Origin: Candidatus Alloscybalousia intestinigallinarum
Lineage (GTDB): Bacteria > Bacillota_I > Bacilli_A > RF39 > UBA660
Direction: 5' to 3'
Length of the DNA stretch: 51,797 nucleotides
NCBI GenBank assembly: GCA_018716115.1
Contig: DVKF01000020.1
Span: 1-51,797, forward strand
Below are positions 1-51,797 of the stretch, one piece after another. The notes below the pieces were generated by a model. That model saw only the letters and a list, made by a program, of their open reading frames with translations, ran no database searches and was not told where the DNA came from. Position 1 is the stretch's first letter. Each line of letters starts with the position of its first letter. Position numbers and translations under genes: made by a program.

Positions 1-95
1 AATATATTTGTTGCGTAGCTTAATCATTAATAGAATTTTATCTGAGTCCCTATTGTCAAGAAGGAAATTGGAATAAATTTTCCCGCAAATGTTTA

Positions 96-125
96 AATAA
101 TTTTGAGACATTTTCCAAAATTATT
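96..125. repeat. AT-rich perfect inverted repeat
   Basis: A 10-bp perfect inverted repeat, AATAATTTTG at 96-105 and CAAAATTATT at 116-125, with a 10-nt loop. It lies just downstream of the minus-strand gene ending at 166. No T-run follows directly on the minus strand, so it is a poor classical terminator; it may still stop transcription or protect a 3' end. I see nothing else in positions 1-165. Confidence 0.45.
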
Positions 126-165
126 GACACATTTTTTAATATCTTTTTTATAATATTTCTATTTC

Positions 166-702
166 CTATTCACTATCCTCACTAAAAAATGCTTCAATTG
201 CCTCTTTTCCCTCGTATCTTTCTGTTACTTTATGATTAGAAATTTTTAATAGTGATGGACTTTTAACTTTTAATTGTTCGAAATTATCTGGATTTTGTTC
301 GTACTCCTCGCCCTCATCCGCTAAAAATCCTTTATTAAATCCTTTTTCCATATCTACTAAGTATACTTTAGGATTTTCAGTATTTCCTTCAAATACATCT
401 TTATAAGTGATGTAACTTGATGCATAATTACTTGTAAAATCAAATAATAAGACGTAATATTCATCACCTGGCTGATTAAAGATTTCACCCATTATAATTT
501 CTTCGTATTGAATTTCAGCTGGCGTTTCTTCTTTTTCTTTAGGAGAACCAAATTTAATCTCCCCTGTCATTAACCCAGCGATTACATAAGTGATTCCTAA
601 TACAGCTAAAACGGAAAATAAAATAATTACTGTTTTTACTACTTCGTTATTGTAACTTGAGTTACTCGTTGTTATCTTTCTTGGTCTTTTCTTTTTACTC
701 AT
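166..702 (-). CDS. membrane-anchored thioredoxin-fold protein without cysteines
   Basis: The 178-residue product has a basic N-terminus, one membrane segment at about residues 22-46 and an extracytoplasmic domain. That domain has the rhythm of a thioredoxin fold: a strand YYVLLFDF, then KVYLVDME, then SPSLLKI, and a final strand/helix ending EAIEAFF. The protein contains no cysteine, so the redox CxxC site is absent and a thiol-disulfide role is unlikely; binding or scaffolding is more plausible. The start ATG is preceded by GGTGAT, and a TTGACT/TATAAT promoter lies just upstream. It is transcribed alone, after a terminator that closes the lipoprotein gene upstream. A CPWC-containing membrane thioredoxin-like protein sits at 43089-43685. 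The fold call comes from pattern reading and is moderately secure; the function is unknown. Confidence 0.6.
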   Translation of the reverse strand: MSKKKRPRKITTSNSSYNNEVVKTVIILFSVLAVLGITYVIAGLMTGEIKFGSPKEKEETPAEIQYEEIIMGEIFNQPGDEYYVLLFDFTSNYASSYITYKDVFEGNTENPKVYLVDMEKGFNKGFLADEGEEYEQNPDNFEQLKVKSPSLLKISNHKVTERYEGKEAIEAFFSEDSE

Positions 703-721
703 GTTTTATCACCACATTCCG

Positions 722-751
722 ATTATATCATGCTAGAAGAAGAAAAGTCAA
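722..751 (-). promoter_or_regulatory. sigma-A-type promoter for the cysteine-free thioredoxin-fold gene
   Basis: On the minus strand TTGACT (746-751) is followed after 18 bp by TATAAT (722-727), with TG one base before the -10 (an extended -10). The start codon of the downstream gene lies about 20 bp further on. Confidence 0.75.
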
Positions 752-777
752 AACATAGCGTTATTTTAGAGCAAAAA

Positions 778-788
778 TATTCGTTAAC
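778..788 (-). repeat. GTTAACGAATA intergenic motif, copy 1
   Basis: The exact 11-mer GTTAACGAATA, read on the minus strand, recurs at 8313-8323 and 23726-23736. This copy lies between a terminator and the next promoter. Near matches (TAACGAATA) occur at about 5408 and 22181. Function unknown. Confidence 0.35.
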
Positions 789-793
789 AACAG

Positions 794-827
794 AAAAATA
801 GAGTTAGCATGTGCGTTTACTCTATTT
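794..827 (-). terminator. intrinsic terminator of the LolA-like lipoprotein gene
   Basis: A 9-bp perfect stem, AAATAGAGT (796-804) with ACTCTATTT (819-827), and a 14-nt loop. On the minus strand it is followed by T residues. The stem overlaps the stop codon of the gene ending at 822. Confidence 0.75.
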
Positions 828-1937
828 CATATTTGGTATCACATTGACACTTCTAGCAATATCGACTAGTTCGTCTTGACTCATTACATCAGATACGATG
901 TAATAATCTATTCCATTACTACTCCAAGTAATAGAATTCTCCGTTAGTGCACCTACTGTATCAATTAATAAGTATGGCTCTCCATAAGTTGGTATAATTG
1001 AAAACTCTTCTTCTACACTTGCCGTTTCTTCTACTAATAAGAATGGTTTTTCTCCTTCAAATGTCATAATTACTCTTTCGCCATCTGTTTTTGGAATTTT
1101 TTCTTCAGAAGCTAATACTGTTCCCGTTGGAATATATAATGGATAGATCGTATCTTCTAATACATTAGTTTCTTCAATCGTCGAAGTTTCTGTGTTGTTT
1201 TGAGTCGTATTATTTTGATTATTTTGGGTATTATTATTAGTAGTATTCTGGTTATTATTATTCTGACCACTAGATTGATTATTATTCGTGTTATTATTTG
1301 GATTAGTAGTACTATTTTCCATTATTTTATCGAGATTAAATTGATCAGCATTTACGGTTTGATTGGTTTCTATCGTATTAAATGTCATTTTCATTTGCTC
1401 TACGTTATTTTCATCTACTACTTTTACTTCTTTAATATTTTTATCTTTATCTACTTTAACTACTTGTTTTACTAAACGACGATTATTTGGATAATTTACC
1501 GTTGATGTAATCGTATAATAGTCTTCATCTTCGGTGATTTCTCTTTTTTCATCATCTAGAATGTCTTCGATAATCGATTGTAGTAAGTATACTTGAGAAT
1601 TATTGTATGGCCAATCACTTTGGAACTTGAAGCTTTTGTTTAAACTTGGTGTTAAAACATAGACACCTTCTTCGTTCTTTAAAATGATTTGTTCATGATT
1701 ATTGGCTTTATTTTTTAAATTGACATTAAATTTATCTTTTTTTTGGTAGACAACTTCAACATTATAATTGTATACATCGTCATTATTTATTATTTCCAAA
1801 TCTCCGGTTAATTTGTATGATTTTAGATCACTATATTTTTTTTCTAGCTCTTTTACGATATCTTTACTATCTTTTCCAAAACATCCTGTTAGTAGAAAGC
1901 TCATCACCAAGAGTAATAATAATATCTTTTTTTTCAT
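822..1937 (-). CDS. LolA-like lipoprotein with Asn-rich linker and a second C-terminal domain
   Basis: The N-terminus is a lipoprotein signal peptide with lipobox LTGC, so the mature protein is lipid-anchored outside the cytoplasmic membrane. Residues of about 25-200 have the alternating strand pattern of the LolA-like fold found in YdcC/GerS-type lipoproteins of spore-formers: a first helix with DLKSYKLTGDLEI, then strands of the VVYQKKDKFNVNL and QIILKNEEGVYVLTP type. An Asn/Thr/Gln-rich linker follows (about residues 205-250), and then a second domain of about 110 residues beginning near YPLYIPTGT and resembling DUF4367-type domains. I chose ATG at 1937 because AGGTGG stands just before it; the longer frame from TTG at 1949 would put the start inside that ribosome-binding site. 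A TATAAT is at 1964-1969. A GerS-like role in germination is possible but not shown. Confidence 0.65.
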   Translation of the reverse strand: MKKKILLLLLVMSFLLTGCFGKDSKDIVKELEKKYSDLKSYKLTGDLEIINNDDVYNYNVEVVYQKKDKFNVNLKNKANNHEQIILKNEEGVYVLTPSLNKSFKFQSDWPYNNSQVYLLQSIIEDILDDEKREITEDEDYYTITSTVNYPNNRRLVKQVVKVDKDKNIKEVKVVDENNVEQMKMTFNTIETNQTVNADQFNLDKIMENSTTNPNNNTNNNQSSGQNNNNQNTTNNNTQNNQNNTTQNNTETSTIEETNVLEDTIYPLYIPTGTVLASEEKIPKTDGERVIMTFEGEKPFLLVEETASVEEEFSIIPTYGEPYLLIDTVGALTENSITWSSNGIDYYIVSDVMSQDELVDIARSVNVIPNMK

Positions 1938-1985
1938 TTTCCACCTCAATCATCTTTCAATTAATTATATGGATTAGTTTTTTCT

Positions 1986-1999
1986 TTATTCATGAATAA
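1986..1999. promoter_or_regulatory. 14-bp palindrome between divergent genes
   Basis: TTATTCATGAATAA is a perfect palindrome in the 114-bp gap between the divergent lipoprotein gene (minus) and the DUF378 gene (plus). It lies about 17 bp upstream of the minus-strand -10. An operator is possible; no regulator is recognisable beside it. Confidence 0.35.
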
Positions 2000-2051
2000 T
2001 TTAAGTTTTTCTGCTTATCCTAATATTAGAAATTTAAAAAGGAGGAAAAAG

Positions 2052-2249
2052 ATGAAAACATTACAGAAAGTATGCTTAGTACTAACGATTATTGGTGCGC
2101 TTAACTGGGGACTTATCGGATTATTCGATTTCAATCTTGTTGCTACTTTATTCGGTACTGATAATGTAATTACTAGAATCGTATATGTTTTAGTAGGCAT
2201 TGCCGGTATAATTAATATAGGATTGTTATTCGAAGATTTTGATAAATAA
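2052..2249 (+). CDS. DUF378 family small membrane protein (YuzA-like)
   Basis: This 65-residue protein has two predicted membrane segments separated by a short polar turn. The first contains the pattern IGALNWGLIGLFDFNLVATL, which is the hallmark of the DUF378/YuzA family (ALNWGL.G and FN.V). The second runs VYVLVGIAGIINIGLLF. Function in the family is unknown. I take the ATG at 2052 because AAGGAGG lies 7-8 bases upstream; an earlier in-frame ATG at 1992 lies inside the palindrome and has no such site. It is one of the few plus-strand genes here and stands alone, convergent with cdaR, the two sharing a bidirectional terminator. Confidence 0.85.
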   Translation: MKTLQKVCLVLTIIGALNWGLIGLFDFNLVATLFGTDNVITRIVYVLVGIAGIINIGLLFEDFDK

Positions 2250-2250
2250 A

Positions 2251-2281
2251 AAGAGAACTCGTTTTGTAGTTCTCTATTTTT
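2251..2281. terminator. bidirectional terminator between the DUF378 gene and cdaR
   Basis: Stem AGAGAAC (2252-2258) with GTTCTCT (2269-2275), 10-nt loop. It is followed by ATTTTT on the plus strand and by TTTTTATTT on the minus strand. It overlaps the last codons of cdaR, so it can serve both convergent genes. Confidence 0.8.
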
Positions 2282-3617
2282 CTAATATTCGGATATTTAT
2301 CTTCTTGTTTTTTGCTTCGTAGCTTAGACGATTATCTGTTCCGTTAATGATAACGTCTACTTCGTAATCGCCAGTTGTATAATTGCTTAAGTCGATTGTT
2401 GCGGTGATTGTCGATGGGTCTAATGCCTCAATTACAGATGCACTTCCTTTGACGATGACAGTAACTGTGTCATCTCCCTCAGCTGCAGCATTAACTTTTA
2501 ATGTGGAATCTAAGTTGGTTGGTTGAACACGAATATTATTAATTTCTTTCGTTATACTATCGTCTAAGGTTACTTTTACATTAACCGTTTTGGAACTGAT
2601 ATCACGAATTCCAGACGGTTTTTCTAAGTTGATATTGTATTCTTTATCTTCAGATAATCCTTCGACATCAATTTTTACTGGAATAGACTCAATGCTATCT
2701 AATACTTCTTCATCACCATAAATAGTTACTTTATTTACAGAAGAAGTAAATTCTTTGATTGCTTTACCAAAAGCGACTTCACCTGTTGGGATAATTTCTA
2801 AGTTAACTTCTTTACTTGGAGAAGCAATCGTTATCGAAGCTTCTATTTTTTCTGGCACAATTTCTACATCTACTGGTTGTCCTTTGGCATCGTAGGCAAT
2901 CAATGGGATATCACTTAATGTAGTTGTTCCTACTGATTTGTTAGCAATATTATCAATATCGATTAAAGCTTTTACAGTAGCTACTTCTTTTAGTTTATAT
3001 TCAGCACCCTTGATAATGACATCGTTCCGGTTTAAATCGATATTTTCGATGATCAATTTTTTGTCTAAGTGATCACGATGAAGAATATCATAATCCAGTT
3101 CTCTAGTTTCTGATACTTTTTCATAGATAACGATCGTCGCGCTAGATGGATCAATTTTGTAATCGATCGAGGATAGTCTTTGATTATATTTTAAATTTAC
3201 TTTATGACTACCAGGCTTTAGCCCTCTTAAATCGACAGAAACACTATCTGCAGGGTATTGCTTAGCGAGATAAAGGTCAGCTTTTCGTCCAATCAAGGTA
3301 ATATCAGCAGTAGTTGGGAGTCCTTCGATCACGTAAGCTTCTGAATTATATTCTGCAACAACTGGAGTATTATATAAAATCTCTGCTTGTTTATTGATGA
3401 TTGTATTGGAATTTTGATCGATAATAAAGAAGAAAATAAAAGCAAATATTAAGGATAAAACGATGAGTGTTTGTTTCTTATTGATAAATTTTTCTAATTC
3501 TTTTCCATTATTTTTGGTAAAATCACTTATTGTGATAATTCCTTTTGTAATTGGAGTGATTAACCATTTATCGAAAAATAATAGAACTTTTTTAAATATC
3601 TTACATATTTTCTTCAT
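2274..3617 (-). CDS. cdaR: CdaR-like YbbR-domain protein, regulator of diadenylate cyclase
   Basis: The 447-residue product has a cytoplasmic N-terminus, one membrane helix near residues 52-70 (LIVLSLIFAFIFFFI) and an extracytoplasmic part made of several YbbR repeats, seen as recurring patterns such as AEYNSEAYVIEGLPTTADIT and EVVPEKIEASITI followed by Gly-rich turns. In Bacillota CdaR binds the membrane cyclase CdaA and tunes c-di-AMP synthesis. It lies directly after cdaA, and its start is inside the end of that gene, as expected for coupled translation. I prefer ATG at 3617 (GAGGAAG six bases upstream) over the ATG at 3632, which lacks a nearby site. The usual third member of the operon, glmM, is absent: the convergent DUF378 gene and a terminator follow. 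Confidence 0.88.
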   Translation of the reverse strand: MKKICKIFKKVLLFFDKWLITPITKGIITISDFTKNNGKELEKFINKKQTLIVLSLIFAFIFFFIIDQNSNTIINKQAEILYNTPVVAEYNSEAYVIEGLPTTADITLIGRKADLYLAKQYPADSVSVDLRGLKPGSHKVNLKYNQRLSSIDYKIDPSSATIVIYEKVSETRELDYDILHRDHLDKKLIIENIDLNRNDVIIKGAEYKLKEVATVKALIDIDNIANKSVGTTTLSDIPLIAYDAKGQPVDVEIVPEKIEASITIASPSKEVNLEIIPTGEVAFGKAIKEFTSSVNKVTIYGDEEVLDSIESIPVKIDVEGLSEDKEYNINLEKPSGIRDISSKTVNVKVTLDDSITKEINNIRVQPTNLDSTLKVNAAAEGDDTVTVIVKGSASVIEALDPSTITATIDLSNYTTGDYEVDVIINGTDNRLSYEAKNKKINIRILEK

Positions 3618-4425
3618 ATAAATCTTCCTCATCTAATTCGTCTAAAACCTCATCTTCTTGTTTTGGACGTAATTCGTCAATTAGCATCATTCTTACATCA
3701 TCTAACGATAAATTATAGAATAGCTCCCCTTTTACGGCGATAGATAACCTACCTGTTTCTTCACTGACAACGACACTAATAGCATCACTTTCTTCAGTAA
3801 TACCTAAGGCTGCACGATGTCTAGTGCCAAATTTCTTATTCACTTTGGAGCTATTACTTGTTGGGAAAACTGCCCCTGCGCAACTAATTCTATCTCCCTG
3901 AATGATTACGCCACCATCATGTAATGGATTGTTTGGGAAAAAGATAGAAATTAATAAATCACTTGATAAGTCGGCATAGATTTTCTTTGCCTTATCAATA
4001 TAATTTGCTAAACTTGTATCTCTTTCTAGCACAATTAAAGCACCAATTCGCGCTTTTCTTAAATAATCTACTGCTTGAACGATTTCATATACTAGTCTTT
4101 CTCGTTCATCGACAGTTAATACTTTATGTCTTCCTAAAAGTTGGGTCCTACCTAACTGTTCCAAGACGTTTCTAATTTCTGGTTGAAAGATAATAATCAG
4201 AGCTAATGGTCCCCACATCATTACATATTCTAATAGTAAGCCGATTGTGGTTAATTCAAATACGTCGCTCACTACTTTTAAAATTAATAAGATGGCTACG
4301 CCTTTAAATAGTAAGGTTAACTTTACATTATTACGAATATTTTTTAAGATATAATAAAAGATAAACCACACTAAGGAGATATCTATTATTTTCTTGATAA
4401 TTACAATTATACTATCTAATGTCAT
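3601..4425 (-). CDS. cdaA: CdaA diadenylate cyclase
   Basis: The enzyme makes c-di-AMP from two ATP. Three N-terminal membrane helices (residues about 1-75) are followed by a DisA_N cyclase domain. The catalytic DGA-type motif appears as LHDGGVII at about residue 170, and the second motif as GTRHRAALG at about residue 200. Total length of 274 is normal for CdaA. The C-terminus is acidic (EDEVLDELDEEDLYEENM). ATG at 4425 is preceded by GGAAGGAAG. It is the first gene of a cdaA-cdaR pair and has its own promoter with an extended -10 at 4452-4460, lying in the terminator of the upstream gene. c-di-AMP controls potassium and osmolyte balance and wall homeostasis in this phylum. Confidence 0.95.
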   Translation of the reverse strand: MTLDSIIVIIKKIIDISLVWFIFYYILKNIRNNVKLTLLFKGVAILLILKVVSDVFELTTIGLLLEYVMMWGPLALIIIFQPEIRNVLEQLGRTQLLGRHKVLTVDERERLVYEIVQAVDYLRKARIGALIVLERDTSLANYIDKAKKIYADLSSDLLISIFFPNNPLHDGGVIIQGDRISCAGAVFPTSNSSKVNKKFGTRHRAALGITEESDAISVVVSEETGRLSIAVKGELFYNLSLDDVRMMLIDELRPKQEDEVLDELDEEDLYEENM

Positions 4426-4451
4426 TTTTTTCTTCCTTCCCTATGTTTTCT

Positions 4452-4480
4452 ATTATAGCAAAAAAGCCACCTCTGGTAAA
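4452..4480 (-). promoter_or_regulatory. cdaA promoter overlapping a terminator
   Basis: TTTACC (4475-4480), 17 bp, TATAAT (4452-4457) on the minus strand, with TG in the extended -10 position (TGCTATAAT). The spacer contains the T-run and half of the stem of the preceding terminator. Confidence 0.7.
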
Positions 4481-4501
4481 GTTGACACTTTTTCGGGGCT
4501 T
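4461..4501 (-). terminator. terminator of the acidic-tail membrane protein gene
   Basis: On the minus strand AAGCC(CC) pairs with GG(T)GGCTT across a loop, followed by six T. The stem begins at the stop codon of the gene ending at 4500. The same DNA carries the cdaA promoter. Confidence 0.55.
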
Positions 4502-4982
4502 ATAATTCATCAATTTTGACATCGTCTGTCGAGCCAAAATCAATCACTTGAGTTAAATCTTCAGCTTTTGGTTGTGGTTCTTTGGTATTGTCTTCGACAA
4601 TTTCTGGGACATCTAATGTAGAACTGTCTATTGTCATTACATTATCTCGTTTGTTGACATCTTGATCATTGGTTGCGGTAACATTTTCAGAGGTTGAAGC
4701 AGGAGATAAAGTAATGGTTGGCGATGAGTCATTGGGTTCCGTATCTACCTTTTTTTCAACTGGTGTACCTACAATACGATCAGCTTTGGAATCAAATACG
4801 ATTGTATCTCCGCGTTGTTCAGCTTCTTTAGTGCGATCATAAGCAATTTTAGCTTGTTCTTCTTTATAAGATTTTATTTTTTCCATCATAAATCCAACGA
4901 TTCCTAAAATAAGGACTACGGCAATTAAAGCAACTACTGTGTAGGTTGTTCCATCCAAGAAATCTCGATAGAAACTAATCAT
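4500..4982 (-). CDS. single-pass membrane protein with long acidic tail, function unknown
   Basis: The 160-residue product has one membrane helix near residues 14-33 (YTVVALIAVVLILGIVGFMM), a charged stretch EKIKSYKEEQAKIAYDRTKEAE, and then about 100 polar, acidic and probably disordered residues rich in D, E, S, T and P. I recognise no catalytic motif. The layout suggests a membrane-tethered adaptor with the tail in the cytoplasm, given the lysine-rich segment right after the helix. The start has AGGGGTG upstream, and a TATAAT lies at 5013-5018. It is followed by its own terminator and then cdaA. A link to c-di-AMP signalling is only positional. Confidence 0.6.
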   Translation of the reverse strand: MISFYRDFLDGTTYTVVALIAVVLILGIVGFMMEKIKSYKEEQAKIAYDRTKEAEQRGDTIVFDSKADRIVGTPVEKKVDTEPNDSSPTITLSPASTSENVTATNDQDVNKRDNVMTIDSSTLDVPEIVEDNTKEPQPKAEDLTQVIDFGSTDDVKIDEL

Positions 4983-5042
4983 CTATATCACACCCCTTTA
5001 TGTTCTATTATGATTATATCATAGTCTTTTTTATTTTAATAG

Positions 5043-5076
5043 AAAAAAGCATCTTCTTTTTTTAGGAACATGCTTC
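5043..5076 (-). terminator. terminator of the alpha-CTD-like gene
   Basis: AAGCAT (5047-5052) pairs with ATGCTT (5070-5075); the minus strand continues with six T. It overlaps the stop codon of the gene ending at 5075. Confidence 0.65.
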
Positions 5077-5290
5077 AATACTTGTATTTTTTCCTGTTCA
5101 AATCCAAACTTTCTAACTGTAATTTTACTTTAATTTGTGCGATTTCAGAAGTTGAAAAGCCATTCTCTTTCAGTGTCTTTTTTTGACATTCCCATAATTG
5201 TCTTACCGTATAAATATCTAAGCGATGAAGGTCGGCTACGATTTCTTTTTCTAGACCTAAACTTTCGATATTGTCTTTTAGTTTTACCAT
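5075..5290 (-). CDS. stand-alone RNA polymerase alpha-CTD-like helix-hairpin-helix protein
   Basis: The 71-residue protein reads like an isolated C-terminal domain of RNA polymerase alpha. It begins with IESLGLEKEIVADLHRLDI, comparable to the alpha-CTD pattern I..L.LS.R....L...GI, then TVRQLW (TV.EL), then GFSTSEIAQIKVKLQ (LG.KS..EI...L) and ESLDLN. The second hairpin has no Gly-Lys, so DNA binding may differ from true alpha. Small proteins of this kind could bind DNA near UP elements or bind sigma or regulator partners. It is preceded by a 35-codon ORF whose stop overlaps its start by 7 bases, with an extended -10 promoter about 150 bp upstream, and followed by a terminator. The fold assignment is an inference from sequence pattern. 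Confidence 0.6.
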   Translation of the reverse strand: MVKLKDNIESLGLEKEIVADLHRLDIYTVRQLWECQKKTLKENGFSTSEIAQIKVKLQLESLDLNRKKYKY

Positions 5291-5391
5291 AAATTACCTG
5301 TACTTACCCACATTTTGGTTTGGTAAAGCTTCTTATTATTTATCGGCGACATCAGAATGGAAACACTTTGGTTCATGCCCACTTTTATCAT
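5284..5391 (-). CDS. small ORF of 35 codons coupled to the alpha-CTD-like gene
   Basis: This ORF is too short for routine gene calling. It starts at ATG 5391 after an AGGGGG site nine bases upstream and ends with TAA at 5284-5286, 7 bases inside the next gene. The peptide begins MIKVGMNQ and ends VSTGNLW; it is basic and polar, without a membrane segment or signal peptide. Placement between a good extended -10 promoter and a real gene, plus the stop/start overlap, suggests either a genuine microprotein or a translated leader controlling the downstream gene by coupling. No homologue is recognised. Coding status is uncertain. Confidence 0.45.
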   Translation of the reverse strand: MIKVGMNQSVSILMSPINNKKLYQTKMWVSTGNLW

Positions 5392-5444
5392 TTTACTATT
5401 CCCCCTATTCGTTATATTAAGACAAGTGCTTTCTTTATGAGCTT

Positions 5445-5453
5445 ATTATACCA
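5445..5453 (-). promoter_or_regulatory. extended -10 promoter for the small ORF and alpha-CTD-like gene
   Basis: TGGTATAAT on the minus strand (5445-5453), i.e. TATAAT with the TG extension. No strong -35 is visible. A start about 7 bases downstream would give a leader of about 45 nt before the small ORF. Confidence 0.6.
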
Positions 5454-5489
5454 TTTTTTTGGAAAAAAAGGTAAGTATTTTATTCCTAT

Positions 5490-5504
5490 CCTGAATATTT
5501 CAGG
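5490..5504. repeat. 15-nt palindrome downstream of the ogt-tag fusion
   Basis: CCTGAATATTTCAGG: 6-bp arms CCTGAA and TTCAGG around TAT. It lies 48 bp past the stop of the repair fusion gene. T-rich sequence after it is weak on both strands, so a terminator call is uncertain. It could also be a binding site near the next promoter. Confidence 0.35.
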
Positions 5505-5551
5505 GGATATTTAGCGTTTTTTTGGTTGGATAGCAGTTTCAATTGATGCCT

Positions 5552-6688
5552 TTAAGAAGCCTTATTTTTCTTAGATTTCTTTGAGGAATTAACTATTTTA
5601 GGAAATAAAAAACAGTTTTCTTCATGAGAGTTAATCACGCCGATTGCCTGAAGATAAGAATAGATAATTGTCGTGCCGACAAATTTCATTCCTCTTTGAC
5701 TGAGATCTTTAGATATTTGATCAGATAGTTCTGAATGGGTTTTGTGTGTTTCGTAAATGGTTTTTCCTTTCGTAAAGGTAAATAAATATTGACGAAAGCT
5801 TCCAAACTCTTGAGTAATTTTTTTAAATATTTGAGCGTTAATGATCGTTGCGGTAATTTTTCTACGATTACGAATAATCCCTGAGTTTTTCATTAGCGAT
5901 TCTATTTTATCTTCTTGATACTGGCTAATTTTTTCAAGATCAAAATGATCGAAGGCTTGGCGAAAATTTTCTCTTTTGTTTAGTACACATTCCCAAGATA
6001 AACCAGCTTGGAAAGATTCTAGAATTAGCATTTCAAATAGGTAATTTTCTTCAAAATTAGGTATACCCCATTCTTCATCGTGATATTTAATGTATCGTTC
6101 ATTTTCTAAGTTGCACCAACTACAGCGAGAAATAGGTGGTTTTTCTTGTTTTTTGTTTTTTTCTTTAGGTAAATATAATTTACTCATATCGACACCCTCT
6201 AAGGTTAATAGTTTACTCTTTACTTCTAATCCTCCAGCATAGCCGGTTAGATTTCCTGTTACCCCTACTACTCGATGACAAGGGATAATAATCATGATGG
6301 GGTTATGCCCTATCGCATTACCAACTGCTTGACTAGACATTGAATTCTTATGTTGTTTTTTCGCTATCTCTTTCGCAACGTCTCGATAACTGACAGTTTT
6401 TCCATAAGGAATAGTCAAGAGATATTGCCATACTTGTTTTTGAAAATCAGTCCCCTGGGGAAGTAAATTTAAGGATTCATAACTAGGATTTTTCTGTTCA
6501 AAATAATCGTCTAGCCATTTTTTCGTTGCTTGAAAAACAGGCAACTCTTCTTTAACAGTAGCTTTTCTTGGAACATAGTATCGACTATTTTCTAGTTGTA
6601 GACTTAAAAGATGTGTACCATCACTTTCTAGAATAATTTTTCCTAGTGGCGAGAGGTAATTACATTGATATCTTTCAATTTTCTTCAT
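5552..6688 (-). CDS. fusion of methylguanine-DNA methyltransferase (Ogt) and 3-methyladenine glycosylase I (Tag)
   Basis: The 378-residue product joins two alkylation repair enzymes. Residues about 1-165 are an O6-methylguanine-DNA methyltransferase, with the acceptor-cysteine motif IPCHRVVG near residue 136 and YGKTVSYRDVA upstream. After a Lys-rich linker, residues about 188-370 are Tag: RCSWC at the start and YHDEEWG supply the first zinc ligands (Cys and His), LILESFQAGLSWE is the family core, and INSHEENC supplies the last His and Cys. All key residues of both enzymes are present. The start is ATG 6688 with AGGTGA upstream; GTG at 6700 would fall in that site. The two activities repair different methylation products, so the fusion supplies both in fixed ratio. 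Confidence 0.9.
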   Translation of the reverse strand: MKKIERYQCNYLSPLGKIILESDGTHLLSLQLENSRYYVPRKATVKEELPVFQATKKWLDDYFEQKNPSYESLNLLPQGTDFQKQVWQYLLTIPYGKTVSYRDVAKEIAKKQHKNSMSSQAVGNAIGHNPIMIIIPCHRVVGVTGNLTGYAGGLEVKSKLLTLEGVDMSKLYLPKEKNKKQEKPPISRCSWCNLENERYIKYHDEEWGIPNFEENYLFEMLILESFQAGLSWECVLNKRENFRQAFDHFDLEKISQYQEDKIESLMKNSGIIRNRRKITATIINAQIFKKITQEFGSFRQYLFTFTKGKTIYETHKTHSELSDQISKDLSQRGMKFVGTTIIYSYLQAIGVINSHEENCFLFPKIVNSSKKSKKNKAS

Positions 6689-6720
6689 TGCTTCATTCAC
6701 CTGTATTTAGATATCATCTA

Positions 6721-7563
6721 TTATAGATATCTAATGTGATCGACAATCGTTAAATTCGGCATTTTCTTTGTACGAATTTTATTCATTCTATCGAATTCAG
6801 AAGTTGTAAATTTCGGCATTTTTCTTTCTTCAAAATCTTCATTAGTTAATTCGTAATCTGCTAGTAATAACTGATGTATATCATTGGTTAATTCAATTTC
6901 TTTTTTATCTACTTCAGTTAACTCCTTTTTACTCTCTAACTCTGCAAGTTTCTTTTCTAATTCTTCGATCCTTTCTTTGTGTTGTCTTTCCCAGTACACA
7001 TCTGGTCCACCTACTACACTACGACGAGGTGGATAGGGATTATGTGATGCATATAAACTTTCTAATTTTCTTAATACGCGATTGATTTCTTTTTCTCTTA
7101 AGTCTTGATTTTGTAAAGATCGATATAAGCAAACGTTGCCAATCTTCATGCTTTTATATTCATCCGGAATATTTTTTCTTAAGTTTATTCGGTCTTGATA
7201 ATCAAAGCTAAATAGATAGACTTTTCGATTTTCTAATTGCAGAGAAACACTTAAGCTTTCGTTGTTATCGATGTCAATAGGTTGTTTTTGTTGTTCTAAT
7301 AGTTGTAAGGCTCTATGATAAATATTATAAGTAGCAATCTTCTTATATAATTCTAGTTCTGATAAAATTTCTCTTTCTTCTGTACTGATATTCTCTCTAA
7401 TCACAGAGAATTCAAGTTCTACTAAGGAATTTAAATAATCTAATATCGAGTTAGTTAGTATTCCTCTGTGCTTTTTTAATAAGTCTATTAATTCTTCTTT
7501 AGTAGCTAGTTTGTTTTCTGGATTAGCCCCCATTATTCCAAATTTTATATCATTGTTTTCCAT
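6721..7563 (-). CDS. uncharacterised soluble protein, coiled-coil C-terminal half
   Basis: I do not recognise this 280-residue protein. It has no signal peptide or membrane helix. The first half mixes short helices and strands (VSLQLENRKVYLFSFDYQ). The middle contains HNPYPPRRSVVGG, a Pro/Arg/Gly turn. A coiled coil follows (about residues 195-230: RIEELEKKLAELESKKEL), and the C-terminus repeats a basic KMPKF / KKMPNL pattern that might bind nucleic acid or a partner. ATG 7563 follows GGAGG. It is the first of three unrecognised genes between 6.7 and 9.7 kb, each with its own spacing, directly upstream of the ogt-tag gene on the same strand. Confidence 0.5.
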   Translation of the reverse strand: MENNDIKFGIMGANPENKLATKEELIDLLKKHRGILTNSILDYLNSLVELEFSVIRENISTEEREILSELELYKKIATYNIYHRALQLLEQQKQPIDIDNNESLSVSLQLENRKVYLFSFDYQDRINLRKNIPDEYKSMKIGNVCLYRSLQNQDLREKEINRVLRKLESLYASHNPYPPRRSVVGGPDVYWERQHKERIEELEKKLAELESKKELTEVDKKEIELTNDIHQLLLADYELTNEDFEERKMPKFTTSEFDRMNKIRTKKMPNLTIVDHIRYL

Positions 7564-7618
7564 AGTTCTATTCCTCCATCTATAATTTTTTCCACTTCAT
7601 CATGGTTGTCTTTGTTTT

Positions 7619-8224
7619 CTAGGCATTTGTTTTGGGTTCTATTATTTTCTTTAAGACTGGTACTTGTTGGTCATCTATTTTTTCTTTCTGTTTCGATAGT
7701 ACAAATGTAGTAAGGCTATCATCCCTATAGTAAGAAGGTATTCTAGCCGGTTGATGATCATTCTTTAATACTTCTATGCTGATATTGTTTTCCTTTAATA
7801 AAGAAACTAGCAAAGAGTAATCTAAATATATTTGTCGGTAGTGGTTGATTGTAGTTTGTTGGGGAAAACCAATGAAATATTTTTTTGTCTCTACATAATC
7901 TAAAATCGAGTAAATTAAAACGATTTTTTCTTGTTTGTTTTCTAGTAAGCCAGAAAAAGATAAATGATCAGGTAAATCTTTAAAATCTCCACAAAAAATA
8001 GTATGAAACGAAAGTTCCTTTTTCTCTTCGCTACCATACATTAAATCAACAACTTGTTCATTCACAAAATTTCTAGTTACTACTTCTCTATTTTCATAAA
8101 GTTGTAGCGTATGATAATCCGTCACTAAGTTGGCATCCCCTTGAATAATCTTAGGTGAGATCACTAAAAAATTCTTCTCTTTATATTCATTAATTTTATT
8201 TATGATTTCTTCTCTTGTTAACAT
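7619..8224 (-). CDS. uncharacterised soluble protein
   Basis: This 201-residue product has no signal peptide, membrane helix or catalytic motif that I can name. It begins with a helix (LTREEIINKINEYKEK), then alternates beta strands (NFLVISPKIIQG, HTLQLYENREVVTRNF) with helices and ends in a short basic tail. ATG at 8224 has GAGAGG six bases upstream; the adjacent TTG at 8227 is a weaker choice. A TATACT with TG extension lies about 40 bp upstream, and a GTTAACGAATA motif stands further upstream. Fifty-five bases separate it from the next gene, so the two may be co-transcribed. Codon use looks like its neighbours. Confidence 0.5.
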   Translation of the reverse strand: MLTREEIINKINEYKEKNFLVISPKIIQGDANLVTDYHTLQLYENREVVTRNFVNEQVVDLMYGSEEKKELSFHTIFCGDFKDLPDHLSFSGLLENKQEKIVLIYSILDYVETKKYFIGFPQQTTINHYRQIYLDYSLLVSLLKENNISIEVLKNDHQPARIPSYYRDDSLTTFVLSKQKEKIDDQQVPVLKKIIEPKTNA

Positions 8225-8312
8225 CAAAAACCTCTCTTACATCTTACTAAAAATAGTATAACATATGACTTAGATAAAAACTTGAAACACGTGAATAAAT
8301 TTTCAAAAAAGT

Positions 8313-8323
8313 TATTCGTTAAC
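8313..8323 (-). repeat. GTTAACGAATA intergenic motif, copy 2
   Basis: Second exact copy, in the 182-bp gap between two unrecognised minus-strand genes, about 90 bp upstream of the start at 8224. The same gap holds an imperfect hairpin (TTTCTA with TAGAAA, about 8330-8355) that could weakly terminate the upstream gene. Confidence 0.35.
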
Positions 8324-8406
8324 TAAACTTTTTCTACCATAACGGGATAGAAAGTATCCATTATTACTGACCTATCAAAATAGACAGAGTATTCCTTCTT
8401 TTTTTG

Positions 8407-9714
8407 CTACTTTTGAATATTATTTGGTTTTAACACTTTTGACTTTTCTTTTTCTAAAGTTACATTAATGTTGATTGCATCTATAAACTGTTCAGAAATC
8501 AATTGAAAATACTTTTCTTTGTTGGTACTAATTAGATGGCATATTTCATCAAAGGATTGATGGATAAAATGTTTTGGAGATAACGGATCGAATTCTTCTT
8601 GAACAGTTCCATTTTTAATATCCATTTTTGTGCCAAAAGTATTTAATTCATTTAACATGATATCTAAATTAGCATTACTTCCTAGTCTTGCCTGCAAAGA
8701 AGAGGAAATCGTTTTAATTTCTTGACTGGTTATCGTTCCTTCAGATAGAATTGGTAAACGATATTCTTCATCAGCGAGAATTTCTTTATGATAATCATTT
8801 TTTCCATAATGTCGTTTTTCAGAATGATACATTACCCTTATTGCCTCTTTATCTTTATATGCTTGGAAAGAATGATGGATACCATCTCCTTGTCCAAATC
8901 TAAATATCATAGCTGAATAAATATCTTCATCTTTTAATAATGGATAATCTTTCTCCCGTAGATTTAGGGGAAAATAATCTCTTATTGGTACATTAGTACT
9001 TTCAAAGCAAATACCATATAAATAGTTACTAAAGCCTTCTTGGTTTAGTTCGTTAATTCCATAAATTACATGATTATCTTTCCAAGAAATATATTTATCT
9101 TGACTACCATTCCATTTAACAAAACGAGGTCGTCCATAGGTATATATTTGTTCAAATGTATCATCGATTTTTTCATTTCTATAACTATTTTCATAAATTT
9201 TATTCAGTAATGACTGTTTAACATTTTTTCCATCATAAACTAGGTTTTGTAAATACCTTACAGCCATTTTTATTCCATCATTAATAAAAATACCACCAAC
9301 TGAATTGGGCATTTCCCGTTCGAAAACTAACTCATACTCTCCCTCTGTAAAAGTCATTCTGGTAATAATAGGAGCCTCACTTCCAATATAATAAAGAACT
9401 TCTTCTTTTCTGATAGGACTAGTAGAAATAACACAATTAAATTGCATTGGTCCACTAAAATTTAATAATTCTGCATTGCCAGTATAAGTAGCCGTATAGG
9501 AAGTAGCATTTCTTTCATCTACTATTTCGATGAATGGTGTAACTTCATCAAAGCTTTTAACTACATAATCTTCTATTCTTGATTCCTCTACTGGAATATT
9601 GAAAAATTTCGCTAGATCTAATAGCGTTGCTTTTTTATCAGCTGTTTCTTCCATATATCTTTTATAAGTCCTTTTTATTTCTCTTTTTAAAGCTTCAATT
9701 TTATCTTGGTACAT
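8407..9714 (-). CDS. uncharacterised large soluble protein
   Basis: This 435-residue product is not recognised. There is no signal peptide or membrane helix. It opens with a charged helix (YQDKIEALKREIKRTYKRYMEE), then a small helical segment (LLDLAKFFNIPVEE) that resembles an HTH-like unit, and a large mixed alpha/beta body containing FNCVISTSPIRKEEVLYYIG, ELVFEREMPNS and FRFGQGDGIHHSF. The Gly-Asp-Gly-His-His cluster is suggestive of an active or metal site, but I cannot place it in a family. ATG 9714 follows GGGAGG, and an extended -10 (TGCTAAAAT) lies about 25 bp upstream. A lineage-specific enzyme or phage-defence component cannot be excluded. Confidence 0.5.
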   Translation of the reverse strand: MYQDKIEALKREIKRTYKRYMEETADKKATLLDLAKFFNIPVEESRIEDYVVKSFDEVTPFIEIVDERNATSYTATYTGNAELLNFSGPMQFNCVISTSPIRKEEVLYYIGSEAPIITRMTFTEGEYELVFEREMPNSVGGIFINDGIKMAVRYLQNLVYDGKNVKQSLLNKIYENSYRNEKIDDTFEQIYTYGRPRFVKWNGSQDKYISWKDNHVIYGINELNQEGFSNYLYGICFESTNVPIRDYFPLNLREKDYPLLKDEDIYSAMIFRFGQGDGIHHSFQAYKDKEAIRVMYHSEKRHYGKNDYHKEILADEEYRLPILSEGTITSQEIKTISSSLQARLGSNANLDIMLNELNTFGTKMDIKNGTVQEEFDPLSPKHFIHQSFDEICHLISTNKEKYFQLISEQFIDAININVTLEKEKSKVLKPNNIQK

Positions 9715-9852
9715 AGAAAACCTCCCTTATTTCTAATATTTTAGCATACTTTACTCTTTTTTCTTTTTTTTTACTTTAAATAATTACATTTCTATTTCAA
9801 AATTATTTTTTCGTATTTAATACCTCAATAAAATATTGGATTCACTAAGTAA

Positions 9853-9937
9853 TTTGACACAATACAAAAAAATCAGTCATATTTCAGACTGAATATATTT
9901 AGAGTTTGATATTTTAAACAAGTTTACAATGTGTTCC
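9853..9937 (-). repeat. degenerate copy of the tRNA-Thr 3' flank (left repeat)
   Basis: This stretch matches 11620-11737, the region from the 3' end of tRNA-Thr through its terminator. The terminator hairpin is almost identical, the intervening segment is roughly three-quarters identical by eye, and the 10-mer TTTGACACAA is shared exactly at 9853-9862 and 11620-11629. The copies are direct repeats bounding about 1.8 kb. The GTTCGAA..TTCGAAC inverted repeat of the right copy is decayed to GTTT..AAAC here. Confidence 0.55.
9865..9893 (-). terminator. terminator of the papain/transglutaminase-like gene
   Basis: Stem TCAGTC (9873-9878) with GACTGA (9887-9892), then seven T on the minus strand. 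A near-identical terminator follows tRNA-Thr at 11661-11689. Confidence 0.85.
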
Positions 9938-9968
9938 ATAAAAGAGGAGGTACAATAACTTTTCAAGT

Positions 9969-10595
9969 TTAACGATATCCAGTAAATTTTTTGACTAATT
10001 TTTTTCCTTTATCATCTATTACTATTTCCGATTCTGATAATGGTAAAAATAAATGCGATGAATCAACGACAAATTGGTTATATATTAAATCAAAACTTTT
10101 AACCTTAAATGTATTTTCCGAAATTTGAACACTATTTTTTGATAAAGTAAAAATATCCAAAATCTCTTCTAGAGATGCTCTATAAGTAATAATTGGCTTC
10201 ATATGCTCATAATATAGTTGTTTTTCTACGATTGAGTAATTAAGACTATCGAAAACATATTCTTTTCCACCAAAAGAAAATTCAACCCATCCATGTTCAT
10301 AACTGCAATTATCAGTTTCGTCAACATCAATTTTTCCTCTAACAATATTATCAGTTTCTAATAATCCCATTACTGCATAACTACTATAGTGATAACAACT
10401 ATCTTTAAAACGCTTATCCAAATACTCTTGGAATTTTATAAATTTATATCTTTCTGGACAATAATATTTTCTTGCCACAAAAATCTTTTCAGTGCAACTT
10501 TCAAAATATTGATTTATATCTCTATGATTTCTAATAAAACTATCTTGCGAAGTAATAAAATGCATTCTATCTTGAAGTTTTGTGAATTTTAACAT
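9969..10595 (-). CDS. putative papain/transglutaminase-like cysteine hydrolase domain protein
   Basis: This 208-residue protein shows a plausible Cys-His-Asp triad in the order used by transglutaminase-like folds: Cys67 in DSCYHYSSYAVMGL at a helix start, His101 in YEHGWVEFSFGGKEYVFDSLN, and Asp116 in the same block. The HGW.EF..GG..YVFD pattern is what one expects for the central strands of that fold. No signal peptide is present, so it acts in the cytoplasm or is released by another route. ATG 10595 follows GGGAGAA. Upstream lie two palindromes that may be operators, and downstream a strong terminator. It lies inside the interval bounded by the tRNA-Thr flank repeats and is slightly more AT-rich than its neighbours. 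The specific substrate is unknown. Confidence 0.5.
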   Translation of the reverse strand: MLKFTKLQDRMHFITSQDSFIRNHRDINQYFESCTEKIFVARKYYCPERYKFIKFQEYLDKRFKDSCYHYSSYAVMGLLETDNIVRGKIDVDETDNCSYEHGWVEFSFGGKEYVFDSLNYSIVEKQLYYEHMKPIITYRASLEEILDIFTLSKNSVQISENTFKVKSFDLIYNQFVVDSSHLFLPLSESEIVIDDKGKKLVKKFTGYR

Positions 10596-10616
10596 AAAAA
10601 TTCTCCCATATTTAAC

Positions 10617-10631
10617 ATATCAAATTGATAT
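10617..10631. promoter_or_regulatory. palindrome upstream of the transglutaminase-like gene
   Basis: ATATCAAATTGATAT, 7-bp arms around one base, 22 bp upstream of the ATG at 10595. It shares the TCAA/TTGA core with the palindrome at 10655-10677, as expected for two sites of one regulator. Confidence 0.4.
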
Positions 10632-10654
10632 ATGCCAATTTGTAAGTGTGTTTA

Positions 10655-10677
10655 TTAAATTGATTTTGTCAATTTAA
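10655..10677. promoter_or_regulatory. second palindrome upstream of the transglutaminase-like gene
   Basis: A 9-bp perfect inverted repeat, TTAAATTGA (10655-10663) and TCAATTTAA (10669-10677), with a 5-nt centre. It is about 40 bp from the first palindrome, roughly four helical turns, on the same promoter region. Confidence 0.4.
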
Positions 10678-10714
10678 TTTTTATAAATATTCTATCATAA
10701 ATTTATGTATATTA

Positions 10715-10751
10715 AAACTCGAACACAAATGATTCTAAAAAGTTCGAGTTT
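10715..10751 (-). terminator. terminator-like hairpin of the unknown gene ending at 10869
   Basis: A perfect 10-bp stem, AAACTCGAAC (10715-10724) with GTTCGAGTTT (10742-10751), 17-nt loop; the minus strand continues TTTTAATAT. It lies 118 bp past the stop codon. The plus strand between 10770 and 10850 also carries a TTATCCACA box, a TATAAT and an AAGGTGA with no start codon after it. Confidence 0.5.
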
Positions 10752-10868
10752 GGTACAATCTGTGCTGCTGAGAAAGTTATCCACAACTTTTACCAAAGGT
10801 AATTGATATTTCTACTATAATATTTTGAACAAACAAAGAAAAGGTGAGAATAATTTTATATTTCCCCT

Positions 10869-11405
10869 TTATATTAACTTAACTCTGGTACTATTAAAAT
10901 AATCAGATTCAATTATTTCAGAAGACGCTCCAATAGATTCTAAATTTGAAATTATATTTTTATAATCATCTAAAGTTCCACGTCGAGCAGTATTTTCATA
11001 CAATTGTTGTACATATATATTTGCCAGTTCTATTTCGCCAAATATATATTCTGACATCATATACGATCTTAATTGGTATAATTCTTCATTACTTAATTGT
11101 GGAAAACGATTTCCTAATGATTTTATCAAATTTTTCAAATCTTCACGACTTATGGATTGTAGATGACTCCTAGTAAATAAATTTCCCTGTTCTACTTCAT
11201 TTTTGATAATTTTCAATAACTCTTCATCTTCAGTTGTTTCAATACCTAAAGTCAAAATTGAATAATATTGTACGGATAATCTATATTCATTTTTTCTTTG
11301 TTCTAATTCGTCTTCAAATGCTTTAATATAATCCAATGGAATTCTTGACTTCAAAAATGATATCTGATATTTCTGCACCAAATAATCAACGTCCATCATA
11401 CTCAT
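10869..11405 (-). CDS. uncharacterised helical protein in the tRNA-Thr-flank interval
   Basis: The 178-residue product is mainly helical and soluble (DVDYLVQKYQISFLKSRI, AFEDELEQRKNEYRLSVQYYS, REDLKNLIKSLGNRFPQLSNEELYQLRSYMMSEY), with no recognisable motif. I place the start at ATG 11405 because AAAGGAG stands just upstream. The longer frame up to 11561 would add a hydrophobic, Ile-rich run without a ribosome-binding site and is probably untranslated. It shares the interval between the two tRNA-Thr flank repeats with the transglutaminase-like gene, on the same strand but with a terminator-like hairpin between them. An antitoxin, immunity or modified-protein partner role is imaginable but not shown. 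Confidence 0.5.
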   Translation of the reverse strand: MSMMDVDYLVQKYQISFLKSRIPLDYIKAFEDELEQRKNEYRLSVQYYSILTLGIETTEDEELLKIIKNEVEQGNLFTRSHLQSISREDLKNLIKSLGNRFPQLSNEELYQLRSYMMSEYIFGEIELANIYVQQLYENTARRGTLDDYKNIISNLESIGASSEIIESDYFNSTRVKLI

Positions 11406-11619
11406 ATATAACACTCCTTTTATTTGGTTATCAAAATTATTTGTAGTATCGAAAATAACCACAATATCTCCCCCCCTTAGTAAATAATTTATAACTATCA
11501 TAACATACATTTGTCTTTTTTTATAAAGCCTTATAATTAAAATCATATTTCTATTTTCCATAATGCTGACTTTTATTATTCATATTTTGTCATTTCAAAA
11601 CAATTAATTTCCTGGCTGT
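11406..11619. other. gene-free stretch upstream of the unknown helical protein
   Basis: This part of the 325-bp gap between the gene starting at 11405 and tRNA-Thr has no convincing ORF. It contains a long purine run on the minus strand near 11470 (GGGGGGAGAT) and AT-rich sequence that could hold the promoter of the gene at 11405, but no clear -35/-10 pair was found. Confidence 0.4.
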
Positions 11620-11737
11620 TTTGACACAAGCATTAAATTTACCTGTGGGAATTTTTTGAATAAAAAATCAGTCAATATTTCAGACTGAAAGTATATTTAA
11701 AGTTCGAATGGTTCGAACAGATTCACAAAGTGGTGCC
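11620..11737 (-). repeat. tRNA-Thr 3' flank (right repeat, intact copy)
   Basis: Direct-repeat partner of 9853-9937. It comprises the last bases of tRNA-Thr, the 17-nt palindrome GTTCGAATGGTTCGAAC (11702-11718), the terminator and a TTTGACACAA 10-mer. Relative to the left copy it has about 35 extra bases between the terminator and the 10-mer. Confidence 0.55.
11661..11689 (-). terminator. terminator of tRNA-Thr
   Basis: Stem TCAGTC (11668-11673) with GACTGA (11683-11688), then six T on the minus strand, about 40 bp past the tRNA 3' end. Confidence 0.85.
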
Positions 11738-11806
11738 GACTATAGGGATCGAACCTACGACCTACGCGTTACGAGTGCGTTGCTCTACCAGCTGAGCTAA
11801 GTCGGC
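11731..11806 (-). tRNA. tRNA-Thr (anticodon CGT)
   Basis: A 76-nt cloverleaf with CCA encoded. Acceptor arms are GCCGACT and AGTCGGC, the D arm contains AGCTCAGCTGGTAGAGC, the anticodon loop is CTCGTAA, and the T loop is TTCGATC. It reads ACG codons. The base pair closing the anticodon loop is A-C rather than a Watson-Crick pair. A good promoter lies upstream and a terminator downstream, so it is a single-gene unit. Its 3' flank is duplicated at 9853-9937. Confidence 0.97.
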
Positions 11807-11809
11807 ATC

Positions 11810-11825
11810 AATAACAATTGTTATT
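11810..11825. repeat. 16-bp palindrome at the tRNA-Thr transcription start
   Basis: AATAACAATTGTTATT, perfect, lying between the -10 box and the first base of the tRNA. It would fall at or around the transcription start and could affect initiation or 5' processing. Confidence 0.4.
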
Positions 11826-11852
11826 ATACATGACATAGCCTCTCTTAGTCAA
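11823..11852 (-). promoter_or_regulatory. tRNA-Thr promoter
   Basis: TTGACT (11847-11852), 18 bp, TATAAT (11823-11828) on the minus strand, with the mature tRNA starting 17 bp further on. Confidence 0.8.
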
Positions 11853-11907
11853 TAGCTTTTCGGTTTAATTTCGTAGTAGAAATCTCCTATATTCTCCTTG
11901 TAACTTG

Positions 11908-12471
11908 CTAATCAAAATTGTTTTTTCCTAAAACTTTTTCTGCTTCTTCAGTTGATTTTTTAAAATTATATCCATAGATGTTATAGTCTCCATCTTGATA
12001 ATCATATCTACCAGTCTTAGAGGCAATATGATTAATTTGTTCGTCATTAACATGGGCTTTCGCAAAAATATAGTAATTAGGTAATTGTCTTTCTTCCGTT
12101 CTAAATCGTTCTCGATAATCGAATACTTGTTCATTTCCAGCAATGATTTCTAATAGTTGTTTTAGTGCTTGATAAATGTACTTATGGTTTCTTTCTTCTT
12201 CTACTAATCCCCATCTAAGTTCTAATGGACCTTTTTTCATTTGAAGCAGTAAAATAAATCCTATTTTTTTATCTTTAAAATATACTCTTTTCCCGTTTTC
12301 TTTCTTTTCTGTATTATGTTTTATAAAATAAGCTAACTTTCCATAAGGGACTTCTCGTTCCATTTTACTTAAAATGGGGTCACAGAAAATATCACTCATA
12401 TCTTCTTGATCGAGATCACTTTCTTCATCATAATACTGTAAAGAAATCCACTCGTAACTTTCTTCTTGCAT
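11908..12471 (-). CDS. GNAT-like acetyltransferase fold protein
   Basis: The 187-residue product has features of the GNAT fold. A strand pair KIGFILLLQMKKGPLELRWGLVEEERNHKYIYQALKQLLEII occupies the place of motif A (residues about 68-110), where the usual Q/R-x-x-G-x-G/A is replaced by EERNHKYIY. Later, HVNDEQINHIASKTGRYDY matches the typical end pattern (N..S..la.k.Gf). Because the acyl-CoA pyrophosphate loop is degenerate, activity is uncertain. The N-terminus is acidic. It follows the PHP gene by 83 bp on the same strand. The fold call is an inference from strand and helix pattern. Confidence 0.45.
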   Translation of the reverse strand: MQEESYEWISLQYYDEESDLDQEDMSDIFCDPILSKMEREVPYGKLAYFIKHNTEKKENGKRVYFKDKKIGFILLLQMKKGPLELRWGLVEEERNHKYIYQALKQLLEIIAGNEQVFDYRERFRTEERQLPNYYIFAKAHVNDEQINHIASKTGRYDYQDGDYNIYGYNFKKSTEEAEKVLGKNNFD

Positions 12472-12554
12472 TTGTTTTCCTCTTTCCTGCCTACCTATTT
12501 ATATTTTAATATTATTTTAAAAATAAGTACACCTTTACTAGTTAAAAATTAACA

Positions 12555-13445
12555 TTATTTATCCAAAAAATCTAATATATTATTGATTTCTGTTTCTGAC
12601 AAATGAATATCGTGAATTAATCCAATTTCAGGATGCAGATTATCTTTACAGTGAAAGTCAGAACCAATTGTTGTTTTTAGGTGATGAGATGCAGCAAACT
12701 GATTCCAGAAACTACTTTCATCTATTCTTTGTTGATTCCTGTCAATATAAATATAATTACTTTCTATCCCATCTGCTTGTATTTCTTGAATAATACCAAG
12801 AATATCTTGAGGACTAAGATTATCTTCATAACCATAACTTACTGGGTGCGCTAAAATTACTTTTCCACCGGCTTCTCTAATGAGATTAGCTGCTTCTTTA
12901 GGCGTAATTGTCTTTTTTTCAACATAAGCAGGGCAACTTTCGTTCATAATGGTTTCGATAAATTCCCCCTGATTAGGAAGATAGCCAAAAACAAGTTCCA
13001 GTTGACTTTTATTTTCTTCTTTAGTAATTATATCTTTCGCAATATGAGCCTTGGTCACGGTTTCTAATTTACTTAAATAGTCTATATCCACTTGATAACC
13101 TAGTTCCTCTAGTTTTTTTGTTACTTGTTTTAAATAAATTTGTCTGGCATTTCTCAAATAATTCAATTCTTTCAAAAGTTTAGGATTTTTTACATCTACG
13201 TTGTAACCTAAAACATGGATGCCACACTTCTTTATCTTAGTCGATATTTCTACGGCTGGAATTAATTTTATTCCTTTTTCATGAGCGTATTGAATTAATT
13301 CTTCTTGATATGATTCGACTGTATCGTGATCCGCTATCGCAATACAATTAACCTCTAGGCGTGCGGCTTCATCAATCACTTCTCGTGGTGACAAACTTCC
13401 ATCTGAACAGGTAGTATGTATGTGTAGATCTATTCTTGATTTCAT
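12555..13445 (-). CDS. PHP-domain phosphoesterase (TrpH/RnaAM-like)
   Basis: The 296-residue protein has all the metal-binding motifs of the PHP family: DLHIHTTCSDGSLSP at the N-terminus, IADHDTV at about residue 39, PAVEIS at about 66, HVLGYN, ILAHPVSYG near residue 200, and GSDFHC near the end. Proteins of this size and arrangement are 3',5'-nucleoside bisphosphate or small-oligoribonucleotide phosphatases such as YciV/TrpH; they act in the cytoplasm with a trinuclear metal centre. ATG 13445 follows AAAGGAAAAG inside the short 14-bp gap after the ABC gene, so it is probably the third gene of the ABC operon. The exact substrate is not determined by sequence. Confidence 0.85.
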   Translation of the reverse strand: MKSRIDLHIHTTCSDGSLSPREVIDEAARLEVNCIAIADHDTVESYQEELIQYAHEKGIKLIPAVEISTKIKKCGIHVLGYNVDVKNPKLLKELNYLRNARQIYLKQVTKKLEELGYQVDIDYLSKLETVTKAHIAKDIITKEENKSQLELVFGYLPNQGEFIETIMNESCPAYVEKKTITPKEAANLIREAGGKVILAHPVSYGYEDNLSPQDILGIIQEIQADGIESNYIYIDRNQQRIDESSFWNQFAASHHLKTTIGSDFHCKDNLHPEIGLIHDIHLSETEINNILDFLDK

Positions 13446-13459
13446 TTTCTTTTCCTTTC

Positions 13460-15175
13460 TTACTCTAGACTTTTACTATTTTTTAAATCTAGATAGTACG
13501 GATCATTTTGTAGACTTTCTACGGTCCCATCCGCAACTTTTCTCCCCTTGTTAATTACGATTAAATGATCAACTTGATCCATGACTTCTTTCTTATGAGT
13601 AATTAAAATCACAGTATGCGTTTTCGCAAGTTTTTTTAATACCTTAATGACTTGTAGCGTGGTTTCTCTATCTAGTGATGAAGTAATTTCATCAAAAAGT
13701 AGGATTTCTGCTTTGGTTAATAAACATCTCGCTATACTTAAAAGTTGTTTTAATCTGGTCGAAATGTTCGCGCCATTTTCTTCAATCATTGTCTGATAAC
13801 CTTGTGGTAAAGCTAAGATTTCTTCTTCAATTCCTAGAGTTTGACATACTTCTTGTTGATGAGTGGTGTTTCTATCTACTAAACTTAGATTATCGTGAAT
13901 ACTCATATTAAACAGCAAACTTTTCTGGGTTACGACACTTACATTGGCTTTGTAGATGTTTTCTTGGTAAGAAAAAATATCTTTAGAATCGATTAAAATC
14001 ACTCCAGAAGTTGGCTGATATAATCTTAAAATATGGTTTAAAATGGTACTTTTTCCACTTCCACTTCGACCAACAATAGCGGTTAATTCTTTCGGTTTAA
14101 CCACAAAACTTACATCTTGTAAGACTTTTTTATTTCCATAAGAAGTATAAACATGTTTAAATTCTAGACTGCCTTCAATATCATCTGTTGTATCACTACC
14201 AAATTCAATTTTTTTAGGATGATATTGAAACAAATCGTAGATACGTTCTACTGATATCTTGTTGTTGATCATCGCCTTGATACAACTTTCTAACATATAT
14301 TTTAAATCACTGGTTAACATAGAAAAGTAACCGATGACTAAAACTATTTTATCTACTGTATATTCACCTTTGAATAGTAAAAATAAAGTAACTAAATAAA
14401 TCGCAATCTCACCTAGTTCTAGAATTAATTGTGAGAAGTTGCTTTGTAAATCGGCATAACGCCTCTTTTTCCCATAGTTATCGCAAAATTTATTATTGGC
14501 TTGTAAGAAATGTTGGTAATATTTATCTTCCATGTTGTAGGCTTTCATCTCTTCAAGGGATTCCATTTCTTCGATTAAAATACCCGCAATCTTATCTTGA
14601 TACTTTCTTTGTTTATGTAAATATTCAATGACTTTATTATTAAAAATACAGGTAACTATCAAATAAAATAGGGAAAAAATTAAGACTAAGGCCCCTAAAA
14701 ATAAGGAATTTGTCGCTACTAGGGCGATGACAACGAGAATTTTAATAAACGTGATAATTACATCACTCAAATTATCGTTTAACTCTACTACTTTCCAAAT
14801 ATCACTAGAAGTGGCTTGAAGAATTTCATCAATATTTTTTGTTTTCGTAAATTCGAGGTCATAAGTAGATAATTTGTCGTAACATTTCTGTTTTAGATTC
14901 GTATAACAGTACTGTGAATCTTTAGCTGCACCATAATAATTGAAATAGTAGAAAAATACTTTTAGCGTTGTGGCAAGAAAGAAATAAAAGATCCAAAGAG
15001 ATGTACTTTGATAATCATTTATGGTTAAATACTTTACGATATTCGCTGCGGAAATAGGGATAAAAACACTCGCAATGGTTGCGAAAATTTTAGAAAGAAT
15101 AATCATGCAAAAATTACTTTTATAAAGAGGAATGATGGACCATAATTTGCGGTAAGTCTCTATTAATGCTTTCAT
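13460..15175 (-). CDS. ABC exporter half-transporter, subunit B (degenerate signature motif)
   Basis: A 571-residue half-transporter with six membrane helices in the first 300 residues and a C-terminal ATPase domain. Walker A is GRSGSGKS near residue 365, the Q-loop VTQKSLLF follows, Walker B is LLFDEITSSLD with the catalytic Glu, and the switch His is in ITHKKE. The ABC signature is degenerate: NISTRLKQ instead of LSGGQ. It starts at ATG 15175, overlapping the stop of the partner gene by ATGA, with GAGGAGG upstream; the longer frame to 15238 lies inside the partner. The partner has the complementary defects, so the two must form one heterodimer with one active and one inactive ATP site. Cargo is unknown; drugs, lipids or peptides are typical. 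Confidence 0.88.
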   Translation of the reverse strand: MKALIETYRKLWSIIPLYKSNFCMIILSKIFATIASVFIPISAANIVKYLTINDYQSTSLWIFYFFLATTLKVFFYYFNYYGAAKDSQYCYTNLKQKCYDKLSTYDLEFTKTKNIDEILQATSSDIWKVVELNDNLSDVIITFIKILVVIALVATNSLFLGALVLIFSLFYLIVTCIFNNKVIEYLHKQRKYQDKIAGILIEEMESLEEMKAYNMEDKYYQHFLQANNKFCDNYGKKRRYADLQSNFSQLILELGEIAIYLVTLFLLFKGEYTVDKIVLVIGYFSMLTSDLKYMLESCIKAMINNKISVERIYDLFQYHPKKIEFGSDTTDDIEGSLEFKHVYTSYGNKKVLQDVSFVVKPKELTAIVGRSGSGKSTILNHILRLYQPTSGVILIDSKDIFSYQENIYKANVSVVTQKSLLFNMSIHDNLSLVDRNTTHQQEVCQTLGIEEEILALPQGYQTMIEENGANISTRLKQLLSIARCLLTKAEILLFDEITSSLDRETTLQVIKVLKKLAKTHTVILITHKKEVMDQVDHLIVINKGRKVADGTVESLQNDPYYLDLKNSKSLE

Positions 15176-16875
15176 CTTGCTTCCTCCTCTCTTTTTGCTT
15201 CTTGAAACTCTATCCATTCTCTTTGAGAGTGATAACAAGTAGCTTGTCCTTTTTCTAAATAGATAATTTGATCAGCCGCTTTAATAAGATCATCCCGATT
15301 GGTAATGACAAGGAGAGTATGATCTTCTTTTAGACGTTTCAATAAGGAAACAATTTGACTGGTTGTCTTAGGATCTAACGAGGCAGTTACATCATCCATT
15401 AATAAGATTTCGGCGTTAGTTAGTAAGGCTCTTGCAATCGCGAGTAATTGTTTCTGTCCACCAGATAAATTTCTAGCATTTTGGTGAAGTACGGTTTTAT
15501 AGTTCTTTTCTAAACTCATGATAAATTCATGGATTCCTACTTCTTGACAAGCTTGTATCTGTTCTTTACGATTACTATTTACTAAACGAAGATTCTGGTA
15601 GATACTCATATTATAAAAATAAGGATTTTGTTTTACAACTGTGATATTAGAAGCATAAATATCACTACTATAATCATAAATATTTCGGCCATCTAAATAA
15701 ATTTTCCCATTATCTAAAGGATAGAAGCGTAGTAATAAATCAAAAATTGTCGTCTTACCACTTCCACTTTCTCCAACGATAACATTTAACGTGTTGGGTT
15801 TTACGGAAAAACTAATCTGATCTAAAATTGTCCTACTATTATATTGATAGGATACCCGATCAAAAGTGATTGCCCCATAAATTTCATTTCCTTCGTAATT
15901 ACCGAATAATGTTCCAATATCATCTTGGAAGTTTAATACTTCACTTACTCTTTCCACCGAAATAGAATACTCTTTGATTTCTTGGTAAGCCGTTAGCATT
16001 TCCGTTAAACTTTCTATCAATTGATCATAGTAGCCAATCACTAAAATCACTAGTTCTATTTTAGTATTAAAATACATCATGAAAAGTAATAAAATAATAT
16101 ATAGTAATACTTTTGTATATTGAGGAAAAAGTGTACTCGTGTTCTCATTATGTACATAGTATTTTCTCTTTTTATAATAAGCTTTTGTATAGCGATTTAA
16201 AATCGTTTTTAATTTTTTTTGTAGCTGTTTTTGAATCGGTAGAGTTTTGATTTCTTTTAATGCCTTTAGTTCCTCGATATAAACATCATTTGTTTTATCA
16301 TGATGCATCTTCTGAATTTTTACATACTTAGTGAATTGCTTAGTTGTATAAGTAACAAATAAAATATAGAGAATAGACGACACTAATATAATTAATCCAA
16401 AGATAAAATGAGCTCTAACCACCAAGAAGAAGACAAGAATTACCATGAAGATTGTCGAAAAGAAAACACAAACCGAATCTAGTAATAAACAAAAGCTAGG
16501 AATATCATCTCCAACTAATGTTAGTACCTTTCCTTTATCTACTCCTTTAGAAAAATGTCTAGAAGATTTTTTAATCTTATAGAAAAGTTTTTGATATAAA
16601 GCACTTGTATAATAATATTGTAGTTTACTGTAAAAAAGATAATTAAAGTAAAAGATAATTTCATAAACAACATAACTTATTCCTAAAAACAAAGTTGCTT
16701 GATAGGCAAGGGAAGAAATATTTTGCGTGGCATATTTGATAATTTCGCTCGCAAAATAAGGAAAAAGGACCATAACGGCATAACCTAATATACAACTAAA
16801 AAGCATAGCTAAAGTTAGTAATTTCTTAGCTGGAACCACTTGGAAATCACAAATCATTTCTTTAATAAACTGCAT
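15172..16875 (-). CDS. ABC exporter half-transporter, subunit A (degenerate Walker B and H-loop)
   Basis: A 567-residue half-transporter: six membrane helices in the first 310 residues and an ATPase domain. Walker A is GESGSGKT near residue 370, and the signature is canonical (LSGGQKQLLAIARA, near 468). Walker B reads LLMDDVTASLD, with Asp in place of the catalytic Glu, and the switch histidine is replaced by Asn in ITNRDD. These are the standard marks of the degenerate site partner in heterodimeric exporters. ATG 16875 follows GGGTGGGAG. It is the first gene of the unit A-B-PHP. The gap upstream (16876-17165) holds AT-rich promoter sequence and no gene. Confidence 0.88.
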   Translation of the reverse strand: MQFIKEMICDFQVVPAKKLLTLAMLFSCILGYAVMVLFPYFASEIIKYATQNISSLAYQATLFLGISYVVYEIIFYFNYLFYSKLQYYYTSALYQKLFYKIKKSSRHFSKGVDKGKVLTLVGDDIPSFCLLLDSVCVFFSTIFMVILVFFLVVRAHFIFGLIILVSSILYILFVTYTTKQFTKYVKIQKMHHDKTNDVYIEELKALKEIKTLPIQKQLQKKLKTILNRYTKAYYKKRKYYVHNENTSTLFPQYTKVLLYIILLLFMMYFNTKIELVILVIGYYDQLIESLTEMLTAYQEIKEYSISVERVSEVLNFQDDIGTLFGNYEGNEIYGAITFDRVSYQYNSRTILDQISFSVKPNTLNVIVGESGSGKTTIFDLLLRFYPLDNGKIYLDGRNIYDYSSDIYASNITVVKQNPYFYNMSIYQNLRLVNSNRKEQIQACQEVGIHEFIMSLEKNYKTVLHQNARNLSGGQKQLLAIARALLTNAEILLMDDVTASLDPKTTSQIVSLLKRLKEDHTLLVITNRDDLIKAADQIIYLEKGQATCYHSQREWIEFQEAKREEEAR

Positions 16876-17165
16876 ACTCCCACCCTACTACTTTCATATC
16901 TTATCTTCATTTTATCATAGTTTGAGTAAAGAAGGAATTCTTTGTTTGATTTTAACTTTAAAACTAAAAAAGAAAGATGATTGATATTAGGATAATTTTG
17001 ATTTGAGGTATTCAAAATCATTATCCGTTCCGCTTATTCTTTATCTTAAATTTTTCTTATATTGATTTTTTCAGTCCAGTATAAACATAAATTTTGGCAC
17101 TTTTCTAAAAAAATGCTTTATTTTTTAGAATTTCTATGCTATATTATATGGGTAATCAAATTTAT

Positions 17166-17241
17166 GGGCTGTTAGCTCAGTTGGTAGAGCAACTGACTCT
17201 TAATCAGTGGGTCTAGGGTTCGAATCCCTAACAGCCCACCA
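17166..17241 (+). tRNA. tRNA-Lys (anticodon CTT)
   Basis: A 76-nt cloverleaf with CCA encoded. Acceptor arms GGGCTGT and ACAGCCC, D arm GCTCAGTTGGTAGAGC, anticodon stem ACTGA/TCAGT around loop CTCTTAA, T loop TTCGAAT. It reads AAG. A TATATT/TATTAT box lies about 20 bp upstream, but no good -35 was found. A strong terminator follows 12 bp after the 3' end. Confidence 0.97.
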
Positions 17242-17252
17242 TAATTTGTCTT

Positions 17253-17277
17253 AAAGACCGTGATCGGTCTTTTTTGT
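17253..17277 (+). terminator. terminator of tRNA-Lys
   Basis: Stem AAAGACCG (17253-17260) with CGGTCTTT, 4-nt loop TGAT, followed by a T-run. Confidence 0.9.
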
Positions 17278-17469
17278 TTTGTTTTTATTTTCCTATTTTC
17301 TTTCTACCTAATTATTGATATAATTTAATCATGATATACTTCATATATATTTCAACAAAAGATCTGTTCACAGAAGGTTTATATCAAATTTATATTGAGG
17401 AGGTTGATCAAAAAGGAACTTTTTTGAATAAATCAAATAAAATATTAAAAACGATGGAGGTAGAAGAAA

Positions 17470-17913
17470 ATGAAAAATAAAATTATTTTAGGAATGGTAA
17501 TGGGGGCTATTTTAGTTGGTGCTACAGGATGTGATGAAGGTAGAACGCTAACCTGTACAAACGAAGCAGATGAAGAAGGAGCTAAACTTTCTCAACAAGT
17601 AATTGTTTCTTTTGACAAAAACGAAAATATATCTCATGTAAAAGTTACTTCAGTAGTAGAAGCAGATGATGATTATGCGGATGAGATGGATGATTACGAA
17701 GATATGGTAAAGGATAGCATCGAAGATAATGATGAGGAACATTTAAAAATGACTTATAAAAGAAATGGCAATACTTTATCACAAGTAACCGAATACTATG
17801 TCAATCAAATGAGTGATGAAGAAAAAGAAAATAATGGCTTCGATGATCCTGATGAAAATTCTTATGATGCCTTAAAAGAAAACTTCGAAGATCAAGGTTA
17901 TACTTGTAAGTAA
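17470..17913 (+). CDS. small acidic lipoprotein, function unknown
   Basis: The 147-residue product begins with a lipoprotein signal peptide (KIILGMVMGAILVGATGC; lipobox VGATGC, cleavage before Cys21). The mature part has a Cys pair (TCTNE near the start and YTCK at the very end) that may form a disulfide, and a very acidic middle (EADDDYADEMDDYEDMVKDSIEDNDEE). The size and an early LTCT pattern resemble DUF1307/YehR-type lipoproteins, but this is a weak resemblance. ATG 17470 follows GGAGG. It is a single plus-strand gene behind tRNA-Lys and shares a bidirectional terminator with the minus-strand gene downstream. Confidence 0.7.
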   Translation: MKNKIILGMVMGAILVGATGCDEGRTLTCTNEADEEGAKLSQQVIVSFDKNENISHVKVTSVVEADDDYADEMDDYEDMVKDSIEDNDEEHLKMTYKRNGNTLSQVTEYYVNQMSDEEKENNGFDDPDENSYDALKENFEDQGYTCK

Positions 17914-17940
17914 TTTTTCTTAGGAATTAAAATTTTAAAT

Positions 17941-17976
17941 AAAAAAACTCTTCCCTATTTAGGAGGAGCTTTTTTA
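17941..17976. terminator. bidirectional terminator
   Basis: CTCTTCC (17948-17954) pairs with GGAGGAG (17962-17968) with one G-T pair, flanked by a run of A on the left and T on the right, so it can work for the lipoprotein gene and the convergent gene ending at 17974. Confidence 0.8.
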
Positions 17977-18507
17977 TGCCAAACTTTCTTTTAATTCAGT
18001 AGCTTGACGGTTAATTTTATGGATTAACTCATCTATTTTCTTTAAATTTAATAATTGTCTTGATGTTTTATTTTGAAGATTCTCTTCTACAAAATTGAAA
18101 TCCCCTACAATTAATTTATTTCTTTCTTCAATAATTCCATAAGTGTAATCTTGGTAGTTTTCTACTAAATCTTGTTGTTTTACTTGAGTAAATTCAGAGA
18201 TAGGATAGAAATCTAAATTATCCAATATTTTTTCATCATAACGCTTATAGTAAAAATTAGATTCACAATGATAACGAAAGAAATGTTCTTTATATAAACT
18301 ATTTTCTCGATTAATATAGGCATCTATTTCTTCGTCTTGCTCCGCATCTTGTAGGGTAACCAATAGTTTCAATAATTCTCCAAAATCTTTAGACATATAT
18401 TTCAAATAATAATTTTCCCCATCATAATAGACTGGTGTTACTAAAATAGAATGGTCTTTATCTAAATTTTTTGATTCAATTACGCCGATAATTTCTTTTT
18501 CTTTCAT
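17974..18507 (-). CDS. uncharacterised soluble protein
   Basis: This 177-residue protein is not recognised. It lacks signal peptide and membrane helices. It starts with a strand-rich part (EIIGVIESKNLD, HSILVTPVYYDGENYYLKYM) and ends in amphipathic helices (SRQLLNLKKIDELIHKINRQATELKESL). Tyr, Asp and Glu are frequent. It follows ddl's upstream neighbours only in the sense of lying 88 bp downstream of the ddl stop, on the same strand, so read-through from the cell-wall operon is possible. No catalytic residues can be proposed. Confidence 0.5.
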   Translation of the reverse strand: MKEKEIIGVIESKNLDKDHSILVTPVYYDGENYYLKYMSKDFGELLKLLVTLQDAEQDEEIDAYINRENSLYKEHFFRYHCESNFYYKRYDEKILDNLDFYPISEFTQVKQQDLVENYQDYTYGIIEERNKLIVGDFNFVEENLQNKTSRQLLNLKKIDELIHKINRQATELKESLA

Positions 18508-18595
18508 TTCTCTTCACCTTGCGTTATATCATAGCACAAGCTTATTTTTAAAGGCAAGAAAAAAGAGATCTTTTTTGAACCCTTTTCCTGGAAAT

Positions 18596-19813
18596 TTATT
18601 TACGAAGGGATTTTATCCCTTTACTTCCTTTACTACCAAACTCACTGAATCCTTTTAAAATGTTGGTGTCGAAAGAGTGGGTTTTTGTGATGCGATGTTT
18701 GTAATCTTTGATTCCAATATTTACTAAATCATCTAGTAACTCTGAATACTCTTTACCAATAGGCTCCCATAGATAGAAAGATAATGATCCTGGTATATTA
18801 TTAATCTCATTAATGTATGGTTTATTGGTTTTGGTATCGACTAAGAAGTCAATTCTTACTACACCCGAAGTTTTTAGGGCTTTACAAGCTTTTAAAGCGA
18901 TTTCTTCAATCTTTTCTTTTAGTTTATCTTCAAGTGGGGCTGGAATGATTCTGTCTGTTGATACCATTCCTTTAGAACTCTTATATTTCATGCCATGTTT
19001 ACCTTTGGTTTTGCCACCACCGATATATTTATCTTCATAGGTTAAGAAAGCACTTTTGGGAATTACTTGTTCAATCGCACTTAATTGATAGTTTTCATAA
19101 TTACCTAAGACACTGATATTGACTTCCATCAAATTTTCTACTACTTTTTCGACCACAATACGATTATCATAGCTAATAGCGGTATCGATTGCTTCTTTTA
19201 ATTCTTCTCTGTCTTTAGCTACACTAATACCAACACTACTTCCTAATAAACATGGTTTTACAATTACCGGATATTTTAAATGTTCTATTTTTTCAATCAC
19301 TTCTTCACTATCGTCTTGGTATTCACTATCATAGAACCATACATAATCGGCAATTGGTAATTCTTCCGCTTTAAATATTTGCTTCATATAGATTTTATCT
19401 TGACCAACCACTGATGCATAGACATCTCCACCAACATATGGTACGCCAATAGATTGTAAATATCCTTGTAAAGTTCCGTCTTCTACATTGGTTCCATGTA
19501 CGATTGGGAAAACAATGTCTACTTCTTTTACAATTCTTTTGAAAATTCCTTTCTTGTTTTGAAGAACAAAATGGCCGTCTTTTGCATATAACACCACATT
19601 TTTACAGTATCTCTTTAGTAAATCCATATCCTGGAAAGTATCGATATCTTTAAGGGATTCCCCTGTATACCATTCACGATTTTTCGCTATATAGATGGGA
19701 ATAATTTCATATTTTTCGGTATCCATTTTATTCATCGCTTGGATAGCTGAAATAATACTTACTTCATGTTCTACACTTTCTCCACCAAATATAACGCCTA
19801 ATTTAATTTTCAT
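18596..19813 (-). CDS. ddl: D-alanine--D-alanine ligase
   Basis: This ATP-grasp ligase joins two D-Ala for the pentapeptide stem of peptidoglycan precursors. Visible motifs: FGGESVEHEVSIISA at the N-terminus, VHGTNVEDGTLQGYLQSIGVPYVG, VKPCLLGSSVGIS for ATP binding, the TYEDKY omega-loop with the Lys-Tyr expected for D-Ala rather than D-lactate specificity, and INEINNIPGSLSFY near the end. At 405 residues it is longer than usual (about 350), with a Gly/Ser/Lys tail ending SKGIKSLRK. ATG 19813 is chosen because AGGAGTG lies directly upstream; GTG at 19822 is part of that site. It follows the MurF-like gene by 11 bp, as Ddl supplies its substrate. Confidence 0.93.
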   Translation of the reverse strand: MKIKLGVIFGGESVEHEVSIISAIQAMNKMDTEKYEIIPIYIAKNREWYTGESLKDIDTFQDMDLLKRYCKNVVLYAKDGHFVLQNKKGIFKRIVKEVDIVFPIVHGTNVEDGTLQGYLQSIGVPYVGGDVYASVVGQDKIYMKQIFKAEELPIADYVWFYDSEYQDDSEEVIEKIEHLKYPVIVKPCLLGSSVGISVAKDREELKEAIDTAISYDNRIVVEKVVENLMEVNISVLGNYENYQLSAIEQVIPKSAFLTYEDKYIGGGKTKGKHGMKYKSSKGMVSTDRIIPAPLEDKLKEKIEEIALKACKALKTSGVVRIDFLVDTKTNKPYINEINNIPGSLSFYLWEPIGKEYSELLDDLVNIGIKDYKHRITKTHSFDTNILKGFSEFGSKGSKGIKSLRK

Positions 19814-19824
19814 TTTATTCACTC

Positions 19825-21420
19825 CTATTCATTATAAAGATCTGGTAAATCATTTTCAAATAAAGCATATAAAGCTTTATCTGTGCTCATGGTTTGTAAT
19901 AAGGTGTAAGCATCGTAAACACTATTTACTACATAAATTTTGCCTTTATCGAAATTCCCTTCGACGATGCCTTTAAAAATAGGTTTTGTTCTTTTCTCAC
20001 CGACTAAAATTACACAGTCAGCTACTTTACTAATCTGATTACCGAAGATTTGATTTAACTCTTCTTCCTTTTCTCCTAGCTCTGTCATACCTGGAGTTAC
20101 TACTACTTTCTTTCCTGGCATCATCGCTAGAACATCTAAAGCCGCTTTAGCACCGACTGGATTGGAATTATAAGCATCATTGATTTGATACATATAACCG
20201 TAATTTCTAAGTTCTAGACGACTTTCAATCGGTTTTACTTTTTTCACTCCTTTTTCTAGTTCACTAATCGACATGCCAAATTCTTTTCCTAAGGCAATTC
20301 CAGCTAAGATATTGTAGATATTATGATTACCTAAAAGTTTGGTTTCAAAAGGATAACGTTTGTCATCACCTTTGAAGACTACATCAAATTTGCTTCCTTT
20401 GTAGTTACATCTAATATTTTCTGCATAAATATCTACATCCTTATTATCGATTCCAATCCACACTTTTTTGCATTTGCTTTGAATTGGATACGATAACTGC
20501 TTAGGATCATCGCCATTTAGTACCGCGATTCCATCATCTGGTAAACTTTCAATCAGCTCAAATTTTGTTTTCATAATATTTTCCGCACTACCAAATGTCT
20601 CTAGATGAGCAAGCCCTATTCGTGTTAAAATTCCATATTTAGGGTGGACCATATCACATAGTTTTTTAATTTCTCCTCTTTTATAAGCACCCATTTCGGC
20701 GATGAATACTTCATCAAATTTATCTAGATAGTTATTGATTGTGATCATTAACCCATATTCAGTATTTAAATTTTTAGGGGTTGGTCTCGTAATATATTTT
20801 AAATTTAAGATATCACTCAAGATATTTTTACTACTTGTCTTTCCATAACTTCCAGTAATGCCAATTACTTTTAAGTGATTCATACTACGTAATTTTTTCT
20901 TTGCTTTGGTTTCATAGTACTTATAGACAAACTTCTCGATTGGAGTATTGATGATTTTTGCTAAGAAGACAACAAGATAACTAAAATAAGTAAGTATAGC
21001 CGATAACAGTAACATCAAGTAACCATTTCGATAATCCACTAAATAGAAAATAAGGGGAATGAAAAATAAAATGGTCAAAGTAACGATTAACCTTCTTACT
21101 CGTTTTGTAATGACAAGGGGTTTTTTCGTTTTTTCAGATTTATATAAAGAAAGTAACCGGAGGGCTTCTCCAATATAAGCAACGATTGCTAAACTCGCAA
21201 AAATAATTGAGGTATCATTATTTAAGTAGTAAGCAATTAAAAGTAATAATAACGATAATAAATCTAGAGAAATAAATACTTGTTTACTATTTCTTTTTAA
21301 CCATTTTAGATAACGGTTATTTTCATTATATAAATTTTGTTGTAACATGTGAAGCGACTTCTTATTTTTTATAATAGTAAAGATCATCATCACGATAAAA
21401 GTAATTGTATAAATATTCAT
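19825..21420 (-). CDS. murF: membrane-anchored MurF-like Mur ligase
   Basis: The C-terminal 360 residues are a Mur ligase: GITGSYGKTSSKN is the ATP loop (about residue 188), IAEMGAYKRGEI, RIGLAHLETFGS, VLNGDD, NDAYNSNPVG and VVTPGMTELG are all MurF-type motifs. The catalysed step would add D-Ala-D-Ala to UDP-MurNAc-tripeptide. The N-terminal 170 residues are unusual: instead of the soluble MurF UDP-binding domain there are about five membrane helices with basic loops. This ties the ligase to the membrane, where MraY and lipid II synthesis take place. It overlaps the hydrolase gene by ATGA and leads into ddl, matching its proposed substrate. Another Mur ligase-like function (for example amidation or a polyglutamate-type reaction) is less likely. 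Confidence 0.8.
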   Translation of the reverse strand: MNIYTITFIVMMIFTIIKNKKSLHMLQQNLYNENNRYLKWLKRNSKQVFISLDLLSLLLLLIAYYLNNDTSIIFASLAIVAYIGEALRLLSLYKSEKTKKPLVITKRVRRLIVTLTILFFIPLIFYLVDYRNGYLMLLLSAILTYFSYLVVFLAKIINTPIEKFVYKYYETKAKKKLRSMNHLKVIGITGSYGKTSSKNILSDILNLKYITRPTPKNLNTEYGLMITINNYLDKFDEVFIAEMGAYKRGEIKKLCDMVHPKYGILTRIGLAHLETFGSAENIMKTKFELIESLPDDGIAVLNGDDPKQLSYPIQSKCKKVWIGIDNKDVDIYAENIRCNYKGSKFDVVFKGDDKRYPFETKLLGNHNIYNILAGIALGKEFGMSISELEKGVKKVKPIESRLELRNYGYMYQINDAYNSNPVGAKAALDVLAMMPGKKVVVTPGMTELGEKEEELNQIFGNQISKVADCVILVGEKRTKPIFKGIVEGNFDKGKIYVVNSVYDAYTLLQTMSTDKALYALFENDLPDLYNE

Positions 21421-22148
21421 GATTTCACCTCTTTAAAGAATTCATTTAAAATGCTTACAACTCGTGGTAAAGCTTCTAAATAGGCATAGTGGGTATACCC
21501 TTCTAGCTCAATTAAGGCACCATCTTTTAGTAATTTTTCTAGTTTTCTAGCATCTTCTATTGGCGCAGCTTCATCATTCGTCCCCCAGATTAATAAAGTG
21601 GGACAGGTAATTTTTTTCGCATATTCGCTTAAATCTTGATTGACGATTTTAACAAATGATTCTCTTAGAATGGGAGATGCTTTTTTATAGTCTTCTGAAC
21701 CGATGTAGTTTTTGGCAAACTCTCCTATTTTTTTCATGCCTGGTATTTTTTTCATTGTCTTTAAGAATTTCTCTTTTGGTGATGTTTTTTGTTCTCGAAC
21801 ACAAGGACTACCAAATAGTACTAGTTTTTCGACTTCGTGTCTACTTGCATAAATGATAGCTACTCTTCCCCCAAAAGAATGTCCAATTAGAATTGGTTTT
21901 TTTACATTTACTGTTTCTAAGAACTCAGCTACACATTCTTCGTAATCTTCTATTGACCAAGCAACTTTTAAGTCATCACTTTGGCCAAATCCTGGAAAGT
22001 CGATAATTGTAATTCGATAATTTGGAAACTCTTTGGCAAGTGGTTGCATCATTGCGATATTTTGGCCCCAGCCGTGTAATAATACAATATCCTTACCACT
22101 ACCATATTGTATGTAATTGATGTTCAAATCTCTAATCTTTATTGACAT
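21417..22148 (-). CDS. alpha/beta hydrolase in the murF-ddl operon
   Basis: The 243-residue cytoplasmic protein is a standard alpha/beta hydrolase: oxyanion region LLHGWGQN, the nucleophile elbow GHSFGG (Ser near residue 93), the acid Asp in WGTNDEAAP and the His in GYTHYAYLE. The cap region is small and basic. It is first in an operon with murF and ddl, overlapping murF by ATGA, and has an extended -10 promoter about 16 bp before its start. Proximity suggests an envelope role such as removal of an acyl or amide group from a precursor or lipid; the family does not reveal the substrate. Confidence 0.85.
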   Translation of the reverse strand: MSIKIRDLNINYIQYGSGKDIVLLHGWGQNIAMMQPLAKEFPNYRITIIDFPGFGQSDDLKVAWSIEDYEECVAEFLETVNVKKPILIGHSFGGRVAIIYASRHEVEKLVLFGSPCVREQKTSPKEKFLKTMKKIPGMKKIGEFAKNYIGSEDYKKASPILRESFVKIVNQDLSEYAKKITCPTLLIWGTNDEAAPIEDARKLEKLLKDGALIELEGYTHYAYLEALPRVVSILNEFFKEVKS

Positions 22149-22163
22149 TATATCACCAAAATC

Positions 22164-22172
22164 ATTATACCA
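22164..22172 (-). promoter_or_regulatory. extended -10 promoter of the hydrolase-murF-ddl operon
   Basis: TGGTATAAT on the minus strand. A GATAACGAATA sequence, one mismatch from the recurring 11-mer, lies 9 bp further upstream and covers the -35 region. The leader would be only about 10 nt before GGTGAT. Confidence 0.65.
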
Positions 22173-22403
22173 TTTTTTTATTCGTTATCCTAATAATTTT
22201 ATGACATTTTTTCTTCTTTCAACATCTACTTTATAGGAATTTAATTCTTAGAATTTATTAAGATATTTGATTAGCCATTTTTTTACCCGAGAGAGTATCT
22301 GAGTTTGAACGTTATTATGATCTATAAGTCGTTTATTCATAGCTAGAAAGTTAATTTAAAGAAGCTATTTTCTAAGGTATAAATGAAAGAATCGTTTTGA
22401 GAC

Positions 22404-22431
22404 TTGACAGCCTAAACAAAAGCAATATAAT
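22404..22431 (+). promoter_or_regulatory. consensus sigma-A promoter for the unknown plus-strand gene
   Basis: Perfect TTGACA (22404-22409), 16 bp, perfect TATAAT (22426-22431). GGGAGG follows about 15 bp later. Confidence 0.85.
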
Positions 22432-22461
22432 AAAATTAATATTTAGGGAGGAAATAGATTG

Positions 22462-23217
22462 ATGAATGATGAACTTATAGATGCACTAAGCAGTCTAGTA
22501 ATTAAACTTTTACAAGAGAAATATGGAAATGATTTATGGGAATATACAAACTTAACCAATTTAGAAAAAGGAAAGATTATTGGAGATTCTATTTTAGAAA
22601 GGCTAATTGAAAATATCGATCAGAAACTGAATTTTATATCCTTCTCTGATACCATTACAAGTTTGAAAAAAATGGGATTTCAACAGGTGATTTTTTCCAA
22701 AATTCCTATGGCTGATCGCTTGCCAATAGAATTTAGTCCAGATTTTACCATTATGTACCACCATGATTATTTAATATTGTGTTCTATCCATAAGAAAGAA
22801 GAAAATACTGTTCGTATTCGTTGTGTATCTCCTCATTTTGAAGAGCCGTTAGTATTTGATGGCTACTTCAATTTTAGAACAAGTTTTGAATCAAGTGGAG
22901 AAATTGGTCAAAAATTATTTACTACTCACCAACTGCAAATGATTAATCTCGATGATCTTCCTCTGTTAGGTCCTTTTGAGGCAACCTATTATCAACCGTC
23001 AGAGGAGGAATTTAATCGATTTTGTGATACGCATCAACTTAGCGGGTTTCAAATGGATTATCCACAAAAATTAGAAATATTAAAAGCTGATTATTTAGAA
23101 CATCTTAAGTATTTAAAAGAAGAAAGAAAACGAATAATAACACTAAGGCTTTCTCAGTTTCCAGAAGAATTTCAACATTGGGTAAATCTTTCAGAAGAAA
23201 AGCAAAAAAAGATATAG
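22462..23217 (+). CDS. uncharacterised soluble protein
   Basis: This 251-residue plus-strand protein is not recognised. It has a helical N-terminus (ELIDALSSLVIKLLQEKYGND), a central part that looks like an alternating beta domain (PDFTIMYHHDYLILCSIHKKEE, RIRCVSPHFEEPLVFDGYFNFRTSFE) and a charged helical end (LEHLKYLKEERKRIITLRLSQFP). There is no signal peptide. It has the best promoter of any unknown gene in the window (TTGACA-16-TATAAT) and GGGAGG before the start; ATG 22462 and TTG 22459 are adjacent, and I take ATG. It is transcribed alone, against the prevailing direction, and probably constitutively strong. Confidence 0.55.
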   Translation: MNDELIDALSSLVIKLLQEKYGNDLWEYTNLTNLEKGKIIGDSILERLIENIDQKLNFISFSDTITSLKKMGFQQVIFSKIPMADRLPIEFSPDFTIMYHHDYLILCSIHKKEENTVRIRCVSPHFEEPLVFDGYFNFRTSFESSGEIGQKLFTTHQLQMINLDDLPLLGPFEATYYQPSEEEFNRFCDTHQLSGFQMDYPQKLEILKADYLEHLKYLKEERKRIITLRLSQFPEEFQHWVNLSEEKQKKI

Positions 23218-23226
23218 AAGATGAAC

Positions 23227-23261
23227 TGAACCCCGTTTCTTGGACATAGAAACGAGGTTCA
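23227..23261. repeat. long hairpin without T-run downstream of the unknown plus-strand gene
   Basis: TGAACCCCGTTTCT (23227-23240) pairs with AGAAACGAGGTTCA (23248-23261) with one mismatch, loop TGGACAT. No T-run on either strand, so it is not a classical terminator; it could be an RNA-stability element or protein-binding site at the 3' end of the plus-strand mRNA. Confidence 0.5.
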
Positions 23262-23289
23262 TATTAGACGAATTTGTCAACTATATCTT

Positions 23290-23673
23290 TTATTTTATTA
23301 TTTTTATTTGATGATCAAGACACCATTTTAAAGCAAGGCACTCTACTTCTCGTTCTAAAAATGGTTGGAGATAGAAATACCAATTTAAATTCGTTTTGTT
23401 GAGATAGTAAAAACTATCTTCCATCGGGTGTTTAGAGTTGTTTAAAATCTGTCTAATTATTCTTTTATCTTTCTTACTTGGTAAAATCTTACTATAGTTA
23501 TCGATAATTTTCTTTTTGACACTAAGGGGAAAATCCAAGCACAAATTAGAAATACCTTTATTCGTAGTAAAGATATTCCTTTTTGGATCATAATAAATAC
23601 TTGGTGCCTCTAAAGAAAATAACTCTTTATAACAACTGATTAATTTTTCCCACTTAATTTCTACTCTTTCCAT
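23290..23673 (-). CDS. small uncharacterised protein
   Basis: A 127-residue basic protein without signal peptide or membrane helices. Aromatic and Lys residues are frequent (WEKLISCYKELF, NLNWYFYLQPF). No family recognised. The start is taken at ATG 23673, with AAGGAT ten bases before it; TTG at 23691 is an alternative. A GTTAACGAATA motif stands about 55 bp upstream. It is 78 bp downstream of murI on the same strand, so it may be read from the polC-murI unit. Confidence 0.45.
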   Translation of the reverse strand: MERVEIKWEKLISCYKELFSLEAPSIYYDPKRNIFTTNKGISNLCLDFPLSVKKKIIDNYSKILPSKKDKRIIRQILNNSKHPMEDSFYYLNKTNLNWYFYLQPFLEREVECLALKWCLDHQIKIIK

Positions 23674-23725
23674 AGTATGCTTATCCTTCAATTAAAGGTT
23701 ATCATACGTGTTTTTATGAGTCAAC

Positions 23726-23736
23726 TATTCGTTAAC
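23726..23736 (-). repeat. GTTAACGAATA intergenic motif, copy 3
   Basis: Third exact copy, in the 78-bp gap after murI, directly followed on the minus strand by TTGACT, which could be a -35 box. Confidence 0.35.
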
Positions 23737-23751
23737 TTTATGCAAAATTTT

Positions 23752-24516
23752 CTATTTCTGTAACTCGGTTAGAAATGCAAAAAAGCGTTCTTTTTTTTGT
23801 TCATTATGATTAGAATCTTCGAAGTAAATCTCTTTTTTCGCCTTATTTAAATTTAATTGATGATTACTTTCTAAAAGATGATACAGATGATTGGCGATTC
23901 CTTCACCACCATCATAAAATTTGACTTTCCCTAAGATAGCTTCTATTTTTTCTATAATTAACGGATAATGTGTACATCCTAATACAACTGATTCGATATT
24001 TTCTTGTTGAAATGGTCCTAGCAACTGTCGAAGATAACTAGTTAATTCTTCTTCTTTATTTTCTTCGATTAAATAGGCTAGATTGGGGCACGCTAAGAGA
24101 TAGGATCTTTGATTATCATAGTGGTGATATAAGTTTTGAAACCGTTCACTTTCGATGGTCGCAGGCGTTGCCATGACTAGTGTTTTTGTATTAGGCGCAT
24201 AATCATGGATCATCTTATAAGCAGGTTCTGTACCGATTAAGAGTAAATCAGGATGTTTTTTTCGCATCTCATCAATGGCTAATGCGGTTGCGGTATTACA
24301 AGCAAATACAATTGCCTTACAATCTTTCTCGATAAAATAATTTATGATTTGATCGACAAAACCGAGTACTTCTTCTTTGGTTTTTTCTCCATAGGGATTA
24401 TGTTTAGAGTCACTATAATAAATATAGTTTTCATTTGGCATTTTCGCAAGTAAACACTTTAGTATTGTTACCCCTCCAATCCCAGAATCAAAAATACCAA
24501 TGGGACGATTATCCAT
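23752..24516 (-). CDS. murI: glutamate racemase
   Basis: The 254-residue enzyme interconverts L- and D-glutamate for peptidoglycan. Landmarks: IGIFDSGIGGVTI at the N-terminus, YYSDSKHNPYGEKT, VFACNTATALA with the first catalytic Cys, LIGTEPA, MATPATIES, and GCTHYPLI with the second catalytic Cys. All are in normal order and spacing. The start is ATG 24516 with AAGGTGG upstream; GTG 24528 would sit in that site. It is 35 bp after polC on the same strand and probably co-transcribed with it. With ddl and the MurF-like gene nearby, the window supplies both D-amino acid building blocks of the stem peptide. Confidence 0.95.
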   Translation of the reverse strand: MDNRPIGIFDSGIGGVTILKCLLAKMPNENYIYYSDSKHNPYGEKTKEEVLGFVDQIINYFIEKDCKAIVFACNTATALAIDEMRKKHPDLLLIGTEPAYKMIHDYAPNTKTLVMATPATIESERFQNLYHHYDNQRSYLLACPNLAYLIEENKEEELTSYLRQLLGPFQQENIESVVLGCTHYPLIIEKIEAILGKVKFYDGGEGIANHLYHLLESNHQLNLNKAKKEIYFEDSNHNEQKKERFFAFLTELQK

Positions 24517-24551
24517 TTTCTTCTCCACCTTTATTTTATTGTATATCTTTT

Positions 24552-27500
24552 TTAAAATAATGTCATCTGACTAGATTCAGGTAAATCATTTAATATACCC
24601 ATCATTTTCATTTTATCAATTAATGTTGCGGAAACTTTGGCACGTTTTTGTAAATCTTCGATGCTTAGAAATGCTTTTTCTTCTCGTTCTTTTACAATAC
24701 TATTCGCTACTGCTCCTCCTAGTCCATCAATACAACGAAATGGTGGAATCAAGGTCATTTCATCTTCTTCATCAATCTTAAAACGTTCAGCATCACTTTT
24801 ATAAATATCGATGGCACCAAATTTTATTCCACGAGCACTTGCCTCTAACGCATTTTTTAAACATTCCAAAATATTGGTTTCTTTATTAGAAGCTTCAAAG
24901 CCTTTTTCTGTCAAGTCTTCGATTCTCTTTCTAATTGAGTTATAGCCTTTCATCATACATTCGATGTCAAAGTCACTTTCTCTTACTGAAAAATAAGCGG
25001 CATAATAGCGGTTAGGTTGATATACTTTGAACCAAGCGATTCGTAAAGCTGACATAACATAAGCACAAGCATGGGCTTTCGGGAACATGTATTTGATTTT
25101 ACGACACGACTCAATATACCAGTCAGGAACATTAGCTTTTTTCATGTCTTCTGCCATTCCCTTCCAAGTTTCTGGATCTTTACTAGCTTTTCCTTTACGG
25201 ACAAATTCCATAATTTTGAAGGCTCGTTTTGGTTCCATTCCCCAGTTCATTAAGTTAACCATGATATCATCACGGCAACCGATAACATCTTTAAACGGTA
25301 CGACATTATTTTCAATTAGTTCGCTAGCGTTTCCTGCCCATACATCAGTTCCGTGTGATAAACCAGAGATTTTTACTAGTTCGGAGAATGTTTTTGGCTT
25401 GGTCTCTACTAGCATATTAATAACAAACTTGGTTCCCATTTCTGGTAAGCCTAACGTTCCTGTTGGGCACATAATTTGTTCTTCAGTTACTCCTAATGCT
25501 TCAGGACTACGAAGTAAACTTAGTACTTTTGGATCACTAATTGGTAGCGTGGTCACATCGATTCCCGATAAATCTTGAAGCATTCTTAATACCGTCGGAT
25601 CATCGTGCCCGAGTATATCAAGTTTTAAAACATCTTGATCGATAGCATGGTAATCGAAGTGGGTCGTTCGCCACAAGCTCGTCGGATCATCAGCTGGATA
25701 CTGGAATGGAGTAAAATCAAAGACATCCATATAGCCGGGGATAACGACAATTCCGCCTGGGTGTTGACCTGTCGTCCGTTTGACTCCTGTACAACCTAAG
25801 GCTAAACGTTCAATCTCGGCGGTACGCATATTGGTAATTCCATGTTCTTCGAGATATCCTTTTACATAACCAAATGCGGTTTTTTCGGCTACAGTACCAA
25901 TTGTTCCGGCACGATATACGTTGTCAACACCGAATAATACTTTTGTATATTCATGGGCTTTCCATTGATATTCTCCTGAGAAGTTTAAGTCGATATCGGG
26001 TACTTTATCGGCATTGAACCCAAGAAAGGTCGCAAATGGCATGTCTTGCCCTTCTTTTCCTAAAGGTTGACCACATTTCGGACAAAGTTTATCCGGTAAA
26101 TCATATCCACTTGAGTATTCTTTACCATAAGCTTCACCGTTTTCGTTAATAAATTCAGAATACTTACATTCTTCGTTACGGCATAAATAATGAGCAGGAA
26201 GCGGGTTAACTTCGGTAATTCCCATCATTGTCGCTACGAAACTAGAACCAACCGATCCACGCGACCCTACTAGATAACCATCATCATTCGAATGTTTAAC
26301 TAGCTTTTGGGCAATTAAATAGATCACATCGAAGCCACCACCGATGACTCCACCTAATTTCTTTTTTAACGTTTTTTCACGATCGGCATCGGTTAATTCT
26401 GGGTCATTGGCTTTTAAATCTTCCCAAACAAGCTCTTTTACTTGGTCAAAACCAGCTAGAATAACTTCATGTAGACGTCGATAAAGTTCTTTTTCCGCTT
26501 CTTCTTCACTAAGATTTTTCTTTGCTACTTCTTTTTTGATGACGTCGATTAGTAAATCACCATACAACTCTTTGGCAATTCGCTCTTCGATATTGAATGG
26601 TAATGGATCGCCATACCACGATGAAGCTTTAGTATATACTAGTTCTGTTACCGTTTCGACACTTCGATCGATCGCAGGTGAAAAAGGAATACCGCCTGTA
26701 TCGATAATTACTTCGATTTCCTCTACCATATCCAAGATTTTATTTGGATTGGCAATTATAATTTCTTTTCTTAAATCTTCATCTAAAAAAGCAAAATCTT
26801 CCATCATTTCATCGGTCGTTCGGAAATGATTACTAGGAATTTCTGTAATATCGCTTTTGGCAAGTGGATGCCTACCACCGCCAGGTACTTTTTGATTGAC
26901 GATAATTTCTCGATATATTTTGTCATCTCGTTTTAAGTGATGAACGTCCCCTGTTGCGACGATTAACTTACCACTATCTTTCGTTACTCGAATTACTTTC
27001 TTGATATTTTCTAGTAACTGTTCTTCGTTATCAAAATCGTGCATTTGAATTAGATGATTATAACATTCTGGTGGTTGAACTTCTACATAATCATAAAAAT
27101 TGATAATATTAGTTAATTCTTCATCGGCTTTACTTCTTGCTTCCCTAAATACTTCACTTTCATAGCAGCCACTTCCTACTAGTAAGCCTTCGCGATGATT
27201 TTCGATCTCGCTACGTAAGATTCTAGGTGTCTTATATAGATATTTTGTATTGGCTAAACTGATAATTTTAAATAAATTTTTTAATCCCGTTTTATTTTTC
27301 GCTAATAAATTCACGTGATAACTACGACCGTATTTATGAATTTCTTCTTTGGATACTAAATTATTCAAATCAGCTATCGTTTCAAAGTTTCTATCACTTA
27401 ACTTTTTTAACATCTTGTGAAATACTAAGGCAGTTCCTTCGGCATCGTAATCTGCCCGGTGATGGGCATCTTCATCCCATGGTACATCATATCTCTTTAC

Positions 27501-29189
27501 CAAGGCACTTAAACTATGGCGAGCATAATTGGTGTCTAATGTTCTAGAAAGTTCTAAGGTATCGATAATCGGGTTAGTCAATTTTTTGAAACCGTATTTT
27601 TTAATCGCCATCTCTAAGAAAGAAGTATCAAACTTTGCATTATGAGCAACCATAGGTAAGTCTCCGTACCATTCGATGAAACGGCGAACCGCATTTTCTT
27701 CGTTATCTTTACCAATTAACATTTGATCAGTAATATTGGTTACTTCAGTAATTTTAGCACTTAATGGTTTACCTGGATTGACTAATTCATCAAAGCGGTC
27801 GATAATCTCACCATTTTTTATCTTTACCGCACCAATTTCGATAATCGTATCTTCGCCACCAGCATTGAAACCGGTCGTTTCAAAGTCGAAAACAACATAA
27901 GTTGTTGTGAGCAGTTCTCGATCATCTCCCCGAATAACGATATCTACACTGTCATCGATTAAGGTAAGCTCTGTCCCATAGATTGCTTTAAATTTATCTT
28001 GTTCTTCTTTTCCTTTATTATAATCAGTTACGGTATTATAAACATGAGGAAAAGCCTGACAACCATTATGATCGGTAATCGCAATACCACGATGTCCCCA
28101 TTTCATCGCTTGTTTGACTAATTTAACTTCATCGACTACCCCATCCATTTGACTCATCATCGTATGGGCATGTAACTCTACTCTTTTTTCTGGATAAGTA
28201 TCTTCTATTTCTTCTGCTTGGCGGTCTAAAATGCAAATATCACGTACATTCAATACTAACTCCTTAGAGAATTGATCGTTTTTAGTATATCCTCTAATAA
28301 TAAACCATTTTCCAGTTTTTAATTCTTTAGAGAGCCTAGCATATTCTTCATCTCCTCGAACAAAGACTTTAGCATAGATACTATCGCTATAATCAGTTAA
28401 TTTCAGCGTAATAATTTTAAAATCTGTTTTACTTGATTCAAAGTAATCAACACCAAAGACATATCCTTCTACTGTGATGTTATCACTTTCTCCAACAATA
28501 CTTTTCATTGAGATTGGTTTATCCCCAATTTTACGTCCTAGTATTACGCTCGGATCATCCTCTTTCTTAGCTGGGCGACGATATGGTTTCTTCTCTCCAT
28601 TATCACTATATGATTTCTTTTCGGGCGCTTGCTTTTCCGGCTCGACGGCGGGTGGGATTGTCGTTAGCGCTTCATTTAACTCCTCTTTGATTTCTTGACG
28701 AACTAGTTCTTTTTTTTCTTCATTGAGTAAAGTGGTTAGTGGCGAAGTAAATCCAGCTAAGCTTAATAGATAATTTAATTTAGGTAAAAAGGTATGTACT
28801 TCTCTTTCTTCTTCAGCATTCGTCACTTCGATTTTGTATTCTCCATCTTGTTCAATTAAGTTTTCTTCAAAGGCAGGAGCAAATATTAAAACATCTTTTA
28901 CCTCGATTAATGTCTGTTTATAATAATTAGGTAAGTAATCAAAAGATTGGTGATGGGGATTAATCTTAAAGAAAACTTGTTTGATATGTTCAAAAGCCTT
29001 TTCCCCTTTTTCTTTTAGTAATTGATAATCTTCTAATGGTAAAATTTCTTCGCTGCCTAAAAGAAAAGTCCAACAATTATTTTTGGGATTTACTAGTACT
29101 TTTTCTAAAGATAACCCCTGAAAATGACTTTTTTCTTCATCAGTTAATTTTAATTGTTCAAATAAAATGGTTATTTTATCTTCTGCCAT
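24552..29189 (-). CDS. polC: DNA polymerase III alpha subunit, PolC type
   Basis: The replicative polymerase of Bacillota, 1545 residues. Order of domains: N-terminal domain (to about 200), OB fold (ITVEGYVFGVDYFE, about 235-310), PHP domain starting with VELHAHTMMSQMDG near 335 and AITDHNGC, a 3'-5' proofreading exonuclease inserted near 430 (VVFDFETTGFNAGG, VAHNAKFD, HRADYDAEGT), resumption of PHP, a zinc finger (CRNEEC about 1000 and CPKCGQ about 1036), the catalytic palm with DIDLNFSGEY near 1066, and a C-terminal helix-hairpin-helix and AKVSATLIDKM region. The exonuclease residues are intact. ATG 29189 follows GGGGGAG. It heads a unit with murI. Upstream on the same strand is an unknown gene closed by a terminator. 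Confidence 0.98.
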   Translation of the reverse strand: MAEDKITILFEQLKLTDEEKSHFQGLSLEKVLVNPKNNCWTFLLGSEEILPLEDYQLLKEKGEKAFEHIKQVFFKINPHHQSFDYLPNYYKQTLIEVKDVLIFAPAFEENLIEQDGEYKIEVTNAEEEREVHTFLPKLNYLLSLAGFTSPLTTLLNEEKKELVRQEIKEELNEALTTIPPAVEPEKQAPEKKSYSDNGEKKPYRRPAKKEDDPSVILGRKIGDKPISMKSIVGESDNITVEGYVFGVDYFESSKTDFKIITLKLTDYSDSIYAKVFVRGDEEYARLSKELKTGKWFIIRGYTKNDQFSKELVLNVRDICILDRQAEEIEDTYPEKRVELHAHTMMSQMDGVVDEVKLVKQAMKWGHRGIAITDHNGCQAFPHVYNTVTDYNKGKEEQDKFKAIYGTELTLIDDSVDIVIRGDDRELLTTTYVVFDFETTGFNAGGEDTIIEIGAVKIKNGEIIDRFDELVNPGKPLSAKITEVTNITDQMLIGKDNEENAVRRFIEWYGDLPMVAHNAKFDTSFLEMAIKKYGFKKLTNPIIDTLELSRTLDTNYARHSLSALVKRYDVPWDEDAHHRADYDAEGTALVFHKMLKKLSDRNFETIADLNNLVSKEEIHKYGRSYHVNLLAKNKTGLKNLFKIISLANTKYLYKTPRILRSEIENHREGLLVGSGCYESEVFREARSKADEELTNIINFYDYVEVQPPECYNHLIQMHDFDNEEQLLENIKKVIRVTKDSGKLIVATGDVHHLKRDDKIYREIIVNQKVPGGGRHPLAKSDITEIPSNHFRTTDEMMEDFAFLDEDLRKEIIIANPNKILDMVEEIEVIIDTGGIPFSPAIDRSVETVTELVYTKASSWYGDPLPFNIEERIAKELYGDLLIDVIKKEVAKKNLSEEEAEKELYRRLHEVILAGFDQVKELVWEDLKANDPELTDADREKTLKKKLGGVIGGGFDVIYLIAQKLVKHSNDDGYLVGSRGSVGSSFVATMMGITEVNPLPAHYLCRNEECKYSEFINENGEAYGKEYSSGYDLPDKLCPKCGQPLGKEGQDMPFATFLGFNADKVPDIDLNFSGEYQWKAHEYTKVLFGVDNVYRAGTIGTVAEKTAFGYVKGYLEEHGITNMRTAEIERLALGCTGVKRTTGQHPGGIVVIPGYMDVFDFTPFQYPADDPTSLWRTTHFDYHAIDQDVLKLDILGHDDPTVLRMLQDLSGIDVTTLPISDPKVLSLLRSPEALGVTEEQIMCPTGTLGLPEMGTKFVINMLVETKPKTFSELVKISGLSHGTDVWAGNASELIENNVVPFKDVIGCRDDIMVNLMNWGMEPKRAFKIMEFVRKGKASKDPETWKGMAEDMKKANVPDWYIESCRKIKYMFPKAHACAYVMSALRIAWFKVYQPNRYYAAYFSVRESDFDIECMMKGYNSIRKRIEDLTEKGFEASNKETNILECLKNALEASARGIKFGAIDIYKSDAERFKIDEEDEMTLIPPFRCIDGLGGAVANSIVKEREEKAFLSIEDLQKRAKVSATLIDKMKMMGILNDLPESSQMTLF

Positions 29190-29203
29190 ACTTCTCCCCC
29201 TAT

Positions 29204-29236
29204 TAAAATAGATTTCATGCTAAATGAAATCTATAT
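29204..29236 (-). terminator. terminator upstream of polC
   Basis: A perfect 10-bp stem, ATAGATTTCA (29208-29217) with TGAAATCTAT (29225-29234), 7-nt loop, then TTTTAAT on the minus strand. It overlaps the stop codon of the gene ending at 29231. Confidence 0.75.
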
Positions 29237-30064
29237 TATTTCTAAGTTATTAATCCGTATAATGTGTTTTTGATTCTTTATACAAAAACGGATAAATTCG
29301 TATAAATCCACTTTTTTTAGTGCGGTTTCCATGGTGTAGTTATCGATATCAAACGCGATTTTATCTCGCATCATATAATGAGTCATATCTTCGCGATCGC
29401 ATCCTAAATACATTAGCCAATAAGGATAAATCTGTCGTTTTAAATACACTAGTGTATGATCTCCCTCTAGATAATTAGAATTATTAGCTAGTCTTGTGTA
29501 AAGTTCATTATGAATTGCTAATTCCAAAATGGCTTGAACAATTTCTTTATACTCTTTTTCGAAGTCACCAACTTCGTTTTTAATTAATGTATACAAAATA
29601 TTAGAAAGAGCCATAAACCAATCTTCATTATCTTTTTTAAAGCCCCAACCGATACTTGTTTTTGTCGTTTTAGAAATCAAAACAGTATCCATTTCTGGAC
29701 ATAAGACTAATATATTATAATTGTCTTCTAGTGGAAAACGCAAGATTTCTTTTAAATATTGGTTAATTTCTTTTTTCTTTTCATCCCATACTTTCATGAG
29801 TGCTAAACGATGCTTTTCTGCACTCTTTTTTAAAGTTTCAAATACATCAGTTTCAAATACTAAATTATATAGAGTATCATCATCAGGAATATAATTTTTA
29901 ATATCTTGAAGCATCTCATCTTTATCTTTCATTCCTGCATTATATTGTTTTTTATAGGCAGACCACAACTTTTGTTTAGCCGCATGAATCTTAGGAGAAA
30001 TAGAAGCGCCATACAATAAATTCCAAGTAAGCAGATAGTCGTTTGTTTCAAATGTTAATTTCAT
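29231..30064 (-). CDS. uncharacterised soluble protein
   Basis: A 277-residue protein of unknown family, apparently all cytoplasmic. The N-terminal half is helical (KIHAAKQKLWSAYKKQYNAGMKDKDEML, LKKSAEKHRLALMKVWDEKKKEINQYLKEIL). A central strand-rich part has NYNILVLCPEMDTVLISKTTKTSIGWGFKKD. The next helix contains ELAIHNELYTRL, which is not a complete HExxH zinc site. ATG 30064 follows GAGGATGTGGG. It lies between the HA-repeat gene (74 bp upstream) and polC, with a terminator before polC. Lineage specificity and its position between two replication genes are the only clues to function. Confidence 0.5.
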   Translation of the reverse strand: MKLTFETNDYLLTWNLLYGASISPKIHAAKQKLWSAYKKQYNAGMKDKDEMLQDIKNYIPDDDTLYNLVFETDVFETLKKSAEKHRLALMKVWDEKKKEINQYLKEILRFPLEDNYNILVLCPEMDTVLISKTTKTSIGWGFKKDNEDWFMALSNILYTLIKNEVGDFEKEYKEIVQAILELAIHNELYTRLANNSNYLEGDHTLVYLKRQIYPYWLMYLGCDREDMTHYMMRDKIAFDIDNYTMETALKKVDLYEFIRFCIKNQKHIIRINNLEII

Positions 30065-30138
30065 ATACCCACATCCTCATCATATATATAAATATAACAC
30101 ACTATCCCTGTTTTGGAAAGTTTTCTTCTTTAGTTTTT

Positions 30139-31632
30139 TCAACTCTTTTTCCTCATTTTTTTGACTTTGTATATGGTATGATCTATTTTTTGTCTAGTTG
30201 TATTCATGTAACTGATTTCTTCTTCTGTGAAATGGTGATTTTCAATAATTCTCCTTTTTTCTTCTGGAGAATAGAGCCTCCAATCAATAATATATTGACG
30301 AAGTAATTCTAAGCGATCGTTATTCTTTTCTTGTTTAGATTTTTTAGCACGATTAAATCTTAACGCGTTAAAGTAAGCTTCTTCAATATCTTGTGATGAA
30401 AAATGATACGCTTTCATCTTTTCTAATTTTTTCTTTTCTTCTGTTTCTAGTCCTACTTCTAGTATTTGAAACATTCTAATTCTTTCAAATGCTTGAAGGG
30501 ATAAGTCTCTTAATTTTTTTAGTTCTTGTTTGGTTAATTGGTGTTCTTTTAACTCGTCAAAAAAATTATCTATTATTTCTTCCTTTTTATTGGTGGAGTG
30601 TTTTAATAATAAATTTACTAGATATTCCGTTGTGATCTGTAACCATTTTTTATCTTTTGGGGAAATATTTTGATTACCGACTAACTGAATAGTAATTGCT
30701 TGTTCTAAAGGCAGAATATCTTGGTTCATCAAGTTAGTTATTTCTCTTACCGGCAAGTTTAAATATTGTAAAATTTCTATCACATATGGAGTATATTTTT
30801 CCATTATCCAATTAGGAAATTCTTTTTCTATAGTGATTTCATGAATGCTTCTCGTTAGTATTTGCTCAAGTGATTCATTTGGAAAAAGTCGGTGAAATTT
30901 TATTACTTTTTCTAAGAGTAGTTGGCAACAACTACTATGATCAGTTAAAATTTCCGATTGATTGCTTTTTAAATCTTCATTGATTTTGATCTTATTTATT
31001 TTTTCTTCTACTATTTGACGAAAAGTTTCGTAATCAATCAAAAGCCAGTCTAAGATATTGTCTAATTCATTTTCTTCGTCACGCAATGATTTTAATTCTT
31101 GAACAAGTTCTAAATGATGATCTGGAGCTTGCCTTCTCGTTTTACTATGCCTAGGTCGTTCCCAATTCATTCCTTCTTTGGTCCACCAAGCAATTTGTTC
31201 TTCTGTTAGATTCTTTCTTCCATGATAATGGCTACCCTTTTTCTGCATTTTATAAATACTACGCATATCGCTTAAATGTCGACCGATTTTTACCATGCCA
31301 TATCTTTTGATATATACTGTAGTTGTAGTGGGAATATCTAAGTGTTCTTTATGATTTTCTTTTTTCCACAATAAAGCCGCTTGTCTATATTTGTTTTCTA
31401 GTCGTTCTTCTTGTGTTTCAAGTGCGTTAGTTTTTTGCCAATATTCTCTTACCGTTGGAGAAAGATTATTAGGAAAATTTCTCATGTAATTGATTTTTTT
31501 CCCTAATTTCACTAGTTTCCCGTTGATTTCCACTACTGCATTTTGAGAAATTTCCGCCCCAGTTTTCCCTGGATGTTCTTGACACCATTTTTCATAAGCT
31601 TCTCGATATTCTTCTTCTGTTGGGTAAGTCAT
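30139..31632 (-). CDS. helicase-associated (HA) repeat protein next to dnaE
   Basis: The 497-residue protein has at its N-terminus two repeats of the type found in helicase-associated domains (PF03457-like): residues about 8-65 (YREAYEKWCQEHPG... KLGKKINYMRNF) and about 75-155 (YRQAALLWKKENHK... KIGRHLSDMRSIYKMQKKG... LTEEQIAWWTKEGMNW). Each ends with the Leu-Thr-Glu-Gln and Gly-hydrophobic-Trp signature of that repeat. The rest is helical, with several predicted helix-turn-helix-like units (LTKQELKKLRDLSLQAFERIRM). There is no helicase motif itself. ATG 31632 follows AAAGGAGG, just after the dnaE stop, so translation follows dnaE. DNA or RNA binding is a reasonable guess; the role beside dnaE is unknown. 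Confidence 0.6.
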   Translation of the reverse strand: MTYPTEEEYREAYEKWCQEHPGKTGAEISQNAVVEINGKLVKLGKKINYMRNFPNNLSPTVREYWQKTNALETQEERLENKYRQAALLWKKENHKEHLDIPTTTTVYIKRYGMVKIGRHLSDMRSIYKMQKKGSHYHGRKNLTEEQIAWWTKEGMNWERPRHSKTRRQAPDHHLELVQELKSLRDEENELDNILDWLLIDYETFRQIVEEKINKIKINEDLKSNQSEILTDHSSCCQLLLEKVIKFHRLFPNESLEQILTRSIHEITIEKEFPNWIMEKYTPYVIEILQYLNLPVREITNLMNQDILPLEQAITIQLVGNQNISPKDKKWLQITTEYLVNLLLKHSTNKKEEIIDNFFDELKEHQLTKQELKKLRDLSLQAFERIRMFQILEVGLETEEKKKLEKMKAYHFSSQDIEEAYFNALRFNRAKKSKQEKNNDRLELLRQYIIDWRLYSPEEKRRIIENHHFTEEEISYMNTTRQKIDHTIYKVKKMRKKS

Positions 31633-31642
31633 TTTTCCTCCT

Positions 31643-34606
31643 TTACTCATGTTTATTTTGTTGATTTAACCATTCTAAACCATCAACAACGATTTGAAAT
31701 TTATCGTACCTTCTCTCTACTCGTCCAGATATTTTCACAATCATATTACTCTGTAGTGATAGATTTTGATAACGTTGATACACTTTAGGAAAAAGAGTGA
31801 AATCCATTGCCTGATACTCGTCACTTCCCCAAATAAACATCATCTCATCTCCGTTTTTGGTCTTTATCGTACGGACTTTATCGATCAGGATAATAACGTT
31901 TACTCTTTGATTGTAGTACTTATAAATTTGATCTAATGGAATAATATTAGGGAATTTGACTTTGTAAAAAGTAACGGGATGATTACTTAAATAGAAACCG
32001 AATAATTCTTTTTCTTTACTAATTAAATACTCTTTACTATATTCTTCTACTACTTCTATTTCTGGTTTTAAAACATATTCACTATCTAAGTCTTTTACTA
32101 GTTCTGCATAGTTCATAATACTATCTAAGTTGTGATGTAAAGTATTATGATTGTAACCAAATGTATCAAAGCAACCGGCATCTATTAAAGATTCTACGAT
32201 TTTACTATTTATTTTTCCTGCAGTTTTTTGAACAAAATCAAAGATATCTGTATAGGGTTGATTTTTAATAATAGCTTCTACTGATACTAATCCAACATTT
32301 TTTATTCCCGATAATGGATATCTAATTCCATCAGTTTCAGCAATGTATTCTTTACCACTATTATTGATACATGGTTTTTTTATGATTATTTTTTTGGCTT
32401 TAATTTCATTAATGTATTCTTTTGTTTTTGTTTCACTACCAATTACGGAAGTTAGAAGACTACTATAAAAATATTTAGGAAAATATACTTTTAGATATGC
32501 CATCTTATAGGCAATCAAAGAATAGGCAACTGAGTGGGAACGATTAAACCCATAATTAGCAAAATTTAAAATTAAATCAAATATTTGTTTAGCAATATCC
32601 TTGCTATGACCACGTTCCACACTTTGTCTAATAAACTTTTCTTCTTCATTTTTTAAGACATCACTTTTCTTTTTACTCATTGCCTTTCTCAGAATATCAG
32701 CTTCTCCTAAAGTATATCCCGCTAATTGATTGGCAATTTGCATAATCTGTTCTTGATAGATAATAATTCCTTTTGTACTTTTTAAAATTGGTTCTAGTGA
32801 TGGGTCTAAGTAAGTAATTTCTTCTTGGCCTTTTTTCCTACGAATATAAGAATCAATATTACTAGCTGGTCCCGGTCTAAATAATGCGATTGCGGCAAAA
32901 ATATCTTCGAAACTATTTGGTTCTAAATTGCGTAAGAAGTTTCTCATCCCCTCTGACTCAAACTGGAATATTCCTGTCGTATCCGCTTTTTGAAACAAGG
33001 TTAATACTTTTTCATCATCTAAAGGAATGCGATTAAAATCGATATGGATGTTTTCTTTTTCGGCAATCATTTCCATGATATGCATAATTGTGGTTAAGGT
33101 TCTAAGTCCTAAGAAATCCATTTTTAATAATCCTAGTGGCTCTAAGTATTCCATGGAAAAACCAGTTAAATACATATCATCACTTTTGGTTAGAGGAATC
33201 ACTTCATCTAAGTCTTTTTTGCACATGACAATTCCCGCCGCGTGAGATGAGGTGTGTCTTGGAAAGCCTTCGATATGACAGGCAACTTTAAACATTAGTT
33301 GAAGTTTTTTTTCACTATCGATTAACTGTTTTAACTCCTGGTCTTGATGATAGAAGTCTAGTAATTTTAATTTAGTAAAATTTGGGATTCGTTTGGTGAT
33401 TAAGTCAACCTGATAACTAGGGACGTTTAAGACTCTTGCGACATCGCGTAAGGCTTGTTTAGCGGCTAGAGTACCAAAAGTAACGATACCACTCACCCGT
33501 TTTTTTCCGTACTTTTCTACCACATAATCGATCACTTTATCCCGATAGATATCTGGAAAATCCGTATCGATATCCGGCATACTGATTCGCTCTGGATTTA
33601 AAAAGCGTTCAAAGAGAAGATCATATTTTATCGGATCAATATCAGTTATACCAATCGAGTAACAAACAAGAGATCCTGCTCCACTTCCTCTACCAGGACC
33701 GACTAGGATTTTATTTTTTTTCGCATATTTAATAAAATCATATACAACTAAAAAGTAATTGGAGAATCCCATCTTTTCGATTACCGATAATTCATAAATT
33801 AATCGCTTACTATAAGCCTCGCTCACTTCGCCATTTAATCTGCGATTAAGTCCTACTTTGGCTAAATTGGCTAAATACTGATCTGAGGTTAGATCTTTTC
33901 CGGTTTCAAAAATAGGGAGCAATAATTCTGATTTAGGAAATTCTAAATTACAGGCTTTAGCGATTTGTTCAGTTTGAAATAATCCTTGATTGGTCGAATA
34001 TTCATAGACTTCTTCGAAACGTAATTCATGATTTAGTAAATCATAATCCATAAAATCCGCAATTGTCTTACCATCTCTAATCATATATAGATATTTCAAG
34101 TATTCATTTTCTTCTGGATCTAAATATAGGGTTTTATTTAGATAGACAAGTTGAGATGTTTTTTTTCTTGCTTCTACTTCTTGTTGTTTATCTTTATATC
34201 CTAAAAAACAATCGCTCTCTTTGACTACTTTTTGTACTTTGTCAAAAGAATTATGACTGTCAAAAGGAACAATAGCGATTACTTCATCGTGATGATTTTC
34301 TATATCTTCCATTAAGACTTTGCGCTCACTTTGTATCGTAGATAACTTAATCAATGTTTGATAGCCTTGATAATTTTTAGCATACAATAATATAATGTCA
34401 TTTTCTAGCTCTAGTTCTAAACCGATAATCGGATGAATTCCTGCGGCCTTGCACTTTTGATAGAATTCCATTGTTCCATACATATTGTTATCTGTGATAG
34501 CAAGAGAGGAAAAATGATTTTGTTTTGCCCTTTCAATCAAATTATCGATTCTAATCACACTTGATAACAAAGAATAATTGGTCTTTATGTATAATGGTAC
34601 GTACAT
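31643..34606 (-). CDS. dnaE: DNA polymerase III alpha subunit, DnaE type
   Basis: The second replicative polymerase, which in Bacillota extends primers on the lagging strand before PolC takes over. At 987 residues it is somewhat short. The N-terminal PHP domain is degenerate: LYIKTNYSLLSS replaces the HxHxxYS motif and AITDNNMYG replaces TDHxN, so its metal centre and proofreading-like activity are probably lost. The palm is intact: GRGSGAGSLVCYS, then PDIDTDFPD near residue 344 and a later conserved Asp. The C-terminal part has helix-hairpin-helix and an OB fold (VNVIILIDKVRTIKTKNGDEMMFI). ATG 34606 follows GGAGG. The HA-repeat gene follows at 11 bp. Confidence 0.96.
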   Translation of the reverse strand: MYVPLYIKTNYSLLSSVIRIDNLIERAKQNHFSSLAITDNNMYGTMEFYQKCKAAGIHPIIGLELELENDIILLYAKNYQGYQTLIKLSTIQSERKVLMEDIENHHDEVIAIVPFDSHNSFDKVQKVVKESDCFLGYKDKQQEVEARKKTSQLVYLNKTLYLDPEENEYLKYLYMIRDGKTIADFMDYDLLNHELRFEEVYEYSTNQGLFQTEQIAKACNLEFPKSELLLPIFETGKDLTSDQYLANLAKVGLNRRLNGEVSEAYSKRLIYELSVIEKMGFSNYFLVVYDFIKYAKKNKILVGPGRGSGAGSLVCYSIGITDIDPIKYDLLFERFLNPERISMPDIDTDFPDIYRDKVIDYVVEKYGKKRVSGIVTFGTLAAKQALRDVARVLNVPSYQVDLITKRIPNFTKLKLLDFYHQDQELKQLIDSEKKLQLMFKVACHIEGFPRHTSSHAAGIVMCKKDLDEVIPLTKSDDMYLTGFSMEYLEPLGLLKMDFLGLRTLTTIMHIMEMIAEKENIHIDFNRIPLDDEKVLTLFQKADTTGIFQFESEGMRNFLRNLEPNSFEDIFAAIALFRPGPASNIDSYIRRKKGQEEITYLDPSLEPILKSTKGIIIYQEQIMQIANQLAGYTLGEADILRKAMSKKKSDVLKNEEEKFIRQSVERGHSKDIAKQIFDLILNFANYGFNRSHSVAYSLIAYKMAYLKVYFPKYFYSSLLTSVIGSETKTKEYINEIKAKKIIIKKPCINNSGKEYIAETDGIRYPLSGIKNVGLVSVEAIIKNQPYTDIFDFVQKTAGKINSKIVESLIDAGCFDTFGYNHNTLHHNLDSIMNYAELVKDLDSEYVLKPEIEVVEEYSKEYLISKEKELFGFYLSNHPVTFYKVKFPNIIPLDQIYKYYNQRVNVIILIDKVRTIKTKNGDEMMFIWGSDEYQAMDFTLFPKVYQRYQNLSLQSNMIVKISGRVERRYDKFQIVVDGLEWLNQQNKHE

Positions 34607-34744
34607 AGAATTTCCTCCAGTCTATTCTTATTTTACCAAAAAAATATGGATTCGACTTCTTTTTCTAAACGTAAATTTTTTTTAACAGAAATAAAACCAT
34701 TCGCTTTTTAGAGTAACTACTTTGTTTTAGGGGATTCTATCCAG

Positions 34745-35659
34745 TTATAAGGACTTAGAATAATTCTTTTTTTTCTCTTTAAACGTGGCAACCCCATTTT
34801 CTAACCCAACTGAACCATAGACGATTTCAAAACTAGTCGTCATTTTCCCAGTTTGGATAAGTTTTTCACTAATTGGATCAAACGTAATTTCTGGTACTTC
34901 CTTCTCAATATATTGCATTGCATAATTCAAATGTTGGTCTCTAGCATGACGAAAGATAGAATTTAAATCATTGGCATTATTCCAAAAAGGATTGTTGTAA
35001 CGATTATACTTTTCTTCAAAGTGATTTCTTAATGACTTAATTTCTGTTTTCGGGTACTCAGTTTCTAGGCAAGAAATAATGGTAGGTAGCTGTGAAAAAT
35101 CATATAGTTTTTTGATTATTTGGATTCGACTTTCGATGGGGAGTTGAGAAATAAGAGCGATCGCTTTTTCTAGATATTTTCTATACTCTTCTAAATTAAG
35201 TCCCAATGTATCTTGAACTTGTTTTCTTTGACGAAAAGATAAAGCTTGAAGAGTAAAAAGATGGTCTTCTAAATAGGATATATATAATTCTTCTTTTGTT
35301 TTTTTCATTAATATTCCATTATAAATAGTAAGTACATCTTCTTCTAAAGTTTCAAAGGTAGGTAAAACGTAATAATCTTCACATCTTGAATGTTCAATAT
35401 CGGGAATATCTTTATATGAAAAAAAGGTACAATGTTCACCGAATTCACTACAAGCATATTCTAATACCATAGCGATATCTTCTTTATTAAAATCGATAGT
35501 AGTAAACGGTTGCCAAAGGCAATAAATACTGTTTATCTTTTTGTCATCAGAGAATAAATCTGGATGAAAGTAAACCATGTGGGTTGGTCCCCAATTACGC
35601 CAAAAATTAGGATCAAAAATCACGCCTACATTATTTTTACGATAAATTTCAGGCCACAT
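34745..35659 (-). CDS. uncharacterised soluble protein
   Basis: A 304-residue protein with no recognised family. It opens with aromatic-rich sequence (WPEIYRKNNVGVIFDPNFWRNWGPTHMVYFHPDLF) and then a helical part (LEEYRKYLEKAIALISQLPIESRIQIIKKLYDF). There is no signal peptide or membrane segment. ATG 35659 follows AAGGAGGGG, and a clear promoter lies upstream (TTGATT-16-TATAAT). The stop is 138 bp before dnaE's start on the same strand, so it may be upstream of dnaE in one transcript or have a separate end: no good hairpin was seen in 34607-34744. Confidence 0.5.
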   Translation of the reverse strand: MWPEIYRKNNVGVIFDPNFWRNWGPTHMVYFHPDLFSDDKKINSIYCLWQPFTTIDFNKEDIAMVLEYACSEFGEHCTFFSYKDIPDIEHSRCEDYYVLPTFETLEEDVLTIYNGILMKKTKEELYISYLEDHLFTLQALSFRQRKQVQDTLGLNLEEYRKYLEKAIALISQLPIESRIQIIKKLYDFSQLPTIISCLETEYPKTEIKSLRNHFEEKYNRYNNPFWNNANDLNSIFRHARDQHLNYAMQYIEKEVPEITFDPISEKLIQTGKMTTSFEIVYGSVGLENGVATFKEKKKNYSKSL

Positions 35660-35689
35660 AGAACCCCTCCTTAACTTTGTATTGTTCTT

Positions 35690-35717
35690 ATTATATCTTT
35701 TTTTTGCGAAAAATCAA
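35690..35717 (-). promoter_or_regulatory. promoter of the unknown gene upstream of dnaE
   Basis: TTGATT (35712-35717), 16 bp, TATAAT (35690-35695) on the minus strand. Confidence 0.65.
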
Positions 35718-35762
35718 TAAAATGACTAAAGGTATATTTTTTCGCTTGTTTTATTTGACTTA

Positions 35763-35794
35763 TTGCGCAATCTATGATAAAGTTATAAGCGCAA
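35763..35794. promoter_or_regulatory. inverted repeat in the rpmB promoter region
   Basis: TTGCGC (35763-35768) and GCGCAA (35789-35794) flank 20 bp containing TATGAT; TTGCGCAA (35763-35770) is itself palindromic. It lies just upstream of the rpmB ribosome-binding site. Promoter boxes are unclear (TTGACT upstream is not at standard spacing). Possibly an operator or RNA hairpin in the leader. Confidence 0.35.
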
Positions 35795-35826
35795 GTTAAA
35801 ACATGTATCAAAGGAGGAAAAAGACT

Positions 35827-36018
35827 ATGGCAGTTAAAGTTACGAATAAGAAACCTTTATTTGGAAATAAACGTTCTCATGCATTAAATGCTACTAGAAA
35901 AAAACAAGGAGTTAATCTTCAAACTGTTACGTTAGAAGATGGAACTAGAATAAGATGTAGTGCAAGAGAAATTAGAACTTCTAGAAAAGATGAAAAGATC
36001 GAAGAAGTAAGTGAGTAA
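35827..36018 (+). CDS. rpmB: ribosomal protein L28
   Basis: The 63-residue large-subunit protein starts at ATG 35827, eight bases after AAAGGAGG; an earlier in-frame ATG lacks a site. It shows the L28 pattern KKPLFGNKRSHALNATRKKQGVNLQTVTL, with GNK.SHA and NLQ. There is no CxxC zinc ribbon, so this is the zinc-independent form. It lies opposite rpe, as in Bacillus, where rpmB closes the prpC-prkC-rsgA-rpe region on the other strand. A long bidirectional terminator separates them. Confidence 0.95.
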   Translation: MAVKVTNKKPLFGNKRSHALNATRKKQGVNLQTVTLEDGTRIRCSAREIRTSRKDEKIEEVSE

Positions 36019-36040
36019 TCGCTTATTTTTTATTGTCATG

Positions 36041-36094
36041 AAAAGAATGAAAACCTGAATTCAGTTAGTTACTGAGATAGATTTTCATTCTTTT
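36041..36094. terminator. bidirectional terminator between rpmB and rpe
   Basis: AAAAGAATGAAAA (36041-36053) pairs with TTTTCATTCTTTT (36082-36094). T-runs or A-runs flank both arms, so it serves both convergent genes and overlaps the 3' end of rpe. Confidence 0.8.
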
Positions 36095-36764
36095 CTTTTA
36101 TTTCTATATTTTCCGTATTCTCTTGTTTTTCTTTTCCTCTTAGAATATCGATTTGTTCTTGGTAATCATCCGCATTCGTGATATAAGAACCACTCACGAT
36201 AATATCGACAAAAGGAGAAACTTCTTTCACAATTTGCTGATTGATGCCACCATCTAGGCTTAACAGAGTCTTAGATTGATGTTCTGTGATCATTTTTCTG
36301 ATGATTTCTACTCTATTTTTTACTTCTGGGATAAATTCTTGCCCCCCATATCCTGGATTTACTCCCATCACAAGAACCAGATCTATTTTGTCTAGCCATT
36401 TTTCTAAGAGATGTAAATTCGTATCTGGATTAATCGATAATCCACATTTTAAACCGTATTTCTTGATCAAATTTAAATTCTTTTCGATATCTTTTTCAAT
36501 TTCAATTGGAAAAGTAATCATTTCTGCATTTAGTTTTACAAACTGCTTAATGTACTTTTTGGGTTTATTTACCATCAAGTGAACATCTAAACGTTTAGCC
36601 GTATAACGATATATTTTTTTTAATCTTCTAATAGGAATTTTCTTTCCTTGACAAAAGGTATTATCAACAAAATCGACATGAATATAGTCAACATCGGTAA
36701 GCGATAGCTTTTCTATCGCTTTTTCTATCTTTCGACAAGTTAGAAAAGAAGCAGATACTTTCAT
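36069..36764 (-). CDS. rpe: ribulose-phosphate 3-epimerase family protein
   Basis: A TIM-barrel epimerase of 231 residues that interconverts ribulose-5-P and xylulose-5-P. Family motifs: VSASFLTC at the N-terminus, IHVDFVDNTF (metal His and Asp; the more usual wording is HxDxMDG), DVHLMV, VMGVNPGYGGQEF and SLDGGIN with the catalytic Asp, then SGSYI. It is divergent in the first metal loop and carries an acidic tail, so another phosphopentose substrate cannot be excluded. ATG 36764 overlaps the ribosome site inside the end of rsgA, with stop and start two bases apart. The order rsgA-rpe is the typical Bacillota order. Confidence 0.88.
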   Translation of the reverse strand: MKVSASFLTCRKIEKAIEKLSLTDVDYIHVDFVDNTFCQGKKIPIRRLKKIYRYTAKRLDVHLMVNKPKKYIKQFVKLNAEMITFPIEIEKDIEKNLNLIKKYGLKCGLSINPDTNLHLLEKWLDKIDLVLVMGVNPGYGGQEFIPEVKNRVEIIRKMITEHQSKTLLSLDGGINQQIVKEVSPFVDIIVSGSYITNADDYQEQIDILRGKEKQENTENIEIKEKNENLSQ

Positions 36765-36765
36765 T

Positions 36766-37599
36766 TTACCACCTACTTTTCTTCATTAATTTCTGATAAT
36801 TTTCATAACGGCTCGCTAAAATTTTTCCATTTTTAACATTGGCTTTAACCTGACATTCTTTTTCGGATAAATGCATACAGTCTTTATATGGGCATGGATA
36901 CTTTTTAAACTCAATGAATGTATCTCTTAACTCTTCATCCGGAATCTCTTGAAAATCTAACTGTGAAAAACCTGGTGTATCTAAGACTTTACCCTTACAC
37001 AAATGTAGAAGTTCCACATGTCTAGTCGTATGTTTTCCACGGCCTAGCGCTTTAGATATCTCCCCGGTTTCTAAATGGAAATGGGGATCTAATTTATTAA
37101 TCAAAGTGGATTTTCCGGCTCCAGTTTGTCCAGTTAAAACCGTCGTTTTATTCTTAAAAATCTTTTTTACTTGCCATAACTTATGATTATAGATTACTTT
37201 ATAACCAATTTTTTGATAATATTTTAGAATCTTTTTTATCTCTTTTTTTTCTGTTCCTGTTAATAAGTCCCATTTGGTCACACAGATAATCGGTGTGATC
37301 TGATGATATTCCATCACTGTTAATAATTTATCCAATAAATTGGTAGAAAAATCGGGACTTTTTACACTCGTTACTAAAAGTCCCTGATCAATGTTCGCAA
37401 CGAGTGGTCTTTCAAGGCAATTCTTACGGGGTAAAATTTCTAATAAGTATTTGTTTTTTTCATCAAATTCTACATAATCCCCTACGATGGGACTAATCTT
37501 TTGATTTCGAAATTTTCCCCTAGGTGTACATTCGAATACTTGATTCTCACACTCGACTGAACATAAATTACTTACAATTTTAACAATTTGTCCTTTCAT
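36766..37599 (-). CDS. rsgA: ribosome small-subunit-dependent GTPase A
   Basis: RsgA (YloQ) is a circularly permuted GTPase that checks 30S maturation. The 277-residue product has an N-terminal OB fold, then the G motifs in permuted order: TKWD (G4), TGQTGAGKSTLIN (G1), GRGKHTTRH (G2) and DTPGFSQLD (G3). The C-terminus carries the zinc finger CPYKDCMHLSEKECQVK. All expected residues are present. Twelve bases separate it from prkC, whose output may control it in other Bacillota, where PrkC phosphorylates this protein. Confidence 0.96.
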   Translation of the reverse strand: MKGQIVKIVSNLCSVECENQVFECTPRGKFRNQKISPIVGDYVEFDEKNKYLLEILPRKNCLERPLVANIDQGLLVTSVKSPDFSTNLLDKLLTVMEYHQITPIICVTKWDLLTGTEKKEIKKILKYYQKIGYKVIYNHKLWQVKKIFKNKTTVLTGQTGAGKSTLINKLDPHFHLETGEISKALGRGKHTTRHVELLHLCKGKVLDTPGFSQLDFQEIPDEELRDTFIEFKKYPCPYKDCMHLSEKECQVKANVKNGKILASRYENYQKLMKKSRW

Positions 37600-37611
37600 T
37601 TATCCCCCTGT

Positions 37612-39495
37612 TTAATGATTTGTTGATGGTGACGTTGAAGGTGTTGGTGTTGGCGAAGTTGATGGCGTTGGAGATGGTGAAGTTACCGTTTCATCCTCTT
37701 CCTCGTCCTCACTAGGCGTTGGTGTTGGTGATGGTGTTGTTACATTTGGTTTTTCTGCAACAACAATCTTAAGTGTTGAACCAGATACAATTGGTGTTTT
37801 TGGTGAACGAGATTGACTGATTAAAGTACCTTCAGTATATTGTGAAGTTGCTTCATAGTCGATCGTCAATTTAATATTATACTTTTCACAGAACGCTTCA
37901 ACATCTTCGATCGTCCATCCATCCTCTACCATATTCGGATAGACATCTTCAATATCAGCTACATAAAGAATAATAGAATCTCCTTTTACTAAAGTATTAC
38001 CTGCTTTAACACTCTGATCGATAATTTCTCCTTCTTTATAATCATCCGGATTATCGACAGTTCGTTTTTCAATCGTTACCTTTAAGCCATACATGGTTTC
38101 TAATATTTCTTTTTGTGCCTCACTATTTTCTCCCGTTAAATCAACAACTTCATATTTTTCTTGTCCTAATGACTCATATAACGTAATTACGGTACCCTCT
38201 TTAACTGTTCTTCCCGCGGCTGGTGAAGTCTTAATTACTTTTCCGGCTTCTATAGTGGCATTTTCTTCTTTCTTAGTCTCAACCGCAACCTCAAAACCTT
38301 CTTCTTTTAATTTTTTCTCAGCTTCTACTACGGATAAATTGGATACATCTGGTATCTCTATATCTGGAGTTCTCGAAAAATACGGAATAATCAAGAAAAT
38401 AGTTACTACACCAATTACGATTAACGTAAATAAAGAAGCTAAAATCCAAACAATTCGGTTTGTCCGTTTTAAACTCTTGTCTTCAGCTGACTTTTCTTCC
38501 TTTTCAGTTGCTTTTTCTTCTGGCTCTTCTTTTTCTTCTTTCACTTTTTTATCGTCTTTTACTTCTTGAATTTTTTCTTCTGTCTTTTTCTTGACTACGG
38601 TAATATTTTTAGTATTATCTTCAATTTCATGTTCTGGATATTTAAAAACAATTTTTTCTTCATTCATCCGTTCATCGTTTAATACTGTTAACAAATCAGC
38701 ATGCATTTCTTTAGCATCAGCATAACGATTCTTAGGATTTTTCGCAGTCGCTTTTAAGATTACATTTTCGACACTTTGCGGAATGGCGGGATTCTTTTTA
38801 CGAATACTTGGAATGTCATCGCGCATTTGTTTTAAAGCAATTTCTACCGCATTATCTCCTTTAAATGGTAATTGTCCCGTTAATAATTCATAGAATAAGA
38901 TTCCCATCGAATAGATATCACTACGGATAGTCGATCCTTTACCACTTGCTTGTTCTGGTGGTAAGTAATGAACAGAACCCATCACAGAATTTGTCTGTGT
39001 TAACTGCGTAGAATTTAGCGCCATAGCGATACCAAAGTCAGTGATCTTTATCGATCCATCTTCTCGAATCATAATATTTTGTGGCTTTAAATCACGGTGA
39101 ATAATATAACTATCATGGGCATGGGAAATTCCATCAGTAAGTTGAAGCATAATATCGATTGCTTCACTTAAGGTTAGGCTTCCTCGTTTTTTAATTAATT
39201 GTTTAAGTGTTTTTCCTTCAATATATTCCATGACGATATAATATAAACCATTATCTTCACCAACATCATACATTTCTACAATATTAGGATGAGACAAACT
39301 AGATGCAGATAAGGCTTCCCGCTGAAAACGTCTAACGAACTTTTCGTCCCCAGATAAATCACCACGAAGAACTTTAATTGCTACTCTTCTATCTAAAATC
39401 GTATCATAAGCTAGATAGACATTAGCCATACCACCTTCGCCTATACTTTTAATAATCTCATAACGATCATTAATTTTCTGCCCCTTTTCTATCAT
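37612..39495 (-). CDS. prkC: PASTA-domain Ser/Thr protein kinase
   Basis: A 627-residue membrane kinase sensing muropeptides or lipid II. Cytoplasmic Hanks-type domain: GEGGMANVYLAYD (Gly loop), AIKVLRG (Lys), HRDLKPQN (about 132), DFGIAMA (about 152) and the APE-like SVHYLPPEQA. One membrane helix (WILASLFTLIVIGVVTIFLII, near 348-370). The outside part has three PASTA repeats, each about 65 residues: IPDVSNLSVVEAEKKL, VVDLTGENSEAQKEIL and VYPNMVEDGWTIEDVEAF. The tail is an unusual Pro/Ser/Thr run (PSPTPS repeats, encoded in about 37617-37745) that may span the wall. Its start shares one base with the stop of prpC (TAATG), so the two are translationally coupled. Confidence 0.96.
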   Translation of the reverse strand: MIEKGQKINDRYEIIKSIGEGGMANVYLAYDTILDRRVAIKVLRGDLSGDEKFVRRFQREALSASSLSHPNIVEMYDVGEDNGLYYIVMEYIEGKTLKQLIKKRGSLTLSEAIDIMLQLTDGISHAHDSYIIHRDLKPQNIMIREDGSIKITDFGIAMALNSTQLTQTNSVMGSVHYLPPEQASGKGSTIRSDIYSMGILFYELLTGQLPFKGDNAVEIALKQMRDDIPSIRKKNPAIPQSVENVILKATAKNPKNRYADAKEMHADLLTVLNDERMNEEKIVFKYPEHEIEDNTKNITVVKKKTEEKIQEVKDDKKVKEEKEEPEEKATEKEEKSAEDKSLKRTNRIVWILASLFTLIVIGVVTIFLIIPYFSRTPDIEIPDVSNLSVVEAEKKLKEEGFEVAVETKKEENATIEAGKVIKTSPAAGRTVKEGTVITLYESLGQEKYEVVDLTGENSEAQKEILETMYGLKVTIEKRTVDNPDDYKEGEIIDQSVKAGNTLVKGDSIILYVADIEDVYPNMVEDGWTIEDVEAFCEKYNIKLTIDYEATSQYTEGTLISQSRSPKTPIVSGSTLKIVVAEKPNVTTPSPTPTPSEDEEEDETVTSPSPTPSTSPTPTPSTSPSTNH

Positions 39496-40244
39496 TATAC
39501 TTCACCTTCCTCATTTTCCTCTCTAATCAGGTATGCGATGGAAATATTGTCTGTTCCTCCTCGATTGTTTGCTTTATGTACCAGTTTAATCAATTTATCT
39601 TCGATTGTCAAATCACTAAGTAATACTCGTTCAATTTGTTCTTCTTCTAGCATATTGGTTAGTCCATCACTACAAAGAAACAAACCACTAACTGAAGTAT
39701 CACAATCGAAGATATCAATATCAATATTTTTGGTTGCTCCTAAAGCTTTCATTAATACATTCTTTTTTGGATGGTCTTTAGCTTCCTCTTTGGTAAGTTC
39801 TCCTGCCGTTACTAATAAATTAACTAAAGTATGATCATAAGTGATTTTATGTAGTTTGCCATCTTTCATTACGAAGCCACTAGAATCTCCAATATTGCCA
39901 TATAGAACATAATCTTTGGTATTAATCGCTACAACTAAAGTTGCGCCCATTCCTTTACTTTCTGGATGATCGTCTGCATAACTAAAAATCAAATGATTAA
40001 TTTCTGTTGTACTATCTCTTAACCACTCGATTGCTTGTTCTTTATTCATATTTAAAAATGTCTCTTGAAAATGTTTTCCTAGATAGCTAATGGCAATAGA
40101 TGAAGCTACTTCTCCTGCTGAATGACCACCCATCCCATCCGATACAGCTAATAGATAATCATTGTTTTTATTTCTTACGATAATCACACTATCTTCATTA
40201 TGATCTCGCACTTTTCCGGTATCTGTTAAACAAAATGATTTCAT
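39495..40244 (-). CDS. prpC: PP2C-type protein phosphatase
   Basis: This 249-residue PPM phosphatase reverses PrkC phosphorylation in the cytoplasm. Motifs: TGKVRDHNEDS at the N-terminus, AVSDGMGGHSAGEVAS (Asp metal ligand and Gly-Gly), GATLVVAI, YGNIGDSS, SDGLTNML and GGTDNISI near the end. Metal-binding Asp residues are intact. It stands between rlmN and prkC, with its ribosome site inside the end of rlmN and only one base between stop and start. This prpC-prkC arrangement is universal in Bacillota. Confidence 0.96.
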   Translation of the reverse strand: MKSFCLTDTGKVRDHNEDSVIIVRNKNNDYLLAVSDGMGGHSAGEVASSIAISYLGKHFQETFLNMNKEQAIEWLRDSTTEINHLIFSYADDHPESKGMGATLVVAINTKDYVLYGNIGDSSGFVMKDGKLHKITYDHTLVNLLVTAGELTKEEAKDHPKKNVLMKALGATKNIDIDIFDCDTSVSGLFLCSDGLTNMLEEEQIERVLLSDLTIEDKLIKLVHKANNRGGTDNISIAYLIREENEEGEV

Positions 40245-40245
40245 A

Positions 40246-41265
40246 TTAGTCCTCCTTTTTACTCCTTAATTGACCACAAGCTGCGCTGATATTGGAACCG
40301 AACTCTTTTCTAATTGTAGCGTTTACCTTATTCTTTTTTAGTATATCATAAAACTTAGTAATCGTCTCATAATCACTTCGTTTAAAAGCTAAATTATTCG
40401 TTTCATTATAAGGAATTAAATTAACATAGCAAGTTAAATCTTTTACTAAATGAGCTAATTCTATGGCATCTTTTTCACGGTCATTTATACCTTTTAACAA
40501 TATATATTCGAAAGTTACTCGGCGATTCGTCTTTTTCACATAATCTTTTAATGTCTTCATCAATTCATTTATAGTATACACTTTATTAATTGGCATAATA
40601 CGGTTTCTTATTTCGTCATTTGGGGCATGTAAGCTAATCGCTAGATTTACTTGATATGGCAAATTAGAAAATTCTTTAATTTTAGGAATAATTCCACAAG
40701 TAGATACGGTAATATGACGACTACCTAGCGCTAATCCTTTTGGATGATTGATGATTTCAATAAATTTTACTAGATGATCATAATTATCGAAGGGTTCACC
40801 AATTCCCATAACTACGACGTGGCTAATACGCAACTGTTCTTCTTGTTCTACTTTTAAAATCTGTTCAACCATCTCACTAGTTTCTAGATTCCGTACTTTT
40901 TTTAAACGACCACTTTCACAGAATTTACAGCCCATATTGCAGCCTACTTGAGTAGATATACAGAGACTATTTCCGTAGTGATGATTCATAAGAACAGCTT
41001 CTATTTTTTCTCCATCTTGTAGATAGAAGAGATATTTACTAACGTCTTGATCACGTTCTACTTTGCCAATCGAAATTGTCGATGTTGTAAAATCTGCTTG
41101 TAATGAGGCAATTACTTCCTTTTTTAGGTTGGACATTTCTTCAAATGTTGATACTTTTTTTTGATAAAGCCATTCAAATACCTGTACTGCTCGATATTTT
41201 TTATCTCCTTTGGCTAAAAAGTAATCTTCTAGTTCTGTCATTGTTTTGTTATAAATACTTTCCAT
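40246..41265 (-). CDS. rlmN: 23S rRNA (adenine2503-C2)-methyltransferase
   Basis: A 339-residue radical-SAM enzyme methylating A2503 of 23S rRNA and A37 of some tRNAs. It has the CNMGCKFCESG cluster motif (CxxxCxxC), GIGEPFDNYD, STCGIIPKI, LHAPNDEIR and the second conserved cysteine near the end in SAACGQL, which forms the covalent intermediate. Length and motif order match the family. It opens the unit rlmN-prpC-prkC-rsgA-rpe and has its own extended -10 promoter in a terminator hairpin at 41286-41327. In Bacillus the gene before it is rsmB; here it is an unrelated membrane protein. Confidence 0.96.
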   Translation of the reverse strand: MESIYNKTMTELEDYFLAKGDKKYRAVQVFEWLYQKKVSTFEEMSNLKKEVIASLQADFTTSTISIGKVERDQDVSKYLFYLQDGEKIEAVLMNHHYGNSLCISTQVGCNMGCKFCESGRLKKVRNLETSEMVEQILKVEQEEQLRISHVVVMGIGEPFDNYDHLVKFIEIINHPKGLALGSRHITVSTCGIIPKIKEFSNLPYQVNLAISLHAPNDEIRNRIMPINKVYTINELMKTLKDYVKKTNRRVTFEYILLKGINDREKDAIELAHLVKDLTCYVNLIPYNETNNLAFKRSDYETITKFYDILKKNKVNATIRKEFGSNISAACGQLRSKKED

Positions 41266-41285
41266 ATATCCACTTCCACATCATA

Positions 41286-41294
41286 ATTATAGCA
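41286..41294 (-). promoter_or_regulatory. extended -10 promoter of rlmN-prpC-prkC
   Basis: TGCTATAAT on the minus strand; no strong -35 at 17 bp. It follows the T-run of the upstream terminator by four bases, so the two elements are packed together. Confidence 0.65.
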
Positions 41295-41297
41295 TAG

Positions 41298-41327
41298 AAA
41301 AAGATTACCTTTAAAGATAATCTTTCT
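41298..41327 (-). terminator. terminator of the membrane protein gene before rlmN
   Basis: AAAGATTA (41300-41307) pairs with TAATCTTT (41318-41325), followed by TTTTT on the minus strand. About 30 bp after the stop of the gene ending at 41359. Confidence 0.8.
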
Positions 41328-41358
41328 TGATTGTCAAGTAAAGTGTAAAGAAATTTTC

Positions 41359-42135
41359 TTAATTACCAAGGGTAATTTCAAAATTCTCAGTGGTACCTAC
41401 TTGGCTAAATTCCATTTCTACTGTTAAAGTAGATAAATGACCACTTACTGTCGTTAAATAATTATTATAGTTTGCTTTAATCGTTTTTAAGGTACCATTT
41501 TCTGTAGTTAGGGTAATTGTATCTTTTAGATTAGTATCTATTGTAGTAGTATCGAAAGTTGGATTATATAATTTGACGATTTGAATAACTGGGACTTGAT
41601 AAGTATAGACATTTCCATTTGTCGTTAAAGTGCCTACTTCTGTCAAGTAAGAGATATCATCAACATCGCAGTAAACGAGATTAGAACTAGGGCTTTCAAC
41701 AATATGATACTCGCCATTTTCTTTTTGTAGATAATTACTACTTAGTTTCGCATAGCTATTGCTTCCTTCTTTCGTAATAATGGTAAATATTTCTTTTTCG
41801 TCGATTTTTTTACCAGTAATTACTTCTTGGACACCATTATTAGTTACTGTATAGATATAGCTGAAATTCACTTCAAAGCTTTCTGTTGGAGTACTAGGAG
41901 TTTCTTCATTATTGATAATTCCTCCTGTATTTGGTGTGGTTTCTACTTGGTTATTATTATCTGGCGTAGTGGAGTTGTTACTTGATGTTTCACGACTAGG
42001 ACTTAATCGAATCATTAAAATAACGATAGCAATAAAAATCCCCCAAATGATGAGCATAGCAATCGCATGAAGTCGATCATCTTTTTCTTTACCAAAACAT
42101 TTTTTTAGTAATGCTTTCCAATCTTCTTTCTTCAT
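41359..42135 (-). CDS. single-pass membrane protein of unknown function in the fmt-rlmN interval
   Basis: The 258-residue protein has a charged N-terminus (KKEDWKALLKKCFGKEKDD), a membrane helix at about 25-42 (AMLIIWGIFIAIVILMI), a disordered Ser/Thr/Asn linker (about 45-90) and an extracytoplasmic beta-rich domain with FEVNFSYIYTVTNNGVQEVITGKK and repeated Thr. No enzymatic motif is visible. Its gene follows fmt by seven bases and precedes rlmN, so it occupies the place of rsmB in other Bacillota. The layout resembles other envelope proteins in the window (822-1937, 43089-43685), with a linker and outside domain. ATG 42135 follows AGGAG. Confidence 0.65.
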   Translation of the reverse strand: MKKEDWKALLKKCFGKEKDDRLHAIAMLIIWGIFIAIVILMIRLSPSRETSSNNSTTPDNNNQVETTPNTGGIINNEETPSTPTESFEVNFSYIYTVTNNGVQEVITGKKIDEKEIFTIITKEGSNSYAKLSSNYLQKENGEYHIVESPSSNLVYCDVDDISYLTEVGTLTTNGNVYTYQVPVIQIVKLYNPTFDTTTIDTNLKDTITLTTENGTLKTIKANYNNYLTTVSGHLSTLTVEMEFSQVGTTENFEITLGN

Positions 42136-42141
42136 TGTACC

Positions 42142-43092
42142 CTACTCCTCATTAAATACTTTTCCTAATAAATCCTCTTCATGAACTCCGTTTAGATATT
42201 CTTTAGCTAACATTTTTCGTTTGCCTGATGGTTGTAATTTGGTGATAATAATTTCTCCATCCTTGGTACTGACACCGATTCCATCTTCATAAATCTTGCC
42301 AATTTCTCCGTTCTTTTTGGTTGTAAAGAAGCTATCACTGATTCTTGCTTCGTAGATTTTAACGACTTTTCCCTCTAACAAGGCATACCCGCCTGGCCAA
42401 GGATTAAGGCCACGAATTTGATTATAGATATCGATTGTTCGCTTGTTAAAATCAATTTTTTCTTCCTCTCTTTTAATATTCCAAGCATAGGTCACTTCTT
42501 CTTCATTTTGCGGAATTGGTTTGATTTTTCCAGCGATTAAGTCAGGAATGGTTTCTATTAATAGTTTGGCGCCCATTTTACTTAAGCGATCGTGAAGAAT
42601 TCCTACGTTATCTTCTTTATAAATTGGCGTATCTATTTGTGCAAGAATATCACCGGCATCCATTTTTTCTACCATATACATAATGGTAACTCCCGTTCTT
42701 GTCTCGTTATTTATAATGGCACGATGAATGGGTGCCCCACCACGTAATTTGGGTAGAAGGGATGCATGAACATTGATACAACCATATTGGGGAGCTTCTA
42801 AGATTTCTTTCGGAATCATTTGCCCATAAGCACAGGTAACAATCAGATCTGCTTTTAAATCTAAAATTTCTTGATACTCTTTTTTTATTCTTTGTGGTTG
42901 AAAAACTACAATATTATTTTTTAACGCTACCTCTTTGACTGGCGTTGGTTTTATTTCATGATGACGACCTACTTCTTTGTCTGGTTGAGTCACTACCCCC
43001 ACTACTTGATAATTTTCTATTAATGCTTCTAATACTGGAACACTAAATTCAGGGGTTCCCATAAACACAATTTTTAATTTTTTATTTTTCAT
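42142..43092 (-). CDS. fmt: methionyl-tRNA formyltransferase
   Basis: A 316-residue enzyme that formylates initiator tRNA using 10-formyl-THF. It shows the expected IVFMGTPEFSVPVLEAL start, INVHASLLPKLRGGAPIHRAII with the Asn-His catalytic pair and the SLLP folate motif, EKMDAGDIL with the catalytic Asp, and a C-terminal OB-type domain. Length is normal. It overlaps the thioredoxin-like gene by ATGA. The usual partner def (peptide deformylase) is not present in the adjacent place, nor elsewhere in this window. Confidence 0.96.
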   Translation of the reverse strand: MKNKKLKIVFMGTPEFSVPVLEALIENYQVVGVVTQPDKEVGRHHEIKPTPVKEVALKNNIVVFQPQRIKKEYQEILDLKADLIVTCAYGQMIPKEILEAPQYGCINVHASLLPKLRGGAPIHRAIINNETRTGVTIMYMVEKMDAGDILAQIDTPIYKEDNVGILHDRLSKMGAKLLIETIPDLIAGKIKPIPQNEEEVTYAWNIKREEEKIDFNKRTIDIYNQIRGLNPWPGGYALLEGKVVKIYEARISDSFFTTKKNGEIGKIYEDGIGVSTKDGEIIITKLQPSGKRKMLAKEYLNGVHEEDLLGKVFNEE

Positions 43093-43685
43093 TTTATCTC
43101 CTCGATTCCTGCTTGATAAATTGCTTTTAATTCGTTCTTTTGTTTATCGTTCATACCACGGTATGGATTGCGGTAACTTTCGACAGTACTAATATGATGG
43201 GTTTTTATTTCTCCTTCTTTAACGAAATAAACATCTGGTGTCGCAAGTACTTTTTGGTTAGTTTCTTCGTCTACTCGTAGATAATCATTTAATATTTCCT
43301 TGAGTTCGTCCTTGATCTCATCAAATTTTTTATCGTGAACATTCACATAGTAAATCGTATCCATATCATTTTCTTTAGCCACTTCAATTAATGGCTCGAT
43401 AATATTTCGACACCATGGGCAACTACTATATCCAAGATAAAATATCCCCGTTCCATTTCGAAATGTATCGATAATTTCCTCCCCTTCTAAGTATTTTATA
43501 CCGTTATCAAAAGGAATATCGATTACTATTTTTTCTCCATTTTCATAAGGAATATAATTAATCATTCCGTATTCAAATTTAAATCTTAATTCATCATTAG
43601 TCAGAATAACGATTATGCTGATAATAAAAATCACGAGTATACTTGCTAAAGCAATGAATATCCATTTTTTCTTTCCCTTTTTCAT
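43089..43685 (-). CDS. membrane-anchored thioredoxin-like protein with CPWC
   Basis: The 198-residue protein has one N-terminal membrane helix (WIFIALASILVIFIISIIVIL) and an outside thioredoxin-like domain. Motif order: GTGIFYLGYSSCPWCRNIIEPL (active site CPWC), DTIYYVNVHD, and ATPDVYFVKEG, with the expected cis-Pro in ATPDV. This resembles bacteriocin transport accessory or thiol-disulfide interchange proteins. It starts at ATG 43685 after CAGGTG and overlaps fmt by ATGA, making an operon with fmt and the membrane protein at 41359. A TG-TATACT extended -10 lies about 30 bp upstream. Substrate unknown. Confidence 0.8.
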   Translation of the reverse strand: MKKGKKKWIFIALASILVIFIISIIVILTNDELRFKFEYGMINYIPYENGEKIVIDIPFDNGIKYLEGEEIIDTFRNGTGIFYLGYSSCPWCRNIIEPLIEVAKENDMDTIYYVNVHDKKFDEIKDELKEILNDYLRVDEETNQKVLATPDVYFVKEGEIKTHHISTVESYRNPYRGMNDKQKNELKAIYQAGIEEIK

Positions 43686-43709
43686 TAACTACACCTGTTT
43701 TCCTTTTTT

Positions 43710-43718
43710 AGTATAACA
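43710..43718 (-). promoter_or_regulatory. extended -10 promoter of the thioredoxin-like/fmt operon
   Basis: TGTTATACT on the minus strand, TATACT with TG extension. No convincing -35. Confidence 0.5.
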
Positions 43719-43827
43719 TGATTTTTTCTTCTTTAAAAGTACCATCCAAATTATCAACTTTTCCTTTTGTTCCAATTATCCTTGATTTCAATCATGTTAT
43801 TTCTTTAATAAAACCGGTTATTCCAAC

Positions 43828-43866
43828 AAAAAAGTACTCCATATTTTTATCTATAGAATACTTTAT
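43828..43866 (-). terminator. terminator of the SpoIID-like gene
   Basis: AAAGTACTC (43831-43839) pairs with GAATACTTT (43856-43864) with one G-T pair, followed by a T-run on the minus strand. Confidence 0.7.
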
Positions 43867-43878
43867 ATTTTAACATCA

Positions 43879-45276
43879 CTAAATTGTGGAAAGACTAATT
43901 CCCTGATAATAATGTCTTAGTATCTGTTGGTAATTATAGCCATTTTCAGCCATACCTTTCGCTCCATACTGACTCATTCCTACGCCATGACCATATCCAC
44001 GAGTAGTAATAATCACTTTATTGTTTTGTACTTCTAAATCAAAGTCAGCAGACCGAAGTCCTAGTAAATTTCTAAGTTCAACGCCACTATAGTTCTTGTT
44101 TCCAATTCTAACACTAGAAACTCTACCACTCGCATTTCTTGAGATAATTTCGATACTACTTTCATCACTTAAATCAATTCCTAGTAACGTCAAAAGAACA
44201 CTAAGTTCTTTTTCTTCTGTTCGTAAATAAGAGGAAGCGTTTCTATCCCAACTACTTTCAACACTTTTTAGATACGGTACACTGTTTCCCCACACATGAA
44301 TAGCATCTTCCGTTCTGCCATTACTTGTCGAATGATAAACCGCATCGATATATGCACCGTTATATTTTATCGTCATGTTGTCAGTTGAAGTTACCGCTAA
44401 TTTTATCTTATTATAGTAAGTATCAAAATTTCTCTGCCATTCTCTTCTTAATTGATTATTGTCTTTATAAGCTTGAGTCGAGACCGTATCCGTTAATTTT
44501 TGACCACTTGAGATTCTTTTTAAAGCATATGTCCTTGCGACTACGGCTTGGGCTTTTAGGGCTTCTAATGGAAAGGAGGCTGGCATTTCTGCACCAACAA
44601 CTCCAATCAAATAATCACTCATCGATAATGTTATCACACTTCCATTACTCCGATAAACTGTTACCTGTTGTTCTTGGGGGACGACTGGTGGCGTTACTGT
44701 TTCTGTGCTTTCAGAAGAAGCTGAAGAAGAAGGTTTATTACTGGTACTGTTATTATTACTGGCATTGGAGTTTGTGGCTGAATTACTATTTTGATTAGTA
44801 TTTGGTTTATTTACTCCATTATTTGTACTCGAACCCTTATTTCCACTAGGTGTGGTATGATTTTGCTGATTAGTCGATTGTTCGCTAGACATTTCTTCTA
44901 CCGATGGACTATCTACGTGAGTTGTTTCCTCGCTAACTTCTCCTATGATGGTTTCTTCATTTAAAGAATCTAAATCTACCTTCTCTTCTGTCAAAGGAAT
45001 GATCATATCGTTTACATAGGCATAATTAGGTTCACTATGTTGTTTCGGATTCCCTAACAACAATAACGTTCCAAGAGCGACACCACCTACCATTAAAACA
45101 ATTTTATTACCATCCCATTTTATTTTTTCATCTTTAATATACTCCGTTACCCATTCTTTCGTACTTTTTTTCCTCTTTCCTCTAAAGAACTCTGATGAGA
45201 ATTCTTCATCATAATTAATATGTAAAACAAGTACTTCTCCGGATTTATCTTTTTTTACTTCGTATCCTGTTATCAC
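43879..45276 (-). CDS. SpoIID/LytB-type lytic transglycosylase with long linker
   Basis: SpoIID cleaves glycan strands that lack stem peptides and is needed for engulfment in spore-formers; relatives act in other wall remodelling. The C-terminal half has SMSDYLIGVVGAEMPASFPLEALKAQAVVARTYAL (catalytic Glu in GAEMP, about residue 230), VYHSTSNGRTEDA, and GYGHGVGMSQYGAKGMA. The N-terminal part is cytoplasmic (about 70 residues), then one membrane helix (LMVGGVALGTLLLLG), then a disordered Ser/Asn/Thr linker of about 100 residues. The start is a GTG: 45276 has GGTGAT upstream and is preferred, but GTG 45285 is possible. Two copies of a promoter-like sequence lie directly upstream. Sporulation here is inferred, not shown. 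Confidence 0.85.
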   Translation of the reverse strand: MITGYEVKKDKSGEVLVLHINYDEEFSSEFFRGKRKKSTKEWVTEYIKDEKIKWDGNKIVLMVGGVALGTLLLLGNPKQHSEPNYAYVNDMIIPLTEEKVDLDSLNEETIIGEVSEETTHVDSPSVEEMSSEQSTNQQNHTTPSGNKGSSTNNGVNKPNTNQNSNSATNSNASNNNSTSNKPSSSASSESTETVTPPVVPQEQQVTVYRSNGSVITLSMSDYLIGVVGAEMPASFPLEALKAQAVVARTYALKRISSGQKLTDTVSTQAYKDNNQLRREWQRNFDTYYNKIKLAVTSTDNMTIKYNGAYIDAVYHSTSNGRTEDAIHVWGNSVPYLKSVESSWDRNASSYLRTEEKELSVLLTLLGIDLSDESSIEIISRNASGRVSSVRIGNKNYSGVELRNLLGLRSADFDLEVQNNKVIITTRGYGHGVGMSQYGAKGMAENGYNYQQILRHYYQGISLSTI

Positions 45277-45290
45277 TCTTATCACCAGTT

Positions 45291-45318
45291 ATAGTATCTC
45301 CGTATTCTACAAAAATAT
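45291..45318 (-). promoter_or_regulatory. promoter-like repeat next to the SpoIID gene, proximal copy
   Basis: On the minus strand an ATATT element is followed after about 15 bp by GATACTAT. This resembles a sigma-E-type sporulation promoter (-35 near ATATT, -10 near CATACAAT), which also drives spoIID in Bacillus. The 28-bp sequence is repeated at 45349-45378. If used, the transcript would start almost at the GTG start codons. Confidence 0.45.
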
Positions 45319-45348
45319 AAGAAGAATCTCTAATAACTGGAAATGGAA

Positions 45349-45378
45349 ATAGTATCTCCGTTTTTTCAAAAAAAATAT
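45349..45378 (-). promoter_or_regulatory. promoter-like repeat next to the SpoIID gene, distal copy
   Basis: Second copy, 58 bp upstream of the first. It shares CGGAGATACTAT exactly and the ATATTTTT start. The segment between the copies is not repeated. Confidence 0.45.
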
Positions 45379-45419
45379 GGGATAACGATCAATTAACTAA
45401 AACGTGAAACAGGAATAAA

Positions 45420-47603
45420 TTAAAAGTGAACAGGATTAAAATCAATATCTACAGTTAAAAGGCGATCGCTTTGATAGTGATTGATCAATTCTTTTAAAAC
45501 TGGATATAACTTTTCGCATCTTTTATATTTTAAAACAATTTGAAAACGATACTGATTATTCATCTTAAATACATTCGCCATAGAAGGTCCTAATATAGAT
45601 ACTTCTGATAAATTTCTTTTTAAGTAATCACCAATCTTAGTACTTTCCTTTTGCGCTTTAGAATAATCTTTACTGATGATTTTTACTAATACTAAATAAT
45701 AATATGGTGGATATCCTAGAGTATGACGGATTTCCATTTCTTTTTTATAGAAGGAAACATAATCATGGTTTTTGGCACAGTAAATCGCATAATGATCAGG
45801 ATTAAAAGTTTGAATATAGACTTTTCCTTCTTTATCTCCTCTACCACTACGACCAGATGTTTGACTTAATAGTTGAAAAGTATATTCGCTACTTCTAAAA
45901 TCTGGGATATTTAAACTAGTATCAGCATTAATGATTCCCACTAATGTTACATCTTTAAAATCTAATCCTTTGGCGATCATTTGCGTACCTAATAAAATGT
46001 CATATTCGTGATTTTGAAAGGCTGTAATGATCTTTTCATGAGCGCCTTTTCTAGACGTTGTATCCATATCCATTCTGACTACTCGAGCAGTTGGGAGATA
46101 TTTTTTTAATTCTTCTTCAATACGCTCAGTGCCGACGCCTAAATTCTTCATGGCTTCTTCCCTACATTCTGGACAGATTACCTCTAATCGCTTGGCATAA
46201 CCACAGTAATGACACCGTAGCATACCACTTGTTTTATGGTAAGTTAAACTAATATCACAATGTGGACATTTTTCCACGTAACCACAATTCTGACAAGATA
46301 CGATGGAAGAATACCCTCTTCGATTTAATAGCAGCATAATTTGTTCATTGCTTTCTATTCGTTTAGTTATCTCTTCCCATAATTCATTGGAGAAATAGCT
46401 ATTCTCGGTCTTTTTCTTTTTTTCGGTATTTAAATCGATAATTTTTACTTCTGGTAAAGGTTTTTGATTTACTCTTTCTTTCATCTCAATTAAATGATAA
46501 ACCCCTTTTAACGCTCTAGCATAGCTTTCTAAACTAGGGGTAGCGCTTCCTAAAACAACAGGACATTTATGATAGGTACTACGCCATTTAGCAATATCTA
46601 AAGCATGGTATTTAGGCGTATTTTCTTGTTTATACGTCGTCGTATGTTCTTCATCAATGATTATGATTCCAATATTTTTTAACGGTGCGAAAATCGCACT
46701 TCTTGCCCCGATGACGATACTTACTTCTTGACGATTGATTTTTCTCCATTCATCGTACTTTTCCCCATCACTCAAACGACTATGTAAAATCGCAATATCT
46801 TCTCCAAAACGGCTACGAAAACGAGACACAATTTGTTCTGTTAAAGAGATTTCTGGAACTAATACAATACTACTTTTTCCTTCTTCTTTCATCTTTTCAA
46901 TCAGTTCCATATAGACTTCTGTTTTTCCACTACCCGTTACACCATGAAGTAAGAAAACTTTATTATCGTTTTGAAATGACATAATCTCATTCACTACTTC
47001 TTGTTGTCGTTTAGTCAGCGGTTTCTTCTCTTCAATGGAATAGGTAGAGGTCAATCGATATTTTTCTTCTTTATTTTCGACAATAATTCCTTTTTTTAAT
47101 AATGTTTTTACACTGCTTGTTGAAATAGAGACTAACTCTTTTTTTTCTGCTTTGGGATGTGTTTTTAAATACTCCAAGATTGCTTCTTGAGAAGGCGTTA
47201 TTGTTTCTTCTGTTATTAGTTCTAGTGGTTTAGCTAAACTAAAATAAGTAGTTTCTTTTTTGTTAATCGTTGTTTTCTTACTGGCTTTAACTGCTTTAGG
47301 TAACATCACTTGATAAGAAGCAATCAACGTAGATAAAGTGGTATCACTAATATATTTTCCTAATTGACGAAGTTCTTCATTTAAGATTACTTCTTGATCG
47401 ACTAGACGAATAATTGTTTTTAACTCATCATGGAGTGTTTCATTTTTTAGAGCTAAAACAAAGCCTTCTACTTCTTGGCGACCAAAAGGAACAAGTACAC
47501 GAATCCCAATTTTGATATCTTCATAAAGATTGGATGGCACTAAATAATCAAATGTTCGATCAATATTTCTTGCTCCTAATTCAACTAATACTTCAGCGAT
47601 CAC
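45420..47603 (-). CDS. priA: primosomal replication restart helicase PriA
   Basis: PriA reloads the replisome on stalled forks. In 727 residues: N-terminal DNA-binding domain, helicase Walker A HGVTGSGKTEVYMELI, DEEH box IIIIDEEHTTTYKQ, GSATPSLES, and the zinc-binding insert CQNCGYVEKCPHCD ... CHYCGYAKRLEVICPEC (four Cys pairs). Later motifs LGTQMIAKGLDF and QTSGRSGRGD are in place. The start is GTG 47603 after AAAGGAGTG; the frame up to 47660 lacks a site and overlaps the terminator of rseP. It is transcribed separately from cdsA-rseP. Confidence 0.95.
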   Translation of the reverse strand: MIAEVLVELGARNIDRTFDYLVPSNLYEDIKIGIRVLVPFGRQEVEGFVLALKNETLHDELKTIIRLVDQEVILNEELRQLGKYISDTTLSTLIASYQVMLPKAVKASKKTTINKKETTYFSLAKPLELITEETITPSQEAILEYLKTHPKAEKKELVSISTSSVKTLLKKGIIVENKEEKYRLTSTYSIEEKKPLTKRQQEVVNEIMSFQNDNKVFLLHGVTGSGKTEVYMELIEKMKEEGKSSIVLVPEISLTEQIVSRFRSRFGEDIAILHSRLSDGEKYDEWRKINRQEVSIVIGARSAIFAPLKNIGIIIIDEEHTTTYKQENTPKYHALDIAKWRSTYHKCPVVLGSATPSLESYARALKGVYHLIEMKERVNQKPLPEVKIIDLNTEKKKKTENSYFSNELWEEITKRIESNEQIMLLLNRRGYSSIVSCQNCGYVEKCPHCDISLTYHKTSGMLRCHYCGYAKRLEVICPECREEAMKNLGVGTERIEEELKKYLPTARVVRMDMDTTSRKGAHEKIITAFQNHEYDILLGTQMIAKGLDFKDVTLVGIINADTSLNIPDFRSSEYTFQLLSQTSGRSGRGDKEGKVYIQTFNPDHYAIYCAKNHDYVSFYKKEMEIRHTLGYPPYYYLVLVKIISKDYSKAQKESTKIGDYLKRNLSEVSILGPSMANVFKMNNQYRFQIVLKYKRCEKLYPVLKELINHYQSDRLLTVDIDFNPVHF

Positions 47604-47633
47604 GTTATCACTCCTTTCTTGTTGTATAAAAGG

Positions 47634-47673
47634 AAAAAAAATTCTATCGTCAAAATACAAGATAGAATTTTCA
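47634..47673 (-). terminator. terminator of cdsA-rseP
   Basis: AAAATTCTATC pairs with GATAGAATTTT across about 12 nt, then eight T on the minus strand. Confidence 0.85.
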
Positions 47674-47678
47674 AGTTC

Positions 47679-48719
47679 TTAGAATAATTTTAATATATCA
47701 TTAAAGGTAATGTAAAGCATAAGTGCCATTAATAGGAAGAAACCAATGGTATGAATTAAATTTTCTGTTTCTGCCTTGACTGGTTTTCCCTTAATTTTTT
47801 CAATGATTAGGAATAGAATTCTACCGCCATCAAAGGCTGGGAATGGTAATAAGTTGATAAAACCAACATTGATACTTAGTAAAGCAATTAAGTAAACGAT
47901 ATTTTCTATTCCGGCTTCGGCTTGTTCTCCTACTACGCTATAAATACCAACAGGACCAGACAGTTGATTTACCGATAAATTTCCAGTAAACAACCCTTTT
48001 AAGGTAACTACCATCTGACGGAATAAAGAATCCGTTTTTACTGCCGCATATTTTACCGCAGGAATAAAGCCTCGTTCAATTTCTCCTTGAGAAGTTACTC
48101 CGATTTGGTATACTTTAGTTCCATTTACTTCTACTTCTTTAGGGACAACTTCAATTTCATACTCTTCATCGTCTCGTTCAATAGTAAAGGTAATTGGTTT
48201 TGACTTATCTTCTACTTGTAGATAAATAGAAACATCATCAGAAGTCTTTACTTTGTGACCATTAATCTCTAAAATTCGATCTCCTACTTGGATACCCGCT
48301 TCTGCTGCCGGATTTCCTTCGATTACTGAAGAAATAACTGGTTCGGTTGTTCTTGCTCCCCAGATTAATCCTAATAAAAATAGAAAGAGAATTGCGGATA
48401 TAAAGTTAAAGCCTGCTCCAAAGAACATCACTAAAAATCTTTGCCAAACACTCTTCGATTGTAGCAATCTATCTTTAGGAATTTTTTCATCTTCTTCTGT
48501 TCCTTCTCCAGCTAACGAACAGTATCCTCCAATCGGAATTGCGCGAATCGAATAAACTGTTTCGCCATTTTTACTCTTTTTACTGAATAGTTTCGGTCCC
48601 ATTCCTATGGAAAACTCATAAACATATATTCCACAAAGTTTCGCAAATAAGAAATGTCCTGACTCGTGAATGAGAACGATAATACCTAAAATAATGATGA
48701 AATAAATTATGGTTAACAT
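47679..48719 (-). CDS. rseP: site-2 intramembrane metalloprotease RseP/RasP
   Basis: This 346-residue zinc protease cuts within the membrane; RasP in Bacillus clears signal peptides and anti-sigma factors such as RsiW. The first helix contains the zinc site IHESGHFLFAKL (HESGH). A PDZ domain follows (TTEPVISSVIEGNPAAEAGIQVGDRILEINGHKV), and the third zinc ligand is in LLPFPAFDGGRILF. Four membrane helices are visible. ATG 48719 follows AAGGAGG just after cdsA. Gene order cdsA-rseP lacks dxr, which lies between them in Bacillus. Confidence 0.95.
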   Translation of the reverse strand: MLTIIYFIIILGIIVLIHESGHFLFAKLCGIYVYEFSIGMGPKLFSKKSKNGETVYSIRAIPIGGYCSLAGEGTEEDEKIPKDRLLQSKSVWQRFLVMFFGAGFNFISAILFLFLLGLIWGARTTEPVISSVIEGNPAAEAGIQVGDRILEINGHKVKTSDDVSIYLQVEDKSKPITFTIERDDEEYEIEVVPKEVEVNGTKVYQIGVTSQGEIERGFIPAVKYAAVKTDSLFRQMVVTLKGLFTGNLSVNQLSGPVGIYSVVGEQAEAGIENIVYLIALLSINVGFINLLPFPAFDGGRILFLIIEKIKGKPVKAETENLIHTIGFFLLMALMLYITFNDILKLF

Positions 48720-48728
48720 GAAGCCTCC

Positions 48729-49535
48729 TTATATAACTGACATAAATAAAATAGCGGTGATAATCACAAAAATAATACTATCAAAGCGATCTAATATTCC
48801 GCCATGTCCCGGGATAAGATTAGAAAAATCTTTCTTATCGAAATGCCTTTTAATCGCTGAAAAAACCAAGTCCCCAAATTGTCCCATCAAGGATAATGTC
48901 ACAGTTACGATCAATAAGTGAATGATATTCATATCAGGATTAATTACGGTTAAATAAAAGGTACAAGCAGCAAATACGCCCATCAAAGTTCCGCCAATTA
49001 GTCCTTCCATTGTTTTCTTTGGAGAAATCTTTCTTGCTAGTGGATGTTTTCCTACAAACATACCAGTAAATAAAGCAAAAGTATCGGTCATTACCGTGAT
49101 GATAAAGAAATATAAGATATATAGTAATGAATAATTTCTCATTAAAATTAGTAAATTGAACGATAATCCAATGAAAATAGTACTTGCTAGTAGATACATT
49201 GCGTCTTCTATATTATATTTTTTCTGATTATCGATTATGACAACCGGCAAAAGATAAGTAATTAGGAAAAGACTGAGTACTCTATAATCTAAAGAAATTA
49301 CTAATTCCTTAGACTCATAATTATTCATAATTAGAAATGCAACACATAAATAAGATAATACTTGTAGTAAAAAAGGTATTTTCTTTTCACTATTTTTATA
49401 TTTAATATCGTATATTTCTTTAAATGCCATTAATCCTAGTAATAAGGATAATAAAGCGAATAAAATGCCTCCCTCTAATAAAATTGGTAAGACAATTGCG
49501 ACAATAATCGCTGCCCCTAATATTCTTTTTTTCAT
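48729..49535 (-). CDS. cdsA: phosphatidate cytidylyltransferase
   Basis: CdsA makes CDP-diacylglycerol for phospholipid synthesis. The 268-residue protein has about eight membrane helices and the family signature near the C-terminus: DTFALFTGMFVGKHPLARKISPKKTMEGLIGG, then FGDLVFSAIKRHFDKKDFSNLIPGHGGILDRFDS. ATG 49535 has GGAGG nine bases upstream, and a TTGTAG-17-TATAAT promoter. It is the first gene of a two-gene unit with rseP. Confidence 0.95.
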   Translation of the reverse strand: MKKRILGAAIIVAIVLPILLEGGILFALLSLLLGLMAFKEIYDIKYKNSEKKIPFLLQVLSYLCVAFLIMNNYESKELVISLDYRVLSLFLITYLLPVVIIDNQKKYNIEDAMYLLASTIFIGLSFNLLILMRNYSLLYILYFFIITVMTDTFALFTGMFVGKHPLARKISPKKTMEGLIGGTLMGVFAACTFYLTVINPDMNIIHLLIVTVTLSLMGQFGDLVFSAIKRHFDKKDFSNLIPGHGGILDRFDSIIFVIITAILFMSVI

Positions 49536-49586
49536 AGTGATAAACCTCCAACTTCTTCTTTATCATTTTCACTCTTATACTTTATT

Positions 49587-49615
49587 ATTATAATACAACT
49601 GGCAATTAACTACAA
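49587..49615 (-). promoter_or_regulatory. promoter of cdsA-rseP
   Basis: TTGTAG (49610-49615), 17 bp, TATAAT (49587-49592) on the minus strand, about 50 bp before the ATG. Confidence 0.65.
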
Positions 49616-49669
49616 TAATTTAATGATAATTAAACTTTTTTTTGCCACACTAATAATGGTGATTAAACA

Positions 49670-50164
49670 ATGTATTACTTACGTTTTTTCTTTTTCTATT
49701 CTATTTTAGGGCACTTTTTGGAATCTCTACTAACTTCTCAATATGAAAGCGGAATTTTATATGGATATTGGACACCGATTTATGGAATTGGTGTTTGTCT
49801 GATTATTGTTATCTATCATTGTATTCAAAAATGGTTACATCCTAACAAATGGGTATTACCAATTTTACTTTTCTTTAGTAGTGCCTTTTTATTAGCACTT
49901 ATAGAACTATTCGGTGGATATTTAATTCAAATGCTTTTTCACCAAGTATTTTGGAATTATCAAAATCATCATTTTCCAATTGGACTTTATACTTCTTTGG
50001 ATATGGCTCTAGTTTGGGGAATTGCTAGTATTGTCGTTATCTATATTTTGAAACCTCTTACTGAGCCAATTATAAAAAAAATTCCTAAAACAATTATCTT
50101 TATTTTATTAGGATTATTTATTCTCGATATTTTACTAACAGTTAACAATAAAATTATTGCATAA
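49670..50164 (+). CDS. putative ABC-transporter type IV membrane protein (CmpB/DUF1113 family)
   Basis: A 164-residue integral membrane protein with four to five helices. The N-terminal pattern FLESLLTS ... ESGILYGYWTPIYGIGVCLI (Glu in the first helix, then a Gly-rich loop with P-Y-G) is the signature of the PF06541 family, previously named as a type IV ABC-transporter component. No ATPase lies beside it, so it probably acts alone or with a distant partner. The start ATG 49670 follows GGTGAT. It is transcribed singly in the opposite direction to its neighbours, with a strong terminator after it. Confidence 0.8.
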   Translation: MYYLRFFFFYSILGHFLESLLTSQYESGILYGYWTPIYGIGVCLIIVIYHCIQKWLHPNKWVLPILLFFSSAFLLALIELFGGYLIQMLFHQVFWNYQNHHFPIGLYTSLDMALVWGIASIVVIYILKPLTEPIIKKIPKTIIFILLGLFILDILLTVNNKIIA

Positions 50165-50168
50165 TAAA

Positions 50169-50214
50169 ATGTAATAAGAAGCTTTCTACTACTACTTATT
50201 ACATCTCTTTTTTT
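50169..50214 (+). terminator. terminator of the CmpB-like gene
   Basis: A perfect 10-bp stem, ATGTAATAAG (50169-50178) with CTTATTACAT (50195-50204), and then CTCTTTTTTT. Confidence 0.9.
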
Positions 50215-50222
50215 CTTATTTA

Positions 50223-50471
50223 TTAAAAATTATCAATATCAATTCTGATTTTTTTATTATCTTGTAGATAACTACTTGCTTGAACTAGTGTTCTTAAACT
50301 ATTGGCAATTTTACCGTTTTTACCAATAACTCTTCCCATATCTTCTTGATCAATTAAAACTTGAATTAGAATTGTATTTTCTTCATCAGTTTCAAATTCT
50401 TTTACTGATACGTTATCTGTATTTTTTACTAAAGATTTTACAATAAACTCAGTTAATTCTACGACATTCAT
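50223..50471 (-). CDS. khpA: KH-domain RNA-binding protein KhpA
   Basis: An 82-residue RNA chaperone with one type II KH domain. The core GxxG loop is VIGKNGKIANSLRTLVQA, in the usual place after an acidic N-terminal half. In Gram-positives KhpA works with KhpB in cell elongation and sRNA binding. It lies three bases behind rpsP on the same strand, as in other Bacillota (ylqC after rpsP), so they share a transcript from the promoter at 50773-50801. Confidence 0.94.
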   Translation of the reverse strand: MNVVELTEFIVKSLVKNTDNVSVKEFETDEENTILIQVLIDQEDMGRVIGKNGKIANSLRTLVQASSYLQDNKKIRIDIDNF

Positions 50472-50474
50472 ATT

Positions 50475-50741
50475 TTATTTTCCTTGTTTTTCATCAGCAA
50501 ACTTTTTCATAATTCCAGCTTTTGATAATAAATTTCTTACTGTATCAGAAGGTTGTGCACCAGTTCTTAGCCATTTAAGAGCTACTTCTTCATTAATTTT
50601 AGTCTCTTTAGCAATAGGATTATAGGTTCCAATTAACTCTAAATACTCGCCATCACGTTTAGTACGAGAGTCACTAGCAACGATACGGTAAGTAGGTCTT
50701 TTTTTGGCACCCATTCTTGTAAGTCTTAATTTTACTGCCAT
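50475..50741 (-). CDS. rpsP: ribosomal protein S16
   Basis: The 88-residue small-subunit protein opens [21 protein letters not shown], which is the S16 signature, followed by [19 protein letters not shown] and a C-terminal [21 protein letters not shown]. The start ATG 50741 follows GGAGGG; the frame to 50762 adds seven residues without a site. It is first of the unit with khpA. Its promoter has perfect -35 and -10 boxes, overlapped by a large imperfect palindrome that may be an operator. Confidence 0.97.
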
Positions 50742-50772
50742 AATATTTCCCTCCATTTCCATTTACAAGTCC

Positions 50773-50801
50773 ATTATATCTTGTTTTTATGCAACTGTCA
50801 A
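50773..50801 (-). promoter_or_regulatory. consensus promoter of rpsP-khpA
   Basis: TTGACA (50796-50801), 17 bp, TATAAT (50773-50778) on the minus strand: perfect in both boxes. Confidence 0.9.
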
Positions 50802-50821
50802 CGTTTTTTTGTTAACAGTTG
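50792..50821. promoter_or_regulatory. operator-like inverted repeat over the rpsP -35 box
   Basis: CAACTGTCAAC (50792-50802) and GTTAACAGTTG (50811-50821) match in 10 of 11 positions, 8-bp centre. One arm contains the -35 box, so a bound protein would block initiation. No regulator gene is evident beside it. Confidence 0.45.
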
Positions 50822-50829
50822 TTTCCTCA

Positions 50830-50855
50830 TGTTGTATTGGTAAAATGATACAACA
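50830..50855. repeat. 8-bp perfect inverted repeat between the tail-like gene and rpsP
   Basis: TGTTGTAT (50830-50837) and ATACAACA (50848-50855) around a 10-nt loop. It could end the upstream gene or be a second operator; the T-run is on the wrong side for the minus strand. Confidence 0.4.
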
Positions 50856-50893
50856 TAAAAATGTTCAGTTCTATCTATATTCTCCAGCTATTA

Positions 50894-51797
50894 TTAGAAT
50901 GTTAACAAGAAATAAGTATAAGTAACATTTCCTTGGTTTTTAGAATTATTTCCCCATGTTCTACCATTAATGTAGACGCTTTGACCTGCACTTAATTGGA
51001 CTGTCATCGAAAAGTCAATTGTCCTACTGCCGTTTGTAGTGGTATTTGTATTAATACTATTAACTACTCGACCATTTGTGCTAATACTAGTACTTGCACC
51101 AGTTTTGTTTGTCGATCCATCTTGATCACCATTTGATCCCGGTGTAGCTCTACCACTTAACAAAAAGATACAATTCTGTGAAGCCGTATAACTTCCCCAA
51201 GACGTGCTATTTACTGGTGAAGATACTTTCATATATGAAGATATATTATTGATTACTTCCGTTTTACCAGCATTATAGCCGTCATTATAACCATCATTGT
51301 AAGCCTTTCCTGTACCAGTAATTCCTAAAATCGTATTCCCCGCCATAATTTTATCAGCTGTTAACCCAATCACCGAAGCAAGTGACGAATATGATATGTA
51401 TTTTTCAGATACATTAGTAAAATTACCATAACTTGCCGCAGGATAATATCCATAATCTGTTGCAAAATAAATACGATTATTGTAATGCCATGCGGTATCT
51501 CCTGTTACATTACTAGAAGAGGAGCGATTCGGCATTGTTCCGGTAATTTTGTTTCCATTTACCCACGCTGTTTGTCCACTTAATATTTGAGAAGCTGTTG
51601 CCGTTCCTTGTGTCTGGCTAGCAAGCGATGCAGCTGTTATCTTTCCACTTCCGTTATGATATCCTGCAGGAATGGTATAACTTCCTCCTGCATTTAAGGT
51701 CTGAGTGACTGCTCCTCGATTCGGCATTGTTCCGGTTACTTTACTTCCTTTTACCCAAGCAGTTTTTCCACTTAATATTTGACTTGCTGTCGCATCC
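50894..51797 (-). CDS. partial repeat protein resembling phage tail-fibre or surface proteins (5' end outside)
   Basis: The open frame runs off the window: internal ATGs are not true starts. The visible part has repeats of about 64 residues. The unit reads ATASQILSG(K/Q)TAWV(N/K)G(N/S)K(I/V)TGTMPNR, encoded at 51526-51605 and again at 51718-51797, with a linker LNAGGSYTIPAGYHNGSGK between. A third, degenerate copy is LTADKIMAGNTILGITGTG, followed by the repeat YNDGYNDGYNAG. The C-terminus (about 110 residues) is a Ser/Thr/Asn/Gly-rich beta domain. Such repeats are common in tail fibres of phages of Bacillota and in related host surface proteins. It has no signal in the visible part, so export cannot be judged. 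Confidence 0.7.
   Translation of the reverse strand, partial: DATASQILSGKTAWVKGSKVTGTMPNRGAVTQTLNAGGSYTIPAGYHNGSGKITAASLASQTQGTATASQILSGQTAWVNGNKITGTMPNRSSSSNVTGDTAWHYNNRIYFATDYGYYPAASYGNFTNVSEKYISYSSLASVIGLTADKIMAGNTILGITGTGKAYNDGYNDGYNAGKTEVINNISSYMKVSSPVNSTSWGSYTASQNCIFLLSGRATPGSNGDQDGSTNKTGASTSISTNGRVVNSINTNTTTNGSRTIDFSMTVQLSAGQSVYINGRTWGNNSKNQGNVTYTYFLLTF
51526..51797 (-). repeat. 192-bp tandem repeat array, at least two units
   Basis: Two copies of an about 80-bp core at 51526-51605 and 51718-51797, 192 bp (64 codons) apart, near-identical at both DNA and protein level. The array probably continues outside the window. Confidence 0.75.

Follow-up and report, generated by a model that had tools for sequence, protein, structure and literature searches.

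A 51,797-nucleotide stretch of DNA from Candidatus Alloscybalousia intestinigallinarum, analyzed here as a whole and referred to as the window, encodes a 71-amino-acid protein that, judging from its predicted structure, has the fold of the C-terminal domain of the RNA polymerase alpha subunit (alpha-CTD) and is a free-standing relative of that domain. The alpha-CTD is a hub for bacterial transcription activation and has usually been studied within RpoA. The reading we favor, to which we assign a probability of roughly one half, is that the protein is an alpha-CTD-derived accessory factor of RNA polymerase that makes no DNA contacts and often works with a CarD/CdnL-type protein.

The locus lies on the reverse strand (Table 1). 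As in the original prediction, an extended -10 element stands upstream of both ORFs, and a 35-codon ORF with its own AGGGGG site, nine bases ahead of its ATG, runs into the start of the 71-aa ORF. The promoter element is accompanied by a weak -35 and is missing from the list of a consensus scan because that -35 is poor. The AGGGGG recurs in the nearest relative (G001), with AAAGGAG in its place in a second close relative (G007), and the AGGTA of the weak ribosome-binding site of the 71-aa ORF is common to both. The preceding gene (5552-6700, reverse strand) encodes a single protein in which an O6-methylguanine-DNA methyltransferase is fused to a 3-methyladenine glycosylase. On the 3' side follow a gene for a 160-aa protein that has a hydrophobic stretch near its N-terminus, then cdaA, and a gene that, from its position, looks like cdaR. 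No Rfam family matched at the locus at E-values up to 1. Elsewhere in the window, a listed ORF at 11708-11800 (forward strand) runs antisense to the tRNA gene at 11734-11806 (reverse strand) and probably encodes no protein.

Table 1. Sequence features of the locus of the alpha-CTD-like protein (positions in the window)
Feature	Position	Strand	Basis or remark
Extended -10 promoter element TGG-TATAAT	5445-5453	-	Read directly; also present in G001 and G007
AGGGGG Shine-Dalgarno of the 35-codon ORF	5401-5406	-	Read directly
35-codon ORF MIKVGMNQSVSILMSPINNKKLYQTKMWVSTGNLW	5284-5391	-	Stop runs into the start codon of the 71-aa ORF
Weak ribosome-binding site AGGTAATTT directly 5' of the 71-aa ORF	5291-5299	-	
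71-aa stand-alone alpha-CTD-like protein	5075-5290	-	Homologues, dN/dS, fold

The 71-aa ORF is a genuine gene and evolves under strong purifying selection, with a dN/dS of 0.03-0.08 among the three closest genomes (the window's own, G000, together with G001 and G007). A search of 195 genomes recovered homologues at 36-94% identity, all from uncultured Bacilli, after two weak matches (L018 and L019) had been discarded as spurious. A profile built from 18 members was run against 386 genomes of the family to which the organism belongs; 37 of them carry a free-standing copy, not counting the weakest matches, which lie in longer frames. The close homologues are open frames of 65-99 aa and are not fused to an alpha-NTD. 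PADLOC gave no defence link for the gene, and a phage or viral origin was rejected, as phage records and viral contigs yielded no match and PHROGs nothing convincing.

The identification as an alpha-CTD relative draws on profiles and models. The AlphaFold2 model of the 71-aa protein (pLDDT 85.6) retrieved only RNA polymerase alpha-CTDs among the top 40 Foldseek hits (TM about 0.8), and a VIA structure comparison scored alpha-CTDs at Z values of up to 12.7. The family profile matches solved structures of the B. subtilis RpoA-CTD at E-values of about 2e-4 and also RpoA-sized ORFs outside the family. A Pfam scan of the 71-aa protein itself did not match RNA_pol_A_CTD (PF03118), and its relative L005 lies above the gathering cut-off of that model (27.6 bits vs 23.8). 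In NCBIfam, 16 of the 18 members match an RpoA model, below its cut-off; since only RpoA models are offered there, the family of free alpha-CTD-like proteins is unnamed in that resource. The 71-aa protein is stand-alone, as predicted, and the genome also carries an intact rpoA with a canonical CTD. A pairwise comparison of the protein with this RpoA-CTD gave no signal above shuffled sequences. With neither the pairwise comparison nor the protein's own Pfam scan showing the relationship, it takes the profile and the structural model to establish it. Compared with RpoA-CTD (PF03118; B. subtilis 1z3e/3gfk), the family has the same whole-domain fold and a weak but specific profile similarity, whereas it differs in forming a separate protein of 65-75 aa without alpha-NTD, in having lost the DNA-contact residues, and in a new invariant Trp and a DLNKKxY tail. 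That the protein is a generic helix-hairpin-helix protein that merely resembles an alpha-CTD, with another role such as in RNA metabolism or repair and a CarD link that reflects co-regulation, seems to us quite improbable: some members do match other small helical or helix-hairpin-helix Pfam domains weakly (AF1548-like_C, SAM, RAD51D_N), but RpoA models dominate in NCBIfam and RpoA-CTDs in PDB sequence and structure comparisons.

Several longer or rearranged alpha-CTD-like proteins were encountered alongside the family. Two more stand-alone proteins, both with tandem repeats, come from the same family of Bacilli: one of 166 aa with two profile matches, encoded upstream of an rlmN-like gene (L097, G057), and one of 247 aa that seems by eye to contain about three repeats (L156, G327). 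Between an infB-like and a truB-like gene lies a gene for a 148-aa protein whose N-terminal part is alpha-CTD-like (L155, G355), and one rpoA product (L098 346-1665, G170) seems to hold two tandem C-terminal alpha-CTDs, the second without the NLGRKS motif.

The original prediction held that a free alpha-CTD could compete for UP elements or regulators. In E. coli, R265 and N268 are required for DNA binding and UP-element use (PMC11434276). In the 71-aa protein, however, R265 corresponds to E16, N268 to A19, G296 to S46, K298 to S48 and S299 to E49, with all five canonical residues retained in the RpoA of the same genome. Across the 18-member alignment there is no Arg at position 265 and no Gly at 296, N268 is kept in 6 members, and position 299 is Glu or Gln in 17. 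Because the DNA-contact residues have been replaced, binding of UP-element DNA by the 71-aa protein is unlikely, and we consider competition of this kind very improbable, notwithstanding the alpha-CTD fold and a mild net positive charge (+1 to +6 across members).

A different surface appears to have been retained. In 41 sequences, there is almost no variation at W33, R/K37, L40, K41, I50, L59, D63, L64, N65, K66/67 and Y69, which include a near-invariant C-terminal tail (D-L-N-K-K-x-Y), and we infer from this pattern that the conserved face is a protein-contact face. Positions 37, 65 and 67 coincide with positions of the "287 determinant" (alphaCTD residues 285-288, 315 and 317), which contacts an activator in E. 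coli (PMC7192510). This overlap, together with the strong selection on copies in genomes without CarD, would also suit a decoy that titrates regulators contacting the alpha-CTD (Spx-like, CRP-like or sigma region 4) independently of CarD. Such a decoy is unlikely in our judgment, as it leaves the CarD linkage described below unexplained and the residues of the face are not those of E. coli. In the accessory-factor reading that we prefer, the protein would have given up its DNA-binding surface and kept another for contacts with proteins.

The strongest clue from genomic context, a CarD neighbor, can be seen only in relatives and not from the window. A CarD/CdnL-type gene lies immediately upstream of the 71-aa-type gene at 22 of 42 loci (21 of 41 distinct proteins). 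The two are -29 to +19 nt apart, as measured to the first in-frame start codon, and often overlap. The neighbor is a CarD: it exceeds the cut-off of PF02559 (CarD_CdnL_TRCF) in L006 and L008, and its AlphaFold2 model has a TM of 0.81 to a solved CarD chain and a Foldseek match to CarD at E 6.6e-8. Both genes occur in 21 of the 386 genomes, the alpha-CTD-like gene without CarD in 16 (of 37 that bear it), CarD without the alpha-CTD-like gene in 67, and neither in 282; this amounts to a co-occurrence of 21/37 vs 67/349 (Fisher p = 2.4e-6, which is optimistic because the genomes are related). The adjacency in many genera is independent of this p-value. Two CarD genes (L127 in G061 and L009 in G014) are apparently disrupted by stops or frameshifts, which points to a continuing loss of CarD in the family or else to assembly errors.

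Like CarD/CdnL proteins of Thermus, mycobacteria and Myxococcus (PF02559), the neighbors have the complete CarD fold, including the N-terminal domain that binds RNA polymerase. Unlike them, they do not have the wedge Trp (Thermus W86), which is missing in all 38 in-family CarDs and present in all 5 from outside the family; more than 95% of CarDs keep this minor-groove wedge (PMC4593161). There is a precedent in the CarD-CarG pair of Myxococcus, where the second module of a CarD-type protein binds a dedicated partner (PMC4374960), but CarG is a zinc-associated protein of ~170 residues and not an alpha-CTD. No natural fusion of CarD and alpha-CTD was seen among the inspected long-frame matches (L097, L155 and L156), and a literature search, with most subscription-journal papers outside its scope, found no stand-alone alpha-CTD partner of CarD.

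The window copy is an orphan, a CarD-less descendant. Its genome, G001 and G007 are 91-95% complete and have no CarD of this type, so CarD is not an obligatory partner, and the sister of their clade, in G353, is CarD-linked (tree support 98/95). Throughout the tree, where the shortness of the protein leaves many forks unresolved, CarD-linked and orphan copies are interleaved, and the link has thus been gained or lost several times. We envisage the 71-aa protein as an accessory factor of RNA polymerase that operates through contacts with other proteins. Many relatives would produce it together with the CarD/CdnL-type protein, probably its partner in promoter complexes; in the lineage of the window it would act without CarD through another contact with RNA polymerase or a regulator. 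The gene, its selection and fold, the residue loss and the linkage and co-occurrence with CarD are demonstrated steps of this scheme, from which we infer that the protein binds CarD, RNA polymerase or sigma directly and affects transcription. A more specific version, which we put forward only tentatively and hold to be rather less likely than its converse, is an unnamed two-protein accessory module of RNA polymerase in uncultured Bacilli, in which a CarD without its wedge residue would pair with an alpha-CTD without its DNA-binding residues, the two acting together on the promoter complex by protein contacts only.

The 35-codon ORF has to be considered apart from the protein's role. The original prediction regarded it as a coupled leader peptide, an interpretation that its length, frame and sequence, unconserved in the two closest relatives, do not bear out. 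In G001 the small ORF has 25 codons, 24 of them common with the window's ORF (3 synonymous and 4 nonsynonymous substitutions, too few to judge selection) and a stop one codon later, and in G007 it has 31 codons of unrelated sequence; upstream of the remaining loci there is no counterpart. Only the Shine-Dalgarno and the start codon persist in both relatives, and the overlap of stop and start with the 71-aa gene occurs in the window alone among the three. The length by itself is ordinary, as an ORF of at least 25 codons begins in 32% of shuffled leaders. In three other genomes of the genus (G013, G011 and G010), a promoter-like -10 runs directly into the gene with no small ORF between. The spacing from the -10 to the Shine-Dalgarno-bearing start is 59-63 nt in the three genomes with a small ORF, and that to the gene's own start is 52-61 nt in the three without, although the upstream genes differ among the compared loci and homology of the leaders is unproven.

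The 35-codon ORF is probably a non-conserved leader ORF that arose, most likely, as a side effect of changes in the leader. Its Shine-Dalgarno and start would occupy the position at which relatives begin the gene, and on the simplest reading the old start was parted from the present one by ~100 nt that are not conserved. The start codon left behind would open a short frame. Repeats or mobile elements were considered as the source of the leader and rejected, with only weak short matches elsewhere in the same genome. It is possible, if doubtful, that the ORF is instead translated as a functional leader, through which synthesis of the 71-aa protein is coupled or attenuated at the level of translation: its Shine-Dalgarno and start keep a fixed distance from the -10 in three genomes despite turnover of the ORF body, a leader ORF with a strong Shine-Dalgarno arises by chance in 1.7% of cases, rarer than the length alone (two such ORFs, this one included, occur among the window's 144 ATG-initiated ORFs of 25-60 codons), and its stop overlaps the downstream start. 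Against such a function stand the restriction of this overlap to one of the three genomes, the unconserved frame and length, a leader RNA whose predicted folding does not go beyond chance (z +0.7 to +1.2), and the weak ribosome-binding site that the 71-aa ORF retains for itself. Any effect of the small ORF would possibly be independent of its sequence and fall on translation of the downstream gene, not be exerted through a peptide.

If the accessory-factor reading is correct, conserved free alpha-CTDs that lack DNA contacts, often encoded alongside a CarD that lacks its wedge, would represent a new way to build a regulator of RNA polymerase. The clade that carries them is a large group of uncultured Bacilli with small genomes, in which regulation seems to be almost unstudied, and the alpha-CTD-like protein and CarD would offer a directly testable protein pair.
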